Assembly: GCA_026710435.1 (NCBI GenBank)
Contig: JAPOQZ010000013.1
Location: 1-64,000 of the forward strand
Direction: 5' to 3'
Source of the DNA: a bacterium
GTDB taxonomy: Bacteria > Actinomycetota > Acidimicrobiia > Spongiisociales > Spongiisociaceae
Length of the DNA stretch: 64,000 nt
Made by a program: the position numbers and the translations under genes. This document shows positions 1-64,000 of this stretch, one piece after another (the stretch's first letter is position 1; each line of letters begins with the position of its first letter). Under the pieces are notes generated by a model, which was not told the DNA's origin, searched no databases, and saw only the letters and a program-made list of their open reading frames with translations.

Positions 1-1834
1 CCTAGGAGGGTGGTGTTTTTCGCGGGGGTTGGTAGAGTTACAGGAGTGTAGTTCGGGGGTGTGGCTGTGAGTTTGGGTGTGTCGCCGGTTCAGGCAGATT
101 TGTTGAGGGGTACGGGGTTTGTGGCTGATCGGGTGGGGGATGATTCTGTGTTTTCGGTTCTGTTTCGGTCGGGTCATCGTCTGTTTGCTGATGAGTTGTT
201 CTCGGATTTGTTCGCTCTGGGGGGCCGCAGGAGTGTCCCGCCTCGGATTGTGGCGACGGTGATGGTGTTGCAGCGTTGGTTTGGTTTGTCTGATCGGGAG
301 GCGGTGGCGGCGTTCGAGTTTGATATGCGGTGGAAGTATGCGTGTGGGGGGTTGGAGTTCGATTATGGGGGGTTCTGTCATACGGTGTTGGTGGGTATGA
401 GGGCTCGTTTGGCGGCTTCTGAGCAGCCGCGGCGGGTTTTCGACGCGACGCTGGAAGCGGCCCGGGCGGTGGGTGTGGTGTCGGCTAGGAGGGTGTTGGA
501 CTCGACACCGATCTATGACGCGGTGGCTACCCAGGATACGGTGACGATGGTTCGGGGCGCGATTCGGGGGTTGTTGGGAGCGGCGGACGCGGTTCTGGAG
601 GCGGAGCTGCGGGCGGTGTTGGGCCGTGACGATGACTACGCGGTGGGCGGCAAGGGGGTTTGCGATTGGGGGGATCAGGTAGCGCGAGAGGAGTTGGTGG
701 CGGCTCTGGCGGCTGATGGGTTCGGCTGTTTGGATGTGTTGGAGGGTCGGGTCCTGGCCGATGCGTTGTCCGAAGCCGCCGAGTTGTTGGCCACGATCTT
801 GGGCCAGGACCTGGAGGAGGACGGCTCGGGTCGGTTCCGTATCGCTCGGCGGGTGGCCCCTGATCGTGTTATTTCCACTGTGGACACCGATGCTCGTCAC
901 GGACGTAAGACATCCGCTCGCCGTTTCGATGGTTACAAGGGTCACATCGCGGTGGATCCTGATTCTGAGATCATCGTTGATACTTCTGTCACCGCCGCGA
1001 ACGTCGCCGACAGCGAAGCCGCCGCCAGCCTCATCAGCGACCTCCTACCCAAAACCAACAACACCACCACCGACCCCGACACTGGCAGCACCGACACCGG
1101 CAACCACCCCGGCACCGGCAACCACCCCGGCACCGGTACCGACCCCGGCGCTGTGGAATATGAGAACGGACCGACTGTCTACGGCGACAGCGCCTACGGC
1201 AGCGGCGAGTTCCAACAACTCCTCTCCGAGAACGGGATCAACTCGGGATGCCGCAGCCCCGAACCCACCGCACGCCGGGGCCGGTTCAACAAAGACCGCT
1301 TCTGCGTCGATCTCGAGAACCGCACCGTCACCTGTCCCGCCGGAGTCACCGTCACCATCAAAACCAGCCGCGACAGCACCGGCCGCGCCAGCTTCGGTAC
1401 CGCCTGCACCGACTGCGACCTCCGAGAACAATGCACCACCGCCGCCGCCGGCAGAACCATCAGAGTGGGCAAACACGAAGCCGTACTCGCCAAAGCCCGC
1501 AAACGCCAGAAACCCCGCCGCTGGCAAAACGACTACAAGGCCACCCGCCCCAAAGTCGAACGAAAAATCGCCCACCTCATGCGACGACGACACGGCGGCC
1601 GCCGAGCCCGAATGCGCGGCGTCGCCAAAGTAGCCGCCGACTTCAGCCTGCTAGCCGCAGCAGCCAACATCGCACGCCTGGGAACACTCTGACCACACCC
1701 CGAACCACCCCGCCCAGCCCAAACCACCAACCCCCCCCCCAACCCGCCCCGGTGCCCCCCCAGAACCAATCCCCACCAGACCACACCCCCCGCACAAACC
1801 ACCCCAAACCCCCATTTCACACCAGTCTCCTAGG
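1..1834 (+). mobile_element. IS1182-type insertion sequence
   Basis: The element holds one transposase gene (61-1692) between imperfect inverted ends. The left end reads CCTAGGAGGGTGGTGT. The right end, read inward from 1834, gives CCTAGGAGACTGGTGT, so 14 of 16 bases match. If the outer CTAG on both sides is a target duplication, the ends proper are GAGGGTGGTGT and its partner. The left flank is cut by the window, so the exact border is uncertain. The left half (to about 990) is rich in G and T and the right half in A and C on this strand. Confidence 0.82.
61..1692 (+). CDS. IS1182 family transposase (DDE)
   Basis: The 543-residue product should cut and join the ends of the surrounding insertion sequence. 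The N-terminal part (residues 30-130) resembles the helix-rich transposase N domain of the IS1182/IS5-like group. The DDE core follows: DSTPIYDA near residue 147 and VYGDSAYG near 378 supply the aspartates, and the VERKIAHL stretch near 500 probably supplies the glutamate. A Cys cluster (CTDCDLREQC) near 438 is common in this family. Residues 340-365 hold a low-complexity TGNHPG repeat encoded by tandem 18-bp units at about 1096-1145. The start is GTG. The reading frame is intact, so the element may be active. Third codon positions favour G/T in the first half and C/A in the second, which is unlike the neighbours. Confidence 0.88.
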   Translation: MAVSLGVSPVQADLLRGTGFVADRVGDDSVFSVLFRSGHRLFADELFSDLFALGGRRSVPPRIVATVMVLQRWFGLSDREAVAAFEFDMRWKYACGGLEFDYGGFCHTVLVGMRARLAASEQPRRVFDATLEAARAVGVVSARRVLDSTPIYDAVATQDTVTMVRGAIRGLLGAADAVLEAELRAVLGRDDDYAVGGKGVCDWGDQVAREELVAALAADGFGCLDVLEGRVLADALSEAAELLATILGQDLEEDGSGRFRIARRVAPDRVISTVDTDARHGRKTSARRFDGYKGHIAVDPDSEIIVDTSVTAANVADSEAAASLISDLLPKTNNTTTDPDTGSTDTGNHPGTGNHPGTGTDPGAVEYENGPTVYGDSAYGSGEFQQLLSENGINSGCRSPEPTARRGRFNKDRFCVDLENRTVTCPAGVTVTIKTSRDSTGRASFGTACTDCDLREQCTTAAAGRTIRVGKHEAVLAKARKRQKPRRWQNDYKATRPKVERKIAHLMRRRHGGRRARMRGVAKVAADFSLLAAAANIARLGTL

Positions 1835-1852
1835 CATGTGGCAGTCCGTGGT

Positions 1853-1884
1853 GCTGGTGGATTCCAACCGGGAGAACCACCAGC
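1853..1884. terminator. Stem-loop downstream of the LysM gene
   Basis: GCTGGTGG (1853-1860) pairs with CCACCAGC (1877-1884) around a 16-base loop. It lies just past the IS end and about 60 bp beyond the stop of the minus-strand LysM gene, so it could terminate that transcript. There is no T tract. Confidence 0.35.
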
Positions 1885-1946
1885 GCTCGGTACGGGTCAC
1901 ATTCCTCCCCGCTCCGCAGTGAGGAGAGACGGGTCACGAGCCCGAC

Positions 1947-2744
1947 TCACGGCCCATCGTGAAGAGGCAAGACAGGTAACACCAGGATCTCACCCGGAAA
2001 TATCAAGTCGGGATCGCCGCTTCTGAGCCGTCCCCGGTTCAGTTCTACCACCCACCGCCACACACCTGCCACTTCGTGATCCGGAAGCGGGCCTGCCTTG
2101 CTCCCGTGCACATGGACGGAACTGACAGACCACATGCTGTCACCCGGCTGCACCACGTATTCGATGTATTCTCCCGTTGTCGAAGCCTTCTCGCCGCTGG
2201 CTCGAAGCGCCGCAGGAGTTGACACACCAATCCTCTCATCAGATCCAGTGGTCCTCGCCGGGCCTGTGAGCGTGTCGCTGATCATGCCGGCGGAAACCGG
2301 AATCGAAACACCCGGAATCGGGGCTGTGCGGGGATCGACCACTAACTCTTGCTCTTCACTCACCACGATGGGGACAGGCGGCACTTGAGCTGCGCCAGCC
2401 GGGTAGCTCGCTGAGATGCTTCCCATGGCGAGGATCAGGGCCGCCAACCGTCGGGCCAGGCGCCGGACGGGCCCGACCGTCGCCCATTCGACGGCGCGGA
2501 TGGCAGCAGGAATACGGACGACATGCGCGCACACCGACAGGGCGATGCTGAGTGCCAGCCATGCGAAGATCGACACCGCGATGAGCCAGATGCACCCGTA
2601 CACCGCCTGTTCGGGTGGTGCGTCGAGTATCTCACCGGGCGTGGGGATCCAGACTTCACCCCCGATTCGGAGAAGAAGGAGGCCTGTTCCAGCCGCCATC
2701 GCAAGGAGTAGCGCTACAGATATGATCGTTCTTATATTTGTCAT
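1947..2744 (-). CDS. LysM-like membrane protein
   Basis: This 265-residue protein has hydrophobic segments at about residues 7-26, 48-75 and 100-118. A longer exterior region follows and ends in a LysM-like module (about 200-262), with YVVQPGDSMWSVS at its start and GEILVLPVL at its end. LysM modules bind peptidoglycan or chitin-like glycans, so the protein probably sits in the membrane and contacts the cell wall. Similar LysM membrane proteins are common in Actinomycetota, often near secretion or regulatory genes, but no partner is visible here. The gene stands alone and ends close to the IS1182-type element. The exact biological role is unknown. Confidence 0.65.
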   Translation of the reverse strand: MTNIRTIISVALLLAMAAGTGLLLLRIGGEVWIPTPGEILDAPPEQAVYGCIWLIAVSIFAWLALSIALSVCAHVVRIPAAIRAVEWATVGPVRRLARRLAALILAMGSISASYPAGAAQVPPVPIVVSEEQELVVDPRTAPIPGVSIPVSAGMISDTLTGPARTTGSDERIGVSTPAALRASGEKASTTGEYIEYVVQPGDSMWSVSSVHVHGSKAGPLPDHEVAGVWRWVVELNRGRLRSGDPDLIFPGEILVLPVLPLHDGP

Positions 2745-2891
2745 AGTGTCGACATATCATCTCAACGATAACCTGTCAATACCGGTGGGCACGAGAACCC
2801 AGAGATTGCGAAAGAAATCGCTTGCGGCGTCCGTAACAGGCGGCTAACGTGCTCTGCGGTCGGTAACTCGGCGTCATAGTTCGGCCTAAAC

Positions 2892-2909
2892 TTGTGAATT
2901 AATTCACAA
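2892..2909. promoter_or_regulatory. CRP/FNR-type operator upstream of whiB
   Basis: TTGTGAATTAATTCACAA is a perfect 18-bp palindrome that contains TGTGA-N6-TCACA, the consensus of CRP-family regulators (Crp/GlxR in Actinomycetota). It lies between the divergent LysM gene and whiB, about 95 bp before the whiB start, so either gene could be the target. The same arms recur in the atp promoter at 17571-17588. Confidence 0.6.
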
Positions 2910-3003
2910 AGGCAGATTCGCCGACCGACCGTAACAACCGAGGACGCCACTAGCCACTAGGAGATAGGCCAGGGGACTCACCCTGGTAACAGAGGATTTA
3001 ACC

Positions 3004-3276
3004 GTGCTGACAATCACCAGAACCGATTGGAGACAAACGGCAGCATGCCGGGATTCCGAACCGACCCTCTTCTTCCCGATCGGCACCACCGGACTTGCCG
3101 TCGAACAAATCGAGGAAGCCAAGGGCATCTGTGCCGCATGCCTTGTCACGGAGGATTGCCTCCAGTACGCCCTCCAGACCAACCAGGAAGCGGGGGTCTG
3201 GGGCGGCTACGCCGAAGACGAACGTCGCCGGCTACGCAAGCGCTGGCTCGCTGAGCGTAGGCGCGCCGCCAGCTGA
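3004..3276 (+). CDS. WhiB family transcriptional regulator
   Basis: This 90-residue protein has the four conserved cysteines of WhiB proteins (C15, C43, C46, C52, spaced C-x27-C-x2-C-x5-C), which ligate a 4Fe-4S cluster sensitive to oxygen and NO. The turn motif GVWGG (about residues 65-69) and a basic C-terminus (RRRLRKRW) for DNA contact follow. WhiB proteins act with the principal sigma factor in Actinomycetota. The start is GTG with AGAGGA about 10 bases upstream. A CRP-type palindrome lies upstream and a strong hairpin follows the gene. Which WhiB subclass it belongs to cannot be decided from this sequence alone. Confidence 0.93.
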   Translation: MLTITRTDWRQTAACRDSEPTLFFPIGTTGLAVEQIEEAKGICAACLVTEDCLQYALQTNQEAGVWGGYAEDERRRLRKRWLAERRRAAS

Positions 3277-3327
3277 GGGTTTGGGCTCTAGTGCCAACGG
3301 GCTCGGTCCCCTAAACCCAACCCACAA

Positions 3328-3352
3328 GGTACCCGACCGCGGGTCGGGTACC
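3328..3352 (+). terminator. Hairpin terminator after whiB
   Basis: GGTACCCGACC and GGTCGGGTACC form a perfect 11-bp stem with a 3-base GCG loop, 52 bp after the whiB stop. There is no T tract, as is usual for high-GC actinobacterial terminators. The mobile repeat copy starts 3 bp later. Confidence 0.7.
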
Positions 3353-3354
3353 TC

Positions 3355-3461
3355 CTACGACGGTGCTGAACAATGACGATTGCTCGGGCCTGCCGCTCGG
3401 CGACCCAGGCATTTTGCCACCGATTCGCAGGCCGCTGGTGGATTGCTCAGCACCCTCCTAG
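3355..3461 (+). mobile_element. MITE-like palindromic element, copy A
   Basis: This copy of the 107-bp repeat (target bases included) begins CTACGACGGTGCTGAACAAT and ends ATTGCTCAGCACCCTCCTAG. It carries the conserved inner blocks GATTGCTCGGGCCTGCC and GCAGGCCGCTGGTGG. TA lies at both borders. It sits between convergent whiB and the DUF3107 gene, and its right border overlaps the DUF3107 stop codon. Confidence 0.85.
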
Positions 3462-3679
3462 CGGCCGAAACCGACGGACTGACTAGGACTGTCGATCAAC
3501 TCGACAAACGCCAGGCGTCCAACCGGAACAGCGATATCAGCTCCATTCGCGGTCTTGAACCAGATAATCGGAGCACCCTCTCGGTACGAGCCTTCGAGGA
3601 GTTCCATCAACTCCTCCCGCCCTGCCACTTCGACCTCTATCTCACGGCTGGTGTCTGCAATACCGATGCGTGCTCTCAC
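3458..3679 (-). CDS. DUF3107 family protein
   Basis: This 73-residue acidic protein starts MRARIGIADTSREIEVEV and matches the pattern of DUF3107, a small actinobacterial family of about 70-75 residues with a beta-rich fold and no known function. Near the end, DIAVPVGRLAFVELI matches the family's conserved strand. The last residues (SQSVGFGR) run straight to a TAG stop at 3458-3460 whose TA is the border of mobile repeat A, so the C-terminus may have been altered by the insertion. It lies 70 bp downstream of ku on the same strand and could be co-transcribed with it. Confidence 0.75.
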   Translation of the reverse strand: MRARIGIADTSREIEVEVAGREELMELLEGSYREGAPIIWFKTANGADIAVPVGRLAFVELIDSPSQSVGFGR

Positions 3680-3749
3680 GTCATGTTCTCCCCGTCATGG
3701 TCCGGTCCGAGCCGGATCGTAACCGAGGGATTACCGCAGCGTTGGTCCC

Positions 3750-4544
3750 TTATCCTGCCTTGCGGCGAGCAGCCTCGACCTTGGTGGCCTCGACCGAGGC
3801 CTTCAACGCCTCAAGCAGATCGACCACCCGGGTCGGTTCTGGTGTCGAGGGCTCCACGATCTCGGCCCCCTCGATCTTCTGATGGGCCAGCTCCTCGATA
3901 CGCTCGCGGGTCGCGTCGACCCAGTACGACGGATCGAATTCCGCCGAGAGGTTGTCGATCAGCATCTCTGCCATGGCCATCTCGGTCTCCCGGACTTCTG
4001 GCTCGGCGACGACTCCGTCGAATAGCGCGGAGCGTATCTCGTCGGGCCAGTACATGGTCTCCAGAATCAGGACATCGTCTCGTGCTCGCAGAGCTGCAAG
4101 ATGGACCCGAGCCCTCAGCGCCACCTTCGCTATTCCGATCCGGTTCTTCTCGGCCAAGGCCAGTCGCAGGAGGGAGTAAGCCTTCTGTCCGGACTCTTCC
4201 GGCGCTAGGTAATACGACGAGCGGTAGTAAACCGGATCAATAGCATCCGCGTCGACGAACTGGACTACATCCACGGTACGAGGCCCGCCCTGGTGGCCGG
4301 CCCGTTCCACCTCCTGGTCGGTGAAAACGACGTACCGACCCTTTTCGACTTCGTAGCCTCGCACGATGTCCTTCGGTGAGACCTCCTCGCCGTCGGCCTC
4401 GGCTACCTTCCGGTAGCGGATCGGGCTGTGGTCCGTACGCCGGAGTTGTCGGAACTTGGGTCGTTTGCTCGCTGTCGCGCGATACAGACGAACCGGAATG
4501 GTCACCAGCCCGAATGAAACCGCACCGCTCCAGATGGGTCGCAT
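3750..4544 (-). CDS. ku: Non-homologous end joining protein Ku
   Basis: This 264-residue protein is bacterial Ku, the homodimeric ring that binds double-strand DNA ends and recruits ligase D for end joining. It starts MRPIWSGAVSFGLVTIPV, the family signature. The beta-barrel core follows, with RRTDHSPIRYRKV, DIVRGYEVEKGRYVVF and YYLAPEE near residue 112, and then a Lys/Ala-rich C-terminal tail. The length is normal. No ligD lies in the window. A TACAAT -10 hexamer (4552-4557, minus strand) lies 7 bases before the ATG, which suggests a leaderless mRNA. Confidence 0.95.
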   Translation of the reverse strand: MRPIWSGAVSFGLVTIPVRLYRATASKRPKFRQLRRTDHSPIRYRKVAEADGEEVSPKDIVRGYEVEKGRYVVFTDQEVERAGHQGGPRTVDVVQFVDADAIDPVYYRSSYYLAPEESGQKAYSLLRLALAEKNRIGIAKVALRARVHLAALRARDDVLILETMYWPDEIRSALFDGVVAEPEVRETEMAMAEMLIDNLSAEFDPSYWVDATRERIEELAHQKIEGAEIVEPSTPEPTRVVDLLEALKASVEATKVEAARRKAG

Positions 4545-4551
4545 ACCAACG

Positions 4552-4557
4552 ATTGTA
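4552..4557 (-). promoter_or_regulatory. Leaderless -10 box of ku
   Basis: On the minus strand TACAAT is followed by 7 bases and the ku ATG, so transcription would start at or next to the start codon. A weak -35 (TAGATT, 17-bp spacer) overlaps the CTAG of the solo mobile-repeat end at 4578. Confidence 0.5.
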
Positions 4558-4577
4558 CAAGGGTTGCGAAAAACAAT

Positions 4578-4599
4578 CTAGGAGGGTACTGAGCAATCC
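4578..4599 (+). repeat. Solo end of the MITE-like element
   Basis: CTAGGAGGGTACTGAGCAAT followed by CC matches one terminal repeat of the ~107-bp element, but no matching opposite end follows directly. It is probably a remnant of a decayed copy or of an older element interrupted by copy B at 4722-4828. Confidence 0.6.
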
Positions 4600-4721
4600 C
4601 CGTTGGCCCGACGTTCGGGGCGAAGTCCAGATAGGGATATCGAAATGCATATAGTCGCAGGTCGGGAGTTTAGGACTCCGACCTAACGGATCCCACACAT
4701 TCGGCGACGTTAAAACCGGGG
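4600..4721. other. Intergenic stretch with hairpin, no gene
   Basis: No coding potential is seen. AGGTCGGGAGT and ACTCCGACCT (4659-4684) form a stem with one bulged base and a TTAGG loop. The stretch lies between the solo repeat end and repeat copy B and may be the decayed interior of a larger mobile element. Confidence 0.4.
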
Positions 4722-4828
4722 CTAGGGGGGTGATGAGCAATCCACCAGCGGCCTGCCAACCGCCGACAGACTGCCTGGGTCGGCGGCCGGCAGGCCCGAG
4801 CAATCGTCATTGTTCAGCACCCTTCTAG
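4722..4828 (-). mobile_element. MITE-like palindromic element, copy B
   Basis: This 107-bp copy is inverted relative to copy A. It begins CTAGGGGGGTGATGAGCAAT, contains CCACCAGCGGCCTGCC and GGCAGGCCCGAGCAATC, and ends TTCAGCACCCTTCTAG. CTAG stands at both borders. It lies upstream of the tRNA-Arg region. Confidence 0.85.
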
Positions 4829-4855
4829 ACAAATGCCCCTGGAATGCTGTATGAT
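4826..4855 (+). promoter_or_regulatory. Putative promoter before tRNA-Arg
   Basis: TAGACA (4826-4831) and TATGAT (4850-4855) are separated by 18 bp and each differs from the sigma-70 consensus at one base. The first three bases of the -35 box are the terminal bases of repeat copy B. Transcription from here would reach the tRNA-Arg gene about 165 bp downstream. Confidence 0.45.
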
Positions 4856-5027
4856 ACGGTGACCCACCAACGGCAGGACACCCACCTGCCATCCGGCCGG
4901 GGCGCCGAGTTCTCTCCCCCTAGAACCGCGCCCCGGCCATCTCGTTGGCGAGATGGTTGAGGTTCTCTCCGGCTACCAGGGGTTGCAGGAGTAACCTCCC
5001 TCTCCGCGCTGGTAGGCTTGAGCTAAG

Positions 5028-5099
<72 letters not shown>

Positions 5100-5443
5100 C
5101 GCCACCCCGTCAGCGGTACCCGTTAGGCCCAACTCTCCATGGATTGGGGTTTGGAGGGGGAGGTTCCGACACCTGACATGGAACCCAGCGAGCGACGTTA
5201 ACCCGCCGGGTGAACGCTGTCCTGTCCCTCACATCCGGGTACACGTGGGCCTGACGCACGTGGGTGTGCTGGGTCCATGAATAGTCGGGGATCGGGGTCT
5301 TGCGATCGGCAACAGCCATCGGTGTGTCGCTCCTGGACGCGGCCTCTCCCTCCGGTCCCTCAGCAGCGGTAGTTTCACCACCTTCCCATGGACCGCTAGC
5401 CTCTCCCGAGATCACCCCACGAGGTACGTCATTTCACTGCGCG
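5100..5443. other. Intergenic stretch before lysA, no gene recognised
   Basis: About 340 bp separate tRNA-Arg from lysA. Short open frames exist on both strands but none has recognisable content or a convincing ribosome site. GAGG at 5421-5424 is the only purine-rich element near the lysA start, and it is too distant from the ATG at 5444. Confidence 0.4.
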
Positions 5444-6771
5444 ATGTACTACCCAAGACCTGGAACGAACCCGGCGGACGGGCGGCTGTCGGTGGTGTAG
5501 CGCTGGTTGACATCGGTGAACGTTTCGGGACCCCCTGCTACGTTTTTGACCAGGCGCACATCGAGGATCGTCTGGACCAGTTCAGCCGCGCGCTGGGAAA
5601 CACCGGGACACCGGTCTACGCATCCAAAGCGTTCCTGTGCACGGCGCTGGCCGGACTGATCGCCTCCACCGATTGGTGGATTGACGTCGTGTCAGCCGGC
5701 GAAGCGGCGATCGCTCGCCGGGGAGGGATTCCGCCCTCGAGAATCCTCCTCCATGGAAACTACAAGTCGCCTGCCGAAATCGAGTTGGCAGCCACCGGCG
5801 CAGTTGGCCTAACGGTGGTCGACAGCCTCGGCGAGATCGACGACTTGGAAGCAGCAACCGGGGTAACCGGCAACACGATCGACTTGATGCTCAGGCTGAA
5901 CGAGCACGTCGGCCTGGTCACCAATCGCAAGGTGCTCACCACCGGCGAGAACGCGAAGTTCGGACTCACCCCGGAGTCCGCCGATGAGGCGATCGATCGG
6001 ATAGCCTCATCGAAACGGATGCGCCTGGTGGGAATGCACCTGCACGCAGGCAGCCACATCACCGATGCCGCCGTCTTCGGAGTGATCCTCGGCCACTTGG
6101 CCGACATCGTGGCTAGACACCGGTCTGCCTTCCCGACCAGTCCCGTGCTTCTCGATCTGGGCGGAGGGATCGCCGCGCCCTACCTCCGCTCGGATTCCAC
6201 ACTGAGCCCCCAGTCAGTGGCGAGTGCAATCCGATCGACGCTCGAACGCCTCGCCATCGAGAGGCGCATCGGACCGGTACGGGTGATGCTGGAACCGGGC
6301 CGCTCGCTGGTTGCCAATGCCGGCTTGCTCCTCTACTCCATCGGAGTCCGCAAGCGCCTTCCCGTTGGTGGGGAGATGCTGGCACTGGACGGTGGGCTCA
6401 CCGACAATCCTCGTCCAGCGCTCTATGACTCACAGTACGAACTGCTGCCCGCCGATAACCTCGACCGCCCGAGCGACCATCCTTTCCGCGTGTTCGGCCG
6501 GATGTGTGAAACCGACGTGATGCTGGACAGAGCGTTGCTTCCGGAAGGGATCGCACCGGGTGAGGTGGTGGTGATGCCCACCGCTGGTGCCTACACCTAC
6601 TCCATGTCATCACGATACAACTACCTGCCGAGGCCTCCGGTACTTTTCGTCAAGGACGGTGAGGTCCGTGAAGTGGTCCGGCGGGAAAGCACCGAGGACA
6701 TCCTCAGTGGTCAGAAAGCCCTGAACGCAGCTGCGTCCTGGTCACCCAAACTCGATAGGAGCGCAACATGA
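5444..6771 (+). CDS. lysA: Diaminopimelate decarboxylase (apparent frameshift near the 5' end)
   Basis: The product removes CO2 from meso-diaminopimelate to give L-lysine and uses PLP (alanine racemase-like barrel). YASKAFLC holds the PLP lysine, MHLHAGSHI and LDLGGGIA form the phosphate site, EPGRSLV follows, and CETDVM holds the Cys-Glu pair that completes the neighbour's active site. Homologues begin with a block like ADGxLxVGGV...FGTP. Here TNPADGRLSV lies in the frame of ATG 5444, but GGVALVDIGERFGTP lies in the next frame. One G seems to be missing at 5492-5497, and without it a TAG stops the first frame at 5498. The second frame has no ATG, GTG or TTG before 5689. An ATT or CTG start near 5431-5437 in that frame is a weaker alternative. 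The stop overlaps the hom start (ATGA). Confidence 0.85.
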
Positions 6772-8057
6772 GCATGCAGATCGGCATCGGATTCCTGGGG
6801 GCCGGCACGGTGGGAGGCACGCTGATCCGGAGGCTGATCTTCGAGTCGGACGCGATCGTGGCCAAGACCGGGCTGCAACTGGTAGTGGAGGGGATCGCAG
6901 TGCGGGACGTCAGGAAGGCCAGAGGGTTCGACCTTCCCCCCGAACTCCTCACCGACCGTCCGCAACGGGTGGTGGACAACCCCAACGTACAGATTGTCGT
7001 CGAGGTGATGGGGGGCCTCGATCCGGCAGGCCCTCTGGTCAGGCGCGCGCTCGAATCCGGCAAGGCGGTCGTCACCGCCAACAAGGAACTTATGGCAGCC
7101 ATGGGGAGCGAGTTGCTCGGCGCTGCCGAGTCCGCCGGCGTCTCGCTGCTGTTCGAAGCGGCGGTAGGCGGTGGTATACCGATCATCCGTCCCCTTTCCG
7201 AGTCCCTCGCCGGCGAGCGCATCAGTTCGGTGCTCGGGATCGTCAACGGCACAACCAACTACATACTCACCGAGATGGTCGAGAATGGAGCCTCCTACGA
7301 AGATGTGCTGGCCGAGGCACAGCAGCTCGGGTATGCCGAAGCGGACCCGACTGCCGATGTGGGAGGAGCCGATGCGGCATCGAAGGCAGCCATCCTGGCA
7401 AGTCTTGCTTTCGGGATGTGGGTGGACGGTGACCAGGTTCCAAGGGAGGGCATCGACGGAATCGAGGCCGTCGATTTCCACTACGCGAAGCAACTCGGAT
7501 ACACGCCCAAGTTGCTGGCCATTGCCGAGGATGCACCCGAAGGCATCGCGGTAAGGGTCCATCCGACCCTGGTACCCCTGGATCATCCCTTGGCATCCGT
7601 CCGGGGAGCCACCAACGCCGTGTACGTCTCAGGGCCGTCGATAGGCGAACTGCTCTTCACCGGCCCCGGCGCAGGCGGCGAACCGACTGCCACGGCGCTC
7701 CTCGGGGATCTCATCACCTCCGCTCGTGAACGTCTCGCCCGCACGCAGGTCAGTTCGAGGATCCGATTCGGTAGAGGCCGCCTAATGAACCCGGCCGACA
7801 TGACCACGAAGGGCTTCTTACGGATGACCGTGGTAGATCGGCCTGGGGTCCTCGCGCGGATCGCGGCGGTCTTCGGGAAGCACCAGGTATCGATCAAGTC
7901 CGTGTGGCAGGAGGGACGAGCCGACGAAGCCACCCTGCTGATCGTCACCCACGAGTCACGGGAAGGTGACCTGCAGGCCACAGCCGCCGACCTCGGCCGC
8001 CTGGATGTGGTCTCGGAAGTGGGCACAGTCCTCCGGGTCCATAGCGACGAGCCGTAA
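6768..8057 (+). CDS. hom: Homoserine dehydrogenase
   Basis: This 429-residue enzyme reduces aspartate semialdehyde to homoserine with NAD(P)H, the branch point to threonine and methionine. The N-terminal Rossmann domain has GFLGAGTVGGTL. The catalytic domain carries TANKELMA (about residue 104) and NGTTNYI (about 162). A C-terminal ACT domain (about 345-425, FLRMTVVDRPGVLARIA) probably gives threonine feedback control. The length is typical of the monofunctional actinobacterial enzyme. Its ATG overlaps the lysA stop by 4 bases and its own stop overlaps the thrC start (TAATG), so the three genes are translationally coupled. Confidence 0.95.
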   Translation: MSMQIGIGFLGAGTVGGTLIRRLIFESDAIVAKTGLQLVVEGIAVRDVRKARGFDLPPELLTDRPQRVVDNPNVQIVVEVMGGLDPAGPLVRRALESGKAVVTANKELMAAMGSELLGAAESAGVSLLFEAAVGGGIPIIRPLSESLAGERISSVLGIVNGTTNYILTEMVENGASYEDVLAEAQQLGYAEADPTADVGGADAASKAAILASLAFGMWVDGDQVPREGIDGIEAVDFHYAKQLGYTPKLLAIAEDAPEGIAVRVHPTLVPLDHPLASVRGATNAVYVSGPSIGELLFTGPGAGGEPTATALLGDLITSARERLARTQVSSRIRFGRGRLMNPADMTTKGFLRMTVVDRPGVLARIAAVFGKHQVSIKSVWQEGRADEATLLIVTHESREGDLQATAADLGRLDVVSEVGTVLRVHSDEP

Positions 8058-9430
8058 TGGGCATCCAACTGGTCTCCACTCGCGGCCACGCGCCTCCGGT
8101 CGACATAACAACTGCGATCCTGTCCGGCTTGGCGCCCGACGGAGGCCTGTACGTGCCGGACTCGTGGCCCCAACTCGATCCGGCCGACCTCAACGCTCGG
8201 GCCGGCTTCCCGTCACTGGCAGCCGGCGTGCTCCATCTGTTCACACCGGATCTGATCGCCGACGCCGATCTCCATGGGCTGGTGCAGGACGCCTTCGCTC
8301 GGTTTGCTCATCCCGATGTGGCGCCTGTTATCGAACTGCAGCAGGACCTCTACGTGATGGAGCTGTTCTGGGGTCCGACTCTGGCCTTCAAGGACTTTGC
8401 TCTTCAAGTGCTGGGTCGGTTGTTCGACACTGCGTTGGCCCGTACGGGAGGCAACGCGATGATCCTTGGCGCAACCTCCGGGGACACAGGTTCGGCGGCT
8501 ATGGAGGCCTTTCGGGACCGGGACTTGGTGGACGTGGTCATCCTGTTTCCGGAGGGCCGGACCACGGATGTCCAGCGCCGCCAGATGACCACGGTGTCTG
8601 CCCCGAACGTGCACGCGGTGGCGGTCGACGGCACCTTCGACGATTGCCAGGATCTGGTCAAGGCCGTCTTCGGTAATCCGTCGCTGCGCGACGACCTGTC
8701 GCTCTCCACCGCCAATTCCATCAACTTCGGCAGGCTCATGACCCAGATCGCCTACTACTTCTGGGCCGCCCACTCGTTAGGCCGGAAGGTGTCATTCGCC
8801 GTGCCCAGCGGGAACTTCGGGAACGTCTACTCGGGCTACGCGGCAACGAGGATGGGGCTCGATGTGGAAAGACTGATTGTGGGAAGCAACTCCAATCACG
8901 TCCTGGACGGATTCTTCCGCCGGAGCAGGCTCGATCTCGGCGAGGTGGTGCCGACCCTAAGCCCTTCCATGGACATCCAGGTCCCCTCCAACCTCGAGCG
9001 CCTGATGTTCGACCTGTACGACGGTGACGGACCGCGGCTGGAAAGCGCTATGAAGGGACTGCGCAGGTGTCGCACCGTGAAGGTACCGAAGGGCGCTGCG
9101 ACCGACCTGTTCGTGTCGAGATGGTATGACGACCGAGCCACCATCGGGGTGATGGCCGATGTCTACCATGCCACCGGACACATCATCGATCCCCACACCG
9201 CGGTCGGCATCGGAGCAGCACGCAATGCCGGCGTCGAGGGCCCGGTCGTTTGCCTGGGCACCGCCCACCCGGCCAAGTTTCCTGCCGCGGTGGAGCAGGC
9301 TCTGGGGCGCCAGGCGCCCGTCCCGTCCGAACTGTCCGGTCTGGGGAATCGACCTGAGAGAGTCACCACGATGCACAACGACCTCGGTACCCTCGAGACC
9401 CTTCTCCGCAGGTTCAGCCGGTTCGCATGA
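8057..9430 (+). CDS. thrC: Threonine synthase
   Basis: The product converts O-phosphohomoserine to L-threonine with PLP. It starts MGIQLVSTRG and continues with GLAPDGGLYVP, typical of the longer E. coli/yeast-type enzyme (about 430-510 residues; 457 here). PTLAFKDFALQ holds the PLP lysine (K112), GATSGDTGSAA binds the cofactor phosphate, and PSGNFGNVYSGY lies in the second half. It completes the lysA-hom-thrC operon; a homoserine kinase (thrB) is not in the window. Mobile repeat copy C begins 27 bp after the stop and may act as the transcript end. Confidence 0.95.
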   Translation: MGIQLVSTRGHAPPVDITTAILSGLAPDGGLYVPDSWPQLDPADLNARAGFPSLAAGVLHLFTPDLIADADLHGLVQDAFARFAHPDVAPVIELQQDLYVMELFWGPTLAFKDFALQVLGRLFDTALARTGGNAMILGATSGDTGSAAMEAFRDRDLVDVVILFPEGRTTDVQRRQMTTVSAPNVHAVAVDGTFDDCQDLVKAVFGNPSLRDDLSLSTANSINFGRLMTQIAYYFWAAHSLGRKVSFAVPSGNFGNVYSGYAATRMGLDVERLIVGSNSNHVLDGFFRRSRLDLGEVVPTLSPSMDIQVPSNLERLMFDLYDGDGPRLESAMKGLRRCRTVKVPKGAATDLFVSRWYDDRATIGVMADVYHATGHIIDPHTAVGIGAARNAGVEGPVVCLGTAHPAKFPAAVEQALGRQAPVPSELSGLGNRPERVTTMHNDLGTLETLLRRFSRFA

Positions 9431-9456
9431 ACGTGCTCCCACCCCTCGCTATCTCT

Positions 9457-9564
9457 CCAGGAGGGTGCTGACCAATGCCGATTGCTCGGGCCTGCCGCCC
9501 GCCGACGCAGGAATCATGGCGGCGATTGGCCCGCCGCTGGTGGATTGCTCGGCACCCCTCCTAG
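9457..9564 (+). mobile_element. MITE-like palindromic element, copy C
   Basis: The copy begins CCAGGAGGGTGCTGACCAAT, continues GATTGCTCGGGCCTGCCG, and ends GGTGGATTGCTCGGCACCCCTCCTAG with a few substitutions relative to copies B and E. CA replaces TA at the left border, so this copy is probably older. It lies directly behind thrC and can fold into a long hairpin. Confidence 0.82.
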
Positions 9565-9978
9565 CGTGGCGACCATAGGGCAAGCACCAAGCCTGGCTGA
9601 TCGGTACCCGGCCGATGGATGATCTGGGATCCGGGGACGCTCAACCAGAGATGCCTGGAGGTGAGTGCCAGATCCGACCATGGTTTGCGTTTCGCCCCGC
9701 ACTGGCTAGAATTCGGGCTGACCGCCGAGGCTGTTCAAGGCGTAAGCCCCCACGCTTCGTGCGAGGATCCCCTTTATTTCGGAGCGCATGCTCGACACCA
9801 AGCTTGGCGACATTGAACGGATTGCCGGAACCGGAGGGTTGCTGGATTCCCGCCAAGAGTCCGCCCAACAAACACCGGTGATCCTCGGTGCTGCGATCCC
9901 GACTGGCGATCAAAGCGTTTAGCGATCATTCTCGAATGCGGAGTTGCCGCACTTCGGAAAGCCACATGGAGGAACCCG
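9565..9978. other. Long leader region before rho
   Basis: About 410 bp upstream of rho show no gene I can support. Short open frames across 9615-9881 look like chance frames. Long 5' leaders are common for rho, which often controls its own transcription, but no defined structure was recognised. Confidence 0.35.
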
Positions 9979-11508
9979 ATGGCCACCCGATCAGAGCTAC
10001 AGGCGAAGAACATCAAGGATTTGCGTAGCATCGCGAAGTCCGTCGGGATTCCGACCGCTGGAGTCCAGAAAGCCAAGTTGATCGACGCGATCATGGGAGC
10101 CGGCGCTTATGACGGATCCGACGGTGTTCTGCCTATCGACCTGCCCGAGGTGGTATCCAAGGAGGCCGGGGCGACATCGGCTCTGAAAGCGACCCCGCAG
10201 CCTGCCCGTACCGCATCGAACGGAGAAGCGAAGAGCCCCACCGATCCGGCCCCCGCTGCGGGCAAACGACCGAAGGGCAAGGGTACCCCTCCGGCCCCGG
10301 ACCCCTCGCAAGGGTCTCCATCGACGAAGGCCCGGCAGAAGCCCACCGGGCGCCGGCGTGGACCCCGCCCGACCACTGCATCGCAGCGGCCCCAGGAGGT
10401 ACGCACCGGGACACTCGACATCCTTCCGGAGGGTTACGGCTTTATGCGGTGCGGCGGATACCTCCCCGGCGAGAAAGACGTTTACGTATCAGCGGGCCAG
10501 ATCAGGAAGTTCGCTCTCCGCAAGGGGGATGTGCTCAGCGGTCCTATCCGGCCTCCCAGGAGCCAGGAGAAGTTCCCTGCTCTCACCCGAATCGAAACCA
10601 ACAACGGGATGCCTCCCGACGAAGCCAGAAAGCGACCCAAGTTCGCCAAACTCACGCCGCTGTTCCCCGACTCCCGTCTCCGCTTGGAGGTGGCAAGCAG
10701 ACCCCGCAACACGTTGACCCGCATCATCGACCTGATCGCGCCCATCGGTAAAGGCCAGCGCGGCCTGATCGTCTCACCCCCCAAAGCCGGCAAGACCACA
10801 GTGCTCAAGCAAATTGCCCAGTCGATAACGACGAACAACCCGGAGTGTCACTTGATGGTCGTGCTCGTCGACGAGCGGCCCGAAGAGGTAACCGACATGC
10901 AGCGTTCCGTCAAGGGTGAGGTCATCTACTCGACCTTCGACCGACCCGCAGACGAGCACACCCAGGTCTCGGAATTGGCCATAGCGCGAGCCAAGCGGCT
11001 GGTGGAAATGGGTCAGGACGTCGTGATCCTGCTCGACTCGATCACCCGGCTGGCCCGCGCTCACAACCTGGCGACACCGGCTTCAGGGCGGATCCTCTCG
11101 GGTGGGGTTGACTCCACAGCTCTCTACCCTCCGAAGCGCTTCTTCGGCGCGGCCCGCAACATCGAGGAAGGTGGAAGCCTGACCATTATCGGCACGGCTC
11201 TGGTCGAGACCGGTTCGAAGATGGACGAAGTGATCTTCGAGGAGTTCAAGGGCACCGGAAACATGGAGTTGCGCTTGGACCGCCGCTTGGCTGACAAGCG
11301 GGTCTATCCGGCCATAGACATAGCGTCCTCGGGAACGCGGAGAGAGGAATTGCTCTTCCATCCTGACGAGCTTTCCCTGGTCTGGAAGCTACGGCGGGTA
11401 CTCCTGGCGTTGGAGCCGGGGGCAGCCCTGGAACTGCTTATCGACCGGTTGCGGAGCTCGAAGTCGAACGCAGAGTTCCTCGCCGATGTGGCGAGATCCC
11501 GACAGTAG
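9979..11508 (+). CDS. rho: Transcription termination factor Rho
   Basis: Rho is the hexameric RNA helicase that ends transcription at untranslated, C-rich RNA. The 509 residues contain the Rho N domain (1-45, [14 protein letters not shown]), a Pro/Lys-rich insert of about 90 residues typical of actinobacterial Rho, the cold-shock-like RNA-binding domain (about 140-215, [23 protein letters not shown]), and the ATPase core. The Walker A motif is [15 protein letters not shown], then come [27 protein letters not shown] and [18 protein letters not shown] lies before the ATG. It opens the housekeeping run rho-rpmE2-DUF1385-prfA-prmC. Confidence 0.97.
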
Positions 11509-11638
11509 GCGTGCGCCAGAGGCGGCGCGAACCGTAGAGTGCCAACTGCCGTCGTGGCGTGTCGCTGTCCGTTCCGAGCTCATCGGAGGTTCCGAGCCCT
11601 TCCAGGCCATTGGCGCGGGATCAAGGCCGGTAACGTGG

Positions 11639-11825
11639 CATAATCCTCGGGCCGCGGTCCCGGGAAAGTGAAACCACCCGGAGAAACCGGCGGGACGCCG
11701 TGCAATCTGCCAGTGTTCCGAGGCTCGTTGCCGGCACCCGGATTCCGCGACCGAGGAGCGGTAGATGGTGATGAAACCCTCCGCACGATCACGAGCACAG
11801 CAGCAGGCCCGAACAGGAGAGCCAG
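11639..11825 (+). promoter_or_regulatory. Promoter and structured leader of rpmE2
   Basis: CATAAT at 11639-11644 is a good -10 box. It would give a leader of about 175 nt before the L31 start. The leader has nested complementary blocks: GTCCCG pairs with CGGGAC, with CCGGG/CCCGG inside (about 11656-11697). L31 leader RNAs that bind the protein product are known in several phyla, including Actinomycetota; whether this one belongs to them is inference. The stretch 11509-11638 shows nothing. Confidence 0.4.
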
Positions 11826-12104
11826 ATGAAGCGTGAAATCCATCCCGAATACCGACCCGTCGTCTTCCAGGATCCGTCTGCCGACTTCGCGTTCCTTACC
11901 CGTTCGACAATCCGGACCAAGGAAACCATCGTCTGGGAGGACGGCAACACCTATCCGCTGGCCCGAGTGGAGATATCAAGCGCCAGCCATCCGTTCTTCA
12001 CCGGGAAGCAGAAACTGGTGGACACCGCCGGCAGGGTTGAGCGTTTCGAGCGTCGCTACGGGCGGCTAGCCGGCGAGCGCGGGGACGCGGGTCGCAGGTC
12101 CTAA
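11826..12104 (+). CDS. rpmE2: 50S ribosomal protein L31 type B
   Basis: This 92-residue protein starts [16 protein letters not shown] and continues with FLTRSTI, the signature of the type B (zinc-free, YkgM/RpmE2) form of L31, a small protein of the large subunit near the central protuberance. It has no cysteine at all, so it cannot hold the Zn2+ of type A L31. Its place next to rho is usual for rpmE, which suggests that the C-minus form is the housekeeping L31 here. The C-terminal tail is basic. An AGGAGAG sequence precedes the ATG. Confidence 0.92.
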
Positions 12105-12122
12105 GGAGTACGGCTCCCTCCC

Positions 12123-13055
12123 ATGTCTCGTTCGCCCGGGGCCACGGTCGGCGGCCAAGCCGTCATCGAAGGGGTTATGATGCGTGCCCCTTCCGCATGG
12201 GCCGTGGCAGTCCGCGTTCCTGACGGCCACATCGAGGCGATATCCCACGACCTCCCACGGCTCAGCTCCCGCTCCCGGTGGGCCAGAATCCCGCTGGCCC
12301 GCGGTTTCCTGGTGCTCGGCGAGAGCCTCACGCTAGGTTTCCGGGCCCTTACCTGGTCCGGCCAACGATCTGCCGGAGAGGACGACGAGCCGGTGACCAC
12401 GGGGCAGATGGCCACCTCGATGACCATCGCCGCGGTGTTCTTCGTGTCCATCTTCGTGGTGGTACCGCTACTGGCGGCTCGCTGGGGTGGGCTCGATGCT
12501 TCGTCAGTCGTATTCCACCTCGTCGAGGCGGTGATCAGGATCGGACTGCTGGTCGGATACATCTGGCTGATCGGCCGTTGGGACGAGATCGGACGGGTCT
12601 TCGCCTACCACGGAGCCGAGCACATGACCATCCATGCTTACGAGGCGGGCGACCCTCTCGACCTGTCCCACATCAAGACCTACCGGCCGGAACACCCGAG
12701 ATGTGGAACCAGCTTCCTACTGATCGTGATGCTGACCGCCGTCATCGTGTTCACCCTCGTAGGCAACCTTCCCTGGTACTGGCTGATCGCCAGCCGGATC
12801 GTGCTGATCCCCCTGGTAGCAGGAATATCGTACGAGATCCTCAAGCTGGGCGGTAAGCATGCTGATCGGCTGCTCGGTCGAGGGCTGACCGCTCCCGGTC
12901 TCTGGCTGCAGCGCCTGACGACAAGAGTTCCGGACGAACCGATGATCGAGGTAGCCGTGGCCGCGCTGCTCCATGCCCTCACAGAAGATGAGATCGGTGA
13001 AGTCAAGTCGCGAGGTCCCGTAGTCCCCGCCGCTCTGAACGCCTTCGGAAGTTGA
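12123..13055 (+). CDS. DUF1385 membrane protein (YqhQ-like)
   Basis: This 310-residue protein has the DUF1385 pattern: [22 protein letters not shown] at the start, [14 protein letters not shown] in the middle (about residue 160) and [13 protein letters not shown] further on. Four or more hydrophobic segments lie at about 100-125, 130-150, 195-215 and 220-245. The family is a metal-dependent-looking membrane protein of unknown function that is frequently encoded between rpmE and prfA in Actinomycetota and Firmicutes. Conserved His and Glu residues (H160, E163, H164) could bind metal. The stop overlaps or abuts prfA, which supports one operon. Confidence 0.88.
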
Positions 13056-13063
13056 CAACCCCG

Positions 13064-14143
13064 ATGGATCGAGGACTGAGCGACCGCCTGGCGGAGCTGG
13101 AGCGAACATACGAGGAGACCGAATTGCTTCTCGCCGATCCCACCGTCATCGGAGACTCTGCTACCTATACGAAGGCAACGCGTCGCTACTCAGAGCTGCG
13201 TCCCGTGGTAATGGCCTACCGGGCCATGCTCGAAGCACGTCAGGAAGCCCGCGACGCAACCGAGTTGGCACTGGTCGAGGAGGAGCGCGTACTGGCGGGC
13301 GAGCTGCACGAACTGGCCACCTCGAAGCGGCAGGAGGCCGAGCAACTGGGGGAGGAGTTGAGGGTCGCGCTGCTGCCCAAGGATCCCGACGACCGTAAGG
13401 ATGTGATAGTCGAGATCAGGGCTGCCGCCGGGGGAGCGGAGGCGGCTCTCTGGGCAGGTGACCTGATGAGGATGTACCAGCGCTATGCCGAACTCCAAGG
13501 ATTCACCGCAGAGTCGATCGACAGTTCGGGGGCGGACGGCGGCGGCTACACCACGGTCACCTTCGCTGTAAAGGGGAAGGGTGCATTCGGCAAGCTCAAG
13601 TACGAGGCGGGTGTTCACAGGGTACAGAGGGTTCCGAAGACCGAATCACAAGGTCGAGTGCACACGTCGACGGCAACAGTGGCCGTGATGCCGGAGGCGG
13701 AGGACATCGAGGTGGCACTCGACCCCGGCGATGTCAAGATCGACACGTTCCGGTCATCCGGACCTGGGGGGCAGTCGGTCAACACCACCGACTCCGCCGT
13801 GAGGATCACTCACATCCCCAGCGGGACCATCGTCACCTGCCAGGACGAGAAGTCCCAACTCCAGAACCGGGAGAAGGCCATGCGTGTGTTGAGGGCCCGG
13901 CTCTATCAGGAGGAGATGGAAGCCCGCGCCGCGGAGCGGGCGGCAGGTCGCCGGTCGCAGATCGGGAGAGGCGACCGGTCGGAGAAGATACGTACATACA
14001 ACTTCAGGGAGAACCGGGTGACGGACCACCGGATCGGCCTAACGATCAAGCGGCTCCCGCACACCCTCGCGGGCAACCTGGACAACTTCATAGAGGCGTT
14101 GACAGCCGCCGAGGCCACACGACGAATCGGAGAGGCGATGTGA
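13064..14143 (+). CDS. prfA: Peptide chain release factor 1
   Basis: RF1 recognises UAA and UAG and triggers release of the finished peptide. The protein has the alpha-helical N-terminal domain, the PCRF domain ([19 protein letters not shown]) and the GGQ loop ([17 protein letters not shown], near residue 236). I chose ATG 13064 ([12 protein letters not shown]), which matches other RF1 starts. A TTG at 13052 that overlaps the upstream stop would add four residues. The GGQ glutamine is methylated by PrmC, whose gene follows two genes later. The 3' end overlaps the next gene by 4 bases. Confidence 0.96.
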
Positions 14144-14400
14144 TCTTCTTCGTGCGTTTCCAGCCCGATGCCGGTTACCCTGCCGCGGCGGTCGAGGAGG
14201 TGATCCAGGGGTGCGTGGGCCGAGCCGGGTCGGTGATCGGCGCCTCAGATCTGGCCATAGACGTCGAGATCCACGACACGGCAGCCGCCCGCTCCATCCT
14301 GTCCGCGCTCGCGGCCGAACTGCGTGGCCTCGGTCTTCCGCCATCGACCATGATCGACATCCCGTCACGCGGCCAGCGGTTCGGCATCAACGACTTCTGA
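14140..14400 (+). CDS. Small protein of unknown function between prfA and prmC
   Basis: I do not recognise this 86-residue protein. It starts GTG (ATGTGATC overlap with the prfA stop), begins [14 protein letters not shown], and ends GQRFGINDF. It looks like a compact alpha/beta domain with alternating hydrophobic strands and no membrane segment, Cys pair or signal peptide. The tight coupling to prfA and the 3-base gap to prmC suggest a real gene in the release-factor operon. Codon use looks like the neighbours. Confidence 0.6.
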
Positions 14401-14403
14401 CCG

Positions 14404-15315
14404 GTGGTGTCAAGAATGTGTCCGATGACGGATGCAGCACCCGATCACCGCACGCCGAACTCGACCGTGGCCGCTCTGGCAGCCGACGGTTCACGCTCGA
14501 CGGAAGATGAATCGGTCCGCCTGCTCCGCCGGTCTCAGCTTCCGCCACACGAGGCCGAGCGGCTCATCAGAGCGGTTACCGGAGCCAGCCGAGCGGAGGT
14601 CGTAGGTGGGATACTCCTGGACAGGCGATCAGCCGACGAATTCCGCCGACTCGCCGCGAGGCGGCTGGCCGGGGAACCTCTCCAATACTTGGAGGGAACC
14701 GTGCAGTTCGGTCCCTTAACCCTGGAGGTTGACAGGAGGGTTCTCATACCCCGTCCCGAGACCGAACAACTGTGGGAACTGGCCATGCAGCTCCTCCCGA
14801 GAGGATCCTCGATCGTGGTGGACATGGGTACCGGCTCGGGTTGCCTGGCGCTGGCGATCAAACACGAGCGTCCTGACGCGACGGTGCTGGCCACCGACAT
14901 CTCACTGGAGGCTGTGGCAGTGGCCAGGAACAACGCCGCCAGGCTTGACCTCGACGTGGAGTTCCGTCACGGAAACCGGCTCGCCGCTCTCGACCCTTCG
15001 CTGGCCGGGTCCGTCACCATGATCGTGACCAACCCTCCCTACATCCCCGAGGACGAGTGGGCCCAACTCCCACGCGAGATACGCGAACACGAACCCAAGG
15101 TGGCCTTGGTGGTCGGGGACGGTCTCGACATGTACCGCTACCTCGCAAACGACGCACGTGGTTGGTTGGCGCCGGGAGGGATCCTCGTCACCGAGATCGG
15201 CGCCGGCCAAGGGGAGGCGGTGCACCGACTCTTCGCGGGGCGCGGCTGGAAGCCCCGTGTCTCGATCGACTGGACGGGGCGGGACCGGTTCCTGACGGCC
15301 CGGAAGCGTACATGA
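14404..15315 (+). CDS. prmC: Release factor glutamine methyltransferase PrmC
   Basis: PrmC (HemK) uses S-adenosylmethionine to methylate the GGQ glutamine of RF1 and RF2. The N-terminal helical domain (about residues 30-110) ends in LAGEPLQYLEGTVQFG. The Rossmann methyltransferase domain has VVDMGTGSGCLALA and the catalytic TNPPYIP motif (about residue 200), which holds the target amide. The ORF opens with GTG 14404; ATG 14416 and ATG 14425 are equally good starts, so the first few residues are uncertain. The stop overlaps the start of the next gene (ATGA), so translation is coupled. Confidence 0.95.
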   Translation: MVSRMCPMTDAAPDHRTPNSTVAALAADGSRSTEDESVRLLRRSQLPPHEAERLIRAVTGASRAEVVGGILLDRRSADEFRRLAARRLAGEPLQYLEGTVQFGPLTLEVDRRVLIPRPETEQLWELAMQLLPRGSSIVVDMGTGSGCLALAIKHERPDATVLATDISLEAVAVARNNAARLDLDVEFRHGNRLAALDPSLAGSVTMIVTNPPYIPEDEWAQLPREIREHEPKVALVVGDGLDMYRYLANDARGWLAPGGILVTEIGAGQGEAVHRLFAGRGWKPRVSIDWTGRDRFLTARKRT

Positions 15316-15881
15316 CCGTCGGCGCAGCCCTCCAGGCAATCCGGCGGGGCCTGATTGTGGGAGTACCGACCGATACCGTCTACGGGGTGGCGGTGGATCC
15401 GACCAACCCGGCAGCCGTTCGCAGGCTCTTCGCATTAAAGGGCCGCGGACACCACCTGCCACTCGCGGTGCTGGTCGCATCCTTAGAGCAGGCAGAGACC
15501 CTGATCCGGCTCACCCCGTCGCAACGCCTCTTCATCCGGCCCCACTGGCCTGGTGCCTTTACAGCGGTCCTCAGGTGGCGGAGAGCCCTCGCGCAGGGAG
15601 TGGGGGATCACCATCGTGGAACCCTCGGTGTCAGGATGCCCGACCACCGCATCCTTACAGACCTATTAAGCCGGTCCGGCCCGCTCGCGGTAACCAGTGC
15701 CAACCGGAGTGGGTCCCCGCCCGCGCTCGACGCTGACGGTGCGAGGAGGGCATTGGGTGACGGCGTTTCCGTGTACTTGGATGGCCGCTGCGACGGGGGT
15801 CAGGCATCTACGGTGGTGGATCTCACCAGCAGTCCACCTCGGATTCTCCGTCCCGGTCCCGTGGATCTAGATCCCGGCTAG
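15312..15881 (+). CDS. L-threonylcarbamoyladenylate synthase (Sua5/YrdC/TsaC family)
   Basis: This 189-residue protein catalyses the first step of the t6A37 tRNA modification: threonine, bicarbonate and ATP give threonylcarbamoyl-AMP. It has GLIVGVPTDTVYGVAVDP near the start, RLFALKGRGHHLPLAVLV with the conserved K-R pair, WPGAFTAVL (about residue 77) and PLAVTSANRSGSPPALD near 130. It is the short YrdC-only form without the Sua5 C-terminal domain. prmC followed by tsaC/sua5 is a common order in bacteria. The ATG overlaps the prmC stop by 4 bases. Confidence 0.9.
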   Translation: MTVGAALQAIRRGLIVGVPTDTVYGVAVDPTNPAAVRRLFALKGRGHHLPLAVLVASLEQAETLIRLTPSQRLFIRPHWPGAFTAVLRWRRALAQGVGDHHRGTLGVRMPDHRILTDLLSRSGPLAVTSANRSGSPPALDADGARRALGDGVSVYLDGRCDGGQASTVVDLTSSPPRILRPGPVDLDPG

Positions 15882-16089
15882 GTCTCTGGCCCCGATTCTT
15901 GGTGCGGGTATTCGTGCTGGACGACCAGGGCGTGGGATACGGGCTACTGACCAGGGACTACGGCGTCGTCGATAGTCCCATCTCGGAAAGGCGACCTTCA
16001 CCCGTCTGGTGGAGCCCGGCCCGGTCCCCAATGAGGTGGTTGGTGCGGCATGCTGCCACGGGTGTGTCCGGAATCATGAACAATCAGGG
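15882..16089. other. Intergenic stretch before repeat copy D
   Basis: No gene is supported. A frame open from 15899 runs on into glyA out of frame and has no recognisable content. Together with repeat copy D and about 65 bp of glyA leader it makes a 381-bp gap. Confidence 0.35.
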
Positions 16090-16196
16090 CCAGGCGGGTA
16101 CTGAGCAATCCACCAGCGGCCTGCCAATCGTCGGCATGATTCCTGGGTCTGCGGACGGCAGGCCCGAGCAATCGTCATTGTTCAGCACTCTCCGTA
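16090..16196 (-). mobile_element. MITE-like palindromic element, copy D
   Basis: This is a decayed copy. The left end CCAGGCGGGTACTGAGCAAT is followed by CCACCAGCGGCCTGCC, and the right part has GGCAGGCCCGAGCAATC and TTCAGCACTCTCC. Neither border keeps a clear TA, so it is the most diverged full-length copy. It has the same orientation as copies B and E. Confidence 0.8.
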
Positions 16197-16262
16197 CCAG
16201 CGACCCCGCACCTCCCGCTACGGGCTACCCTGCCCGCCAGGACGACAACGGAGGTCTCGGGC

Positions 16263-17534
16263 ATGACCGATATGCGACCGATCGAGGCAGCCGATCCGGC
16301 CGTCGCCGATCTGATCCGGGCGGATGTGGACCGCCAGAACACACACATACACCTGATCGCTTCGGAGAACTTCGCCTCTCCTGCCGTCTTGCAGGCCTGC
16401 GGCTCCGTGTACACGAACAAGTACGCGGAGGGGTACCCGGGTCGTCGCTACTACGAAGGCTGCGAAATGGTCGACCGGCTGGAGAGCCTCGCCATAGACC
16501 GCGCCAGGGCCCTCTTCGACGCCGAGTACGTGAACGTGCAGCCTCACTCAGGTGCCCAGGCCAACATGGGCGTCTACTTCGCTCACCTGAAACCGGGTGA
16601 CACGGTCCTTGGGCTCAGCCTCGCAGAAGGCGGTCACCTCACACACGGTTCTCCCGTCAACTTCTCGGGACGCCTTTACCGCTTCATCGCCTACGGAGTG
16701 GACCGGACAACAGAGATGATTGACATGGACGAAGTGCGGGCGAAGGCGCTAGAGCACCGTCCCAAGATCGTGCTGGCCGGGTACTCGGCCTATTCGCGAC
16801 ATCTCGACTACGAGGCGTTCCGATCGATAGCGGACGAGATCGGTGCCATCTTCATGGTGGACGCGGCGCACTTCATCGGATTGGTAGCGGGGAGGGCCAT
16901 GCCCAATCCGACTCCGGTAGCGGACATCGTCACGGCGACCACGCACAAGGCGCTCCGGGGTCCGAGGGGCGGGATCATCATGGCCAGGAAGGGGTACGCG
17001 GCGGGTCTCAACAAGTCCGTGTTCCCTGACATGCAGGGCGGACCGATCATCAGCCAGATCGCCGGAAAAGCGGTCTGTTTCCATGAGGCCTCCACCTCCG
17101 CCTTCCGGGATTACACGGCACAGATCGTTGCCAACGCGTCGGCCATGGCAGACGCATTCATGGCCCGCGGGGTGCGAGTCGTTTCGGGTGGCACCGACAA
17201 TCACCTTCTGCTCCTCGACATGAGATCCATCGACGAGGATCTGACCGGCAAGGAGGCGGCCACCTTGCTCGACTCGATCGGTATCACGCTGAACCGCAAC
17301 GGGATTCCCTTCGACCCCCGTCCGCCTTTCGTCACCAGCGGGCTTCGGATCGGTACCCCCGGCATCACCACCTGCGGCATGAAGGAAGCAGAGGCCTCGC
17401 AGGTCGCCGATATGATCACGAATGCCTTGCAGCACCGGAACGACGGCAACAGGATCAGATCCGTCCAGAGCGAAGTAGCGGCCCTTGCAGCCGCATTTCC
17501 GCCCTACCCGCCGGACTTCCCTGGCCACGTGTGA
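16263..17534 (+). CDS. glyA: Serine hydroxymethyltransferase
   Basis: This PLP enzyme interconverts serine and glycine and charges tetrahydrofolate with a one-carbon unit. The 423 residues include HLIASENFASP, TNKYAEGYPGRRYYEGCE, VNVQPHSGAQANMGVY, VDAAHFIGLVAG and TATTHKALRGPRGG, in which K229 binds PLP. The length matches bacterial GlyA. GGAGG precedes the ATG by about 9 bases. It stands alone between repeat copy D and the atp promoter. Confidence 0.97.
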   Translation: MTDMRPIEAADPAVADLIRADVDRQNTHIHLIASENFASPAVLQACGSVYTNKYAEGYPGRRYYEGCEMVDRLESLAIDRARALFDAEYVNVQPHSGAQANMGVYFAHLKPGDTVLGLSLAEGGHLTHGSPVNFSGRLYRFIAYGVDRTTEMIDMDEVRAKALEHRPKIVLAGYSAYSRHLDYEAFRSIADEIGAIFMVDAAHFIGLVAGRAMPNPTPVADIVTATTHKALRGPRGGIIMARKGYAAGLNKSVFPDMQGGPIISQIAGKAVCFHEASTSAFRDYTAQIVANASAMADAFMARGVRVVSGGTDNHLLLLDMRSIDEDLTGKEAATLLDSIGITLNRNGIPFDPRPPFVTSGLRIGTPGITTCGMKEAEASQVADMITNALQHRNDGNRIRSVQSEVAALAAAFPPYPPDFPGHV

Positions 17535-17570
17535 GGTATTCCAACCTTCAAAGTTCTGGACAGCGTAAGT

Positions 17571-17588
17571 TTGTGAAGCGAATCACAA
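17571..17588 (+). promoter_or_regulatory. CRP/FNR-type operator in the atp promoter
   Basis: TTGTGAAGCGAATCACAA contains TGTGA-N6-TCACA with perfect 6-base arms. The left arm TTGTGA (17571-17576) also fits a -35 hexamer 18 bp before the -10 box TAGCAT (17595-17600). A bound CRP-like protein would cover the -35 region, so repression is the simplest reading. Confidence 0.6.
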
Positions 17589-17594
17589 TCTTGG

Positions 17595-17607
17595 TAGCAT
17601 TGCCCGG
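17595..17607 (+). promoter_or_regulatory. Leaderless -10 box of the atp operon
   Basis: TAGCAT (17595-17600) is followed by 7 bases and the ATG of the first atp gene, so transcription should start at the start codon and the mRNA would lack a leader. Confidence 0.5.
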
Positions 17608-17901
17608 ATGACCGAGCCGATCGGCCCCCTCGACGCTGCCTCCACTCCCGCTCCCGACCGGAGCCTTGAAACAGCCCATCGAGGAGCAACTTCGGCCGTC
17701 GCCGACGGCTGGGTGGCCGGGGGGTCCTTCTTCGGTGCCATCATGGCCGGAACACTGCTGGGATGGTTGCTCGATCGATGGCTCGGCACCGATCCGTGGC
17801 TGCTGGTGGTAGGGGTTGCAGCGGGATCGGGTACGGGCTTCCACCGCATGTGGCAGATTGGCAGTAGACCGACGGGAAAGCAGCCTGTAGATGTCAACTG
17901 A
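17608..17901 (+). CDS. AtpZ/AtpI-like ATP synthase accessory protein
   Basis: This 97-residue protein has a polar N-terminus of about 38 residues and then two hydrophobic segments (about 43-60 and 65-80) with GGSFFGAIMAGTLLGWLLDRWLG, the pattern of AtpZ/AtpI-type proteins encoded ahead of the F-type ATP synthase genes. Such proteins help assemble the c-ring or conduct ions. The gene is the first of the operon, and its end overlaps the next gene by 11 bases. The promoter suggests leaderless translation. Confidence 0.75.
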   Translation: MTEPIGPLDAASTPAPDRSLETAHRGATSAVADGWVAGGSFFGAIMAGTLLGWLLDRWLGTDPWLLVVGVAAGSGTGFHRMWQIGSRPTGKQPVDVN

Positions 17902-18355
17902 GACAGGCGTCCGGCAGGGATTGGACCGCTCCGAGATCGAGAGCTACATCGCAGGCCGTCCGCCCGTGGAGTTGCTGATGGCCCGGTCGATCGTGCGGAG
18001 GGTGGCAGTGGTGGGTCCGCTGCTGCTCGCGGTGTTCGGACTCGCTAGAGGCATCAATGGTCTCGTGGCAGCTGCGATCGGAGTCGTAATCGTCGCCGGT
18101 TACTATCTGCTGAGCGGCGCGATGATGTCGTGGTTGGCGAGGGTCTCGCTCGGGGCCTATCATGCCGGTGCCCTCTTCGGGTTCGTCGTACGTCTCGGCC
18201 TGATAGCGGCAACGATGCTGGCGGTCATTGCGCTGCTCGAGGTAGACCGGACGGCCCTAGGGCTGACCGTGATCGCCACCTATATCGTATTGCTGCTCCT
18301 GGAGGCGGCGGCGCTTGGAATCAACAGGGGAAGGAGTGAGCGGGCGCGTGGGTGA
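17891..18355 (+). CDS. AtpI-like ATP synthase membrane protein
   Basis: This 154-residue protein has four hydrophobic segments (about residues 37-55, 58-75, 85-120 and 122-145) and matches the ATP synthase I-like family (AtpI) by position and topology. AtpI aids c-ring assembly. It overlaps the gene before it by 11 bases and the atpB start by a few bases, which argues for one coupled operon. The sequence has no catalytic motif, so the call leans on context. Confidence 0.65.
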   Translation: MSTETGVRQGLDRSEIESYIAGRPPVELLMARSIVRRVAVVGPLLLAVFGLARGINGLVAAAIGVVIVAGYYLLSGAMMSWLARVSLGAYHAGALFGFVVRLGLIAATMLAVIALLEVDRTALGLTVIATYIVLLLLEAAALGINRGRSERARG

Positions 18356-19175
18356 CTTGATGATCCTGGCCGTAGCAGAGTGTGACGTAGAGGGTGCGGT
18401 GATCTGCGCCCCATCGAATGTCAACGAGTTGTTCGAGTTCACGAACCCCCTCTTCTCGATCGGAGGGTTCCATTTCACCCGTACCGTCTTCCTGATCTTC
18501 GCGGCAATGCTCGTGGTGCTCGGGATCTTGTACTTCGGTCTCCGCCGCCAGCAGCTGGTTCCCTCGAAGTTCGAGCTGGTCATGGAGAGCCTCATAGGTT
18601 TCGTCCGTGACGATATAGCCAAGGGAGTGATAGGACCCGAGCATGGCACCAAGTACCTCCCCTACCTGCTGTCGCTCTTCTTCTTCCTTCTGGTCGGGAA
18701 CCTGTTCGAGATCACGCCGTTGGTGAACTTCCCGATCACGTCCCGGATGGCGCTGCCAGCCTTCCTCGCCATCGTCACTTGGGTCATTTTCCTCATCGTG
18801 GGTTTCGCGAAGAACGGCTTCAAGCATTACTTCATCGACATGATCTGGCCGAAGTCGGTCCCGATCGCTCTCAGGTGGCTGGTGGGCATCATCGACGTGG
18901 TGTCGATATTCATCCTTCGCCCCATCACCCTGGCGGTCCGGCTCTTTGCGAACATGGTGGCCGGCCACCTGATGCTCACCCTGCTCCTGGTCTCCGGCGT
19001 CATCTTCGTAGCCAGCATCGGGGACATCGGAGCGAAAGCGGGAATAGGAGTGGTCTGGTTCGTCTTCGGGTTGGCGATCTTCGTATTCGAGCTCGTGGTC
19101 GCGATCCTGCAGGCCTACATCTTCACGCTGCTATCAGCGGTCTACATCCAGACCTCGCTGGAGCCGGCCCACTAG
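18348..19175 (+). CDS. atpB: ATP synthase F0 subunit a
   Basis: Subunit a forms the two proton half-channels beside the c-ring. The protein has five or more membrane segments. The key helix carries LAVRLFANMVAGHLMLTLL, with the essential arginine of the RLFANM motif, and a following helix includes FELVVAILQAYIFTLLSAVYI. I chose GTG 18348, with AAGGAG 11 bases upstream. ATG 18360 or TTG 18315 are alternatives. Homologues of this length (about 270-285) are typical. Confidence 0.94.
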   Translation: MGDLMILAVAECDVEGAVICAPSNVNELFEFTNPLFSIGGFHFTRTVFLIFAAMLVVLGILYFGLRRQQLVPSKFELVMESLIGFVRDDIAKGVIGPEHGTKYLPYLLSLFFFLLVGNLFEITPLVNFPITSRMALPAFLAIVTWVIFLIVGFAKNGFKHYFIDMIWPKSVPIALRWLVGIIDVVSIFILRPITLAVRLFANMVAGHLMLTLLLVSGVIFVASIGDIGAKAGIGVVWFVFGLAIFVFELVVAILQAYIFTLLSAVYIQTSLEPAH

Positions 19176-19498
<323 letters not shown>

Positions 19499-19499
<1 letters not shown>

Positions 19500-20080
19500 T
19501 GCGGATTCCCCGAATACGGCACATGATGGCGGCGCCACCGTTACTTCTCGCGGCGGAAGAGGGGGTAGACGAGAGCGGCAGTGGCATCGATCTCCTCCTG
19601 CCAGAGACCTCGGAGTTGATCGCCGGGGTGATCGCTTTCGCCATAATCTTCTTCTTCATCTGGCGATGGGTCGGGCCCATCCTCAGTGCGACCTTGGAGC
19701 GTCGCCAGGAGGCCGAGCGTTCCCGCCTAGAAGCAGCTGAGCAGACCCGCCAGGAGGCCGAGCAACTCGCCTCACGCTACCGGGAGCAACTCGCCGGAGC
19801 CAAGGACGAAGCAGCCCGGATCGTCGACGAGGCCCGCCAAGCTGCCGACGCGGTGAGGGCCGAGACGGTGAACAGGGCGCAGCAGGAGGCGGACGACATT
19901 GTCAGGCGGGCGCGGGACGAGGCGGCAGCCGAGGCACAGCGAGCACTGGACGCCGCTCGCTCGCAGGTGGCCAACCTGTCCATCGACCTAGCCGAGAAAG
20001 TTGTCGAGCAGACCCTCGATCGTCAGGCTCAACTCGGTCTGGTCGATAGCTACCTGGCGGAACTGGAGTCGGGCGAATAG
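19499..20080 (+). CDS. atpF: ATP synthase F0 subunit b
   Basis: Subunit b is the peripheral stalk. The protein has one membrane helix (about residues 40-60, AGVIAFAIIFFFIWRWVGP) followed by a long charged coiled coil (about 65-190) rich in E, A, R and Q. It starts ATG at 19499 and overlaps the atpE stop by one base. The first 35 residues are longer than in E. coli, as usual in Actinomycetota. The atpH start follows directly. Confidence 0.94.
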
Positions 20081-20614
20081 ATGGCAGACGAGAGGATCCG
20101 GGGTTACGCGGCGGCCATCTTCGAGTTGGCGAGGGGAGAAGACGTCCTGGAACGGGTTGAGGGCGAGTTATTCCGCGTGGCGCGGGCCCTCGATGGGTCG
20201 GACGACCTCAAGAACACGCTCAGCGATAACCGGCTACCGATGCAACGTAAGCAAAGCGTGATTGACGATCTGTTGGGAGGCCGCGCCCACTCCCTGACCA
20301 CTGCGTTCGTGAGCTTCGCCGTGGGGCTCGGTCGGGGTGGAGACTTGGCAGACATCGCCGACGAGTTCACGGCCCGCTCAGCCGCAGAACGGAACCGAGC
20401 AGTGGCCGAGGTACGCAGCGCCATCCCGCTGGACGATGCCACTATCGACCGGTTGGCGAGGGGGTTGGCCGCCCGAATCGGCAATCAGGTCGAAGTGCGG
20501 GTTGTTATAGACGAATCGATCCTGGGCGGTCTGGTGGCGACAGTGGGCGACACCGTGATCGACGGTTCGGTGAGAACGCGGCTCGAACAGTTGCGAGAAG
20601 CGGTGACCGGATGA
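20081..20614 (+). CDS. atpH: ATP synthase F1 subunit delta
   Basis: Subunit delta links the stalk to the top of the alpha3beta3 head. The 177 residues start MADERIRGYAAAIFELARGE and contain the helical N-terminal domain. The C-terminal region is ESILGGLVATVGDTVIDGSVRTRLEQLREAV, the conserved GG-hairpin of this family. It is separate from subunit b; the b-delta fusion of mycobacteria is absent here. It begins immediately after the atpF stop. Confidence 0.94.
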   Translation: MADERIRGYAAAIFELARGEDVLERVEGELFRVARALDGSDDLKNTLSDNRLPMQRKQSVIDDLLGGRAHSLTTAFVSFAVGLGRGGDLADIADEFTARSAAERNRAVAEVRSAIPLDDATIDRLARGLAARIGNQVEVRVVIDESILGGLVATVGDTVIDGSVRTRLEQLREAVTG

Positions 20615-20654
20615 TCAGAGCAGGATCGACCCGAGGATCTAGGAGAGAGTATCG

Positions 20655-22187
20655 ATGGCGCAGTTGACGATAAGTCCGCAGGACATCACCGCGGCGCTCC
20701 GCAAACACGTAGCGGACTGGTCACCCAGTCTCGAGCAGGAGACGGTCGGATACGTTACGTCGATTGCGGACGGTGTGGCTCGTGTCTCAGGGTTGCCCCA
20801 CGCGGCCGCATCTGAATTGCTGGAGTTCCCGGGCGGTCTTCTGGGTGTGACGCTCAACCTCGACGAGCATGACCTCGGCGTGGTGCTGATGGGCGAAGCC
20901 ACCCACATCGAGGAAGGGGATCCGGTCCACCAGACCGGGCGCGTGCTCTCCGTCCCGGTCGGGGATGCCCTCCTCGGCAGGGTGATCGACCCGGTGGGAC
21001 AGCCGCTGGACGGCAAAGGCGACATCCCTCAGAACCCTCGCCGGTTGCTCGAGGTACAGGCGCCGTCGGTCGTGCAACGCAAGCCGGTACACGAGCCTCT
21101 GCAGACCGGTATCAAGGCCATTGACTCGATGACCCCCATCGGGAAGGGTCAGCGCCAGTTGATCATCGGCGACCGCCAGACCGGCAAGACAGCGATTGTG
21201 GTGGACACGATCATCAACCAGAAACAGTTCCAGGGGACACCCGACGAGGTGAAGTGCATCTACGTCGCCGTCGGCCAGCGGGCCTCCACCGTGGCCGAGG
21301 TCGTGGCGTCCCTGGAGGAAGCAGGCGCCATGGAGTACACCGTAGTGGTGACCGCTGCGGCGTCGGCGCCCCCCGCTCTCCAGATGTACGCCCCCTATGC
21401 CGGATCGGCGATCGGGCAGCATTGGATGTACAACGGCCAGCATGCCCTGGTGATCTTCGACGACCTCACCAAGCAGGCGGTGGCCTACCGCGAGATCTCG
21501 CTTCTCCTGCGTCGTCCCCCAGGCCGGGAAGCCTTCCCCGGAGACGTCTTCTACCTGCACAGCCGCCTGCTCGAGCGGTGTGCCAAGCTCTCCGACGAAC
21601 TCGGTGGCGGTTCTCTCACCGGCCTCCCCTTGGTAGAGACCAAGGCCAACGACGTCTCCGCGTACATCCCGACGAACGTCATCTCGATCACCGACGGTCA
21701 GATCTTCCTTGAAACCGACCTGTTCTTCGCGGGCATCCGGCCGGCCATCAACGCCGGGATATCGGTCTCGCGGGTCGGTGGCAACGCTCAGACCAAAGCG
21801 ATGAAGAGAGTGGCCGGCACACTACGGCTGAACCTCGCCCAGTACCGCGAGCTGGAAGCCTTCGCCGAGTTCGGTTCGGAGTTGGACGCGGTGTCGCTCG
21901 CACAGTTGGAGCGCGGGCGGCGAGTGGTCGAAATCCTCAAGCAACCCCAATTCGAGCCGGTCCCGGTCGAGGAGCAGGTGCTGGTGATCTACGCGGTGTC
22001 GCAGGGACATTTCGACGAGATTCCCGTGCCGGACATCGCGCGCGCCGAGCACGAGTTACGGGACTTCGTCCGGGTCAGGCACTCGCACGTCCTGGAGGGC
22101 ATGAGGCGTACCGGCAACCTTCCGGAGGGTGACGATCTCGATGTTGCCATCTCCGCCTTCAGCGGGACGTTCGGGGGAGGGGAGTAG
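20655..22187 (+). CDS. atpA: ATP synthase F1 subunit alpha
   Basis: Alpha subunits carry the non-catalytic nucleotide sites of the F1 head. The 510 residues have the beta-barrel N domain, Walker [12 protein letters not shown] (about residue 172), the [32 protein letters not shown] block, and the [14 protein letters not shown] signature. The C-terminal helical domain is complete. The length is standard and the gap to atpG is 9 bp. Confidence 0.97.
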
Positions 22188-22196
22188 CTCTCCACC

Positions 22197-24521
<2,325 letters not shown>

Positions 24522-24522
<1 letters not shown>

Positions 24523-24806
24523 TGGTCACCGCCACCACCATGATGCGCGTGGATGTCGTCTCTCCCGAGGCCGTCCTCTGGTCCGGGGAGGCCGGTTTCG
24601 TCGTTGCACGCACAGTGGACGGCGAGATCGGGATCCTGGCCCACCACGAGCCTCTCATGGCAGCTCTGGCCACCGGAGCGGTGGAGATCGAGACACGAGA
24701 GGAACGGGTCCGTGTCGACGTGGGAGGCGGCTTCCTCCAGATCGTCGACAACACCGTCACCGTCCTAGCCGACCAGGCCAAGCTCTCGAACGACCCAGCC
24801 GGCTAG
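24522..24806 (+). CDS. atpC: ATP synthase F1 subunit epsilon
   Basis: Epsilon binds gamma and the c-ring and can inhibit hydrolysis. The 94 residues form the N-terminal beta-sandwich (VDVVSPEAVLWSGEAGFVVARTVDGEIGILAHHEPLM in blocks) and end soon after it, so the two-helix C-terminal arm is largely missing. This short form is common in Actinomycetota. The GTG at 24522 overlaps the atpD stop; ATG 24540 or 24543 could serve instead. Confidence 0.92.
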
Positions 24807-24828
24807 CCCTAGACCTATTGCCCTGATT

Positions 24829-24852
24829 CGGGAATCTCGCTGAAGATTCCCG
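24829..24852 (+). terminator. Stem-loop ending the atp operon
   Basis: CGGGAATCT and AGATTCCCG form a 9-bp stem with a 6-base loop, 22 bp past the atpC stop and between the convergent atp operon and the P450 gene. There is no T tract. Confidence 0.55.
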
Positions 24853-24918
24853 TACCACCGACGACACCGGCCGTCCGGAGCAAGATCGAGACAATCGCCG
24901 TGCGTGTCGCCTCGATCG

Positions 24919-26142
24919 TCAGATGACTTCTAGTTCGAGGAAGTTGAAGCCGCGCAGGACGAACCGCGACGGTCGGACGGGTTCCTGTCCAAGCCGCAGC
25001 CTCGGCAACCTGGTTGCAAGCCTGTCTAGAGCTACCTCCACTTCGAGTCGGGCCAGGGGCGCACCGAGACAGTGGTGGATGCCACCTCCGAAGCTGACAT
25101 GGGTTGGGTCACCCCGCCCGATCCGGAATGAGTTCGGGTCCTGGAAGTGGCGCGGGTCACGATTGGCGCATCCGAGCAGCACGGTCACCTGCTCGTACTG
25201 GCCGATGGTCTGCCCGTCCACCTCGTAGCGGTCGGCCACCACCCAACGGTCGAAGGTCTGGATAGGTGCGTCCCAGCGGAACAGCTCCTCGACGGCGGTC
25301 GCCGGGGTCACGTTTCCACCGGTGAGGAGACGCCACTGGTCTGGATGTTGCATCAGGGCCGACATACCGTTTGCGAGGGTGTTGACGGAAGCCTCGTGGC
25401 CGGCGTTCAGGAGGGTGATGATCATCGACACGATCTGCGTGTCGGTCAGGGTTCCGTCTTCGGTCCTGGCGAAGCACAGGGCGGTGATCATGTCGTCGCG
25501 GGGGCGAGATCGCCGGCGGTCCATCAGGTCCTTGCAGTATTCGGTGAACTCGACGGAGGCGGTCACTGCCGCGCTGGTGTCCGCCGCGGTGATGTTGTAC
25601 TCGTACATCCGGGTGATCAGGCTCGACCACTCGAGCATCTGGCGCCAGTCCTCGATCGGGACGCCCAGCAACTCTGCGATGACCTGGACGGACAGGGGCG
25701 CCGCGTAGTCGTTGACGACATCGAAACGGCCACGCTCCACGATCGGGTCGAGCAGGCGATCGGCAAGCTCAACGATGCGGGGTCTCAGGCCGGCCACCCG
25801 GCGAATCGTGAAGGCCTTCGAGACCAGGCGGCGGATCTTCGTGTGGTTGGGTGGTTCCAACCACACGAGCGCCCAGTGCTCCACGTCGTAGTAGGGGGAC
25901 AACTCCTCGCGCAGCGGGGGGAGTCCCCACGCTGCCCGGTCGACGGTGGGCTGGTCGATCCGGCCCAGCCGTCGGTCCCGCAGCGCCCGACGGACGTCGG
26001 CGTGGCGAGTCAGGAACCAGATGGCCCGATCACCCTCGCGACCCTTCCCGCGAAAGATGGCTGTCTCCTCGCGTACCCGGTCGAAAGCCGGGTAGGGGTC
26101 GCGAAGGAATTCAGGGTCGTAGGCGTCAAGCACGAACGTCAT
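24919..26142 (-). CDS. Cytochrome P450
   Basis: This 407-residue monooxygenase carries the haem-binding signature FGGGIHHCLGAPLAR with the axial cysteine at C358, the ExxR pair in EELFRW and the I-helix block LNAGHEASVNT, in which the usual acid-alcohol pair is Glu-Ala rather than Asp/Glu-Thr. That is unusual and may alter oxygen activation. The enzyme looks soluble, and redox partners are not encoded nearby. The start at 26142 (MTFVLDAYDPEFLRDPYPAF) fits the family; a longer frame upstream is not needed. A TACGGT box 6 bases before the ATG suggests a leaderless transcript. The substrate cannot be inferred. Confidence 0.93.
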   Translation of the reverse strand: MTFVLDAYDPEFLRDPYPAFDRVREETAIFRGKGREGDRAIWFLTRHADVRRALRDRRLGRIDQPTVDRAAWGLPPLREELSPYYDVEHWALVWLEPPNHTKIRRLVSKAFTIRRVAGLRPRIVELADRLLDPIVERGRFDVVNDYAAPLSVQVIAELLGVPIEDWRQMLEWSSLITRMYEYNITAADTSAAVTASVEFTEYCKDLMDRRRSRPRDDMITALCFARTEDGTLTDTQIVSMIITLLNAGHEASVNTLANGMSALMQHPDQWRLLTGGNVTPATAVEELFRWDAPIQTFDRWVVADRYEVDGQTIGQYEQVTVLLGCANRDPRHFQDPNSFRIGRGDPTHVSFGGGIHHCLGAPLARLEVEVALDRLATRLPRLRLGQEPVRPSRFVLRGFNFLELEVI

Positions 26143-26148
26143 CGTCGA

Positions 26149-26154
26149 ACCGTA
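26149..26154 (-). promoter_or_regulatory. Putative leaderless -10 box of the P450 gene
   Basis: On the minus strand TACGGT fits TANNNT and is separated by 6 bases from the P450 ATG (26142), as in the ku, atp and moaA promoters. Confidence 0.35.
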
Positions 26155-26200
26155 ACAAACGCGTGCCTCCTTATGGGGAGGACGTTGTCCAGCAGGCGGA

Positions 26201-27643
26201 TCAGTCGACGAGCGGCCAGACGGCGTAGGTCGTGGCGCCGACGCCCGCTTCGAACTCGGACGCGGCCGCGTCGATCCTGCGGTAAGCGTCTTCTGCGTCG
26301 AATCGTGTGAACCGACCTTTGTCGAGGATGGCTTCCCCGTCGACGAATACTGTGTCGACGGTGCTCGAGGACCGGAAGTAGACGAGGTTGTCCACGGGAT
26401 CCCGGAACCGCGGGTAAGCCTCCGGCCTGTCCAGGCTGTGGATGACCAGGTCGGCCCGCTTGCCGATCTCAATAGAACCGACCTCGTTCTCAAGACCCAG
26501 CGCCTTGGCGCCGTGGAGGGTGGCCATCTCCAATACGGTCTCACCGGTTAGGACCGGCAACTCACCCCGGAATTCACGGAAGCCGACCGCGGCAAGGTAG
26601 GCCTGCCGGAGCAGGTCCCGGCGCCCGCTGTAACCGTCGGAACCGAGAGCCACCTGCACACCTTTGGCGAGCATCTCGGGGAACGACCCGTTCCGGATGG
26701 CGCCCATCCCACGTCTCAGCGAGGCAGCCGGACAGTGCACCACGCGTGTGCCCGAGTCGGCCACCAGGTCGACCTCGGTGGGGGACAGATGGTTCATGTG
26801 CACGAGGGTCAGGTTCTCGTCCAGCACCCCGATCTCGGCCAGATGCTCGATGGGGCGGCATCCGTAGAGCGATTCAGAGATGGTCACCTCCTCGGGATCC
26901 CAGGACTGGTGCATGATCATCGGCGCCCCGTGGCGCCGGGCCAGGGCCTGAGCCGCGATCAGCAACTCGTCGGAGCAGCGCATGCAGCCGTACATCGTCG
27001 CTCCGCCTCGGACCCGCCCACCGTCCCGAAACGGGTAGCGGGTCATCTGTTCGTCAAGTCTCTCGACGCAGACCCGTGTGGGGGTTCGGAGTACCTCGGC
27101 TTCTTCCTCGGACATCGCACCGGCGGAGGTGTCACGACCCGGTACCTGTGGGTTGAAGTCGAGCATCGAGTTACCGGGCATGCCCCGCATCCCAACCTTC
27201 TCGATCGCCCGCACGGTCTCATCCAGGAAGAACGAGCCGCCGGTGTCGCTGTAGGCCGTGGTCCCGTTGGTCACCATCTCCATGCACGAGAGAAGCGCTC
27301 CCAGATTGTCGGTCTCCGGCTTCCGAAAAGTGAACAACCAGTCGTCCACGGCCCCGTAATCGGCATGGTCCTTGGGCGCCATTCCCCGGCTGAGTTCGGA
27401 GCTACCGGCGTGGACATGGGCGTCGATCAGGCCGGGGTGGACCAGTGCACCCCTTAGATCTCGTGTGGATGTGGTGGCGGTCACGGTGGCAACCTCGCTA
27501 TCCGGTCCGACCGAAACGATGATCCCGTCCCGGATGGCGACCGCGCCGTCAACAAGGATACGCCGCTGGCGGTCCATCGTCAGGATCCGGCCGTGCCTGA
27601 GCAGCAGATCGACCCTGGCCTCGTTGCCAACCTCGCCCCTCAT
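26201..27643 (-). CDS. Amidohydrolase (MTA/SAH deaminase or TrzA-like)
   Basis: This 480-residue metal hydrolase belongs to the amidohydrolase superfamily, near 5-methylthioadenosine/S-adenosylhomocysteine deaminases and s-triazine hydrolases. The start has LLLRHGRILTMD and the HPGLIDAHVHAGSSE metal-binding strand. Further metal ligands are MIMHQSW, LVHMNHL and LGSDGYSGRRD. The C-terminal IGKRADLVIHSLDRPEA is family-typical. The true substrate is unknown; deamination or dechlorination-type hydrolysis of a nitrogen heterocycle is the family's usual chemistry. It is divergent from the phosphotriesterase-like gene. A paralogue lies at 51044-52498 beside a second phosphotriesterase-like gene. Confidence 0.85.
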   Translation of the reverse strand: MRGEVGNEARVDLLLRHGRILTMDRQRRILVDGAVAIRDGIIVSVGPDSEVATVTATTSTRDLRGALVHPGLIDAHVHAGSSELSRGMAPKDHADYGAVDDWLFTFRKPETDNLGALLSCMEMVTNGTTAYSDTGGSFFLDETVRAIEKVGMRGMPGNSMLDFNPQVPGRDTSAGAMSEEEAEVLRTPTRVCVERLDEQMTRYPFRDGGRVRGGATMYGCMRCSDELLIAAQALARRHGAPMIMHQSWDPEEVTISESLYGCRPIEHLAEIGVLDENLTLVHMNHLSPTEVDLVADSGTRVVHCPAASLRRGMGAIRNGSFPEMLAKGVQVALGSDGYSGRRDLLRQAYLAAVGFREFRGELPVLTGETVLEMATLHGAKALGLENEVGSIEIGKRADLVIHSLDRPEAYPRFRDPVDNLVYFRSSSTVDTVFVDGEAILDKGRFTRFDAEDAYRRIDAAASEFEAGVGATTYAVWPLVD

Positions 27644-27762
27644 TCGTTCACCTCCTGCTGCCAGCCTACGGCGACGCTCGGTGGTGCGCCAAGGCAGCCT
27701 CCGGGGCGTTAAAGTCCAGATTCGCCGACCCGCACCGAGGGCCGGGATTGGAGGAAGGTCGG

Positions 27763-28704
27763 ATGAGCGACTCCGGAACCGTGATGACAGTACTGGGACC
27801 GGTAGCAGGCACGGATCTCGGCTTCACGCTTCCCCACGAGCACATCTACTGCACCCTTCGCCATGCCGACTACCGCTACGACGTAGCCGACCAGTTCGTG
27901 GACGAGGACGTGATGGCGGACGAGATAACCGCCTTCGCCGATCTCGGCGGCACCGCCATCTTCGATTTGAGCGTTCCCGACAACGGTCGGTCCCCCCGGA
28001 GGTTGCGGACGTTGTCAGAGAGGACCGGCGTGCACCTTGTCATGGGCTGCGGCTGGTACCGGGGTAACTACTACCTGCCCGAGGAACGTATCGACCGGCG
28101 GTCGACCGACGATCTCGCCGAGGAGTTGATCGGGGAGATCACCAATGGGGTGGGCGACACGGGAATCCGCCCGGGGGTGATCGGTGAGATCGGATCCGAG
28201 AAGGACTGGGTTTCACCCGCCGAGGAAAGGGTACTGCGGGCCGTGGCCCGGGCACACAAGGCCACCGGTCTGGCCATCGGAGCGCTCCACGCGATCGGTC
28301 CGGTCGCCCCCCAGCAGTTGACCATCCTCGAGGAGGAAGGCGCTGACTTGAGCCGGGTGGCGGTGGCCCATTGCGACGCCTACCCGCATCTCCGCTACCT
28401 GCTAGGGCTCCTCGAGCGAGGTGTGTACATCATGTTCGACAACTGCGGCCAGTTCCGGGGAATGGGTCAGTTCGAAGGACGGATCCTCGACCTGATCCGG
28501 GAACTGTTGGACCGGGGGTTCGAGGACCGGATGATGCTGTCCCACGATGTCTGCAAGCTGGGACAGCTACGGATACACGGAGGCACCGGGTTCGTCTACC
28601 TGTCCGAGACGTTCCTACCGGCCCTCTCCGCCAAGGGTGTGCCGGACAGGACGATCAGTACCCTCACTCTTGACAACCCCCGGCGTTGGCTGACCGGCGT
28701 ATGA
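27763..28704 (+). CDS. Phosphotriesterase family hydrolase
   Basis: This 313-residue protein is a TIM-barrel metal hydrolase of the phosphotriesterase (PTE/PHP) group. LPHEHIY gives the first metal pair (H25, H27). GVIGEIGSEK probably gives the bridging carboxylate in place of the carbamylated lysine. ALHAIGP, AHCDAYPH and SHDVCK supply the remaining His and Asp ligands. Natural members of this group mostly hydrolyse lactones or esters, not organophosphates. GGAGGAAGG precedes ATG 27763. Its stop overlaps the next gene (ATGA). A close paralogue lies at 50064-51005. Confidence 0.88.
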   Translation: MSDSGTVMTVLGPVAGTDLGFTLPHEHIYCTLRHADYRYDVADQFVDEDVMADEITAFADLGGTAIFDLSVPDNGRSPRRLRTLSERTGVHLVMGCGWYRGNYYLPEERIDRRSTDDLAEELIGEITNGVGDTGIRPGVIGEIGSEKDWVSPAEERVLRAVARAHKATGLAIGALHAIGPVAPQQLTILEEEGADLSRVAVAHCDAYPHLRYLLGLLERGVYIMFDNCGQFRGMGQFEGRILDLIRELLDRGFEDRMMLSHDVCKLGQLRIHGGTGFVYLSETFLPALSAKGVPDRTISTLTLDNPRRWLTGV

Positions 28705-30017
28705 GCGCCGACAACCGCCTCCTGGACTGGTATCAAGGCGTCGTTGACGAGTACCGCCGGATCACTCCCCGATCCGCGGCCCTGTTCGTCCGGGGCGGCG
28801 GCGTCCTACCCGGCGGGGACACCCGGTACTCGATCACCACGCGCCCCCACCCTCCCTACTTCGAGCGGGGAGAGGGCCCCTACATATGGGACGTGGATGG
28901 AAACCGCCGGCTCGACCTGAACAACAACTCCACCGCTCTTGTCCACGGCCATGCCCATCCCGACATCGTGGCGGCGGTCCGGTCCCAGGCGGGGTCGGGA
29001 ACCGCTTGGGGAGGCCACAACCCGACCGAGGTCGACTGGGCGAGCATTCTTTGCGAGCGAATCCCTTCGATCGATCGGGTGCGCTTCGCCAACTCAGGTA
29101 CCGAGGCCAACATGCACATGCTCAAGGTGGCCCGAGCATTCACGGGCCGCGACCTGGTCCTGAAGCTGGACGGCGCCTACCACGGAACGTACGACGGGTT
29201 CGAGTTCGCGTCCGCTCCGGCCGGAGACGGCATGGTGCCCAGCACCGGGGGAGTGCCCACCAATCTGTCCTCGAATGTCGTCCTGGGCGCCTGGGGCGAT
29301 ACGGATGGTGTCACCCGCCTGGTACGGGAGAAGGCCGACCAACTGGCCGCGGTGATCCTCACACCGTTCCGGTCTGCGGGCGGATTCGCCCATCCACCCG
29401 AGGGATTCCTGGAGAGGCTGCGCTCGGTGACAGCCGACGAAGGCGTGCTGCTCCTATTCGACGAGGTGATCTCCCTGCGGCTCGGGCTGGGAGGAGCGCA
29501 GGACCGCTACGGGGTGATACCCGACATGACGGCCCTTGGGAAGCTGATAGGGGGCGGGCTCCCGGTGGGCGCATTCGGCGGGAGGGCGGACATCATGGCC
29601 GTGACAGACCCGATGGGCGACATGAAGGTGGCCCTCGCGGGCACCTTCAACGCCAACCCGATGACCGCTGCCGCAGGGGTTGCGGGCTTGAAGCTCCTAA
29701 CCCCCGACGTCTACGAATGGATCGACCACCTAGGCCGTTTGCTCCGTGAGGGGTTGTCAGCAGCCGTGAACGAATGCGGTCTACCGCTCAGGGTCGAGGG
29801 TGGAGGCTCACTACTCAGCCTGGCATGCGAGCCGGAGGTTTCCCGACCGGACGTGGTGATGACCGGTCTCGCCCTAGCGTTTGCCAACCGGGGCTTCTTC
29901 GGCTTTCCATTCCTGTCCACCTCCTCGGTTATGAAAGAAAAACACATCAGATCCGTGCTACATGTAGCCGAACCCGTGTTGGACAGTTTATCCATTGCCT
30001 TGATGACTCATGAGTAA
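28701..30017 (+). CDS. Class III aminotransferase (GSA aminomutase-like)
   Basis: This 438-residue PLP enzyme resembles glutamate-1-semialdehyde 2,1-aminomutase and related class III transaminases. FANSGTEANMHMLKVARAFTGRD is the GSA-type signature, LLFDEVISLRLG holds the PLP-ring aspartate, and LGKLIGGGLPVGAFGG holds the Schiff-base lysine. Haem synthesis is unlikely to be its role, because it is coupled by a 4-base overlap to the phosphotriesterase-like gene and has a relic paralogue near the second copy of that gene. It may supply or remove an amino group in the same pathway. GC content falls sharply at its end. Confidence 0.87.
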   Translation: MSADNRLLDWYQGVVDEYRRITPRSAALFVRGGGVLPGGDTRYSITTRPHPPYFERGEGPYIWDVDGNRRLDLNNNSTALVHGHAHPDIVAAVRSQAGSGTAWGGHNPTEVDWASILCERIPSIDRVRFANSGTEANMHMLKVARAFTGRDLVLKLDGAYHGTYDGFEFASAPAGDGMVPSTGGVPTNLSSNVVLGAWGDTDGVTRLVREKADQLAAVILTPFRSAGGFAHPPEGFLERLRSVTADEGVLLLFDEVISLRLGLGGAQDRYGVIPDMTALGKLIGGGLPVGAFGGRADIMAVTDPMGDMKVALAGTFNANPMTAAAGVAGLKLLTPDVYEWIDHLGRLLREGLSAAVNECGLPLRVEGGGSLLSLACEPEVSRPDVVMTGLALAFANRGFFGFPFLSTSSVMKEKHIRSVLHVAEPVLDSLSIALMTHE

Positions 30018-30020
30018 CTA

Positions 30021-30665
30021 ATGGTGATACACGGCTCCTGGTGTAAGACTCGTATATGGCCGACAACTTGTATGTCGTGTGAGACCAGGGTCTGGTACTT
30101 TTCCTGTGAGTGTGGATCCCGAGTGTTTTTTGATGAACTCGGCCTTCCTTGGCCGATACATAACTGCGAGACTTCATGGCTACGAGACATCGAAAGGGTA
30201 ATCGAGTCTGATGGGAGTATTCGAATTGACTTGACCGAAAATATATCGGCAATAAGGCCTGCCATATATAGAAGTCAACCAAGGCTCTCCGACCTCTCAT
30301 CCTCAAGGGTTCGGTTGATTTCAATGGATCCTGTAGAGCCTTTAGAAGTACAGGAACTGTATGCTACACTAGAAGAGGTCACACACGGATCCACTATTAA
30401 GAGAGAGCTTGGACTGCCTGATACGGCTATAGTCTCCGCGTTTCTTCGAGATCTAGGATCGAGTTGGCAGAGAACCTTAGGACGTATCACCCTCCTGAAA
30501 ACCACTTCCAGTATTAGGCACATGGAGAAGTATATTGCAATGATCCCGGCCAGCTTGATTAATGACCATAGAAGTAAGGTGGGTAGTCAGGTTCATGTAA
30601 TCCTATCTTCGATAGGACTGTCCAGTAGGCAGGTATGGGTGTGTACCCACCTGTCGATAGAATAG
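30021..30665 (+). CDS. AT-rich unknown protein with zinc-ribbon-like N-terminus
   Basis: I do not know the function of this 214-residue protein. The N-terminus has Cys pairs and RVFFDELGLPWPIHNC, a motif I associate with bacterial proteins of unknown function whose short N-terminal domain has the form CxxC...RVFFDELGxPWPxHxC and probably binds zinc. The rest looks helical with no known fold. The gene is strikingly A+T-rich, full of ATA, AGA and TTA-like codons that are rare in the neighbours, so it was probably acquired from elsewhere. It starts 3 bp after the aminotransferase stop. The gap to the next gene (30666-30839) holds nothing recognised. Confidence 0.6.
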   Translation: MVIHGSWCKTRIWPTTCMSCETRVWYFSCECGSRVFFDELGLPWPIHNCETSWLRDIERVIESDGSIRIDLTENISAIRPAIYRSQPRLSDLSSSRVRLISMDPVEPLEVQELYATLEEVTHGSTIKRELGLPDTAIVSAFLRDLGSSWQRTLGRITLLKTTSSIRHMEKYIAMIPASLINDHRSKVGSQVHVILSSIGLSSRQVWVCTHLSIE

Positions 30666-30839
30666 ATTGAGGCTACTTGATAACTATTCGGCTGCAGTAG
30701 GTCAGGAAACGGATCAGTTGGAGCGATGTGACGACTGGGGATGAAGGTGAATCCGTTCGAGTCAGCTTCCCTCGGCAGGTGTGCTCCACCACTTCTAGCT
30801 AGCGCTCCGACGTGTCGGTTGATCACGTCGTGGACTGCT

Positions 30840-32201
30840 TCAGATCTCCAGGAGGGCCTGTTCGACTACCTCGGGGAGAGCGGGGTGGATGTAGTACTGG
30901 CCGCGGGCCATCTGGTCGATGGTTAGGTCGAAGTGCATGCCCTGGATGAGTTGTTGGATGAGGGTGGGTGCCTGGGGGCCGATGATGTGGGCGCCCAGTA
31001 GCCGGCGGGTCTCGACATGAGCGATGACCTTGGCCACGCTGTCGGTGTCCTCCATGGCCCAACCGTATGCAGCCGCGGCGTAGGGCTGGACGTGGCTCAC
31101 GTAGGGAATCTGCTTCTCCCGGCACTGCTGCTCCGTAAGGCCCACGCTGGCGATCTGTGGGTAGCCGAACACCGCGTGGGGGATGAAGCGATGGTCGACG
31201 GTGGCCGGAATGTCGGGGTTGGTGAGGTTGTGCCGTACGACACGGGCCTCGTGGTTGGCAACGTGTTTCAATTGGACGGGGTTCGTGATGTCACCCAGGG
31301 CCCATACCCCGTCGACGCTGGTTCGAAGTTGGTCGTCGGTGATCACGAAGCCGCGTCTGTCGACCTCGATCCCTCCCGCGGCCACGTCAAGCTGGTCGGA
31401 ATTGGGCCTCCGGCCGGTCGCAACCAGCAACTCATCGCCCCGCAACTCGGTGCGGTTCCCGGCCTCGTCGACCAGGCTGATCACCACTTCGGCTCCGTCC
31501 TGGCGGACCTCGATCAGCCGCGTGTGGGTACGCACATCGAAGCGGCGGGAGTAGGCGGCGGTGAACCGGCTGGAGATATCGTGGTCCTCTCGGCGCAGGA
31601 AGGTGTCACCCCTGAGCAGGAAGGTAACTTCCGAGCCGAACGCGCCCATGACACCGCCCAACTCGGCCGCGATGTAACCCGCCCCGATCACCAGCAGTTG
31701 CTCCGGCAGCCGGTCGAGACGCATGATCGAGTCCGAAGTGTGGTAGCCGCAGCCGGCCAGGCCGGGCACAGGGGGCACCATGGGCCGTCCTCCCGCCGCG
31801 ATGACGATCCGGTCGGCGGTTATGACATCGTCGCCTACCGCCAACTGCTTCGGTCCCACGAACCGCCCGGACTCGGCGTACACGGTCACGTTGGGAAGTT
31901 CCTCCCGGTAGACACGGCCTCCCTCGGCGATCAGGTCGATCCGGCCGAATACACGGTCACGGATGGCGGGCCAGTCGGCGCCTTCGAAACGGGTGCTGAC
32001 GCCCAGTCGTTCGCTGTCGGACGCCAACTCGGCCATCTCCGCCGCGTAGACGAACATCTTGGAAGGTATACAACCCACGTTCAGGCAGGTACCCCCGAAA
32101 CGATCCCGCTCCACGATTGCAACGTCCCAGTCGTCGTGTTCGGGTCCGATCACCGAATTGCCCGAGCCGGTGCCGATGATCATCAGGTCGAAGTTACGCA
32201 T
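30840..32201 (-). CDS. mtr: Mycothione reductase
   Basis: This FAD- and NADPH-dependent disulfide reductase recycles mycothione (oxidised mycothiol) and keeps the cytoplasm reduced. The 453 residues have FDLMIIGTGSGNSV, the redox-active GGTCLNVGCIPSKMFVYAAE pair of cysteines, the NADPH motif LLVIGAGYIAAELGG, and the C-terminal YYIHPALPEVVEQAL with the His-Glu catalytic dyad. The start at 32201 (MRNFDLMIIGTGSGN) matches the family; a longer frame to 32288 is unlikely. A TAGGGT box about 10 bases upstream may give a short or absent leader. With the Mca-like gene at 61658, it indicates mycothiol use. Confidence 0.92.
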   Translation of the reverse strand: MRNFDLMIIGTGSGNSVIGPEHDDWDVAIVERDRFGGTCLNVGCIPSKMFVYAAEMAELASDSERLGVSTRFEGADWPAIRDRVFGRIDLIAEGGRVYREELPNVTVYAESGRFVGPKQLAVGDDVITADRIVIAAGGRPMVPPVPGLAGCGYHTSDSIMRLDRLPEQLLVIGAGYIAAELGGVMGAFGSEVTFLLRGDTFLRREDHDISSRFTAAYSRRFDVRTHTRLIEVRQDGAEVVISLVDEAGNRTELRGDELLVATGRRPNSDQLDVAAGGIEVDRRGFVITDDQLRTSVDGVWALGDITNPVQLKHVANHEARVVRHNLTNPDIPATVDHRFIPHAVFGYPQIASVGLTEQQCREKQIPYVSHVQPYAAAAYGWAMEDTDSVAKVIAHVETRRLLGAHIIGPQAPTLIQQLIQGMHFDLTIDQMARGQYYIHPALPEVVEQALLEI

Positions 32202-32352
32202 TGCGTCCGGCACCCTAGCAGTGTGTCCGAACCGAGGGAGTCCCGACCGCGTCATACCAGCGAACAGCGCCTGTTCCGGATCAGCCACACCTGCCAGTCT
32301 GATCGTTGCGCCGGATTGGCAGGTCGGCTCGATGATGCGACGCCGGGCAGAA

Positions 32353-32368
32353 TACCTGACGTCAGGTA
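32353..32368. promoter_or_regulatory. Palindromic operator before the AbiE-like pair
   Basis: TACCTGACGTCAGGTA is a perfect 16-bp palindrome 15 bp before the ATG of the first gene of the pair. The following TAAGAT or TATGTA could be the -10 box, so a protein bound here would block transcription, as in self-regulated toxin-antitoxin operons. Confidence 0.55.
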
Positions 32369-32383
32369 AGATATGTATTGAGG

Positions 32384-32626
32384 ATGAGACGTGTACCTGA
32401 GAGGTTCTGGAAGTCTTTCTGGAACCACCCCGACCCCGGCCTACTCCGGCTGCCCGGGGACGCAGACTACGTTGCCGGACGGATGTTCAACGGCCCCTGG
32501 CCGGACGCAGCCGTCTGGGCATCGGTGCACCTACCAATCGAGGCGCTCGAATACTGCCTGACCTTACGTTCTACCAAGCCGGTCACACGAGACCTGATCG
32601 TCAACGCCCTCAATGCCCGTCGCTGA
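32384..32626 (+). CDS. Putative antitoxin partner (DUF6922-like)
   Basis: This 80-residue protein has PERFWKSFWNHPDPGLLRLPGDADYVAGRMF, a layout like the small DUF6922-type proteins (FWD..P..L....D..YII.RVL) that are paired with AbiEii-type nucleotidyltransferase toxins. The second half is helical (LPIEALEYCLTLRSTKPVTRDLIVNAL). I chose ATG 32384; a TTG 6 bases earlier is possible. It overlaps the toxin gene by 14 bases. A 16-bp palindrome directly upstream suggests self-repression. Confidence 0.65.
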   Translation: MRRVPERFWKSFWNHPDPGLLRLPGDADYVAGRMFNGPWPDAAVWASVHLPIEALEYCLTLRSTKPVTRDLIVNALNARR

Positions 32627-33266
32627 CGGCGTCCTGACCTCCGCCATGGTGGAGATATGGGACTTGGTCGGATCCTTGTCGCCGGCTTCAGGGGAACTCA
32701 TGGGCGGGACGGCTCTGGCAGTACATCTGGAGCATCGACAGTCGGAGGACCTAGACATATTCGTCCACCGTCCTTTCGATCCCTTGATCTTGCTCGAGCG
32801 CCTACAGGAACATGGTCCGGTGGAAGCCGACTACTTGTCGGAGGGCACGCTGAACTGTTTCTTCGAAAATGTGAAACTTCAGTTCCTCGTAGCTACCGGG
32901 CAGCAACGTATCGAACGTGGCCGCATGGTTGGGGAGATGGCGGTTGGCTCGTTCCCGGACGTAGTCGCAACCAAACTCAAGGTTGTGGGAGACCGGGGGG
33001 AATTACGCGACTACTACGACCTGATGTGCATCGAAGTGATGGGCGATACAGACGTCATGGCGATGCTGGACTGGTATTGCCTGCGATACGGACTGAGCAG
33101 CACGCACCAAAGCGTCTATCACATCGTCCGGGCCCTGGGCTCCTTCAACGATGTGGCCGATGATCCGTGGCTCTCGGCAAGCCTTGGCAAGCCGGGATTG
33201 TTGGATGCTGTAGCTGAGTACTGGCAACATCGCCAGCCGGAGATTGCCAGGGTACTGTTTCGGTGA
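32613..33266 (+). CDS. AbiEii/AbiGii-type nucleotidyltransferase toxin
   Basis: This 217-residue protein carries GELMGGTALAVHLEHRQSEDLDIFVHRPFD, the GG-x-ALA-x-H-R-S-x-DxDxF signature of the DNA polymerase beta-like nucleotidyltransferase domain in AbiEii toxins. Such toxins are part of phage-abortive systems and modify tRNA or other nucleic acid targets. The acidic pair (D-L-D) that binds Mg2+ is present. The second half (FPDVVATKLKVVGDRGELRDYYDLMCIEV) is the typical C-terminal helical part. It overlaps its partner gene by 14 bases, so the pair is a toxin-antitoxin unit by gene order. Size is on the small side for the family. Confidence 0.8.
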   Translation: MPVADGVLTSAMVEIWDLVGSLSPASGELMGGTALAVHLEHRQSEDLDIFVHRPFDPLILLERLQEHGPVEADYLSEGTLNCFFENVKLQFLVATGQQRIERGRMVGEMAVGSFPDVVATKLKVVGDRGELRDYYDLMCIEVMGDTDVMAMLDWYCLRYGLSSTHQSVYHIVRALGSFNDVADDPWLSASLGKPGLLDAVAEYWQHRQPEIARVLFR

Positions 33267-33304
33267 CCTCGACCCTCCTAGGGGCGGGCCGGTTGGTCTG
33301 CCGG

Positions 33305-34344
33305 TTAGTTCCTCGAGGGCTTCATGCGGGCTACGTGTCCCCGGCGGGTTCCGGTAGGGCCGTTCGGGTCAACGGCCACCGCGCCCCCGACGATCACCCA
33401 TTCAATACCCGAAGGGGATAGTTCAGGCGCGTCGTAGGTCGCTCGGTCGATCACCGTATCCGGGTCGAAAGCGACCAAGTCGGCCCGCTGTCCCGGCGCG
33501 ATCTCGCCGCGGTTCTCCAGCCCGACCCGCCGGGCGGCCCGGAACGACAGCCGGGCGATGGCTTCACGTACCGTGACGATGCGGTCCCTGATGGCGTAGC
33601 GGCCCAGGAACCGGGGTGCGGTGCCCCACAGCCGTGGATGTGGCGAGGCGGCGAAGACGGCATCGCTGCCCACCAGCATGGCCGGGTGACGGGCGATGTC
33701 CTTGACGAGGGACTCGTCCGCGTAGTGGAGGATGACCGACCTCGTCGGTGCTGGCGTAGGCGCCCGGCGTGTACACCAGGCCGAAGGAGATTCCCCAAGC
33801 GCCCGCCTCTATTCCCGTTGCGACCTCGCGCTTCGTGGCACGAAGCTCGCCGTCGTCCGTTGCCCGCTGCGCCCCCCCGAGGACGGCGTCGCGCACCGCC
33901 CCATGGGGGACGAAGGGACACAGCGTGATGGCTGGGCGCGTACGGTCCAGTTCGTCCAGGTACTCGCCGATCGACCGCTAGGGCCACTCGGGGGGACCGG
34001 GGCCTTCGGACAGAGCCAGTTGCGTCATCCGGTCGGTGAGCCGCTTATTCGTAACGGGTGCGGGACCCATCCCGTCGGGGTTTATTAGTTAGTTCCGTGG
34101 TGAAGCCTTGGAGCAGTTTCGGGGTCAGGAGCGGATCCTCGAATGAGCGCAGGGCGCTATGAGCGTGCATGTCCACGAACCCCGGCACCAGCGATAGCCC
34201 ACCGAGGTCGACGGTCCGGTCCGTCTCGGGCCGCAGGTCGGTACCCACCGCTACTATGACGCCGTTGTCGATTGCGACATCTCCCGGCCAAGGCTCGGCA
34301 TCGCCGGGGAAGATCGTCGCATTCCGCAGGAGAAGGTTGACCAT
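33305..34344 (-). pseudogene. Decayed N-acyl-D-amino-acid deacylase
   Basis: The N-terminal part (34344-34045) reads LLLRNATIFPGDAEPWPGDVAI and FVDMHAHSAL, the first metal site of the D-aminoacylase family. The frame then shifts near 34085. The next part (NGMGPAPVTNKRLTDRM) meets a TAG at about 33978-33980 where a Trp is expected, then continues as SIGEYLDELDRTRPAITLCPF and GAWGISFGLVYTPGAYASTDE. A further shift and an internal gap near 33740 follow, and the end (MLVGSDAVFAASPHPRLWGTAPRFLGRYA) is in another frame. About 180-200 residues are missing compared with the usual ~530, so the gene is dead. Confidence 0.8.
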
Positions 34345-34373
34345 CCGCCGAGCCTACCGGGGAGAAGCTCGCG

Positions 34374-35948
34374 ATGACCGGCGTCGAGGCACTGATCGAA
34401 TCGCTCCGGGCGAACGGTGTTCGGCATGTCTTCGGCATTCCCAGCACCCATACGCTCGAGATCTACCGCGCGCTGGGCAAGGCGCCCGACATCGCGCACA
34501 TCACCACCACTCACGAGCAGGGCGCCGCCTTCATGGCGGATGGCTACGCGAGGGCGACCGGTAGGCCGGGGGTGTGCATCGTCACGACCGGTCCGGGGGT
34601 TACGAACGCTGCCACCGCGATCGCCGAGGCCTACTCCGACTCCGTCCCGGTGCTGTGCATCACGGCCCACATCGTAAGCGAGGACATCGGGCGCGGTCGT
34701 GGCCACTCCCACGAGCTCCGTTCCCAGGAGAGCGTGCTGGAGGGCATCACCGACGAGAACCGGCTCATCCTGTCGCCTGATCAAGTGGGAGAAGCCACAC
34801 ACGACGCGTTCCGCAGGTTCGGGAGCAGGCGGCCCCGGCCGGTGTGTTTGGCCATTCCCGTAGACGTGCAGGAAGCGGCAACCACAATCCCGATCCCGGA
34901 CGCGTCGGCCCACAACCCTCCCGCTCCCGATGCGGACGCGCTGGAACGGGTCTCCGATCTGCTCGATTCGGCTGCAACTCCGGCGATCATCGCGGGTGGG
35001 GGAGCGCAGGATGCTGCCAAGGAGTTGCTGGCGCTCGCCGAGCGTCTGGACGCGCCGGTAGTGACCACGCTCAACGGGAAGGGAATCGTCCCGAGCTACC
35101 ACCCCCTAGAGGCTTCGCTGGTGATATACCGCTCGGTGGTGCGTTTCCTCGAAGAGTGTGACGTGGTCCTGGCTGTGGGGACCGAACTCAGTCCGGCGGA
35201 CTTCTGGACGGGACCGCTGGAACTGGGCGGCAAGCTGGTGCAGGTGGACATAGATCCGGACCAGATCGGGCGTAATCATGCGGTGGACCAAGCAGTAGCG
35301 GGGGATGCAAGGGCGACGCTGAAAGTGATGCTCGACTCCGGGGTGGGAGCGGGATCGCGGTCGGGTGCCTCCCGAGCCGAATACGTGCGCGGTGTGGCGG
35401 AGAAGGAGGCCCTGAACATGGGCCGCCCCTACCTTCCCTGGGTCCGAGCCCTGCGCAGGGCGATGCCCGAGGAGTCCTCCCTCGCTCTCGATGTGGCGAT
35501 GGTGGCCGGATTCGGGGCCTATCCCTTCTACGGACTCCCGGGGCCGAGGACATGGATGAATCCGTCCGGACTCGGCACGCTGGGATACGCACTGCCGGCA
35601 GCAATCGGCGCCAAGGTCGCCCGGCCGGAGCGCGCGGTGGCGGCACTCGTGGGAGACGGCGGTTTCATGTTCACAATGTCCGAGTTGATGGTGGCTGTGC
35701 AACACCGGCTGGCCCTCCCGGTGGTCATCTGGAACGACCGGGCCTTCGGGGAAATAGGCCGCCTGATGCGTGAACGCGGGTACGAGCCGTTCGCCACCGA
35801 TCTCCACGTCCCGGACCTGGCAACCCTGGCGACCGCCTACGGTGCATCGTTCGCGCGGGCCTACGAGCCCGACGATCTGGTGACTGCCGTGGAGGGTGCC
35901 CTTGTGGCGGATGGCCCGACGTTGGTCGAGGTCCCTGCATGGACCTGA
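34374..35948 (+). CDS. Thiamine-diphosphate enzyme (acetolactate synthase / AruI-like)
   Basis: This 524-residue enzyme has all three ThDP domains. The N-terminal PYR domain has HEQGAAFMADGYARATGRPGVC with the catalytic glutamate. The middle domain includes GGGAQDAAKELLALAERL. The C-terminal PP domain has VGDGGFMFTMSELMVAVQ, then IWNDRAFG, giving the GDG...N Mg-ThDP motif. It resembles acetolactate synthase large subunits and 5-guanidino-2-oxopentanoate decarboxylase (AruI) about equally; no small regulatory subunit gene is near, which favours a decarboxylase or lyase role. It overlaps the next gene by 10 bases. Confidence 0.8.
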   Translation: MTGVEALIESLRANGVRHVFGIPSTHTLEIYRALGKAPDIAHITTTHEQGAAFMADGYARATGRPGVCIVTTGPGVTNAATAIAEAYSDSVPVLCITAHIVSEDIGRGRGHSHELRSQESVLEGITDENRLILSPDQVGEATHDAFRRFGSRRPRPVCLAIPVDVQEAATTIPIPDASAHNPPAPDADALERVSDLLDSAATPAIIAGGGAQDAAKELLALAERLDAPVVTTLNGKGIVPSYHPLEASLVIYRSVVRFLEECDVVLAVGTELSPADFWTGPLELGGKLVQVDIDPDQIGRNHAVDQAVAGDARATLKVMLDSGVGAGSRSGASRAEYVRGVAEKEALNMGRPYLPWVRALRRAMPEESSLALDVAMVAGFGAYPFYGLPGPRTWMNPSGLGTLGYALPAAIGAKVARPERAVAALVGDGGFMFTMSELMVAVQHRLALPVVIWNDRAFGEIGRLMRERGYEPFATDLHVPDLATLATAYGASFARAYEPDDLVTAVEGALVADGPTLVEVPAWT

Positions 35949-37084
35949 CCGAGCGTTTCCGGTCCCTGTTTCCTATCACCGAGACCCGCGCGTACCTGTT
36001 CGCCGGAGGTCTTGCCCCGGCTGCGATTCCCGTGAAGGCGGCTCTCGACCGGTGGTCCGATCGATGGATGCTCGATCCGGCTTACCACCGGGCTCGGTAC
36101 TTCGACGAATGGGAGATCCTGAAGGGTCGCCTGGCAGCCGTGCTGGGTGCCGACCCTGACGAGATTGCCATCGTCGACAACACCTCGCGCGGGTCGAACC
36201 TGGCGGTCCAGATGATCGAACCCCCTCCCGGCGCCAACATCGTCACGGATCCGACCTCCCATCCGAGCGCGGTCTGGCCCTGGCTGCTGCCCAAACGCGA
36301 CCCGGTCGAGATCCGGTCGGTTCCCGATGGCCCTTCCTCCACCTGGATGGCGGGAATAGAGAGCCTCGTGGATGAGAACACCATCGCGGTGCTCGTCTCA
36401 CATGTGGATGCCCGGACCGGATTCCGGCACGACCTCCGTAGGCTTGCCGACCTCACCCATGGTTGTGGCGGCTACCTCATCGTCGACGCCGCCCAGTCGG
36501 CCGGCGCCGTCCCCATCGAGGCGGAGGCCGACGGGGTCGACTTCGTCAGCGGCACCCTGATGAAGTGGTTGCTGGGTCCACCGGGTCTCGGATTCCTTTA
36601 CGCGCGCCGCGACCATGTCGAGTCCATGGCGCCACCCCACGTCGGATACGTGGGCGCCTACTGGGAGAGCGGGCCGGACGATCGCGGCAGCCTCGCGTTC
36701 CGCCCCGGCGCACTACGCCACGAAATAGGCCTGGCGGACCTCCCCGGCATCGCAGCGGCGAGTAAGGGACTGGAAGTCATCCTCGAGGCCGGCATCGTGG
36801 GTATCGAACGTCACGTCCTCGACCTGACCGGCAGGATGATCGACGGATTGGCCGAGCGGGGGATCCGTGTACTGACGCCGGCGAGCCGCGCCGAGCGCGG
36901 TGGGGTAGTGGCCTTCCACTTCACCGGCGCTGTATCGCTGGCCCGGTACCTTCGAGGGATCGGCGTGGACGTGTGGGGGTACGCGGAGGACGATCGGATG
37001 CGGGCCGACCCCCACCTCTACAATGTGCCGGACGACGTCGACCGCCTGCTCAAGGGAATAGACGAGTATCGCCGCCGGAGCTGA
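35939..37084 (+). CDS. Class V aminotransferase-fold PLP enzyme
   Basis: This 381-residue PLP enzyme has the class V layout: NTSRGSNLAVQMI, LVSHVDARTGFRHDL, the PLP-ring motif YLIVDAAQSAGAVPIE, and GTLMKWLLGPPGLGFLYARRDH with the Schiff-base lysine. The family includes cysteine desulfurases, isopenicillin-N epimerase-like enzymes and kynureninases; the active-site sequence does not decide among them. It overlaps the ThDP enzyme gene, so the two probably act on related substrates. It is distinct from the partial class V enzyme at the end of the window. Confidence 0.82.
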   Translation: MDLTERFRSLFPITETRAYLFAGGLAPAAIPVKAALDRWSDRWMLDPAYHRARYFDEWEILKGRLAAVLGADPDEIAIVDNTSRGSNLAVQMIEPPPGANIVTDPTSHPSAVWPWLLPKRDPVEIRSVPDGPSSTWMAGIESLVDENTIAVLVSHVDARTGFRHDLRRLADLTHGCGGYLIVDAAQSAGAVPIEAEADGVDFVSGTLMKWLLGPPGLGFLYARRDHVESMAPPHVGYVGAYWESGPDDRGSLAFRPGALRHEIGLADLPGIAAASKGLEVILEAGIVGIERHVLDLTGRMIDGLAERGIRVLTPASRAERGGVVAFHFTGAVSLARYLRGIGVDVWGYAEDDRMRADPHLYNVPDDVDRLLKGIDEYRRRS

Positions 37085-37539
37085 ATGGCCGGATCCGGAT
37101 TCAATCGCTCCCTCACTCCGGTATCCAGGAGCATCAGCTACCCCGAGTCCGCCTGCTATCCACAGAGTGTTCGTCAGGAAACGAGGGTTGGAGGCGAGCC
37201 CGTACTGTTCGCGTCCCAAAGCCGGTGAGGAAGACCACTCGAACATCTCCGGGTCACGAGAGTCGCTCCCATGGAGTCCTCCCGTTCGGCCCGCCCCCTC
37301 CACCCCCGTGCCCGGGATTGCAACGCGTCGTGTCCACGCCTCTGTCAGTGGTGCGGCTCCTGCCGCGATATACCCCCGTCGGGGCCATCGAGACGACGTC
37401 GCTTCCTCGAAGCCACCGTCTGGTGGTATCACCTACCATGCGATCGGGGCGTGACAGAGTCAATACCCTTGTGTGCGTAGCTTTGGCGAGGCGGGCCCGG
37501 CCTGAAGGTCACGGTCGCCCCATATCCGGGAAGGGACCT
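37085..37539. other. Gap of 455 bp, no recognisable gene
   Basis: Open frames exist on both strands but none has family motifs. The minus strand from about 37260 to 37090 reads like a worn coding remnant (FEWSS...YGLASNPRFLTNTLW), which I could not place. AAGGGA at 37531 is the ribosome site of the SDR gene that follows. Confidence 0.35.
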
Positions 37540-38283
37540 ATGGACTTGAATGGGCAGGTGGCGTTGGTGACCGGAGGAGGGACAGGTCTCGGTCGGGAGA
37601 CAGCCCTCGAGCTTGCGAGAGCGGGGGCCCTCGTAGCTGTGAACTTCTCGAGGTCGCGGAAGGCAGCGGAGCGGGTCGTCGGCCAGATCGGTGATCTCGG
37701 AAGCAGGGCCATGGCCGTTCAGGCCGACATCACGGACCGTTCCGCAGTTTCTTCGATGGTGGAGTCGGTGGGGGAGGAGTTGGGACCGGTGGATATTCTC
37801 GTCAACAATGCGGGCACGACCCACTATCTCCCGTTTGAGGACCTCGAGTTGCTGGTGGAGGAGAAGTGGCGGCGGGTGATCGACGTGAATGTCACGGGTG
37901 CGTTCCTATGCTCCCAGGCGGTGGCTCCCGGGATGCGGGAACGAGGAGAGGGCAAGATCGTCAACGTGGCCTCCAATTCTGCTTTCACCAGTACCGGCAG
38001 TTCTATCCCGTACGTCGTATCGAAGGCGGCGCTGGTATCGCTCACTCGCTGCTTGGCCACAGCGCTGGCGCCCGAAGTCCAGGTCAACGCAGTGGCGCCC
38101 GGCTGGATGCTCACCGAATGGATCGACCGCCACCTGCCTCCGGAGCGAGCTCACGAGATCCGGTGCGGTGCGGTGCCCCTGGTTCCGGTGGAGGACGTGG
38201 TCCGGTCGCTGGTCAGCCTCATAACCAACGACTCGATCACGGGCGAGGTCACGGTGGTGGATCGCGGGGAGATGCTCGGTTAG
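37540..38283 (+). CDS. Short-chain dehydrogenase/reductase
   Basis: This 247-residue SDR oxidoreductase has the NAD(P)-binding TGGGTGLGRETALELA near the start, DILVNNAGTTHYL (about residue 86), the catalytic Ser in NVASNSAF and the Tyr-x3-Lys in YVVSKAALVSLTRCLA. The C-terminal VNAVAPGWMLTEW is family-typical. FabG-like reductases and sugar or steroid dehydrogenases are all possible. I chose ATG 37540 with AAGGGA 9 bases before it; the longer frame to 36973 has unrelated sequence. It may follow the class V aminotransferase in the same pathway. Confidence 0.88.
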   Translation: MDLNGQVALVTGGGTGLGRETALELARAGALVAVNFSRSRKAAERVVGQIGDLGSRAMAVQADITDRSAVSSMVESVGEELGPVDILVNNAGTTHYLPFEDLELLVEEKWRRVIDVNVTGAFLCSQAVAPGMRERGEGKIVNVASNSAFTSTGSSIPYVVSKAALVSLTRCLATALAPEVQVNAVAPGWMLTEWIDRHLPPERAHEIRCGAVPLVPVEDVVRSLVSLITNDSITGEVTVVDRGEMLG

Positions 38284-38299
38284 CCGGAGTCCCGGCCGA

Positions 38300-38938
38300 T
38301 CAGACGATGCGCCGGTTGCTCGCCCAGTGGGCCAGTTCGTAGCGGCTTGACAGTTGCAGCTTCCGTAACACGGCCGAGACGTGGGACTCGACCGTCTTCA
38401 CGCTGATGTACAGGCGCTTGGCCACCTGCTTGTACGGATAGCCGCGGGCGATGAGCCTCAGCACTTCCTTCTCTCGCGGGGTGAGGCGGTCCAGTTCCGG
38501 GTCGGACGGCGGCGGAACGTTGGACGCGAACGTGTCCAGAACGAAGCCGGCCAGCATGGGGGAGAAGACCGCGTCACCGTCGTGCACCCTCCTTATCGCG
38601 TCGGCGAGTTCGGTGGGTCCGATCGACTTGGTTACGTATCCCCTGGCGCCTGCCCGGATCATGGCGATCACGTCCTCGGCCGCGTCCGAAACGGAGAGGG
38701 CGAGGAACTTCACGTCGGGATTGGTTTCCAGGATGTTCTCCACCACGGCGAGTCCGCCTCCTCCGGGCATGTGGACGTCGACGAGGGCAACGTCCGGCGG
38801 TTCTTGCCGCAGCGCGTCGATTGCCTCGTCGACGTCCTGGGCGGCCCCGCTCAGGGTTATGCCGTCCCGGCCTGTCAGTTCGGCCTTCACTCCGGAGAGG
38901 AACAGCCGGTGGTCATCGACCACGAACACCTTGATCAT
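38300..38938 (-). CDS. LuxR/NarL-type response regulator
   Basis: This 212-residue regulator has a receiver domain (MIKVFVVDDHRLF, phospho-acceptor D54 in ALVDVHMPG, and the YVTKS switch lysine) and a C-terminal LuxR helix-turn-helix (LTPREKEVLRLIARGYPYKQVAKRLYISVKTVESHVSAVLRKLQL). It overlaps the preceding kinase gene by 4 bases (38935-38938), so the two form a coupled two-component system. The layout resembles LiaR/VraR-type envelope-stress regulators. Likely targets include the divergent PspC gene. Confidence 0.93.
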   Translation of the reverse strand: MIKVFVVDDHRLFLSGVKAELTGRDGITLSGAAQDVDEAIDALRQEPPDVALVDVHMPGGGGLAVVENILETNPDVKFLALSVSDAAEDVIAMIRAGARGYVTKSIGPTELADAIRRVHDGDAVFSPMLAGFVLDTFASNVPPPSDPELDRLTPREKEVLRLIARGYPYKQVAKRLYISVKTVESHVSAVLRKLQLSSRYELAHWASNRRIV

Positions 38939-40134
38939 TGTTCCTCCTTGGGCAGTCGGAGGTGAACTTCGGTTCCCTCCCCGGGTTCCGAGAAGACGGT
39001 TGCGGTCCCGCCGTGGCTCTCCATCCGGCCGAGTATCGATTCTGCGATTCCACGCCGGTCCGGAGCCACTTGGCTGGTGTCGAAGCCCCGTCCCAGGTCC
39101 GAGACCCACACATCGGATGAGCCCTCGGTCACTTCGGAGTAGACGGATACCTGTTCGGCGCCCGAATGCCGGGCGGCGTTGGTAAGAGCTTCCCCGGCTG
39201 CTGCCACCATAGCCCGGACATGGTCATCGACCGGGCGGTCACCGACTGTCACCAGTTCCACGGGGACGTCGAAGGTGTTCTCGATGCGGTCCACCTCCTT
39301 CTGCAGCGCGCGGGACAGTAGTTCTTGCCCGTCGGCAGGAGTGGAGTCGTACAGCCAGCGGCGTAGTTCCCGCTCCTGGACACGGGCCAGGGTGACCACT
39401 CGTCTGGGGTCGTCCGTGCGCTGGATCAGAGCGAGTGTCTGCAGAACCGAGTCGTGAAGATGGGCTGCCATGTCGGCTCGCTCCTCCTCTCGGATCCTCT
39501 TGCTCCGCTCAGCTCCCAGATCGGCTACCAGCCTCCACACCCACGGTCCGAACAGCACTGCCATCCCCACGCCCGTCACCAGCACTGCCAGCACCACCGT
39601 CTGGACCGCAGGGACCGCCGCGGCTCCCAGGATCGACACCCCTACCACGAGGAGCAATATCCCGATCACGGTGCGGCTCCGGAACCTGCCGCTGTTCGGG
39701 TCGAAGAGGGCCAGGATGGCGGAGCGTGGATCGATGTCGCGCCGGTCCATCAGGAAGGCCACGCCCAGAATCACCGCTGCCCCCGGCCACACCAGTTGAT
39801 CGCCGCTCCAGATGCCGATCGTCCGGAGAACCAGCAGACCACCCGCGAATATCAGGAGGTACCCGGCTCTGCGGTGCTCGCCTGCTTGCGGGGCAGGCAT
39901 CGCGTCCTCGGTTCGGTCCAGGGTCACAGCCCAAAGCACCAGGTAGACGATCAGTCCCATACCCCATATGAGAGCCAGGACCAGGAATACGGCCCGGACG
40001 TATAGGTCGGCGACACCGATCCGATCGGCGAGGCCCCCGGCTACACCGGCGATCAGGCGGCGGTCCCGACGCCGTGAGATCATGCCGCCAACGTGCTGGA
40101 GCCTGGAGGATCGTGCTGTTTGCATGCCGAGCAT
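38935..40134 (-). CDS. PspC-domain sensor histidine kinase
   Basis: The protein has an N-terminal PspC domain (RRLIAGVAGGLADRIGVADLYVRAVFLV) followed by four or more membrane segments (to about residue 210), then a HisKA_3-type phospho-acceptor EERADMAAHLHDSVLQTLALIQ and a GHKL ATPase domain with EALTNAARHSGA and SDLGRGFD. It fits DesK/LiaS-type kinases in Actinomycetota that sense membrane or wall stress. Starts are uncertain: ATG 40134 is used here, ATG 40083 starts exactly at the PspC domain, and a TTG at 40158 is also open. The response regulator overlaps its 3' end. Confidence 0.9.
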   Translation of the reverse strand: MLGMQTARSSRLQHVGGMISRRRDRRLIAGVAGGLADRIGVADLYVRAVFLVLALIWGMGLIVYLVLWAVTLDRTEDAMPAPQAGEHRRAGYLLIFAGGLLVLRTIGIWSGDQLVWPGAAVILGVAFLMDRRDIDPRSAILALFDPNSGRFRSRTVIGILLLVVGVSILGAAAVPAVQTVVLAVLVTGVGMAVLFGPWVWRLVADLGAERSKRIREEERADMAAHLHDSVLQTLALIQRTDDPRRVVTLARVQERELRRWLYDSTPADGQELLSRALQKEVDRIENTFDVPVELVTVGDRPVDDHVRAMVAAAGEALTNAARHSGAEQVSVYSEVTEGSSDVWVSDLGRGFDTSQVAPDRRGIAESILGRMESHGGTATVFSEPGEGTEVHLRLPKEEQ

Positions 40135-40256
40135 TGTCTCACTGCACGGGTATGGCAAACAACCGGTGACATACCCGTACTGGTCCTAAGGCACTCAGGG
40201 ATGGACCAGGGTGATACCCCATAGACAACCCGCGTCGCTCGGCGCATAGTTGGAGC

Positions 40257-41816
40257 ATGACTAACAGAACTACATCACTTCATCGGCCTGACGAGGGCCG
40301 CTGGCTGGCCGGGGTCGCGTCCGGTCTGGGTCTCCGCTTCGGAGTACCCGTATGGATCAATCGAATCGCCTTCGCCTTGCTCTGCTTCGCGGGCGGGCTG
40401 GGCGCTCTCCTGTACGTAGCGGGCTGGCTGCTGATCCCGCGCGAGGGCGAGGCCGATGCGATCGTGCAGGGCTGGTTGGGAACCGGCCAGGCCCGACGGT
40501 GGGTCGGAGTGACTCTCGTCGGTCTCGCCGTCATCATCATGGCCAGCGAGACCGGGCTCATCAGGAGCGACCTGGCCTTCGCCGTTGTCCTGATCGGCCT
40601 CGGCGTGATGCTCTACCGCGGAGATCTGAGTCGGGAACATCACCAGCAGGATGTGGCCCCTTCATCCTCCGAGGCTGCCGCATCCGCCTCCGAGCAGGCC
40701 AAGCCCCCGGTATCCGAGGATGCGCCATCAGGTCGAACTCCACCCGAGTCGCCCGCCCCAACGCCTCCATCGGTTGCGGAGACCTCGTATCTCGGAAGGG
40801 TAACGGTGGGACTCGCGGTGCTTGCACTGGGAGTCCTCGGTCTGATGGATAGCGTGATTCCCGGCTTCCATCCCCAGTTCCGCCATTACGTCGCTCTGTT
40901 CGTGGTGGTCATAGGAGTGGGCCTGATCGTAGGAGCTTGGTTCGGCCGCCCGGGGAGTCTGATCGTGCTCGGCCTCCTCCTGGTACCGTTTCTGGTCCTG
41001 TCCCCACTGGTGGACCTGATCGACCGGAGGTCGTCGTTCGAGTTCGACTTCACGATGAGCGAGCGCTCCATCCACCGGCCGGGTTCCGTAGCGGGAATAC
41101 TCGATGAATACGATCTGGGTGTCGGCTCGTTGCTCATCGACCTCAGGAACGTTGACTTCGATGGCCGCACGGTAGCGACCGAGGTCGATCTAGGAATCGG
41201 CGGGCTGACTGTTTACCTTCCCGACGGTGTGTCGGCCACGGTGTACGGCGACGTGGGCGTGGGGGAATTGCTGGTTGGCTCCCAGAGATACAACGGACTT
41301 CTTGGAGTCAGTGGCGTCTACCACTTGGACGGGTCCGAGGGCATGCTGGTGCTCGAGGCAGATGTAGGTATCGGCCATGTCGAGGTCATTTCGCGCCCGG
41401 TCCCCGACTCGGCCCTGCCCCTAAGCACGCCCGAACCCCCCAGGATGTCCGAGCCTCGGCGCGGCGACGGTACGTCCGTTAGAGAGCATTATCGGATCGA
41501 GCACGGAGCACACCTTCGCGACAGCTACGCCCTGGATGATGGTTCGCTGCTGCTCGACCTTGGGGAACTATTCCTCGAGGATGACAGGCGCGTTCGCGTC
41601 AACGTGGACTACGGCGAGGTCTGGGTGATCCTCCCGCGAAACCTGGGCCTGCGGATTACGAGCCAGGTGGACGATGGTCGACTCACCATGTTCGACGAAA
41701 TACAGGAAGGTTCCAATCTGAGTGCGAAACATACGACTCTGGTGGCCGACGCCCACCAGCTCACGCTGGACATCCGTCTCGACGAAGGAAGTGTGATAGT
41801 GGAGGAGAAGAGATGA
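40257..41816 (+). CDS. PspC/LiaF-like membrane protein
   Basis: This 519-residue protein starts with a PspC domain (EGRWLAGVASGLGLRFGVPVWINRIAFALLCF) and continues with several membrane segments (about 50-110, 180-260). The C-terminal 260 residues are beta-rich with repeated LDLGxGxLxVxLP patterns, the toast-rack domain of LiaF/DUF2154 proteins. LiaF restrains the LiaS kinase in Firmicutes, and here the gene is divergent from a PspC kinase/regulator pair, so it is a good candidate for the modulator of that system. A CATAGT box 6 bases before the ATG suggests a leaderless start. Confidence 0.78.
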   Translation: MTNRTTSLHRPDEGRWLAGVASGLGLRFGVPVWINRIAFALLCFAGGLGALLYVAGWLLIPREGEADAIVQGWLGTGQARRWVGVTLVGLAVIIMASETGLIRSDLAFAVVLIGLGVMLYRGDLSREHHQQDVAPSSSEAAASASEQAKPPVSEDAPSGRTPPESPAPTPPSVAETSYLGRVTVGLAVLALGVLGLMDSVIPGFHPQFRHYVALFVVVIGVGLIVGAWFGRPGSLIVLGLLLVPFLVLSPLVDLIDRRSSFEFDFTMSERSIHRPGSVAGILDEYDLGVGSLLIDLRNVDFDGRTVATEVDLGIGGLTVYLPDGVSATVYGDVGVGELLVGSQRYNGLLGVSGVYHLDGSEGMLVLEADVGIGHVEVISRPVPDSALPLSTPEPPRMSEPRRGDGTSVREHYRIEHGAHLRDSYALDDGSLLLDLGELFLEDDRRVRVNVDYGEVWVILPRNLGLRITSQVDDGRLTMFDEIQEGSNLSAKHTTLVADAHQLTLDIRLDEGSVIVEEKR

Positions 41817-42136
41817 AACGTCATTCAGTCAATGTGTTCTCGTTGGTGTTCGGAGTGTTACTGATCATGGCAGCTGCCTGGATCGCCTTTCCGATGCGAG
41901 GATGGTTGTTCGGCACTCCGCATTGGCTCTTGCCCGTGGCGGTGATCCTGGTGGGTGCCGCGCTGATGAGCCCCCTGTTCACCTCCAGGAAAGAAAATGG
42001 GAGGGGTCGCGAGGAGAGCGGCGATGCTGGTTCGCCAATGGAGGCAAACGAGAGCCGTCCGGGTAAGGAGTCGACATCGGAAGGGACCACGGACGAGCGC
42101 GACGGCGCTGCCTCGGATGTAGCGGCCGAGGCCTAG
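41813..42136 (+). CDS. Small membrane protein after the PspC/LiaF gene
   Basis: This 107-residue protein has two hydrophobic segments (about 8-28 and 38-56) and a charged, Glu/Ser-rich tail of about 45 residues. It overlaps the PspC/LiaF-like gene by 4 bases and the stop of the next (minus-strand) gene by 4, so it is part of the stress locus operon. No family motif was recognised. Confidence 0.6.
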
Positions 42137-43248
42137 TCCTTCCCCGGAGCCTCCTGTTGGCCCTCACCGGCGCCTCCTCCCGAGCCGGTGAGGGCCACCA
42201 ACGTCTCTCGTCGCTCGTCGGAACTCTCCACCTCGTCCGGAAAGTGGCAAGCGACCGCCCCAGAGGCGCCATCCTCGTCCGCCGGCGTCAGGGGGGCCAC
42301 CTCGGTCGTGCAGATGCCTGGGTTGCCCAGGTTCTTCCGGAGCCAGCAGCGGGTGTGGAACCGGCAGCCGCTGGGCGGGTCGGCCGGACTCGGTACGTCA
42401 CCCGCCAGCACGATGCGCCGGCGGGTCGCTTCAGCCTCAGTGTCGGGAATGGGAGCAGACGACAGCAGCGCCACCGTGTAGGGGTGGAGCGGAGCCCGGT
42501 AGAGGTCCTCGGTGGGCCGCAACTCGACGATCTTGCCGAGGTACATCACGCCCACCCGGTCGGTCACCTGGCGCACGAGGGCGAGGTCGTGAGCGATGAC
42601 CAGGTAGGTCAGGTCGAACTCGCCTTGGAGGTCACTGAGAAGGTTCAGTATCTGGGCGCGGATGCTCACATCGAGAGCGCTCACGGGCTCGTCGGCGATG
42701 ATCAAGTCCGGTTGCAGGGCCATGGCCCGGGCGATGGCGATCCGCTGGCGCTGGCCTCCGCTGAACGCATGGGGGTAGCGACCGGCGGCGTCGGGTGGCA
42801 ACCCGACCGTGTCGAGCAGTTCGGACACCCGTGCCCTGCGTTCCGCCGCCGTTCCCTGGCGGTGGATGACAAGCGGCTCTGCCACGATCCGCTCCACCGT
42901 CCGCTTCGGGTTGAGGCTCGAGAACGGGTCCTGAAAGACGGGTTGCATCCGGCGCCGAATCAGTCTGAGTTCTCGACGAGAGACGGTTGACAGATCGACA
43001 CCATCGAACCGGATACGTCCCTCCGTAGGATCGAGGAGCTTGAGGATGGCCCGAGCCGTAGTTGTCTTGCCACATCCCGACTCGCCAACCAGTCCCAGGG
43101 TCTCCCCACGGTGCACGGAGAAGGTGATCCCATCCACCGCCTTGATGAAACCGCGCCCGCGGGCCGACCGTCCCCGACCGCCCGGAAACCAGACCCGCAG
43201 GTCCTCGACCATGACGAGGGCCGGACTCTTGCCTGTTTCCGTACTCAT
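42133..43248 (-). CDS. Oligopeptide/dipeptide ABC transporter ATPase (DppF/OppF-like)
   Basis: This 371-residue ATPase powers import by the neighbouring permeases. It has Walker [16 protein letters not shown], signature [17 protein letters not shown], Walker [14 protein letters not shown] and the OppF C-terminal extension with [14 protein letters not shown], whose Cys residues are typical of this subfamily. A DppD/OppD-like gene lies 19 bp upstream. The full set on this strand is substrate-binding protein, two permeases and two ATPases, in that order of transcription. Confidence 0.93.
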
Positions 43249-43267
43249 GGACTGCGTCCTCGTTCTG

Positions 43268-44341
43268 TCATGTCACGGGCGGTCCTGAAGGGTTCCAGCA
43301 GGCGGTCAGGTGCGGGCTCGCCGGTCCCGGAACCTGGATTCCATCTTTTTCCCGGATAGACGTCATGTCCCAGCCATTGGCGGCGGCCCGTCGAGCGGTG
43401 GGTATGGTCATCAGCGGGGGGTCCTCAGTTGCGCATCGGTCGATCCTGGAGGGGCATCGGGGAGCGAAGGGACAACCCTTGACGGGACGGGTCGGATCGG
43501 GAGGTTGTCCCTCGATCGTCACGAGCCGCTCCTGGCGGACGTCGATGCGGGGTAGCGACCTGTGAAGGGCCACGGTGTACGGATGGGACGCCCGGGTAAA
43601 CACATCCGCGGTGGTGGAGGACTCGACAATACGCCCCGCGTACATCACCATCACCCGCTGGGTCACCCCGGCCACCACGCCGAGATCGTGGGTTATGAGC
43701 AACATCGTGGTCCGGTGCTCTGAGGTCAACTCATCGAGGAGTTCCAGTATCTGGGCCTGAACCGTCACATCGAGGGCGGTGGTCGGCTCGTCCGCGATCA
43801 GGAGCGCCGGCCTCGGCGCCACAGCCATGGCGATGACCGCTCTCTGGCGCATGCCTCCGGAGAATTGATGGGGATAATCGGAGAGACGCTCGTCCGCATT
43901 GGGGACTCCTACACTTCCCAGAAGTTGGGCTGCCTGCCGGCGCGCCGCCCGTGCGCCGAGTCTCTTGTGCTTGCGAAGGACCTCGGCGAGTTGCTTGCCA
44001 ATCGTGAGGACCGGGTTGAGAGAGCTGAAGGGGTCCTGGTAGACGATCCCTATCTGGTCTCCCCGGACCTCCCGGAGCTCGCGCTCGGTGAGTCGCATCA
44101 GGGCGGTGCCGTCCAGAGTCACGGTCCCAGACACGTCCGCATATTCGGGCAGCAGCCGTGCCAGAGCGAGAGCTCCGGCACTTTTTCCCGACCCGCTCTC
44201 GCCCACGAGCCCCACCTGTTCGCCGACGGCCAGGTCGTAGGAGACCGCCCGGACCGCCCGGACCGCCCGGACCGAGGACTCCGCCCGGAATGTAACGCTC
44301 AGATCCCTCACCGACAGCAGAGTTCGCTCCTGCTCGGACAT
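43268..44341 (-). CDS. Oligopeptide/dipeptide ABC transporter ATPase (DppD/OppD-like)
   Basis: This ATPase has Walker [20 protein letters not shown], signature [16 protein letters not shown], Walker [13 protein letters not shown] and the C-terminal [16 protein letters not shown] of the OppD/DppD subfamily. I chose ATG 44341 (MSEQERTLL) with GGGAG 8 bases upstream; longer starts at 44356 or beyond exist. Residues 18-27 hold a tandem [10 protein letters not shown] encoded by 9-bp repeats at about 44247-44275, an in-frame expansion near the first beta-strand that looks recent. Confidence 0.9.
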
Positions 44342-44363
44342 CTTGGCCGCTCCCATACCAGGC

Positions 44364-45242
44364 TCAGCGAACGGGGGCTTCATGCACCGACCGGGTAACG
44401 ATGCCGCCCGCGAAGTTGATGGCCGACACGAATAGCAGCAGGGCAACGCCCGGGCTGAGGATGAACCACCAGTGGGTGGGGTACTGGAGTGCCTCCCGGA
44501 TCATGTACCCCCACTCGGGCGTCGGGGGCGAGACTCCGAGGCCCAGGAAGCCGAGCGTGGAGCCGGCCAGGATGGCGTAGCCGACGTCGAGCACGAAGAT
44601 CGTTTTCATCACCCCGAAGCTGTTGGGCAGCACCGTCCGTAGCAGGTTGCGTATCGGTCCCGCTCCCAGCGCACGCGAAGCAGTCACGAACTCGCGCTCC
44701 TTGACCACGATGACCTGCCCTCGGACCAGCCGGGCGTAGACCGGCCACCAGGCTACCGAGATGGCGATGATCACGTTCCGGACGGTCGGCCCCAGCGCCG
44801 CGGAGATGAGCAGGGCCAGCATGATGGAGGGGAAGGACAGGAAGATGTCGACGATCCGCATCATCACCGCGTCGACCATCCCACCGGCGTACCCGGACAC
44901 CGCGCCGTACAGCACTCCGACGGCACCCGCCGTCAACAGAACGAAGACTCCGATCACCAGCGACACCCGACCTCCGTAGAGGATCCGCGACCAGAGGTCG
45001 CGGCCCAGGTTGTCGGTGCCGAGCCAGTGTTCGCCACTCGGATCGGCTAGGGCGGACGTCAGGTCCTGCGCGAGCGGGTCGGGGGCCACGAGGGGGGCGG
45101 CGGCGACCGCCGCGACGATCACCAGGATCACCACCAGGCCGTAGGTCTCGAGGAACGTGCGCGGTCGAAGCGATTCCAACGTCGTGCCGAGGCGGGTCGG
45201 CACGATAGCCTCCTCGAGACGGCGTAGCCGGCCTAGGGTCAT
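44364..45242 (-). CDS. Oligopeptide/dipeptide ABC transporter permease (DppC/OppC-like)
   Basis: This 292-residue permease starts MTLGRLRRLEEAIVPTRLG, has a soluble N-terminal tail with APDPLAQDLTSALADPSGEHWLGTDNLGRD, the OppC_N signature, and six membrane segments. The EAA coupling loop is ASRALGAGPIRNLLRTVLPN. Start at 45242; the stop codon of the upstream permease gene overlaps it (45239-45242), as usual for coupled permease pairs. Confidence 0.92.
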   Translation of the reverse strand: MTLGRLRRLEEAIVPTRLGTTLESLRPRTFLETYGLVVILVIVAAVAAAPLVAPDPLAQDLTSALADPSGEHWLGTDNLGRDLWSRILYGGRVSLVIGVFVLLTAGAVGVLYGAVSGYAGGMVDAVMMRIVDIFLSFPSIMLALLISAALGPTVRNVIIAISVAWWPVYARLVRGQVIVVKEREFVTASRALGAGPIRNLLRTVLPNSFGVMKTIFVLDVGYAILAGSTLGFLGLGVSPPTPEWGYMIREALQYPTHWWFILSPGVALLLFVSAINFAGGIVTRSVHEAPVR

Positions 45243-46276
45243 GACTTCAGGCCGTCGCGAACCCGCGGGTCGGCCACCGTGTAGAGCATGTCGACCGCCA
45301 GGTTTGCCAGGACGTAGGCGAGGCTGATCACCAGAACCACGCCGGCAATGGCGTTGAGGTCCAGGCGGGTGGCGGCCGAGAAGGCGTACTGGCCGAGGCC
45401 GGGCCAGCCCACCACGTGTTCGACCACGATGATCCCCGTGAGGAGTGACCCGAAGGCGAGGCCCGAGAGCGTGATCACCGGGATCACCGCGTTGCGCAAC
45501 GCATGACGGTAGAGGACCAAACGCCGGCGCAGACCCTTGCCGCGGGCGGTGCGGACGTAATCGGACTCCAGCGCGTCGACCATCTCGGAGCGGACCACCC
45601 GGGCGAAGTAGAAGCCGATCACCAGACCCAACACCAAGGCGGGGTACGCCAGGTGGTGCAGGGTGTCGAGGAGGACGTCCCATTGGCGGGCCAGAATGGA
45701 GTCGACGGTCACCATCCCGGTCACCTCCGGCGGAGGGCGGGTGAAGATGTCCAACTGTCCTGGCCCGGCCGCCCAGCCCAGCCGCCCATAGAAGACGGTG
45801 AACCCGACGATAGCCAGCCAGAAGACCGGTACCGAGATCGCCAGGGTGGATACCACCTTGAAGGCCGTGTCCCATAAACCTCCCCGGCGAGCCGCCGCGA
45901 ACACGCCGAGCGGGATACCGAAGACGAAGGCGACCAACAGGGCCGCTACCACAAGTTCGATGGTGGGGGGGACCACGTTGGCGAGATCGGTGCTGACCGC
46001 ACGCGCCGAGTGGCTCGATTCGCCCATGTCACCCTGCAGGAGGTTGGTCAGGTAGATCCAGTAGCGCTCCGGGATCGGTTTGTCCCATCCCCAGCGGGCG
46101 TTGAGGGCGTCGATGATGGCCTGTTCCGCCGCGTCGGACTGGGCGGCTCCCCTACCTCCCAGGTAGGCCGCCACCGGGTCGACGGGAATCAGTTGGGATA
46201 CGAAGAAGGTGATACAGGTCATGCCCAGCAGCACGAACGGGGCCAGGGCCAGGCGCCGTAACACGAACCAGCGCAT
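45239..46276 (-). CDS. Oligopeptide/dipeptide ABC transporter permease (DppB/OppB-like)
   Basis: This 345-residue permease starts MRWFVLRRLALAPFVLLGMTCITFFVSQLIPVDP, the typical DppB N-terminus. Six membrane segments follow, with the coupling loop VRTARGKGLRRRLVLYRHALRNAVIPVI. It is the first permease gene of the operon. A strong hairpin (46319-46351) separates it from the substrate-binding protein gene upstream. Confidence 0.93.
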   Translation of the reverse strand: MRWFVLRRLALAPFVLLGMTCITFFVSQLIPVDPVAAYLGGRGAAQSDAAEQAIIDALNARWGWDKPIPERYWIYLTNLLQGDMGESSHSARAVSTDLANVVPPTIELVVAALLVAFVFGIPLGVFAAARRGGLWDTAFKVVSTLAISVPVFWLAIVGFTVFYGRLGWAAGPGQLDIFTRPPPEVTGMVTVDSILARQWDVLLDTLHHLAYPALVLGLVIGFYFARVVRSEMVDALESDYVRTARGKGLRRRLVLYRHALRNAVIPVITLSGLAFGSLLTGIIVVEHVVGWPGLGQYAFSAATRLDLNAIAGVVLVISLAYVLANLAVDMLYTVADPRVRDGLKS

Positions 46277-46318
46277 CTCAACTCCTCCGGGTCATGGTGC
46301 TAGACGCATGGGAGGGAG

Positions 46319-46351
46319 ATCGGGGGGCGACCGGCTGTGCCGCCCCCCGAT
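46319..46351. terminator. Intercistronic stem-loop between transporter genes
   Basis: ATCGGGGGGCG and CGCCCCCCGAT form a perfect 11-bp stem with an 11-base loop. It lies between the substrate-binding protein gene and the permease gene on the same strand. Such stems often stop most transcripts or protect the upstream mRNA, giving more binding protein than permease. Confidence 0.7.
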
Positions 46352-46380
46352 AGGTTGTCCAGAGTCCTGCGATAGCTCGA

Positions 46381-48216
46381 CTACTGGGACCGCCCCATCC
46401 GGTAGGGCTCGAACCGGTAGACGGCGTGGTAGTAGACGCCTGTCAGGGTGTTGACGTGCGGGTACCACTCGGGAATCTCGACCATCAGGTGGGTCGGGTT
46501 GGCGTCCAGGCCCATCCGCTCCACGTCGTTCAGCAGGCTCATCCGCTCCGCCGGATCGACCGACGCCAGCGCCGCATCACCTGCCGCCTTGATCTCGTCG
46601 TAGAGAGGCCAGCCCTCGGCATTGTCGGGCCAGAGCGACCGTTGCCGGTTCAGGAATCCGTCGGCGAACGACACCTGCGCCGAGTTCATGGCCGACGGGT
46701 ACTCGGGGAACCAGTCGCTCACGTTGATGTCGAGGTCGCCCTTGCGGAAGTCGGTGAAGAACACACCGGCATCACGGATCTGCACCTCGGTCTTCACACC
46801 GATATCAGCGAAGTCAGCGGCCAGCTTCTGGGCAACGTCGCCGAAGCCGGGACAGAACCCGCTCCACTGGAAGGTCTGGAGACGGATCGGGTTCTCCGCG
46901 TCGTCGTAGCCGTCGGGGTAGCCCGCTTCGACCAGCAACTCTCGCGCCTTGTCGAGGTCACGCTCGTAGCCCTCCGTGATGCCACCCAGCCGCATCGGTG
47001 CGAGCCCGTACACCCGGTTGGCTGTATAGCCGGGGCAGAGTCGCTGGAGGCCGTCGTAGTCGATGGCGTACTTGAGCGCCTTCTGGACCGTCGGGTTGGC
47101 CACGAACGCGTTGTTGTCCGGATCGGTCGTGAACATCACGTAGTACCAGTGGTTGGTGTTGGCCTGCAGGATCGTGAAGTCCTCACCCAACGAGGCGGCC
47201 TGGTGCGGGATCACCGTCCACGCCAGGTCGATGTCACCCCTGGACAGCGCGTCGATGCGCGACTGCGCTTCGGGGATGTTCACGAAGATGACCCGTTCCA
47301 TGGTGGCGGGCGCTCCGCCCCAGTAGTCGTCGACTCGAACGATCTCGAGACGGTTGCCCGGCTCGGAGAAGTCGAACGTGAACGGACCGGAGCCGGCGCT
47401 GTTCAACGCCAACCACTCTCCGCCGGTGTCGGTCTCCGAGGCGTCCTCCGCGGCCGAACCGCCGTTGGCACTCACCAGTTCGCTGTTGACAACGCTGAAC
47501 GCGGCGGCGGTCGTCAGACCGGGGAACTCCGGGTCGGGTGAGGCCAGGTTGAACACGACGGTCTGGGGGTCGGGGGTGTCGGCGCTGACGATGTTGGCAC
47601 CCTGGTAAGACGGGGTGGCGGCTACGTTCTTCAGGCGCAGGAACGAGTAGGCCACGTCCTCGGAGGTGACCGACGACCCGTCGTGGAAGCGGGCGTTCGG
47701 GTCCAGCGTGAAGGTCCATTGGGTGGCGTCCGCGTTGGACGACCACTCGGTGGCCAACTCGGGGATGAGCGTCTGGTAGTCGTAGCCGTTCTCGGTCGGA
47801 GCCCACTGCACGAGCGTGTTGTACACGGATCCGAGCACCAGCACGTAAAGTTCCTCGAAGGCCCGGGCCGGGTCGAACACGGTGTCGGCATCCATCTTCT
47901 TGCCGATCACCACGGTTGCCTCGCGGCCCGTCAGGGGCTCGGCCATCGCTTCGGTGGTGGTTGTGGTCGGGGCAGCCGTCGTGGTCGTCTCACCGGCCGG
48001 AGCCTCGGTCGTCGTTGTGGTACCAACCTCGACCACTGTGGTGGCGGTTGTCTCCTCGGTCGCAGCGGCCGTGGTAGCAGGCGCTGCCGCAGTCGTAGCA
48101 GGCGCCGCGGTGGTGGCAGGTGCGGCGTCATCGGTATCGTCTTCGCCGCAAGCTGCTGCGAAGATCGCCATCGTTAGCAGTACCGCAATCCAGCGGACCG
48201 TTCGTTGCCTGAGCAT
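46381..48216 (-). CDS. Family 5 ABC substrate-binding lipoprotein
   Basis: This 611-residue protein is a peptide/nickel-type solute-binding protein anchored as a lipoprotein. The signal peptide is short and ends in a lipobox (FAAACGED, cysteine about residue 22). A flexible linker rich in Thr, Ala and Pro follows to about residue 95. The SBP_bac_5 domain begins with RFHDGSSVTSEDVAYSF and has TWTLD-like strands. ATG 48216 has GGAGGGAG upstream. It is the first gene of the transporter operon. The ligand cannot be read from sequence; peptides are most likely. Confidence 0.92.
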   Translation of the reverse strand: MLRQRTVRWIAVLLTMAIFAAACGEDDTDDAAPATTAAPATTAAAPATTAAATEETTATTVVEVGTTTTTEAPAGETTTTAAPTTTTTEAMAEPLTGREATVVIGKKMDADTVFDPARAFEELYVLVLGSVYNTLVQWAPTENGYDYQTLIPELATEWSSNADATQWTFTLDPNARFHDGSSVTSEDVAYSFLRLKNVAATPSYQGANIVSADTPDPQTVVFNLASPDPEFPGLTTAAAFSVVNSELVSANGGSAAEDASETDTGGEWLALNSAGSGPFTFDFSEPGNRLEIVRVDDYWGGAPATMERVIFVNIPEAQSRIDALSRGDIDLAWTVIPHQAASLGEDFTILQANTNHWYYVMFTTDPDNNAFVANPTVQKALKYAIDYDGLQRLCPGYTANRVYGLAPMRLGGITEGYERDLDKARELLVEAGYPDGYDDAENPIRLQTFQWSGFCPGFGDVAQKLAADFADIGVKTEVQIRDAGVFFTDFRKGDLDINVSDWFPEYPSAMNSAQVSFADGFLNRQRSLWPDNAEGWPLYDEIKAAGDAALASVDPAERMSLLNDVERMGLDANPTHLMVEIPEWYPHVNTLTGVYYHAVYRFEPYRMGRSQ

Positions 48217-48709
48217 GTCTCTCCCTCCGTCCAATTAGGCCCCGGAAGACGTGGGTAACGACCGCGGGGCCAGGTGACCCGGTGATCATACCCAGATAGC
48301 CCTGAGAACGTCCCCTGAATAGCCACCGATTTTGGGACGGCGCTCAAGAATGGATACTGCGGGGCGTGCTCGTCGTCAACGGACCCAGGTGATGGTTGTG
48401 GGCCACCGGAAAACCGTCGGTAGTTGCAAGCGTATCTTGTGACGGGTCACGCCTGGATGGCCCCGACTCTGACCGCGGACCAGGCAGGACGGTCCCGACC
48501 GAGGTCGGAGGAGTCGCCGTACCTGAGGACCCCCTCGAGGTACCGGAGTATCCGACCCTCGTGCAGCGGTTACTTCCTTCGGCGGCGTAGCGGTCGCGGA
48601 TGGTCCGTTCGTCGTAGAATCTCGTCGGCGGCCTCTCCTCCGACACGCTCACCAGCAAGACGGGGGACACCGCCGGCGCGGCGGGGGTAGTCGTACTCGG
48701 TTCTGGCCC
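48217..48709. other. Upstream region of the transporter operon, no gene
   Basis: About 490 bp hold the operon promoter and perhaps worn remains of the aminotransferase relic (48710-48838). Several frames are open but none has family sequence. No clear -35/-10 pair was found. Confidence 0.35.
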
Positions 48710-48838
48710 TCAGAATCTCGTATCGCCGCCGGGTAGATACCGTCTGCCCTCCTCGAACAGCACGGCGGACGAGGGTGTTCGGCTCCGGTATTGGTCGACC
48801 ACCTCTCGGTACCAGGACTCGATTTCCCCGGCGTTCAT
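48710..48838 (-). pseudogene. 5' relic of a GSA-type aminotransferase
   Basis: The minus strand from ATG 48838 has GGAGGAG 7 bases upstream and reads EIESWYREVVDQYRSRTPSS, then AVLFEEGRRYLPGGDTRF, then TGA (48710-48712). Compared with the intact aminotransferase at 28701-30017 (DWYQGVVDEYRRITPRSAAL then FVRGGGVLPGGDTRYS) it is clearly the same start, but all the rest is gone. It is a dead duplicate that lies beside the second phosphotriesterase-like/amidohydrolase module. Confidence 0.75.
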
Positions 48839-48918
48839 CGTGGAACTCCTCCCGAGTGCGATGTCCGGTGGCCGCCTACGGCAGACCCAGCCTCATCACC
48901 TTCCAAGCTCCCGGCACG

Positions 48919-49923
48919 TCACGAATCGAGCCACGAGAAGCGTGGCTCTGCCTGTGTGTTGATCGTGTGGTCGGGAAGCTCGCCTCGCAGCGACTGGATC
49001 GCTCGGCCGGCCATCTTTCTGCTCAGCTCGCGACCCGACTGCTCCGAGTACCACGCGGCGTGTGGCGTGACGACCAGGTTGTCGAGCCCCAGAAGCGGGC
49101 TACGCATGTCGAACGGCTCCTCTGCCATGACGTCGAGAGCCGCTCCGGCGAGGTGCCCGGAGCGGAGGGCCTCGTAGAGCGCTCGTTCCTCGATCAGAGC
49201 GCCGCGGGACACGTTGACGAGCCGGGCTCCCGGTTTCATCAGCCGGATCGAATCGGCATTGATCACGTTTTCCGTCTCAGGGGTCTGATGGGTGTGCAGC
49301 GACACGAAGTCCGAAGAGCTGAGAAGCTGGGCCAGGCTCTCTGCCGGCGTCACGGAGGCGTCTCCCATCTCGGAGCGGTCCACATACGGGTCGAACGCCA
49401 TGACCGAGAGCCCGATGCCACGTGCCTTGTCCGCGAGCCGGCGAGCGATACGGCCGAATCCGTAGAGACCGAGCCGGCACCCCCGTATGCGTGTGAGCCT
49501 GCCTCCGCCTGAATGGTCCCACTCGCCGCGACGGCTGCTCGCATGCAAGGGGATCAGGCCTCTGGCGAGGGCCAGAAGCAGCGCGAGGGCGTGATCCGAC
49601 ACCTCCTCGACGCAGTAGTCCGGCACGTTGGCGACCGCGATGCCGCGCTCGGCGGCGAGTTCCACATCGACGTGCTCGTAGCCGACGCCGCCGAGGATCA
49701 AAGCGCGACATTTCGAGGCAACGTCCAGGGTTAGCTCGGTGATCGGGCTCGTGTGGACGAGTCCGGCGTCGGCGTGGCTCAAGGCTGCGGCCGCTTCTTC
49801 CTCGCTTGGGCAAATGGATGTCATGAGGGTGGCGCCCGCCGCATCGAGCAGGTCGCGCTCGATGGACCAGTCGCGGGAAGGCGTTCCCGGACCTTCGACG
49901 CCCACAACGAGCCGGCCCGTCAT
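48919..49923 (-). CDS. D-isomer-specific 2-hydroxyacid dehydrogenase
   Basis: This 334-residue NAD-dependent enzyme reduces 2-oxo acids or oxidises D-2-hydroxy acids. The NAD-binding fold has RLGLYGFGRIARRLADKA. The catalytic triad is complete: R in NVSRGALIEE, E in VMAEEPFDMRSP, and H in VTPHAAWYSEQS. The overall form is close to the CtBP-like/phosphoglycerate dehydrogenase branch. It is divergent from the second phosphotriesterase-like gene (49924-50063 between them) and may belong to the same pathway. The natural substrate is unknown. Confidence 0.87.
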   Translation of the reverse strand: MTGRLVVGVEGPGTPSRDWSIERDLLDAAGATLMTSICPSEEEAAAALSHADAGLVHTSPITELTLDVASKCRALILGGVGYEHVDVELAAERGIAVANVPDYCVEEVSDHALALLLALARGLIPLHASSRRGEWDHSGGGRLTRIRGCRLGLYGFGRIARRLADKARGIGLSVMAFDPYVDRSEMGDASVTPAESLAQLLSSSDFVSLHTHQTPETENVINADSIRLMKPGARLVNVSRGALIEERALYEALRSGHLAGAALDVMAEEPFDMRSPLLGLDNLVVTPHAAWYSEQSGRELSRKMAGRAIQSLRGELPDHTINTQAEPRFSWLDS

Positions 49924-50063
49924 GGCGGGCCTTCGATGTCGTTCTCCTGCCCGAAAAAGGGACCTACCGAGTCCGGAATGCCGGCGTGCGGACCCGGTTG
50001 ACGCGCCGACTCGGGCCCGTTTACTGTCGCGGTGTCAGGCAGCAACGCAGGAAAAGAGGGATG

Positions 50064-51005
50064 ATGCCGGACCCGGGAAGCGTGATGACCGTTCTGGGGC
50101 CCATACCAGCAGACCAACTCGGCTACGTGCTTCCCCATGAGCATCCCTATTGCCAGCTGCGCCAAGCGGCGCACCGCTACGACTTCCCCGACCAGTTCGA
50201 CGACGACCGCGTCGTCACGGCCGAGGTCGCGGCGTTCGGAGAACTGGGCGGAACCACTCTCGTCGACCTGACTGTACCGGACATCGGCAGGGCACCGGAG
50301 CGCCTGCGCAAGCTTTCCGAGAACACGGGCGTCCAGATCGTGATGGGCTGCGGTTGGTATCGGGGCAATTACTACCGGCCCGAGGAGCTCATCGAGAAAC
50401 GTACCGTCGGGTCGCTCGCCGACCAGCTCATCGCAGAGATCACCGAGGGAGTCGACGGGACCGGAATCAAGCCCGGGGTGATCGGCGAGATCGGTGTGGA
50501 GAAGACCTGGGTCGCTCCGGCGGAGGAGAGGGTGCTGCGAGCGGCGGCGCGGGCTCACAAGGCAACCGGACTCGCCCTGGGCGCGATCCACGCCATCGGT
50601 CCCGTCGCACCCGACATCCTGACGATCTTCGAGGAAGAGGATGTCGACATGTCACGGGTCGCGGTCGGCCATTGCGATTCCTATCCCCACATGGAATTCC
50701 TCGAAGGTCTCATCGCAAGAGGAGTCCTCGTCATGTTCGACAACTGCGGACAATTCAGCGATCTGGGGACCTTCGAGGAGCACATCATGAAGACCGTGAA
50801 GGAGTTGGTCGACAAGGGATACGAGGACTACGTCCTGCTCTCCCACGACACCTGCAAGTTCCCCCAGTTCAAGACCCACGGCGGTCCCGGTTTCGTGTAT
50901 CTCTCCGAGACGTTCCTCCCGGCGCTGCGCGACCTGGGTATTACGGAGGAGACGATCAACAAGATCACGCGGGACAACCCTCGCCGCTGGCTCGTCGGGT
51001 CGTAG
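50064..51005 (+). CDS. Phosphotriesterase family hydrolase (paralogue)
   Basis: This 313-residue protein is a close paralogue of the one at 27763-28704: GSVMTVLGPI, LPHEHPYCQL, GVIGEIGVEK, HAIGPVAP, GHCDSYPHM and SHDTCKF match in order, and so does the metal-ligand set. About 60 percent of positions look identical by eye. It begins ATG 50064 with GAGGG just upstream; ATG 50061 is possible. The amidohydrolase paralogue follows 38 bp later on the same strand, whereas in the first cluster the order is divergent. Lactone or ester hydrolysis is the probable chemistry. Confidence 0.88.
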   Translation: MPDPGSVMTVLGPIPADQLGYVLPHEHPYCQLRQAAHRYDFPDQFDDDRVVTAEVAAFGELGGTTLVDLTVPDIGRAPERLRKLSENTGVQIVMGCGWYRGNYYRPEELIEKRTVGSLADQLIAEITEGVDGTGIKPGVIGEIGVEKTWVAPAEERVLRAAARAHKATGLALGAIHAIGPVAPDILTIFEEEDVDMSRVAVGHCDSYPHMEFLEGLIARGVLVMFDNCGQFSDLGTFEEHIMKTVKELVDKGYEDYVLLSHDTCKFPQFKTHGGPGFVYLSETFLPALRDLGITEETINKITRDNPRRWLVGS

Positions 51006-51043
51006 GCGGCAGGCGGGGCAGAGGGATAGGCTGGGCCTGTGAC

Positions 51044-52498
51044 ATGACGGCTGCCGGCCAAGAGCGTCCGGCCACGGGTGTGGACACCGTGCTGCGGCAC
51101 GGTCACGTCATCACCATGGATCCCGATCGCCGCATCCTGCTGGATGGTTCGATTGCGATCGGCAACGGCCGGATCGTAGACATCGGACCGGACGACGAGG
51201 TTACGGTGCCCGACGGCGCAGCGGAACGCGACCTGCAGGGCGCCCTTGTTCACCCCGGATTCATCGACGCCCACGTCCACGTCAACAGCCAGGAGTTGAT
51301 CCGCGGGTTCGCGCCCAAAGACACCGCCGACTGGAGCGATCTGGAGCTGGCCCTCTGGGATGCACGCTCACCGGAGATGGACCACTTCGGCACTCTCATC
51401 TCGTCCATGGAGATGGTCGCCAACGGCACGACGATGTTCGCCGATACCGGGAGCGCATTCTGGCTGGAGGACGAGGTGCGCGCCCTCGAGATGGTCGGTA
51501 TCCGGGGCTTCCCCGGCCACTTTCTCATCGACGGCAACCTCGAGATCGACGCCGACGAGCTCCAGGACCCGCGGTTCGGCTCGATGCCGCAGTCGGAGAT
51601 CGACATCCTCGGGGTGACCACCGATGTGGCGCTCGAACGGCTGCAGCGCCAGATCGAGAACCACCCTTTTCACAGCGAGCGAAGGGTGAGGGGCGTCGTC
51701 AACATGTTCGGCAGCGGTAGGAACACAGACGAGCTGCTCGTCCGTGCCAGGGAGTTGGCAAACGAGCACCGGGTGCCGATGATCATGCATCAGTCTTGGG
51801 GACCCGAGGAGGTCAGCGCCTCGCTCGACGAGCACGGCAAGCGGCCCCTCCAACACCTCGCCGATCTCGGAATCCTCGGACCGGGGCTCACGCTCGTGCA
51901 CATGATTCACCTCGACGATCATGAACTGGGGCTCACGATCGAGTCGGGTACCCACGTAGTCCACTGCCCCACGGCCTCGGTGCGCCGGGGTATGGGAGCC
52001 CTGCGGATGGGCCGTTTCCCGGAGATGGTGCGTGCGGGCCTGACGGTCGCCCTTGGGTCCGATGGAGTGAGCGCACGGCGCGACGTCGGGCGGCAGATGT
52101 ACCTCGCCGCGGTCGGATTCCGCGAGGTCCGGAACGAGATGCCGGTCTTCACGGGGGAAACGATCCTCGAGATGGCAACACTGCACGGCGCAGCGGCTGT
52201 GGGCATGGCAGACGAGATCGGGTCGCTGGAAGTCGGCAAGCGCGCCGACATCGTGATCCATTCCCTGGATCGGCCCGAGGCGCACCCCAGATTCCAGGAT
52301 CCCGTCGACAGCCTGGTGTTCTACCGGCAATCCCGCACGGTCGATACGGTCATCATCGACGGGGAAGCAGTCTACGACGGGGGTCGCTTCACCCGCTTCG
52401 ATGCGGCGGAGGCGTATCGTCAGATCGATGCAGCCGCTTCCCGCTTCGAGAACGGAGTGGGTCCGGGGAGTTTCACCAGCTGGCCGCTAGTGGGCTGA
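51044..52498 (+). CDS. Amidohydrolase (MTA/SAH deaminase or TrzA-like), paralogue
   Basis: This 484-residue enzyme matches the gene at 26201-27643 along its length: VDTVLRHGHVITMD, ALVHPGFIDAHVHVNS, FADTGSAFWLEDEV, MIMHQSWGPEEV, LVHMIHLDDHELGL and LGSDGVSARRD (metal ligands His, His, His, His, Asp). Same chemistry is expected, perhaps on another substrate. It is 38 bp behind the phosphotriesterase-like gene and 5 bp before the broken oxidoreductase gene, so the three form one transcript. GACATG start at 51044; longer frames upstream are spurious. Confidence 0.86.
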   Translation: MTAAGQERPATGVDTVLRHGHVITMDPDRRILLDGSIAIGNGRIVDIGPDDEVTVPDGAAERDLQGALVHPGFIDAHVHVNSQELIRGFAPKDTADWSDLELALWDARSPEMDHFGTLISSMEMVANGTTMFADTGSAFWLEDEVRALEMVGIRGFPGHFLIDGNLEIDADELQDPRFGSMPQSEIDILGVTTDVALERLQRQIENHPFHSERRVRGVVNMFGSGRNTDELLVRARELANEHRVPMIMHQSWGPEEVSASLDEHGKRPLQHLADLGILGPGLTLVHMIHLDDHELGLTIESGTHVVHCPTASVRRGMGALRMGRFPEMVRAGLTVALGSDGVSARRDVGRQMYLAAVGFREVRNEMPVFTGETILEMATLHGAAAVGMADEIGSLEVGKRADIVIHSLDRPEAHPRFQDPVDSLVFYRQSRTVDTVIIDGEAVYDGGRFTRFDAAEAYRQIDAAASRFENGVGPGSFTSWPLVG

Positions 52499-52503
52499 CG
52501 CCC

Positions 52504-54152
52504 GTGAGGGGCTCTACGAGGACCGACACCGATGTCGTCATCGTGGGCGCCGGGCACAACGGGTTGGTGGCGGCGTTCTACCTGGCGCGCGCCGGGCTCC
52601 GAGTGCAGGTTCTCGAAGCGCGAAGCCTCGCGGGCGGCGCTCTCGCCACCGAGGAACTCATCGATGGGTTTCGCTTTTCGACGTGCGCCTTCCGGCTGTG
52701 GGGCCTGCAACGACCGGTGATCGAGGACATGGGCCTCGCCGGACGTGTCACCGTCCGCAAGCCCGAGCCGACCGTGCTGCGGCTCTATCCCGACGGCCGC
52801 GCCCTCAAACAGTGGAGTGACCTGCGCCGCACCGCCGCCGAACTCGAGTCCTTCTCCCCGGGGTCGTCGGCTCGTCTGGCGGACTGGTCGGCATTGTGGG
52901 AACGGGCGGGTGCGCTCTACGAGCCGTTCGTGTTGCGTGAACCTCCAGCCGAATCGGAGCTGCGTGCTCGATCTGCCCTAGGAGGGTGCTGAGCAATCCA
53001 CCAGCGGCCTGCAGACCGCCGGCATTATTCCTGGGCTGGCGGGCGGCAGGCCCGAGCAATCGTCATTGTTCAGCACCCTCCTACTGGGCGATCCCGACCT
53101 GTACGACACCCTGCGGACAGCAGACATGGCATCGCTCGTGCGGGATCACTTTGCCGACGAGGCCGTCCAGGGCGCCTATATCGCGGCGCCCGCCGATCCG
53201 CGGCAGCCCGGATCGCCGCTCGAGGCCGCGGTGGGCCTCGGTTCCACTGGAGCCGGACTGGGCCGGGCTTCCGGTCGGCGGCATGGGCGCCCTCGCTTCG
53301 GCGATGGCGGAGGCGGCATCCGGGGCAGGGGCGGAGATAACGACCGATGTGCCGGTGAGACGCATCCTGGTGGGCGATCAGGGAACGGCCGGGGTCGAGT
53401 TGGAGAATGGGAGCCGTCTCGATGCCGACATCGTGGTGTCCAACCTGAGTCCGCGGGCGACCTACACGCGGCTCGTCGACCCCGGTGTGTTGCGCCCGTC
53501 GTTTCTCGGCAGGGTGGAGGGGATCTCGAGCACGATCGGCTACCTCAAGCTGCACGCGGGCCTTCGAGAACCGATGGACCTCTCACGCTATCTGGGTCCG
53601 GACCATGATCCGATGGCGGGGTCGTACATGAGGATCACCCGGTCGATCGACCACTACATCTCGGCCTGGGAAGACTGTGCCGCCGGCCGACCGGCGAGGG
53701 ACCCCGTCATCCAACTGGGTACGCACACCGCGCTCGACCCGGCCAGCGCGCCACCGGGGGGTCACGCGGTGTCGGCCCTCGTCCTGTATGCACCACCGGT
53801 CCCCAAGAGCGGAAAGTGGAGCGATCTCCGCACCTCCGTCGCGGAAGACCTGATCGACCGGATCACCGAGTACGTGCCCAATTTCCGGAGGGCCCTCGTC
53901 GAGTACGTCCTCTTCACGCCGACCGACCTGGAGCACCGGCTGGGCATGCTGGGTGGGGACATTCATCACGGTGACCATCTGCCCGGCCAGTTCTTCACCG
54001 GACGACCGTTCCCTGACTCGGCCGGATGGCGGAGCCCGATCGCCGGGCTGTACCTATGCGGCGCCGGAACGCATCCCGGTGGGGAGGTGACCGGCGCACC
54101 CGGCTACAACTGCGCGGCGGCGATCCTGGCCGATCAGCTAGCTAGCTGCTAA
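52504..54152 (+). pseudogene. FAD oxidoreductase (phytoene desaturase/PYROXD2-like), interrupted by mobile repeat
   Basis: The gene encodes an NAD(P)/FAD-binding amine-oxidase-type protein: VIVGAGHNGLVAAFYLARAG with the GxGxxG fold at the start, GGMGALASAMAEAASGAG in the middle, and SPIAGLYLCGAGTHPGGEVTGAPGYNCAAAIL at the end. Repeat copy E inserts at 52978 and brings a stop in frame. Removing 103 bp (element and one target copy) joins RARSAL to LGDPDLYDTL in one frame, so the insertion is precise. A second shift lies near 53235-53255, before GGMGAL. The protein is therefore not made in full, unless one of these is an assembly error. Confidence 0.85.
52978..53084 (-). mobile_element. MITE-like palindromic element, copy E (in a gene)
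   Basis: This copy begins CTAGGAGGGTGCTGAGCAAT and ends TTCAGCACCCTCCTAC. Inner blocks are CCACCAGCGGCCTGC and GGCAGGCCCGAGCAATC. The 17-bp terminal repeats differ at one base, so this copy looks young. TA at 52979-52980 and 53082-53083 (or CTAG/CTAC) are the target duplication. It encodes no protein. Confidence 0.88.
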
Positions 54153-54205
54153 TTGTCGTTGGATTCCACTGACAACTGTCCACTGGCCACCGGGGATCGA
54201 CTCGC

Positions 54206-55753
54206 TCAGCCGGCCCCGTTCTTGGTCCATTGCCACGATCCCGGAATCGTCCCGGGCAGCCACGACATACCCAGCTCGGTGAAGTCTCCGCCGACGCCTT
54301 CAGCCACGGCCAGGACCCGGTTCTCGTGCCACAAGGCCGCCCACGGCAGATCGTGGGTCAGCACCTCGGCATAGCGGTGATACACGGCGGCTCGTTCCTC
54401 AGGATCGGCGGTCGCCCGGCCGCGTAGCAGCAGCTCGTCGGCTTCCGCGCTGACGTAGCGCGCGCCGTTGGATCCCTTCGGCGGCATCGACGACGAGTGG
54501 AAGTAGATCGCCGTGAAGTCCGGATCGGGACCGGAAGCACCGCAGCAGGTGTATATGTCGAAACGAGAGTTCTCGTAGTCGTCGACGTACTCCACGATCG
54601 GCTTGATGTTGAGGACGAGGTCTATGCCGATCTCGGCGAGGTAACGCTGGAGCTCCCCCAGGAACGGGGCATTGTGACGGGCCGGGATGGCGCCCGGGCC
54701 CGTGACCAGATCGACCCTGAACCCTTCGGCGAAGCCGGCTTCGGCGAGCAGCGCCCTGGCACCCTCCGGGTCGTACGGATACTGCGAGTCAAGGCGGTGG
54801 TTAACCGCCCACTCGGGCATGATGAGCGGCGAGCCGATCACCTCGCCCATTCCCTTGTACACGTCGCGGACGATGGTCTCGCGGTCGATGGCGCGGACGA
54901 CCGCTTCGCGCACCCTCCGGTCGCCCAGCGCAGGATGGCTGAAGTTGAAGATGATCGTCCGCCATTCGCACGTCCGGAACGCCTCGACTCTGGCACCGGG
55001 CCGCTCTCTCACGAGGTCGGCGTCGAGGGCGTCGATGAACATGACGTCGATATCCCCGGTGGCAAACGCCGTGAGCGCGGCCTCGTCGTCGATCCTGCGA
55101 AGCACCAGGCCGTCGAGGTTCGGACTCCCGCCCCAGTACGGCTCGTTGGCGATGAAAACGGCATCGCCCCCGGGTTCGTAGGAAGAGACTCGGAACGGCC
55201 CGGTCCCGACCGGTGACCGGAGCGACCATTCCGTGTCCTCGACCCGTTCGCCCGTTGCGACGTTCTCGAGGATGTGCCTCGGGACGATCGGGAAAGCCAT
55301 CGTCGCGAGGAAACCGAAGTGCGGTTCGGCGAGCTCCATCATGACCGTGTAATCGTCGACGACGCTGATCCCCTCGACCGTCGCAGCGTCTCCCGCGGCG
55401 TACGCCTCGGCGCCTTTGATCGGAAGGGCAAGAGACTGGTACCTGCTCGTCGATCTGGGATCGACGAGCATCGTGTAGGTGAAAGCGACGTCCTCCGCGC
55501 TGAAGGGTGCGCCGTCGTGCCAGGTCACGTCACGCCGGAGGTGAAAGGTGTATCGGCGCCCGTCGGCCGAGACGTCCCAGCTCTCGGCCAGCTGGGGACC
55601 GACCCGAGCTTCTCCGTCGAGGTTGACGAGCTGGTCGAAGATGAACCAGATGGGGAACCAGCTCGGCATCGACAGATTGGAGAACGGGTTGAAAGACGGC
55701 GGACTACCGGGCCAGTGGAGAACCAACTCGGAGCGTGGGCCATTGGTGGGCAT
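54206..55753 (-). CDS. Family 5 substrate-binding protein lacking a signal peptide
   Basis: This 515-residue protein matches the SBP_bac_5 fold: NGPRSELVLHWPGSPPSFNPF, YTFHLRRDVTWHDGAPFSAEDVAF and GTGPFRVSSYEPGGDAV. It starts MPTNGPRSEL with no hydrophobic leader or lipobox, and a TGA lies 5 codons upstream in frame, so an export signal cannot be added from the same frame. It may be a cytoplasmic paralogue or a gene whose 5' end was lost. It lies 33 bp behind the DapDC-like gene and likely shares its transcript. Confidence 0.82.
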   Translation of the reverse strand: MPTNGPRSELVLHWPGSPPSFNPFSNLSMPSWFPIWFIFDQLVNLDGEARVGPQLAESWDVSADGRRYTFHLRRDVTWHDGAPFSAEDVAFTYTMLVDPRSTSRYQSLALPIKGAEAYAAGDAATVEGISVVDDYTVMMELAEPHFGFLATMAFPIVPRHILENVATGERVEDTEWSLRSPVGTGPFRVSSYEPGGDAVFIANEPYWGGSPNLDGLVLRRIDDEAALTAFATGDIDVMFIDALDADLVRERPGARVEAFRTCEWRTIIFNFSHPALGDRRVREAVVRAIDRETIVRDVYKGMGEVIGSPLIMPEWAVNHRLDSQYPYDPEGARALLAEAGFAEGFRVDLVTGPGAIPARHNAPFLGELQRYLAEIGIDLVLNIKPIVEYVDDYENSRFDIYTCCGASGPDPDFTAIYFHSSSMPPKGSNGARYVSAEADELLLRGRATADPEERAAVYHRYAEVLTHDLPWAALWHENRVLAVAEGVGGDFTELGMSWLPGTIPGSWQWTKNGAG

Positions 55754-55786
55754 GGATTCTCTCTTTCATAGCATCAACGGCGGTTG

Positions 55787-57205
55787 TCAGGTCGTGCTCA
55801 ACTCGGCGATCGCATCGGCGGGCGAGGTCGGCTCGGGCATCAGACGGGCAGGCAGGCGAAAGCGCCTCGTGACGTCCTGGAGCACCTCCCGCTCGGTGAT
55901 GAGCTCGGTCTTCGAGCCCGAGACCAGCACGGTTGCCGGACGGGGCATCGCGTTGAACTGCAGGCTCTTGCTCTCGCAGTAGGCACCGGTGTCCAGGAAC
56001 GCTACGACGTCGCCACGCTCCACGTGTGGAAGCTGGACGTTGAGCGCGAGGTTGCCGAACCAGCACAGCGGATCCCCCAGGTTGACCGTCTCGGTGGGCG
56101 TCTCGTTGACCCGATCCGTCACGACCGGGTGGTAGTAGAAGCCGCCCGACAGGATGTTGAGCAGGTGGTTCTCGCTCGCATCGAGTCCGATCCAGGTCTG
56201 GCCCACGTCGGAGAACGATTTCCTGATGCCGACACGGGACAGGAGAATGCCTATGTCGGAAGAGATCCCGCGTCCGGGCTCGATCATCAGCCGGGGCTCA
56301 CCGAGGCCGTGGGCGTCGAGCGCCTCGCGGAAGAGCGCCGTCATCACCTCGGCGAACTCATCTGCGGTCGGAGAACCGCGGTCAAATCCCATGGGACCGT
56401 GACCCTCCGGCCTTCCCCACGCGAAGCCGCCGCCGAAATCGAAGTAGTCGGGTACCCATCCGAAGCGGTCCTTGAGCACTCCGGCAGCCTCCATCTGGTC
56501 CTTCACGACCGCCTCGTGGACCCTCAGGTCGGGCGCCCAGCGACCGGCGTGGTGATGGAACCCGACGAGCTCGACGTCGGGGGCCCGGAGGGCGTGCTCG
56601 CACACAGTCTCGAGATCGTCGAGGGCGATCCCGAACTTGTTGATCTCGCGAACTCCCGGCCCGATCTTGATCCCGGGCGGCCAGTCCGCCTCCAGATCGT
56701 CGAGGTCGTGCAACAACAGCCTCGTTCGCATCCCGATACGTGCCCTCATCCCGAGGTCGCGAGCCACCCGGATCACATCATCGAGCTCGTCGGGGGCATC
56801 GAGATGGATGGCGGCGCCGGCCTCGACGGCCATCCGGATCTCCTGATCCCGCTTGTTGAATCCGTTGAGAACGACCCGATCCGGATCGGTACCGGCGAGC
56901 AGCGTCAGGTACAGCTCACCCGGACCGAACGCGTCTCCTCCAGCTCCGGCCAGGGTGAAGATGCGCCTCACGGTGAGGTTGTTGTTGGCTTTGGTGGCGA
57001 AGAGGATCTCGGACCGGGGGTAGCGCGACGCGAACGCATCGTGCCACTTCTTGACGTTGGCGTAGATCTGGTTCTCCGAGATGACGTAGAGCGGCGTTCC
57101 GAACCTCTCGGCGAGTCCGGTGGCGTCCACGTCCTCGACTTGGAGCCGACCCGATGTGTTCACGCCGATGCTCTCGTTGAAGGCACGAACGAAGTCCCGA
57201 GCCAT
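55787..57205 (-). CDS. Diaminopimelate decarboxylase-like fold III PLP enzyme
   Basis: This 472-residue protein is a second member of the fold III decarboxylase family, in addition to lysA. LFATKANNNLTVRR holds the PLP lysine, FHHHAGR and YFDFGGGFAWGRPEGH form the phosphate and glycine loops, EPGRGISS follows, and DTGAYCESKSLQFN carries the Cys-Glu pair. The sequence differs from lysA enough to suggest another amino acid (for example ornithine, lysine or a D-amino acid). Start at 57205 (MARDFVRAF) has GGAGAGG before it; a longer frame is possible. It is one of three co-directional genes with the SBP and LLM genes. Confidence 0.82.
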   Translation of the reverse strand: MARDFVRAFNESIGVNTSGRLQVEDVDATGLAERFGTPLYVISENQIYANVKKWHDAFASRYPRSEILFATKANNNLTVRRIFTLAGAGGDAFGPGELYLTLLAGTDPDRVVLNGFNKRDQEIRMAVEAGAAIHLDAPDELDDVIRVARDLGMRARIGMRTRLLLHDLDDLEADWPPGIKIGPGVREINKFGIALDDLETVCEHALRAPDVELVGFHHHAGRWAPDLRVHEAVVKDQMEAAGVLKDRFGWVPDYFDFGGGFAWGRPEGHGPMGFDRGSPTADEFAEVMTALFREALDAHGLGEPRLMIEPGRGISSDIGILLSRVGIRKSFSDVGQTWIGLDASENHLLNILSGGFYYHPVVTDRVNETPTETVNLGDPLCWFGNLALNVQLPHVERGDVVAFLDTGAYCESKSLQFNAMPRPATVLVSGSKTELITEREVLQDVTRRFRLPARLMPEPTSPADAIAELSTT

Positions 57206-57234
57206 CGGTCCTCTCCTCCTCTCACCGCGCCGAT

Positions 57235-58161
57235 TCACGAGCGTAGCCGACCACCTGGAAGCACGTCCCGGGCTATCAGCTCGAGCTGGGCGAACAACTC
57301 TTCACGCGTGTGAGCCACCACGTGGATCACGAAATGCGTCACGAACTCAGCGAGCCTCCGAAGCTCGGCAACGATCGCTTCCGGCGATCCCGCCACCATC
57401 CGGGCTCCCAGCCAGGTCTCCTCGGGACCCGGCGGCGTCTCCGTGACGAAAACCGGGATCCCCAGCGCAATCTCAGGCTTCCCCCGGCGTCCCGCCGCCT
57501 CCCAACTCGTGTGCAAGTGGTCGACGAGGGCGACGATCTCAGCCTCGCCGAGAACCGTCGTGGGGTGCCAGCCCTGTCCCAATTCCACCGCCCGCCGGAT
57601 AGCACGGCGACTGTTGCCGCCGATGAGGATGGGGGGATGGGGATCCTGGACGGGGGTCGGCGCGAACCGAGTCTCCCCGAACCTTGCCGAACGGCCTTCG
57701 TCGCGGCGCGTCCACAAGCTGACGAACGTGTCCAGCGCCTCATCGGTTACCGCACCGCGGGATGCGTAGTCGATGCCGAGCGTGTCGAATTCCTCCTCGA
57801 GCCACCCTGACCCCACTCCCAGGATCAGGCGCCCGCCCGACAACGCATCGATGGTGGCGAGCATCTTGGCCGTGACGATGGGGTCGCGGTAGGGCACCAC
57901 CATGACGGTCGTGCCCAGCCGGACCCGCTGGGTGACCGCTGCCAGATGGGCGAGCACTACCAACTGCTCGTAGACCTCTTCGCCGTAGATGTAGACGGCT
58001 GAGGCCGGGATGACGATGTGGTCGATCGCCCAGATCGAATCGAACCCGACCTCGTCCGCCCGACGGGCAATGGCGACTATGGATTCCGGTTGGGCGAGGG
58101 CCCCGCTGGAAGGTACGACGACCCCGAAACGAGGTGCCTGTGACGCTGGTCGATCATCCAT
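57235..58161 (-). CDS. LLM class F420-dependent oxidoreductase
   Basis: This 308-residue flavin-type (F420 or FMN) oxidoreductase of the luciferase-like family has GVVVPSSGALAQPESIVAIARRADEVGFDSIWAIDH at the start, VRLGTTVMVVPYRDPIVTAKMLATIDALSGGRLILGVGSGWLEEEF and DPHPPILIGGNSRRAIRRAVELGQGWHP, all typical. F420 use is inferred from subfamily resemblance, not shown. Start at 58161; it lies 29 bp upstream of the DapDC-like gene, so the operon is LLM, decarboxylase, SBP. Confidence 0.86.
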   Translation of the reverse strand: MDDRPASQAPRFGVVVPSSGALAQPESIVAIARRADEVGFDSIWAIDHIVIPASAVYIYGEEVYEQLVVLAHLAAVTQRVRLGTTVMVVPYRDPIVTAKMLATIDALSGGRLILGVGSGWLEEEFDTLGIDYASRGAVTDEALDTFVSLWTRRDEGRSARFGETRFAPTPVQDPHPPILIGGNSRRAIRRAVELGQGWHPTTVLGEAEIVALVDHLHTSWEAAGRRGKPEIALGIPVFVTETPPGPEETWLGARMVAGSPEAIVAELRRLAEFVTHFVIHVVAHTREELFAQLELIARDVLPGGRLRS

Positions 58162-58198
58162 CGGCTCGAACCTTAGCTCCGGCGACACCCGGACTCCG

Positions 58199-58732
58199 CT
58201 ACCAGACGAAGCCGGGTCGCCACTCGCAGCTGATCGGATCATCGAGGTCGAGAGTGGCCGCGGCCGGGACGCGCCAGATGTGGATGCACCCGTCGTCCGT
58301 TTCAGTCCGCATCAGACCCGACCTCGTCCGCACGAAGGTGGGGCCGCGCCAGCGCTCCCACCCCAGGTGCTCGTAGAAGGTGGGCAGCACAGAATGTAGA
58401 GCTCCGAGCTTGTAGTTGTCCGCTATGTGCCGCTGGGCCGCTGCAAGCACGCTCCGGGCCAGGCCCTTGCCCCGATCGCGATGCCGCGTGCCGACCGCTT
58501 CAACGTAGCCGGTGTTGAGCTCACGGTCTGGAACGGCAAGGAGGCGGGGAACGACCGAAGCATGGGAGATCGGGACGCCGTCTTCCTCGACGAAGAAATG
58601 CACTCCTCCGAGTGCCTGGCGCCAGAGCGCATCTGTGAATCTGCCCTCGAATGCCCTGTCGAGAAGGGTCCTGAATCGGGTGGCTTCCGACAGGGTCAAC
58701 TCCGCGGTGCTTCTCGAACTCACGACGCGCAC
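58199..58732 (-). CDS. Aminoglycoside 2'-N-acetyltransferase-like GNAT protein (AAC(2')-I)
   Basis: This GNAT enzyme resembles AAC(2')-I of mycobacteria, which acetylates aminoglycosides at the 2' amine; the family in mycobacteria may also have a natural role in cell-wall biology. Motif A is RHRDRGKGLARSVLAAA. The C-terminal ISCEWRPGFVW matches the AAC(2') tail (CDWRAGDVW-like), and LGGVHFFVEEDG matches the middle. I chose GTG 58732, giving 177 residues, the right length. The frame continues upstream into an alcohol dehydrogenase relic (58774-58987), so a 262-residue fusion from ATG 58987 is an alternative. Confidence 0.78.
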   Translation of the reverse strand: MRVVSSRSTAELTLSEATRFRTLLDRAFEGRFTDALWRQALGGVHFFVEEDGVPISHASVVPRLLAVPDRELNTGYVEAVGTRHRDRGKGLARSVLAAAQRHIADNYKLGALHSVLPTFYEHLGWERWRGPTFVRTRSGLMRTETDDGCIHIWRVPAAATLDLDDPISCEWRPGFVW

Positions 58733-58773
58733 AACACCATGTTCGCTGGTGCGCGCCGCCAACACGATTCTAC

Positions 58774-58987
58774 GTCGAAGTCCGGCAACGTGGCCGGCTA
58801 CCTGGTGTCCGAGGACCAGCGGAGTTCCAGGCCCATCTCGGGAACGGCCGGACATCACATTCAGACCCGAGCGGCACGCGCCCACCCCGGCCACCCTGGT
58901 TAGCACCCCTCCCGGTCCTGGCTCCGGGATCCGTAGTTCCCGGATCTCACGTGGTGCTCCGAACGCGGTGAGTAGAGCGGTTTGCAT
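58774..58987 (-). pseudogene. 5' relic of a zinc alcohol dehydrogenase
   Basis: The frame from ATG 58987 reads MQTALLTAFGAPREIRELRI, then GPGGVLTRVAGVGACRSGLN and GTPLVLGHQVAGHVAGL, the start of medium-chain zinc dehydrogenases including the catalytic-zinc Cys. It stops matching after about 70 residues and runs in frame into the AAC(2') gene. The rest of the dehydrogenase is missing. Confidence 0.65.
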
Positions 58988-59079
58988 TCCGCGGCCTTCC
59001 GCGCTGCGGATGGTGGGGACCTTTAACGGACAACAGTCAACCGCGAACGGGAAACTGGCGGCGACCAACCGGCAACCGA

Positions 59080-59523
59080 CTACTCCATTAGGACCGGCGA
59101 CGCCCGGCTGGTGACCGTGACTACGAAGGCCTGGGGGGCTGCGAACATCTGGAGAAGGGTGACCTGCACCCGACCCGTGACCTCGACCGAGACGCGGGAC
59201 GGGTCGGCGGTGGCCCGGACCGTCATCGAGGACGTGTCCCACCCCGGTTGCGCCTGCGCGAAGTCCTCCGCCGTCGCCACTGCGTCGGAGGGGATCAACC
59301 TGAGCCTGTTGTGACGAAGGGCGCGCTCGTCGATCTCGGCGGCTCCGGCGACGGCGGCCTTGTCGGCGATACCGGTCAGGGTTCCATGGCTGGAGACGAC
59401 CCGCCAGAGGTCCAGCGCGACGGCGCCCGCTAGGAAGAGGAGCAGGAGGAGCCCGAGGCTCCATAGAATCACGGCCCCGCTCTCGCCTGCCGGATGTCCA
59501 CAGAAGCGCGGTAGTCGTCTCAA
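59080..59523 (-). CDS. Tad pilus-assembly TadG-like protein
   Basis: This 147-residue protein has a single membrane helix (about residues 15-38, ESGAVILWSLGLLLLLFLAGAVALDLWRVVSS) followed by an outer domain, as in TadE/TadG-like minor pilins (Flp pilus assembly N-terminal TadG-related). It overlaps the next gene upstream (59520-59523). No Tad ATPase or TadB/C genes are in the window, so the locus may continue elsewhere or be incomplete. Confidence 0.75.
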   Translation of the reverse strand: MRRLPRFCGHPAGESGAVILWSLGLLLLLFLAGAVALDLWRVVSSHGTLTGIADKAAVAGAAEIDERALRHNRLRLIPSDAVATAEDFAQAQPGWDTSSMTVRATADPSRVSVEVTGRVQVTLLQMFAAPQAFVVTVTSRASPVLME

Positions 59524-59960
59524 GGCGTGCTCCGGTAGGTCTCGATCCGTTCCCGGAAGGATCGGTGGATGGTCACCGAACCCAGGCTGCCGAGACCCAC
59601 CACCTTGATCAAGGGCGTCCGGAACGACACGGTGGCGCTTACCACGCCGCCGGGTTTCCAGGCCGACTGGCAGTCGACCGTGACCTCGGTCGCTTCGGGG
59701 GACAGTCCTCGCTCGTCCAGGATGCGATGGGCGAGACTCTCCGCACGCTGCTGTCCCGAGGACGGGTCGAAAGCGGTGGCGCAGGCCCGCACGGCTTCCC
59801 GTGCGGCTGCGTCCCCCATGGCGCGGTACGCCACCATCAGCGGGAGGCTGAGCAACAGGATCGCCATGGGGATCAGGATGAAAGCCGTGGTGAGAACCAA
59901 CTCCACGGCGCCGGACCCGCGCTCGGTCCGGTAAGGCGGCACACCTGTGCTCGGCTTCAA
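59520..59960 (-). CDS. TadE-like minor pilin
   Basis: This 146-residue protein has the TadE pattern: GSGAVELVLTTAFILIPMAILLLSLPL, a helix preceded by a Gly/Glu processing-type site, and AMGDAAAREAVRACATAFDP. A TTG at 59960 overlaps the stop of the preceding TadE-like gene (TTGA), which is why I chose it; longer frames run to 60083. Minor pilins of this type are packed in Flp/Tad pili. Confidence 0.75.
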   Translation of the reverse strand: MKPSTGVPPYRTERGSGAVELVLTTAFILIPMAILLLSLPLMVAYRAMGDAAAREAVRACATAFDPSSGQQRAESLAHRILDERGLSPEATEVTVDCQSAWKPGGVVSATVSFRTPLIKVVGLGSLGSVTIHRSFRERIETYRSTP

Positions 59961-60382
59961 GGCACGAGCTCCGTAGAACTGGTGGCCCGGACGGTCACGT
60001 CCCAGTCCGGCCCGAAGTTGGAGAACACCGGCTCGAGGCGGGCGGTTACGGTGGAGGATGTGGCCACCGTCTCGCGGGAGCACTCGACAGCCGCACTGTC
60101 GGCGTAGAGGGCGGCCAGCCTCTCTATGGCTTCCGCGGTGGCGATCTCGCAGGTGGCTTCGGTTCCACCTGATCGAGCTCCGTTGCGCGCGCCGATATCA
60201 GCGGCGTGCTGGAGGACGGATCGAGCGTAGAGCATGAGCAAGGCGTTGACGAGGAACAGCGTGAACAACAGCGCCATGGCCATCGCCATGAGCACCTCGA
60301 CCGCAGCTGCTCCCGATTCGGAGGCGCCGCTCCTGGCAGCCCCATTTCGAGCAGGGTTCGCAGATTGTCGCGTGCCTATCAT
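59957..60382 (-). CDS. TadE-like minor pilin
   Basis: This 141-residue protein begins MIGTRQSANPARNGAARSG and has AAAVEVLMAMAMALLFTLFLVNALLMLYARSVLQHAADIGARNGA, the TadE-like helix with a Glu at the fifth position after the cleavage-like site. ATG 60382 (or GTG 60385) has AGAGGAA a few bases upstream. It is the first of three Tad-type genes on this strand. Confidence 0.75.
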   Translation of the reverse strand: MIGTRQSANPARNGAARSGASESGAAAVEVLMAMAMALLFTLFLVNALLMLYARSVLQHAADIGARNGARSGGTEATCEIATAEAIERLAALYADSAAVECSRETVATSSTVTARLEPVFSNFGPDWDVTVRATSSTELVP

Positions 60383-60529
60383 CACCGTTCCTCTGCGGAG
60401 GATTCTTAACTATTACTATGCTTGGCCACTTAGAGCAAGAGAATGTAACTGACAAGAGAGAATTGACTCGGGTTGCGGTGGTTAAGTTTCGGTAGCGGTT
60501 TGGTGACGCAAGCCGGTAGTCTGGCGCCT
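60383..60529. promoter_or_regulatory. Divergent A+T-rich promoter region (tad and moaA)
   Basis: This region is more A+T-rich than its surroundings (60401-60470) and separates the Tad genes from moaA. TAGTCT (60517-60522) lies 7 bases before the moaA ATG, matching the leaderless pattern of the ku and atp promoters. Confidence 0.45.
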
Positions 60530-61537
60530 ATGGAACCCGTAGTAGTCGACACCCGGCAACGCCCCCTCCGCGACCTACGCCTATCGGTGACCGACCGGTG
60601 CAACTTCCGGTGTCGCTACTGCATGCCGGCTGAGATATTCAACCGTGACTACGTGTTTCTCCGGCGTGAGCTTCTGCTCAACTTCGAGGAACTGACCACC
60701 CTGGCCCGGGCCTTCGAGCGACTCGGTGTCAGCAAGATCAGGCTCACGGGAGGGGAGCCGCTGCTCCGCAAGGGCATCGAGGACTTGGTGGCGCTTCTCG
60801 TGGAGGCAACCGCGTGCGAGGTGACGCTCACCACCAACGCGTCCCTGCTCGTACGAAAGGCGAGTGCGCTGGCATCGGCCGGCCTCACCAGGATCACCGT
60901 TTCCCTCGATTCGCTGGACGATGCCGTCTTCCAGGCCATGAACGATGTGGGATTCCCGGTGGGGGCCGTGCTCGACGGCATCGACGCAGCCGCCTCGGTC
61001 GGTCTGCCTGTCAAGGTCAACGCCGTTGTCAAGCGGGGTGTCAACGATCGTGGTGTGGTCGACATGGCGCGGCATTTCCGCGGTAGCGGCCACATTCTCA
61101 GGTTCATCGAATACATGGACGTCGGGGCGACCAACGGGTGGTGCATGGACGATGTCGTGCCGGCCAGCGAACTCGTTAACGCCATCGATGCTGTGTTTCC
61201 GATCCGACCGGTCAAACCGAACTACAGGGGAGAGGTGGCCACGCGATGGCGGTACCTCGACGGACAGGGCGAGATCGGGTTCATAACATCGGTGACCCAG
61301 CCCTTCTGCAGTACCTGTACCAGGGCGCGCATCTCGGCCGAAGGGATGCTCTACACCTGCCTGTTCGCGTGGACCGGAACCGATCTCCGCAAGGTGCTGC
61401 GGTCGGGTGGTACCGAGGAAGAGATCGTCGATCTGGTGAGAGGGATCTGGGAGGCGAGGCGGGACCGCTACTCGGAGATCCGCTCCGAGGCAACCGTAGG
61501 CCTACCGAAAGTCGAGATGAGCTACATAGGGGGATGA
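60530..61537 (+). CDS. moaA: GTP 3',8-cyclase (MoaA)
   Basis: MoaA is the radical SAM enzyme that, with MoaC, begins molybdenum cofactor synthesis by cyclising GTP. The 335 residues hold the radical SAM cluster CNFRCRYC (C-x3-C-x2-C), GGEPLLRKGIEDLV, TTNASLL, and the C-terminal substrate cluster CSTCTRARISAEGMLYTC (C-x2-C-x13-C). The C-terminus ends in GG, which is required in this family. ATG 60530 fits; the frame further upstream is spurious. Confidence 0.95.
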   Translation: MEPVVVDTRQRPLRDLRLSVTDRCNFRCRYCMPAEIFNRDYVFLRRELLLNFEELTTLARAFERLGVSKIRLTGGEPLLRKGIEDLVALLVEATACEVTLTTNASLLVRKASALASAGLTRITVSLDSLDDAVFQAMNDVGFPVGAVLDGIDAAASVGLPVKVNAVVKRGVNDRGVVDMARHFRGSGHILRFIEYMDVGATNGWCMDDVVPASELVNAIDAVFPIRPVKPNYRGEVATRWRYLDGQGEIGFITSVTQPFCSTCTRARISAEGMLYTCLFAWTGTDLRKVLRSGGTEEEIVDLVRGIWEARRDRYSEIRSEATVGLPKVEMSYIGG

Positions 61538-61657
61538 GGGTGTTCTCCCACGCTTCACCACGAAACGATCACTCCATCCGGCGCCCGGGCGCGGCGGAAT
61601 GAGTGACGAACCCATCTATCCTGTCTCTCCGAACGTTGACACCGCAGCGGAGAAAAC

Positions 61658-62503
61658 ATGCCCGGACTGCTCGCCTTCCATGCGCATCCCGACGACGAGG
61701 TCACGTCCACTGGAGGCGTGCTGGCCAAATACTCGGAGTGGGGTGAGCAGGTGGTGGTCGTAACCGCCACCGACGGAGCCGAAGGCGAAATCCACAACTA
61801 CGAGAATCCCGACGACCTCCGCCCCCGCCTGGTTGAAATGCGAGCGGAGGAGATCGCCAAGGCCCTGGCCATCCTGGGAGTGCCCAACCATCACTTCCTC
61901 GGGTTCAGGGACTCGGGAATGATGGGTACCGAGCCAAACCAGCACCCGGACTGCTTCTGGCAGGCGGACTTCATGGAAGCAACAGCCCGGCTGGTGCACC
62001 TGCTCAGGAGGTACACACCGGAGGTGCTGACCATTTACGACCCGTTCGGCGGCTACGGTCACCCTGACCACATCCAGGTTCACAGGGTGGGGATTGCCGC
62101 CTTCTTCGGCACGGATGACACCGCACGCTTCCCTCTCGAGGAGGGCGAGGCACCGTGGAACGTGACCAAGCTCTACATGAGCACCTGGCCCCGCTCGAGG
62201 GCCGCGGCGATGACTGCTGCCCGTCTCGAAGCCGGCCTCATCACCGAGGAGGAAGCGGAACGCTCGGCCGGATGGGGTACTCCCGACGAGGACATCACAG
62301 CCATGGTCGATGTAGCTCTATGGGTGGATCTCAAGGTTGAGGCCCTCCGGGCTCATCGCACCCAGATTCCGGAAGACTGGTTCATGCTCCAGGTACCCGA
62401 GAAGGACCTCCCCAGTGCAATCGGTACGGAGGCTTTCCAGCGACTGTATTCACGGGTGCACGTGCCCTTCCGGGAGGACGACCTGTTTACCGGACTCCGC
62501 TGA
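61658..62503 (+). CDS. PIG-L family deacetylase, mycothiol conjugate amidase-like
   Basis: This 281-residue zinc amidase has AHPDDE near the start (H10, D13 as metal ligands) and PFGGYGHPDHIQVHRVG with the remaining His ligand. The sequence resembles Mca, which cleaves mycothiol S-conjugates in detoxification, rather more than MshB, which makes mycothiol. Its length also fits Mca. Together with mycothione reductase (30840-32201) it shows that the cell uses mycothiol. An AGCGGAG precedes ATG 61658; the gene stands alone behind moaA. Confidence 0.8.
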   Translation: MPGLLAFHAHPDDEVTSTGGVLAKYSEWGEQVVVVTATDGAEGEIHNYENPDDLRPRLVEMRAEEIAKALAILGVPNHHFLGFRDSGMMGTEPNQHPDCFWQADFMEATARLVHLLRRYTPEVLTIYDPFGGYGHPDHIQVHRVGIAAFFGTDDTARFPLEEGEAPWNVTKLYMSTWPRSRAAAMTAARLEAGLITEEEAERSAGWGTPDEDITAMVDVALWVDLKVEALRAHRTQIPEDWFMLQVPEKDLPSAIGTEAFQRLYSRVHVPFREDDLFTGLR

Positions 62504-62549
62504 GCCGCCGGCGCGACGATTACCCCCCTGCTGAGCTACCTGCGACCGG

Positions 62550-62563
62550 TATCGTCACCGGTC
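62550..62563 (+). promoter_or_regulatory. Leaderless -10 box of the EamA gene
   Basis: TATCGT (62550-62555) is followed by 8 bases and the ATG of the EamA gene. Confidence 0.4.
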
Positions 62564-63457
62564 ATGGGTTCCCGTGCGGCCCTCGTCACCGCGTTCGCGA
62601 CCATCATCGTGTGGTCGTCCGCGTATTCTGCCGCCCGAGTCGGGCTCCGGCACTTCGATCCCATCGTTTTCTCGGCACTGCGGAACGTTGCTGCCGCGGT
62701 GACGCTGGCCCCGATCGCTCTCTCGTTGCGGGTCGGGCTCCCAGCCCGGGGGGATCGCTGGAAGGTGTTCGGATCCGGGGTGGTGGGCATGACCGTCTAC
62801 CACTCGCTGCTCAATGTCGGCTTGGGAGTGGTGGAATCGGCCTCGGCGGCGCTGCTCATCGCTCTGTCACCGATACTCGTGGCGCTGATGTCCATGCAAT
62901 ATATAGGGGAACGCCTCACCAGCTGGGGCTGGATCGGCCTTGGGGCGGCCTTCCTAGGAGTAGTTGTAGTGTCCCTCGGCCAGGGAAGCGGCATCAGGTT
63001 CGGGCTGTCGAGCCTTCTCGTGGTACTCGCTGCCGCCGCTCACGCCGGCTACATAGTCATGACCAAGAAGCTCACATCGATCTATCGACCCGTGCAGGTG
63101 GTCACCTGGGCCTTCTGGTCGGCCGCGCTCACCTTCATCCCGGTGCTGTTCCGGGCAGTGGCTCAGCTATCTGCAGCGCCTGCCGAGGGCTACTTCGCGT
63201 TCGTGTATCTAGGGGTCGGCGCCTCGGCGCTGGGGTTCGTTCTCTGGGCGAGGGCGCTGGCCGGGGCGCCCGCGTCCGTTGTGGCCTCGGCACTCTACGT
63301 GACGCCCCCGCTCTCGGCTCTGATCGGTTGGGTATGGCTGGACGAGCAACCGACCCTATGGATGCTCGCGGGAGGGATGATCATCCTCTCGGCTGTGTTC
63401 CTGGTAATGCGTAAGGGCATGGCCCCAACCTGTCCGGGACCTGCCGTGTCGGCCTGA
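62564..63457 (+). CDS. EamA/DMT family transporter
   Basis: This 297-residue protein has ten predicted membrane segments in two EamA repeats. The first repeat has AFATIIVWSSAYSAARVGLRHFDP and ALRNVAAAVTLAP; the second has VLAAAAHAGYIVMTKKL. It is a secondary exporter for amino acids or metabolites; the direction and substrate are not shown. TATCGT 8 bases before the ATG suggests a leaderless mRNA. Confidence 0.88.
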   Translation: MGSRAALVTAFATIIVWSSAYSAARVGLRHFDPIVFSALRNVAAAVTLAPIALSLRVGLPARGDRWKVFGSGVVGMTVYHSLLNVGLGVVESASAALLIALSPILVALMSMQYIGERLTSWGWIGLGAAFLGVVVVSLGQGSGIRFGLSSLLVVLAAAAHAGYIVMTKKLTSIYRPVQVVTWAFWSAALTFIPVLFRAVAQLSAAPAEGYFAFVYLGVGASALGFVLWARALAGAPASVVASALYVTPPLSALIGWVWLDEQPTLWMLAGGMIILSAVFLVMRKGMAPTCPGPAVSA

Positions 63458-63471
63458 CAGCCGGCCTCCGA

Positions 63472-64000
63472 TCAATCGGAGAGTTCGGATCCCAGCGCCT
63501 GAGCGAGGCGCTCGAATTCCTCGACCCGGTTGTACTGCTGTGCCGATACCCGCAGGACCCTGTAGGGAGGTCCCGGCCAGCTGAACACCATCGCCTCTAT
63601 AGCCCAGCGGGTCCTCAGGTCGGCCATCAGAGGATCGAAGATGTTCTCCGCCGATCCGCTCGATGGCGGAAGGGGCACCGAAGCGATCGCTCCGATCATC
63701 TCGTCGGGGGCGGGCGGGTCGATCCGGAGTACGTCGACCAGCAGGTCCCTGGCCTGGAGACAGAGACTGCGATTGGTGCGTCTGACCCCTTCCCAGCCGT
63801 CCGGCTGGAGCGCTCCGACCGCATCGAGCGCGTCGGGGACGGTCAACCATGCGGTGGGATCGTCGGTTCCGATCCAGTCGAACTGCGTATGGATGTGTCC
63901 CCCCGTGGAAGGCCATCCGCCGTTGTAACCATGGCTGATCACGGCCGGGTAGATCTTCTGCCGGCGGTCCTCCCGCACGTACAGGAACCCGGCACCCTTC
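63472..64000 (-). CDS. Class V aminotransferase (isopenicillin N epimerase-like), partial
   Basis: Only the C-terminal part is in the window; the gene runs off the right edge on the minus strand. KGAGFLYVREDRRQKIYP is the stretch just past the PLP-lysine region in class V enzymes, and HTQFDWIGTDDPTAWLTVPDALD is the second conserved block. The family includes isopenicillin-N epimerase-like and cysteine desulfurase-like enzymes. The stop is at 63472. It is separate in sequence from the class V enzyme at 35939. Confidence 0.82.
   Translation of the reverse strand, partial: KGAGFLYVREDRRQKIYPAVISHGYNGGWPSTGGHIHTQFDWIGTDDPTAWLTVPDALDAVGALQPDGWEGVRRTNRSLCLQARDLLVDVLRIDPPAPDEMIGAIASVPLPPSSGSAENIFDPLMADLRTRWAIEAMVFSWPGPPYRVLRVSAQQYNRVEEFERLAQALGSELSD

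Follow-up and report, generated by a model that had tools for sequence, protein, structure and literature searches.

Which transposase spread the small inverted-repeat elements that lie scattered along this stretch of bacterial DNA? The window, the whole stretch of 64,000 nucleotides analysed here (G000:C243:1-64000), begins with an intact IS and contains several copies of a short element, termed MITE-1, whose ends resemble those of the IS. An earlier note on this DNA had offered two readings of that resemblance, namely that the IS transposase could mobilise the small elements or that these may derive from a related IS. The ends, the phylogeny and the relative age of the elements are considered in turn below.

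The IS element and its target

The IS spans positions 2-1833 on the forward strand, giving a total of 1832 bp when the flanking CTAGs (2-5 and 1830-1833) are counted, and contains a single ORF. This ORF (61-1692, forward strand) encodes an intact transposase of 543 amino acids in which DUF772, DDE_Tnp_1 and DDE_Tnp_1_6 (Pfam) all score above cut-off, candidate DDE motifs (LDST, GDSAYG and VERKI) are present and internal stops are absent. Members of the IS1182 family are typically ca. 1.3-2.0 kb in length with a single ORF, and we take the element to belong to this family. The left tip, GAGGGTGGTGT (6-16, forward strand), and the right tip, GAGACTGGTGT (1819-1829, read inward on the reverse strand), form inverted repeats matching at 9 of 11 positions. 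With the flanking target included, the left end reads CTAGGAGGGTGGTG (2-15, forward strand) and the right end, read inward, CTAGGAGACTGGTG (1820-1833, reverse strand). The transposase has relatives (n = 35) with identity of up to 75% in the best segment, and the palindromic CTAG flanks both sides of the window IS and of most relatives. A look-alike of the end within the transposase gene, CTAGGAGGGTGTTG (485-498, forward strand), encodes the ARRVLDST motif of the family and is probably a coincidence.

The element is an intact, recently duplicated member of what is described below as clade A. As the contig starts at its left end (C243:1), this copy comes without a left flank; in the MAG as a whole, left flanks of the IS are present on C4 and C262 and right flanks on C243 and C106. 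These flanks, two on either side, are consistent with two near-identical copies, a near-identity to be read in the light of the 141-bp identity at contig ends, which may partly be assembly overlap.

CTAG is under-represented in the window by ca. 3.5-fold (60 observed against 211 expected). Every insertion at CTAG leaves two CTAGs, and elements therefore accumulate side by side. On C4, the left end of the IS and a complete 106-bp MITE have one CTAG in common; this IS copy inserted into the terminal CTAG of a MITE already present, and the neighbouring hairpin MITE is intact. A repeat of ca. 345 bp, with ends of CTAG followed by TGTCC, also piles up beside other elements at CTAG. The taste for CTAG is common to the window IS and the MITEs, and the same target is used by unrelated elements in this genome.

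MITE-1 copies in the window and in the genome

The MITE-1 end, CTAGGAGGGTGCTG, is found at 3448-3461 (reverse strand) and 52978-52991 (forward strand), with near copies at 3355, 4578, 4722, 4815, 9457 and 53071. With up to two mismatches allowed, the window holds 12 such ends where 0.83 would be expected. Across the whole MAG (4.9 Mb), a search with at most one mismatch returned 579 ends, against 12 for a reversed control pattern, which corresponds to roughly 280 copies of an element of ca. 107 bp. Copies in the window are located at 3355-3461 (107 bp, reverse strand, left end decayed to CTACGACGG), 4722-4828 (107 bp, forward strand), 9457-9564 (108 bp, reverse strand, left outer bases CCAG) and 52978-53084 (forward strand), the last lying in a conserved reading frame, with CTAG on its left and CTAC on its right and with an empty site in three relatives. 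A lone MITE-type end, CTAGGAGGGTACTG (4578-4591, forward strand), has no recognisable partner. The gene around the 52978-53084 copy (L268-L270) is 91-93% identical to genomes of genus g4, unusually high across genera, for which recent transfer or strong conservation are possible explanations.

The elements have the properties that define a MITE, being short (mostly 106-108 bp), non-coding, present in high copy number and bounded by terminal inverted repeats, the two ends reading CTAG followed by GAGGGTGCTGAGCAATCC and CTAG followed by GAGGGTGCTGAACAATGACG. Each forms one long hairpin, and the consensus folded as RNA reaches −74.6 kcal/mol. MITE statistics here and below derive from 60-79 sampled copies.

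How far the ends agree

The single difference in 14 bases between the left end of the IS (CTAGGAGGGTGGTG) and the MITE end (CTAGGAGGGTGCTG), reported in the earlier note, was confirmed (13/14), as was the presence of CTAG, described there as CTAG-like targets, at the ends of both elements. The right end of the IS matches at only 11/14. Beyond base 14 the match ceases, with TTTTTCGC and TGAAATGG in the IS against AGCAATCC and AACAATGACG in the MITE. As the CTAG target itself accounts for 4 of the 14 bases and the right end agrees so much less well, it might be argued that the likeness is chance combined with a common target. Against this, 9 of the 10 non-target bases match at the left end and, over the 16 positions that follow CTAG, the window IS matches the MITE at 9 on the left and 11 on the right, scores obtained by random 16-mers in 1% and 0.04% of trials, respectively. 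IS1182 tips in general also have GnGnnTGnTG in common, and homology of tips across the family explains the likeness better, leaving chance exceedingly improbable. The likeness is real and family-deep, consisting of a family-level tip motif plus the common CTAG target. The window IS left tip and the MITE additionally both contain GAGGGTG, which is missing from other clade-A elements, a point that counts against the explanation favoured below.

MITE-1 does not appear to be a shortened form of the window IS. BLAST of the MITE-1 consensus gave no match to the window IS, and tip and subterminal sequences show no match beyond 14 bp. The deletion derivatives of the IS envisaged in the earlier note did not materialise either, as a DNA search of the genome with the whole IS returned the IS junctions and weak matches.

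Transposase clades and relics of clade B

Ends of IS1182-family elements were taken from public genomes and from the same order, whose IS1182 transposases form two supported clades with different tips. In a maximum-likelihood tree, clade B comprises L141, L134, L136, L137, L243, L245 and a relic in G001 (support 98/98), and the window IS falls apart from it in clade A; L247, L250 and L251 sit on long branches and their placement is unsure. Clade B tips contain TGCTGA or TGTTGA (TGCTGAGCAAT), and clade A tips TGGTGT, or TGCTGT in Ferrithrix. Elements near the window IS end in CTAG followed by GTGGCTGGTGTTTTTCG or similar, and ends of same-order elements read CTAG followed by GAGACTGCTGAGCAATTC, CTAG followed by GAGTCTGCTGAGCAATCG and the like. 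Over the 16 bp after CTAG, clade B tips match the MITE at 12.3 positions on average and clade A tips at 8.2 (Mann-Whitney p = 5e-8), with family relics at 13-14. The intact clade-B elements L141 and L134 reach 14/16. Among the intact clade-B transposases none was found with exactly GAGGGTGCTGA tips, all differing at no fewer than 2 of 16 bases.

Closer matches are found on decayed elements. A search with a clade-B profile recovered decayed transposase pieces in genomes of the same bacterial family. In G011:C88 (L258), a C-terminal relic is followed by a C-rich stretch and then by the exact 15-bp MITE tip, the outer end of which lies 56 bp past the last transposase homology. Intact clade-B elements have a similar C-rich stretch, with a distance from stop codon to end of 123-169 bp. 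No MITE interior lies between this relic and the tip, and the tip is thus an IS end and not part of a neighbouring MITE. The exact same tip is carried by G008:C31 and by an apparently orthologous relic in G010:C22, while within the same genus the relics G001:C14 and C26 end in CTAG followed by GAGCCTGCTGAGCARTGGGGGT, C14 with one further change. A BLAST search with the MITE consensus as query matched ends of relics at 17/17 and 16/16. By chance, a correctly oriented exact tip would lie within 120 bp of a relic with a probability of ca. 2e-4 per genome, a figure to be read with the caveat that the relics may not be independent. These identical tips on clade-B relics of the same family lend good support to one reading of the earlier note, namely that a related IS gave rise to the MITEs.

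Several other candidates were discarded. The remaining DDE_Tnp_1 transposases of this genome and of other genomes of its family (f1) have no MITE-like tips, and a G008:C48 end pair matching at 11/14 failed on inspection. Single MITE-type ends in f1 genomes are mostly decayed MITEs, the one in G010:C22 (L107) being the clade-B relic end.

In this MAG, the clade-B profile (E ≤ 0.01) matched only the window IS, and the assembly yielded no autonomous clade-B partner with ends of CTAG followed by GAGGGTGCTGARCAAT; completeness of the MAG is 95%, and the assembly may lack multicopy elements. As far as found, the autonomous clade-B element persists in the family only as decayed relics. A transposase other than that of the window IS with the full 17-bp MITE ends, the observation named in the earlier note as refuting its proposal, was not found in this MAG and was found, in decayed form, in sister genomes.

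Taken with the clade-A position of the window IS, these observations make it very probable that the MITEs are non-autonomous derivatives of clade-B IS1182 elements, presumably mobilised in trans by a transposase of that clade, of which this bacterial family has, as far as found, only relics. The ends of such elements may be summarised as CTAG followed by GAGnnTGCTGARCAAT. The clade-B transposase would have bound the MITE tips of ca. 15-20 bp, inserted the MITEs at CTAG and amplified them in trans.

Distribution and relative age

Of 14 f1 relatives, 12 contain the 15-bp MITE tip in exact form (all but G003 and G005), with 1-18 matches each, the 18 being in G001 of the same genus; this genome has 269. 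Across genera of f1 (G001-G014, e.g. L106-L132), the same 15-bp tips enclose unrelated interiors, yet the length stays at ca. 106-118 bp. The window transposase is absent from all 14 f1 relatives searched at E 1e-20.

These counts bear on the other reading of the earlier note, in which the small elements are cross-mobilised by the transposase of the window IS, of clade A. Within f1, the clade-A IS and a large MITE burst are each confined to this species (269 exact 15-mers, with 0-18 in other f1 genomes), which speaks for such cross-mobilisation, and the 13/14 identity of the left end, the use of CTAG by both elements and the 14/14 agreement of a second MITE family with the IS left end (see below) point the same way. 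However, the tips differ at position 12 and in everything beyond position 14, tip sequence follows transposase clade, and relatives that lack the IS have identical MITE ends. Age argues in the same direction. MITE-1 copies differ from their consensus by a mean of 5%; the nearest neighbour of a copy lies at a median distance of 2.8%, and 2 of 76 copies are identical to another. The sample was partly picked by similarity or intact ends, and the divergence is, if anything, underestimated. The IS copies, on the other hand, are near-identical and collapse to one sequence in the assembly, and are therefore probably younger than the MITE copies; one of them is inserted beside a pre-existing MITE, as described above for C4. 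Cross-mobilisation by the window IS thus appears unlikely, and the corresponding suggestion of the earlier note is not upheld: the IS belongs to a different clade and has different tips, it is lacking in relatives that bear MITEs, and it is seemingly younger. The window IS is probably a cousin of the MITE parent and not what spread the MITEs.

Target duplication and the alternative of an IS630/Tc1 origin

Insertion sites provide a further view of the mechanism. Where the CTAG at the ends of 79 MITE-like copies deviates at a single base, it does so 19, 11, 4 and 2 times at positions 1, 2, 3 and 4, whereas equal decay of a 4-bp duplication would predict ca. 9 per position. The empty sites of the 52978 copy in three relatives, within the conserved reading frame, read CTGC, CGAT and CTTC. 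None has G at position 4, and hence the terminal G most likely belongs to the element. Judged from this one locus and the statistical pattern, MITE insertion likely duplicates TA within a preferred CTAG context, and a 4-base CTAG duplication is disfavoured by the graded deviations. The empty site of L007 is CTAG in relatives and fits TA and CTAG alike. IS1182-family elements have been published with 4-bp or no duplications (PMC3281130, PMC3852290, PMC5678879).

TA duplication with a preference for CTAG would also be expected if the MITEs were elements of IS630/Tc1 type, and the graded deviations, the empty sites together with the CTAC on the right of the 52978 copy, in which the G is probably the element's own, and the presence of an IS630 remnant in the genome can all be read in that sense. 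Such an origin is nevertheless highly improbable, since the IS630 ends of this genome differ (CTAG followed by TGTCCTGTGTTGGG), the elements with PF13358 in the searched genomes have other ends, none with MITE-like tips (GGAGGGTGCTGA), and the exact tips are found on clade-B IS1182 relics.

Further elements at CTAG

A second family of 107 bp, MITE-2, has ca. 17 clear copies (G000 L298-L312, e.g. C51:23840-23946). Its left tip is identical to the left end of the IS at 14/14 bases and continues with GGAAAC where the IS has TTTTTC, and its right tip, GGGGGTGGATGG, does not fit clade A. MITE-2 is the strongest candidate left for mobilisation by the window IS. It is conceivable, if doubtful, that after the loss of the cognate clade-B transposase an incoming clade-A transposase took over at least one orphan MITE family, MITE-2, and that MITEs switch transposase as their tips drift.

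The ca. 345-bp repeat is found in hybrid form at three loci (G000 L019, C18:1838; L179, C43:1-335; L182, C48:36150), where a MITE tip (CTAGGAGGGTGCTG) is joined to the interior of the repeat. Two of the three have the same junction with different flanks, which suggests that the hybrid moved. The IS630-family transposase remnant lies at a contig end (G000:C16:1-440; L165, L187), and its end resembles those of the ca. 345-bp repeat, of which, on this resemblance, it is probably the mobiliser. In the sister species, IS elements of 835-885 bp with ends of CTAG followed by GGCGTGTTCAC (G001:C71, C88 and C5; L231-L233) constitute another CTAG-targeting family.

Comparison with known systems

A short match between ends can mislead: a resident IS can look like the source of a MITE that probably came from a sister lineage now decayed. 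The present case is also one of a large burst of IS1182-type MITEs in an actinobacterial order, in which co-varying transposase clades and tips could be used for testing the bases that determine IS1182 specificity. RUP of Streptococcus pneumoniae, a MITE of ca. 107 bp with a TA target, is likewise regarded as mobilised in trans by an IS, although RUP is tied to an IS630-type element and not, unlike MITE-1, to IS1182.

Within the IS1182 family, ISPse1 of Paracoccus is an IS of 1653 bp with 16-bp inverted repeats for which a 4-bp direct repeat is reported (PMC3281130), whereas the MITE data here favour a TA core within CTAG. IS1272 belongs to the same transposase family as the window IS, with members reported at palindromic targets, and replaces stem-loops without target duplication (PMC5678879, PMC4923244), whereas the elements described here lie between two CTAGs and the hairpin MITE adjacent to the IS is intact. 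A parallel in kind is provided by the MITEs of the archaeon Methanosarcina acetivorans and ISMac2, which are likewise short, non-coding and multicopy with terminal repeats matching an IS1182-family IS (PMC3852290). These measure 160 and 169 bp, occur in 7-14 copies and have inverted repeats of 25-26 bp and direct repeats of 4 or 0, whereas MITE-1 is ca. 107 bp long, numbers about 280 copies, has a common tip of ca. 15-20 bp and has its autonomous partner only as relics in sister species. MITEs of the IS1182 family are an already known kind (PMC3852290), the twist here being that the likely parent is found in decayed form and that the IS in plain view is probably another element.
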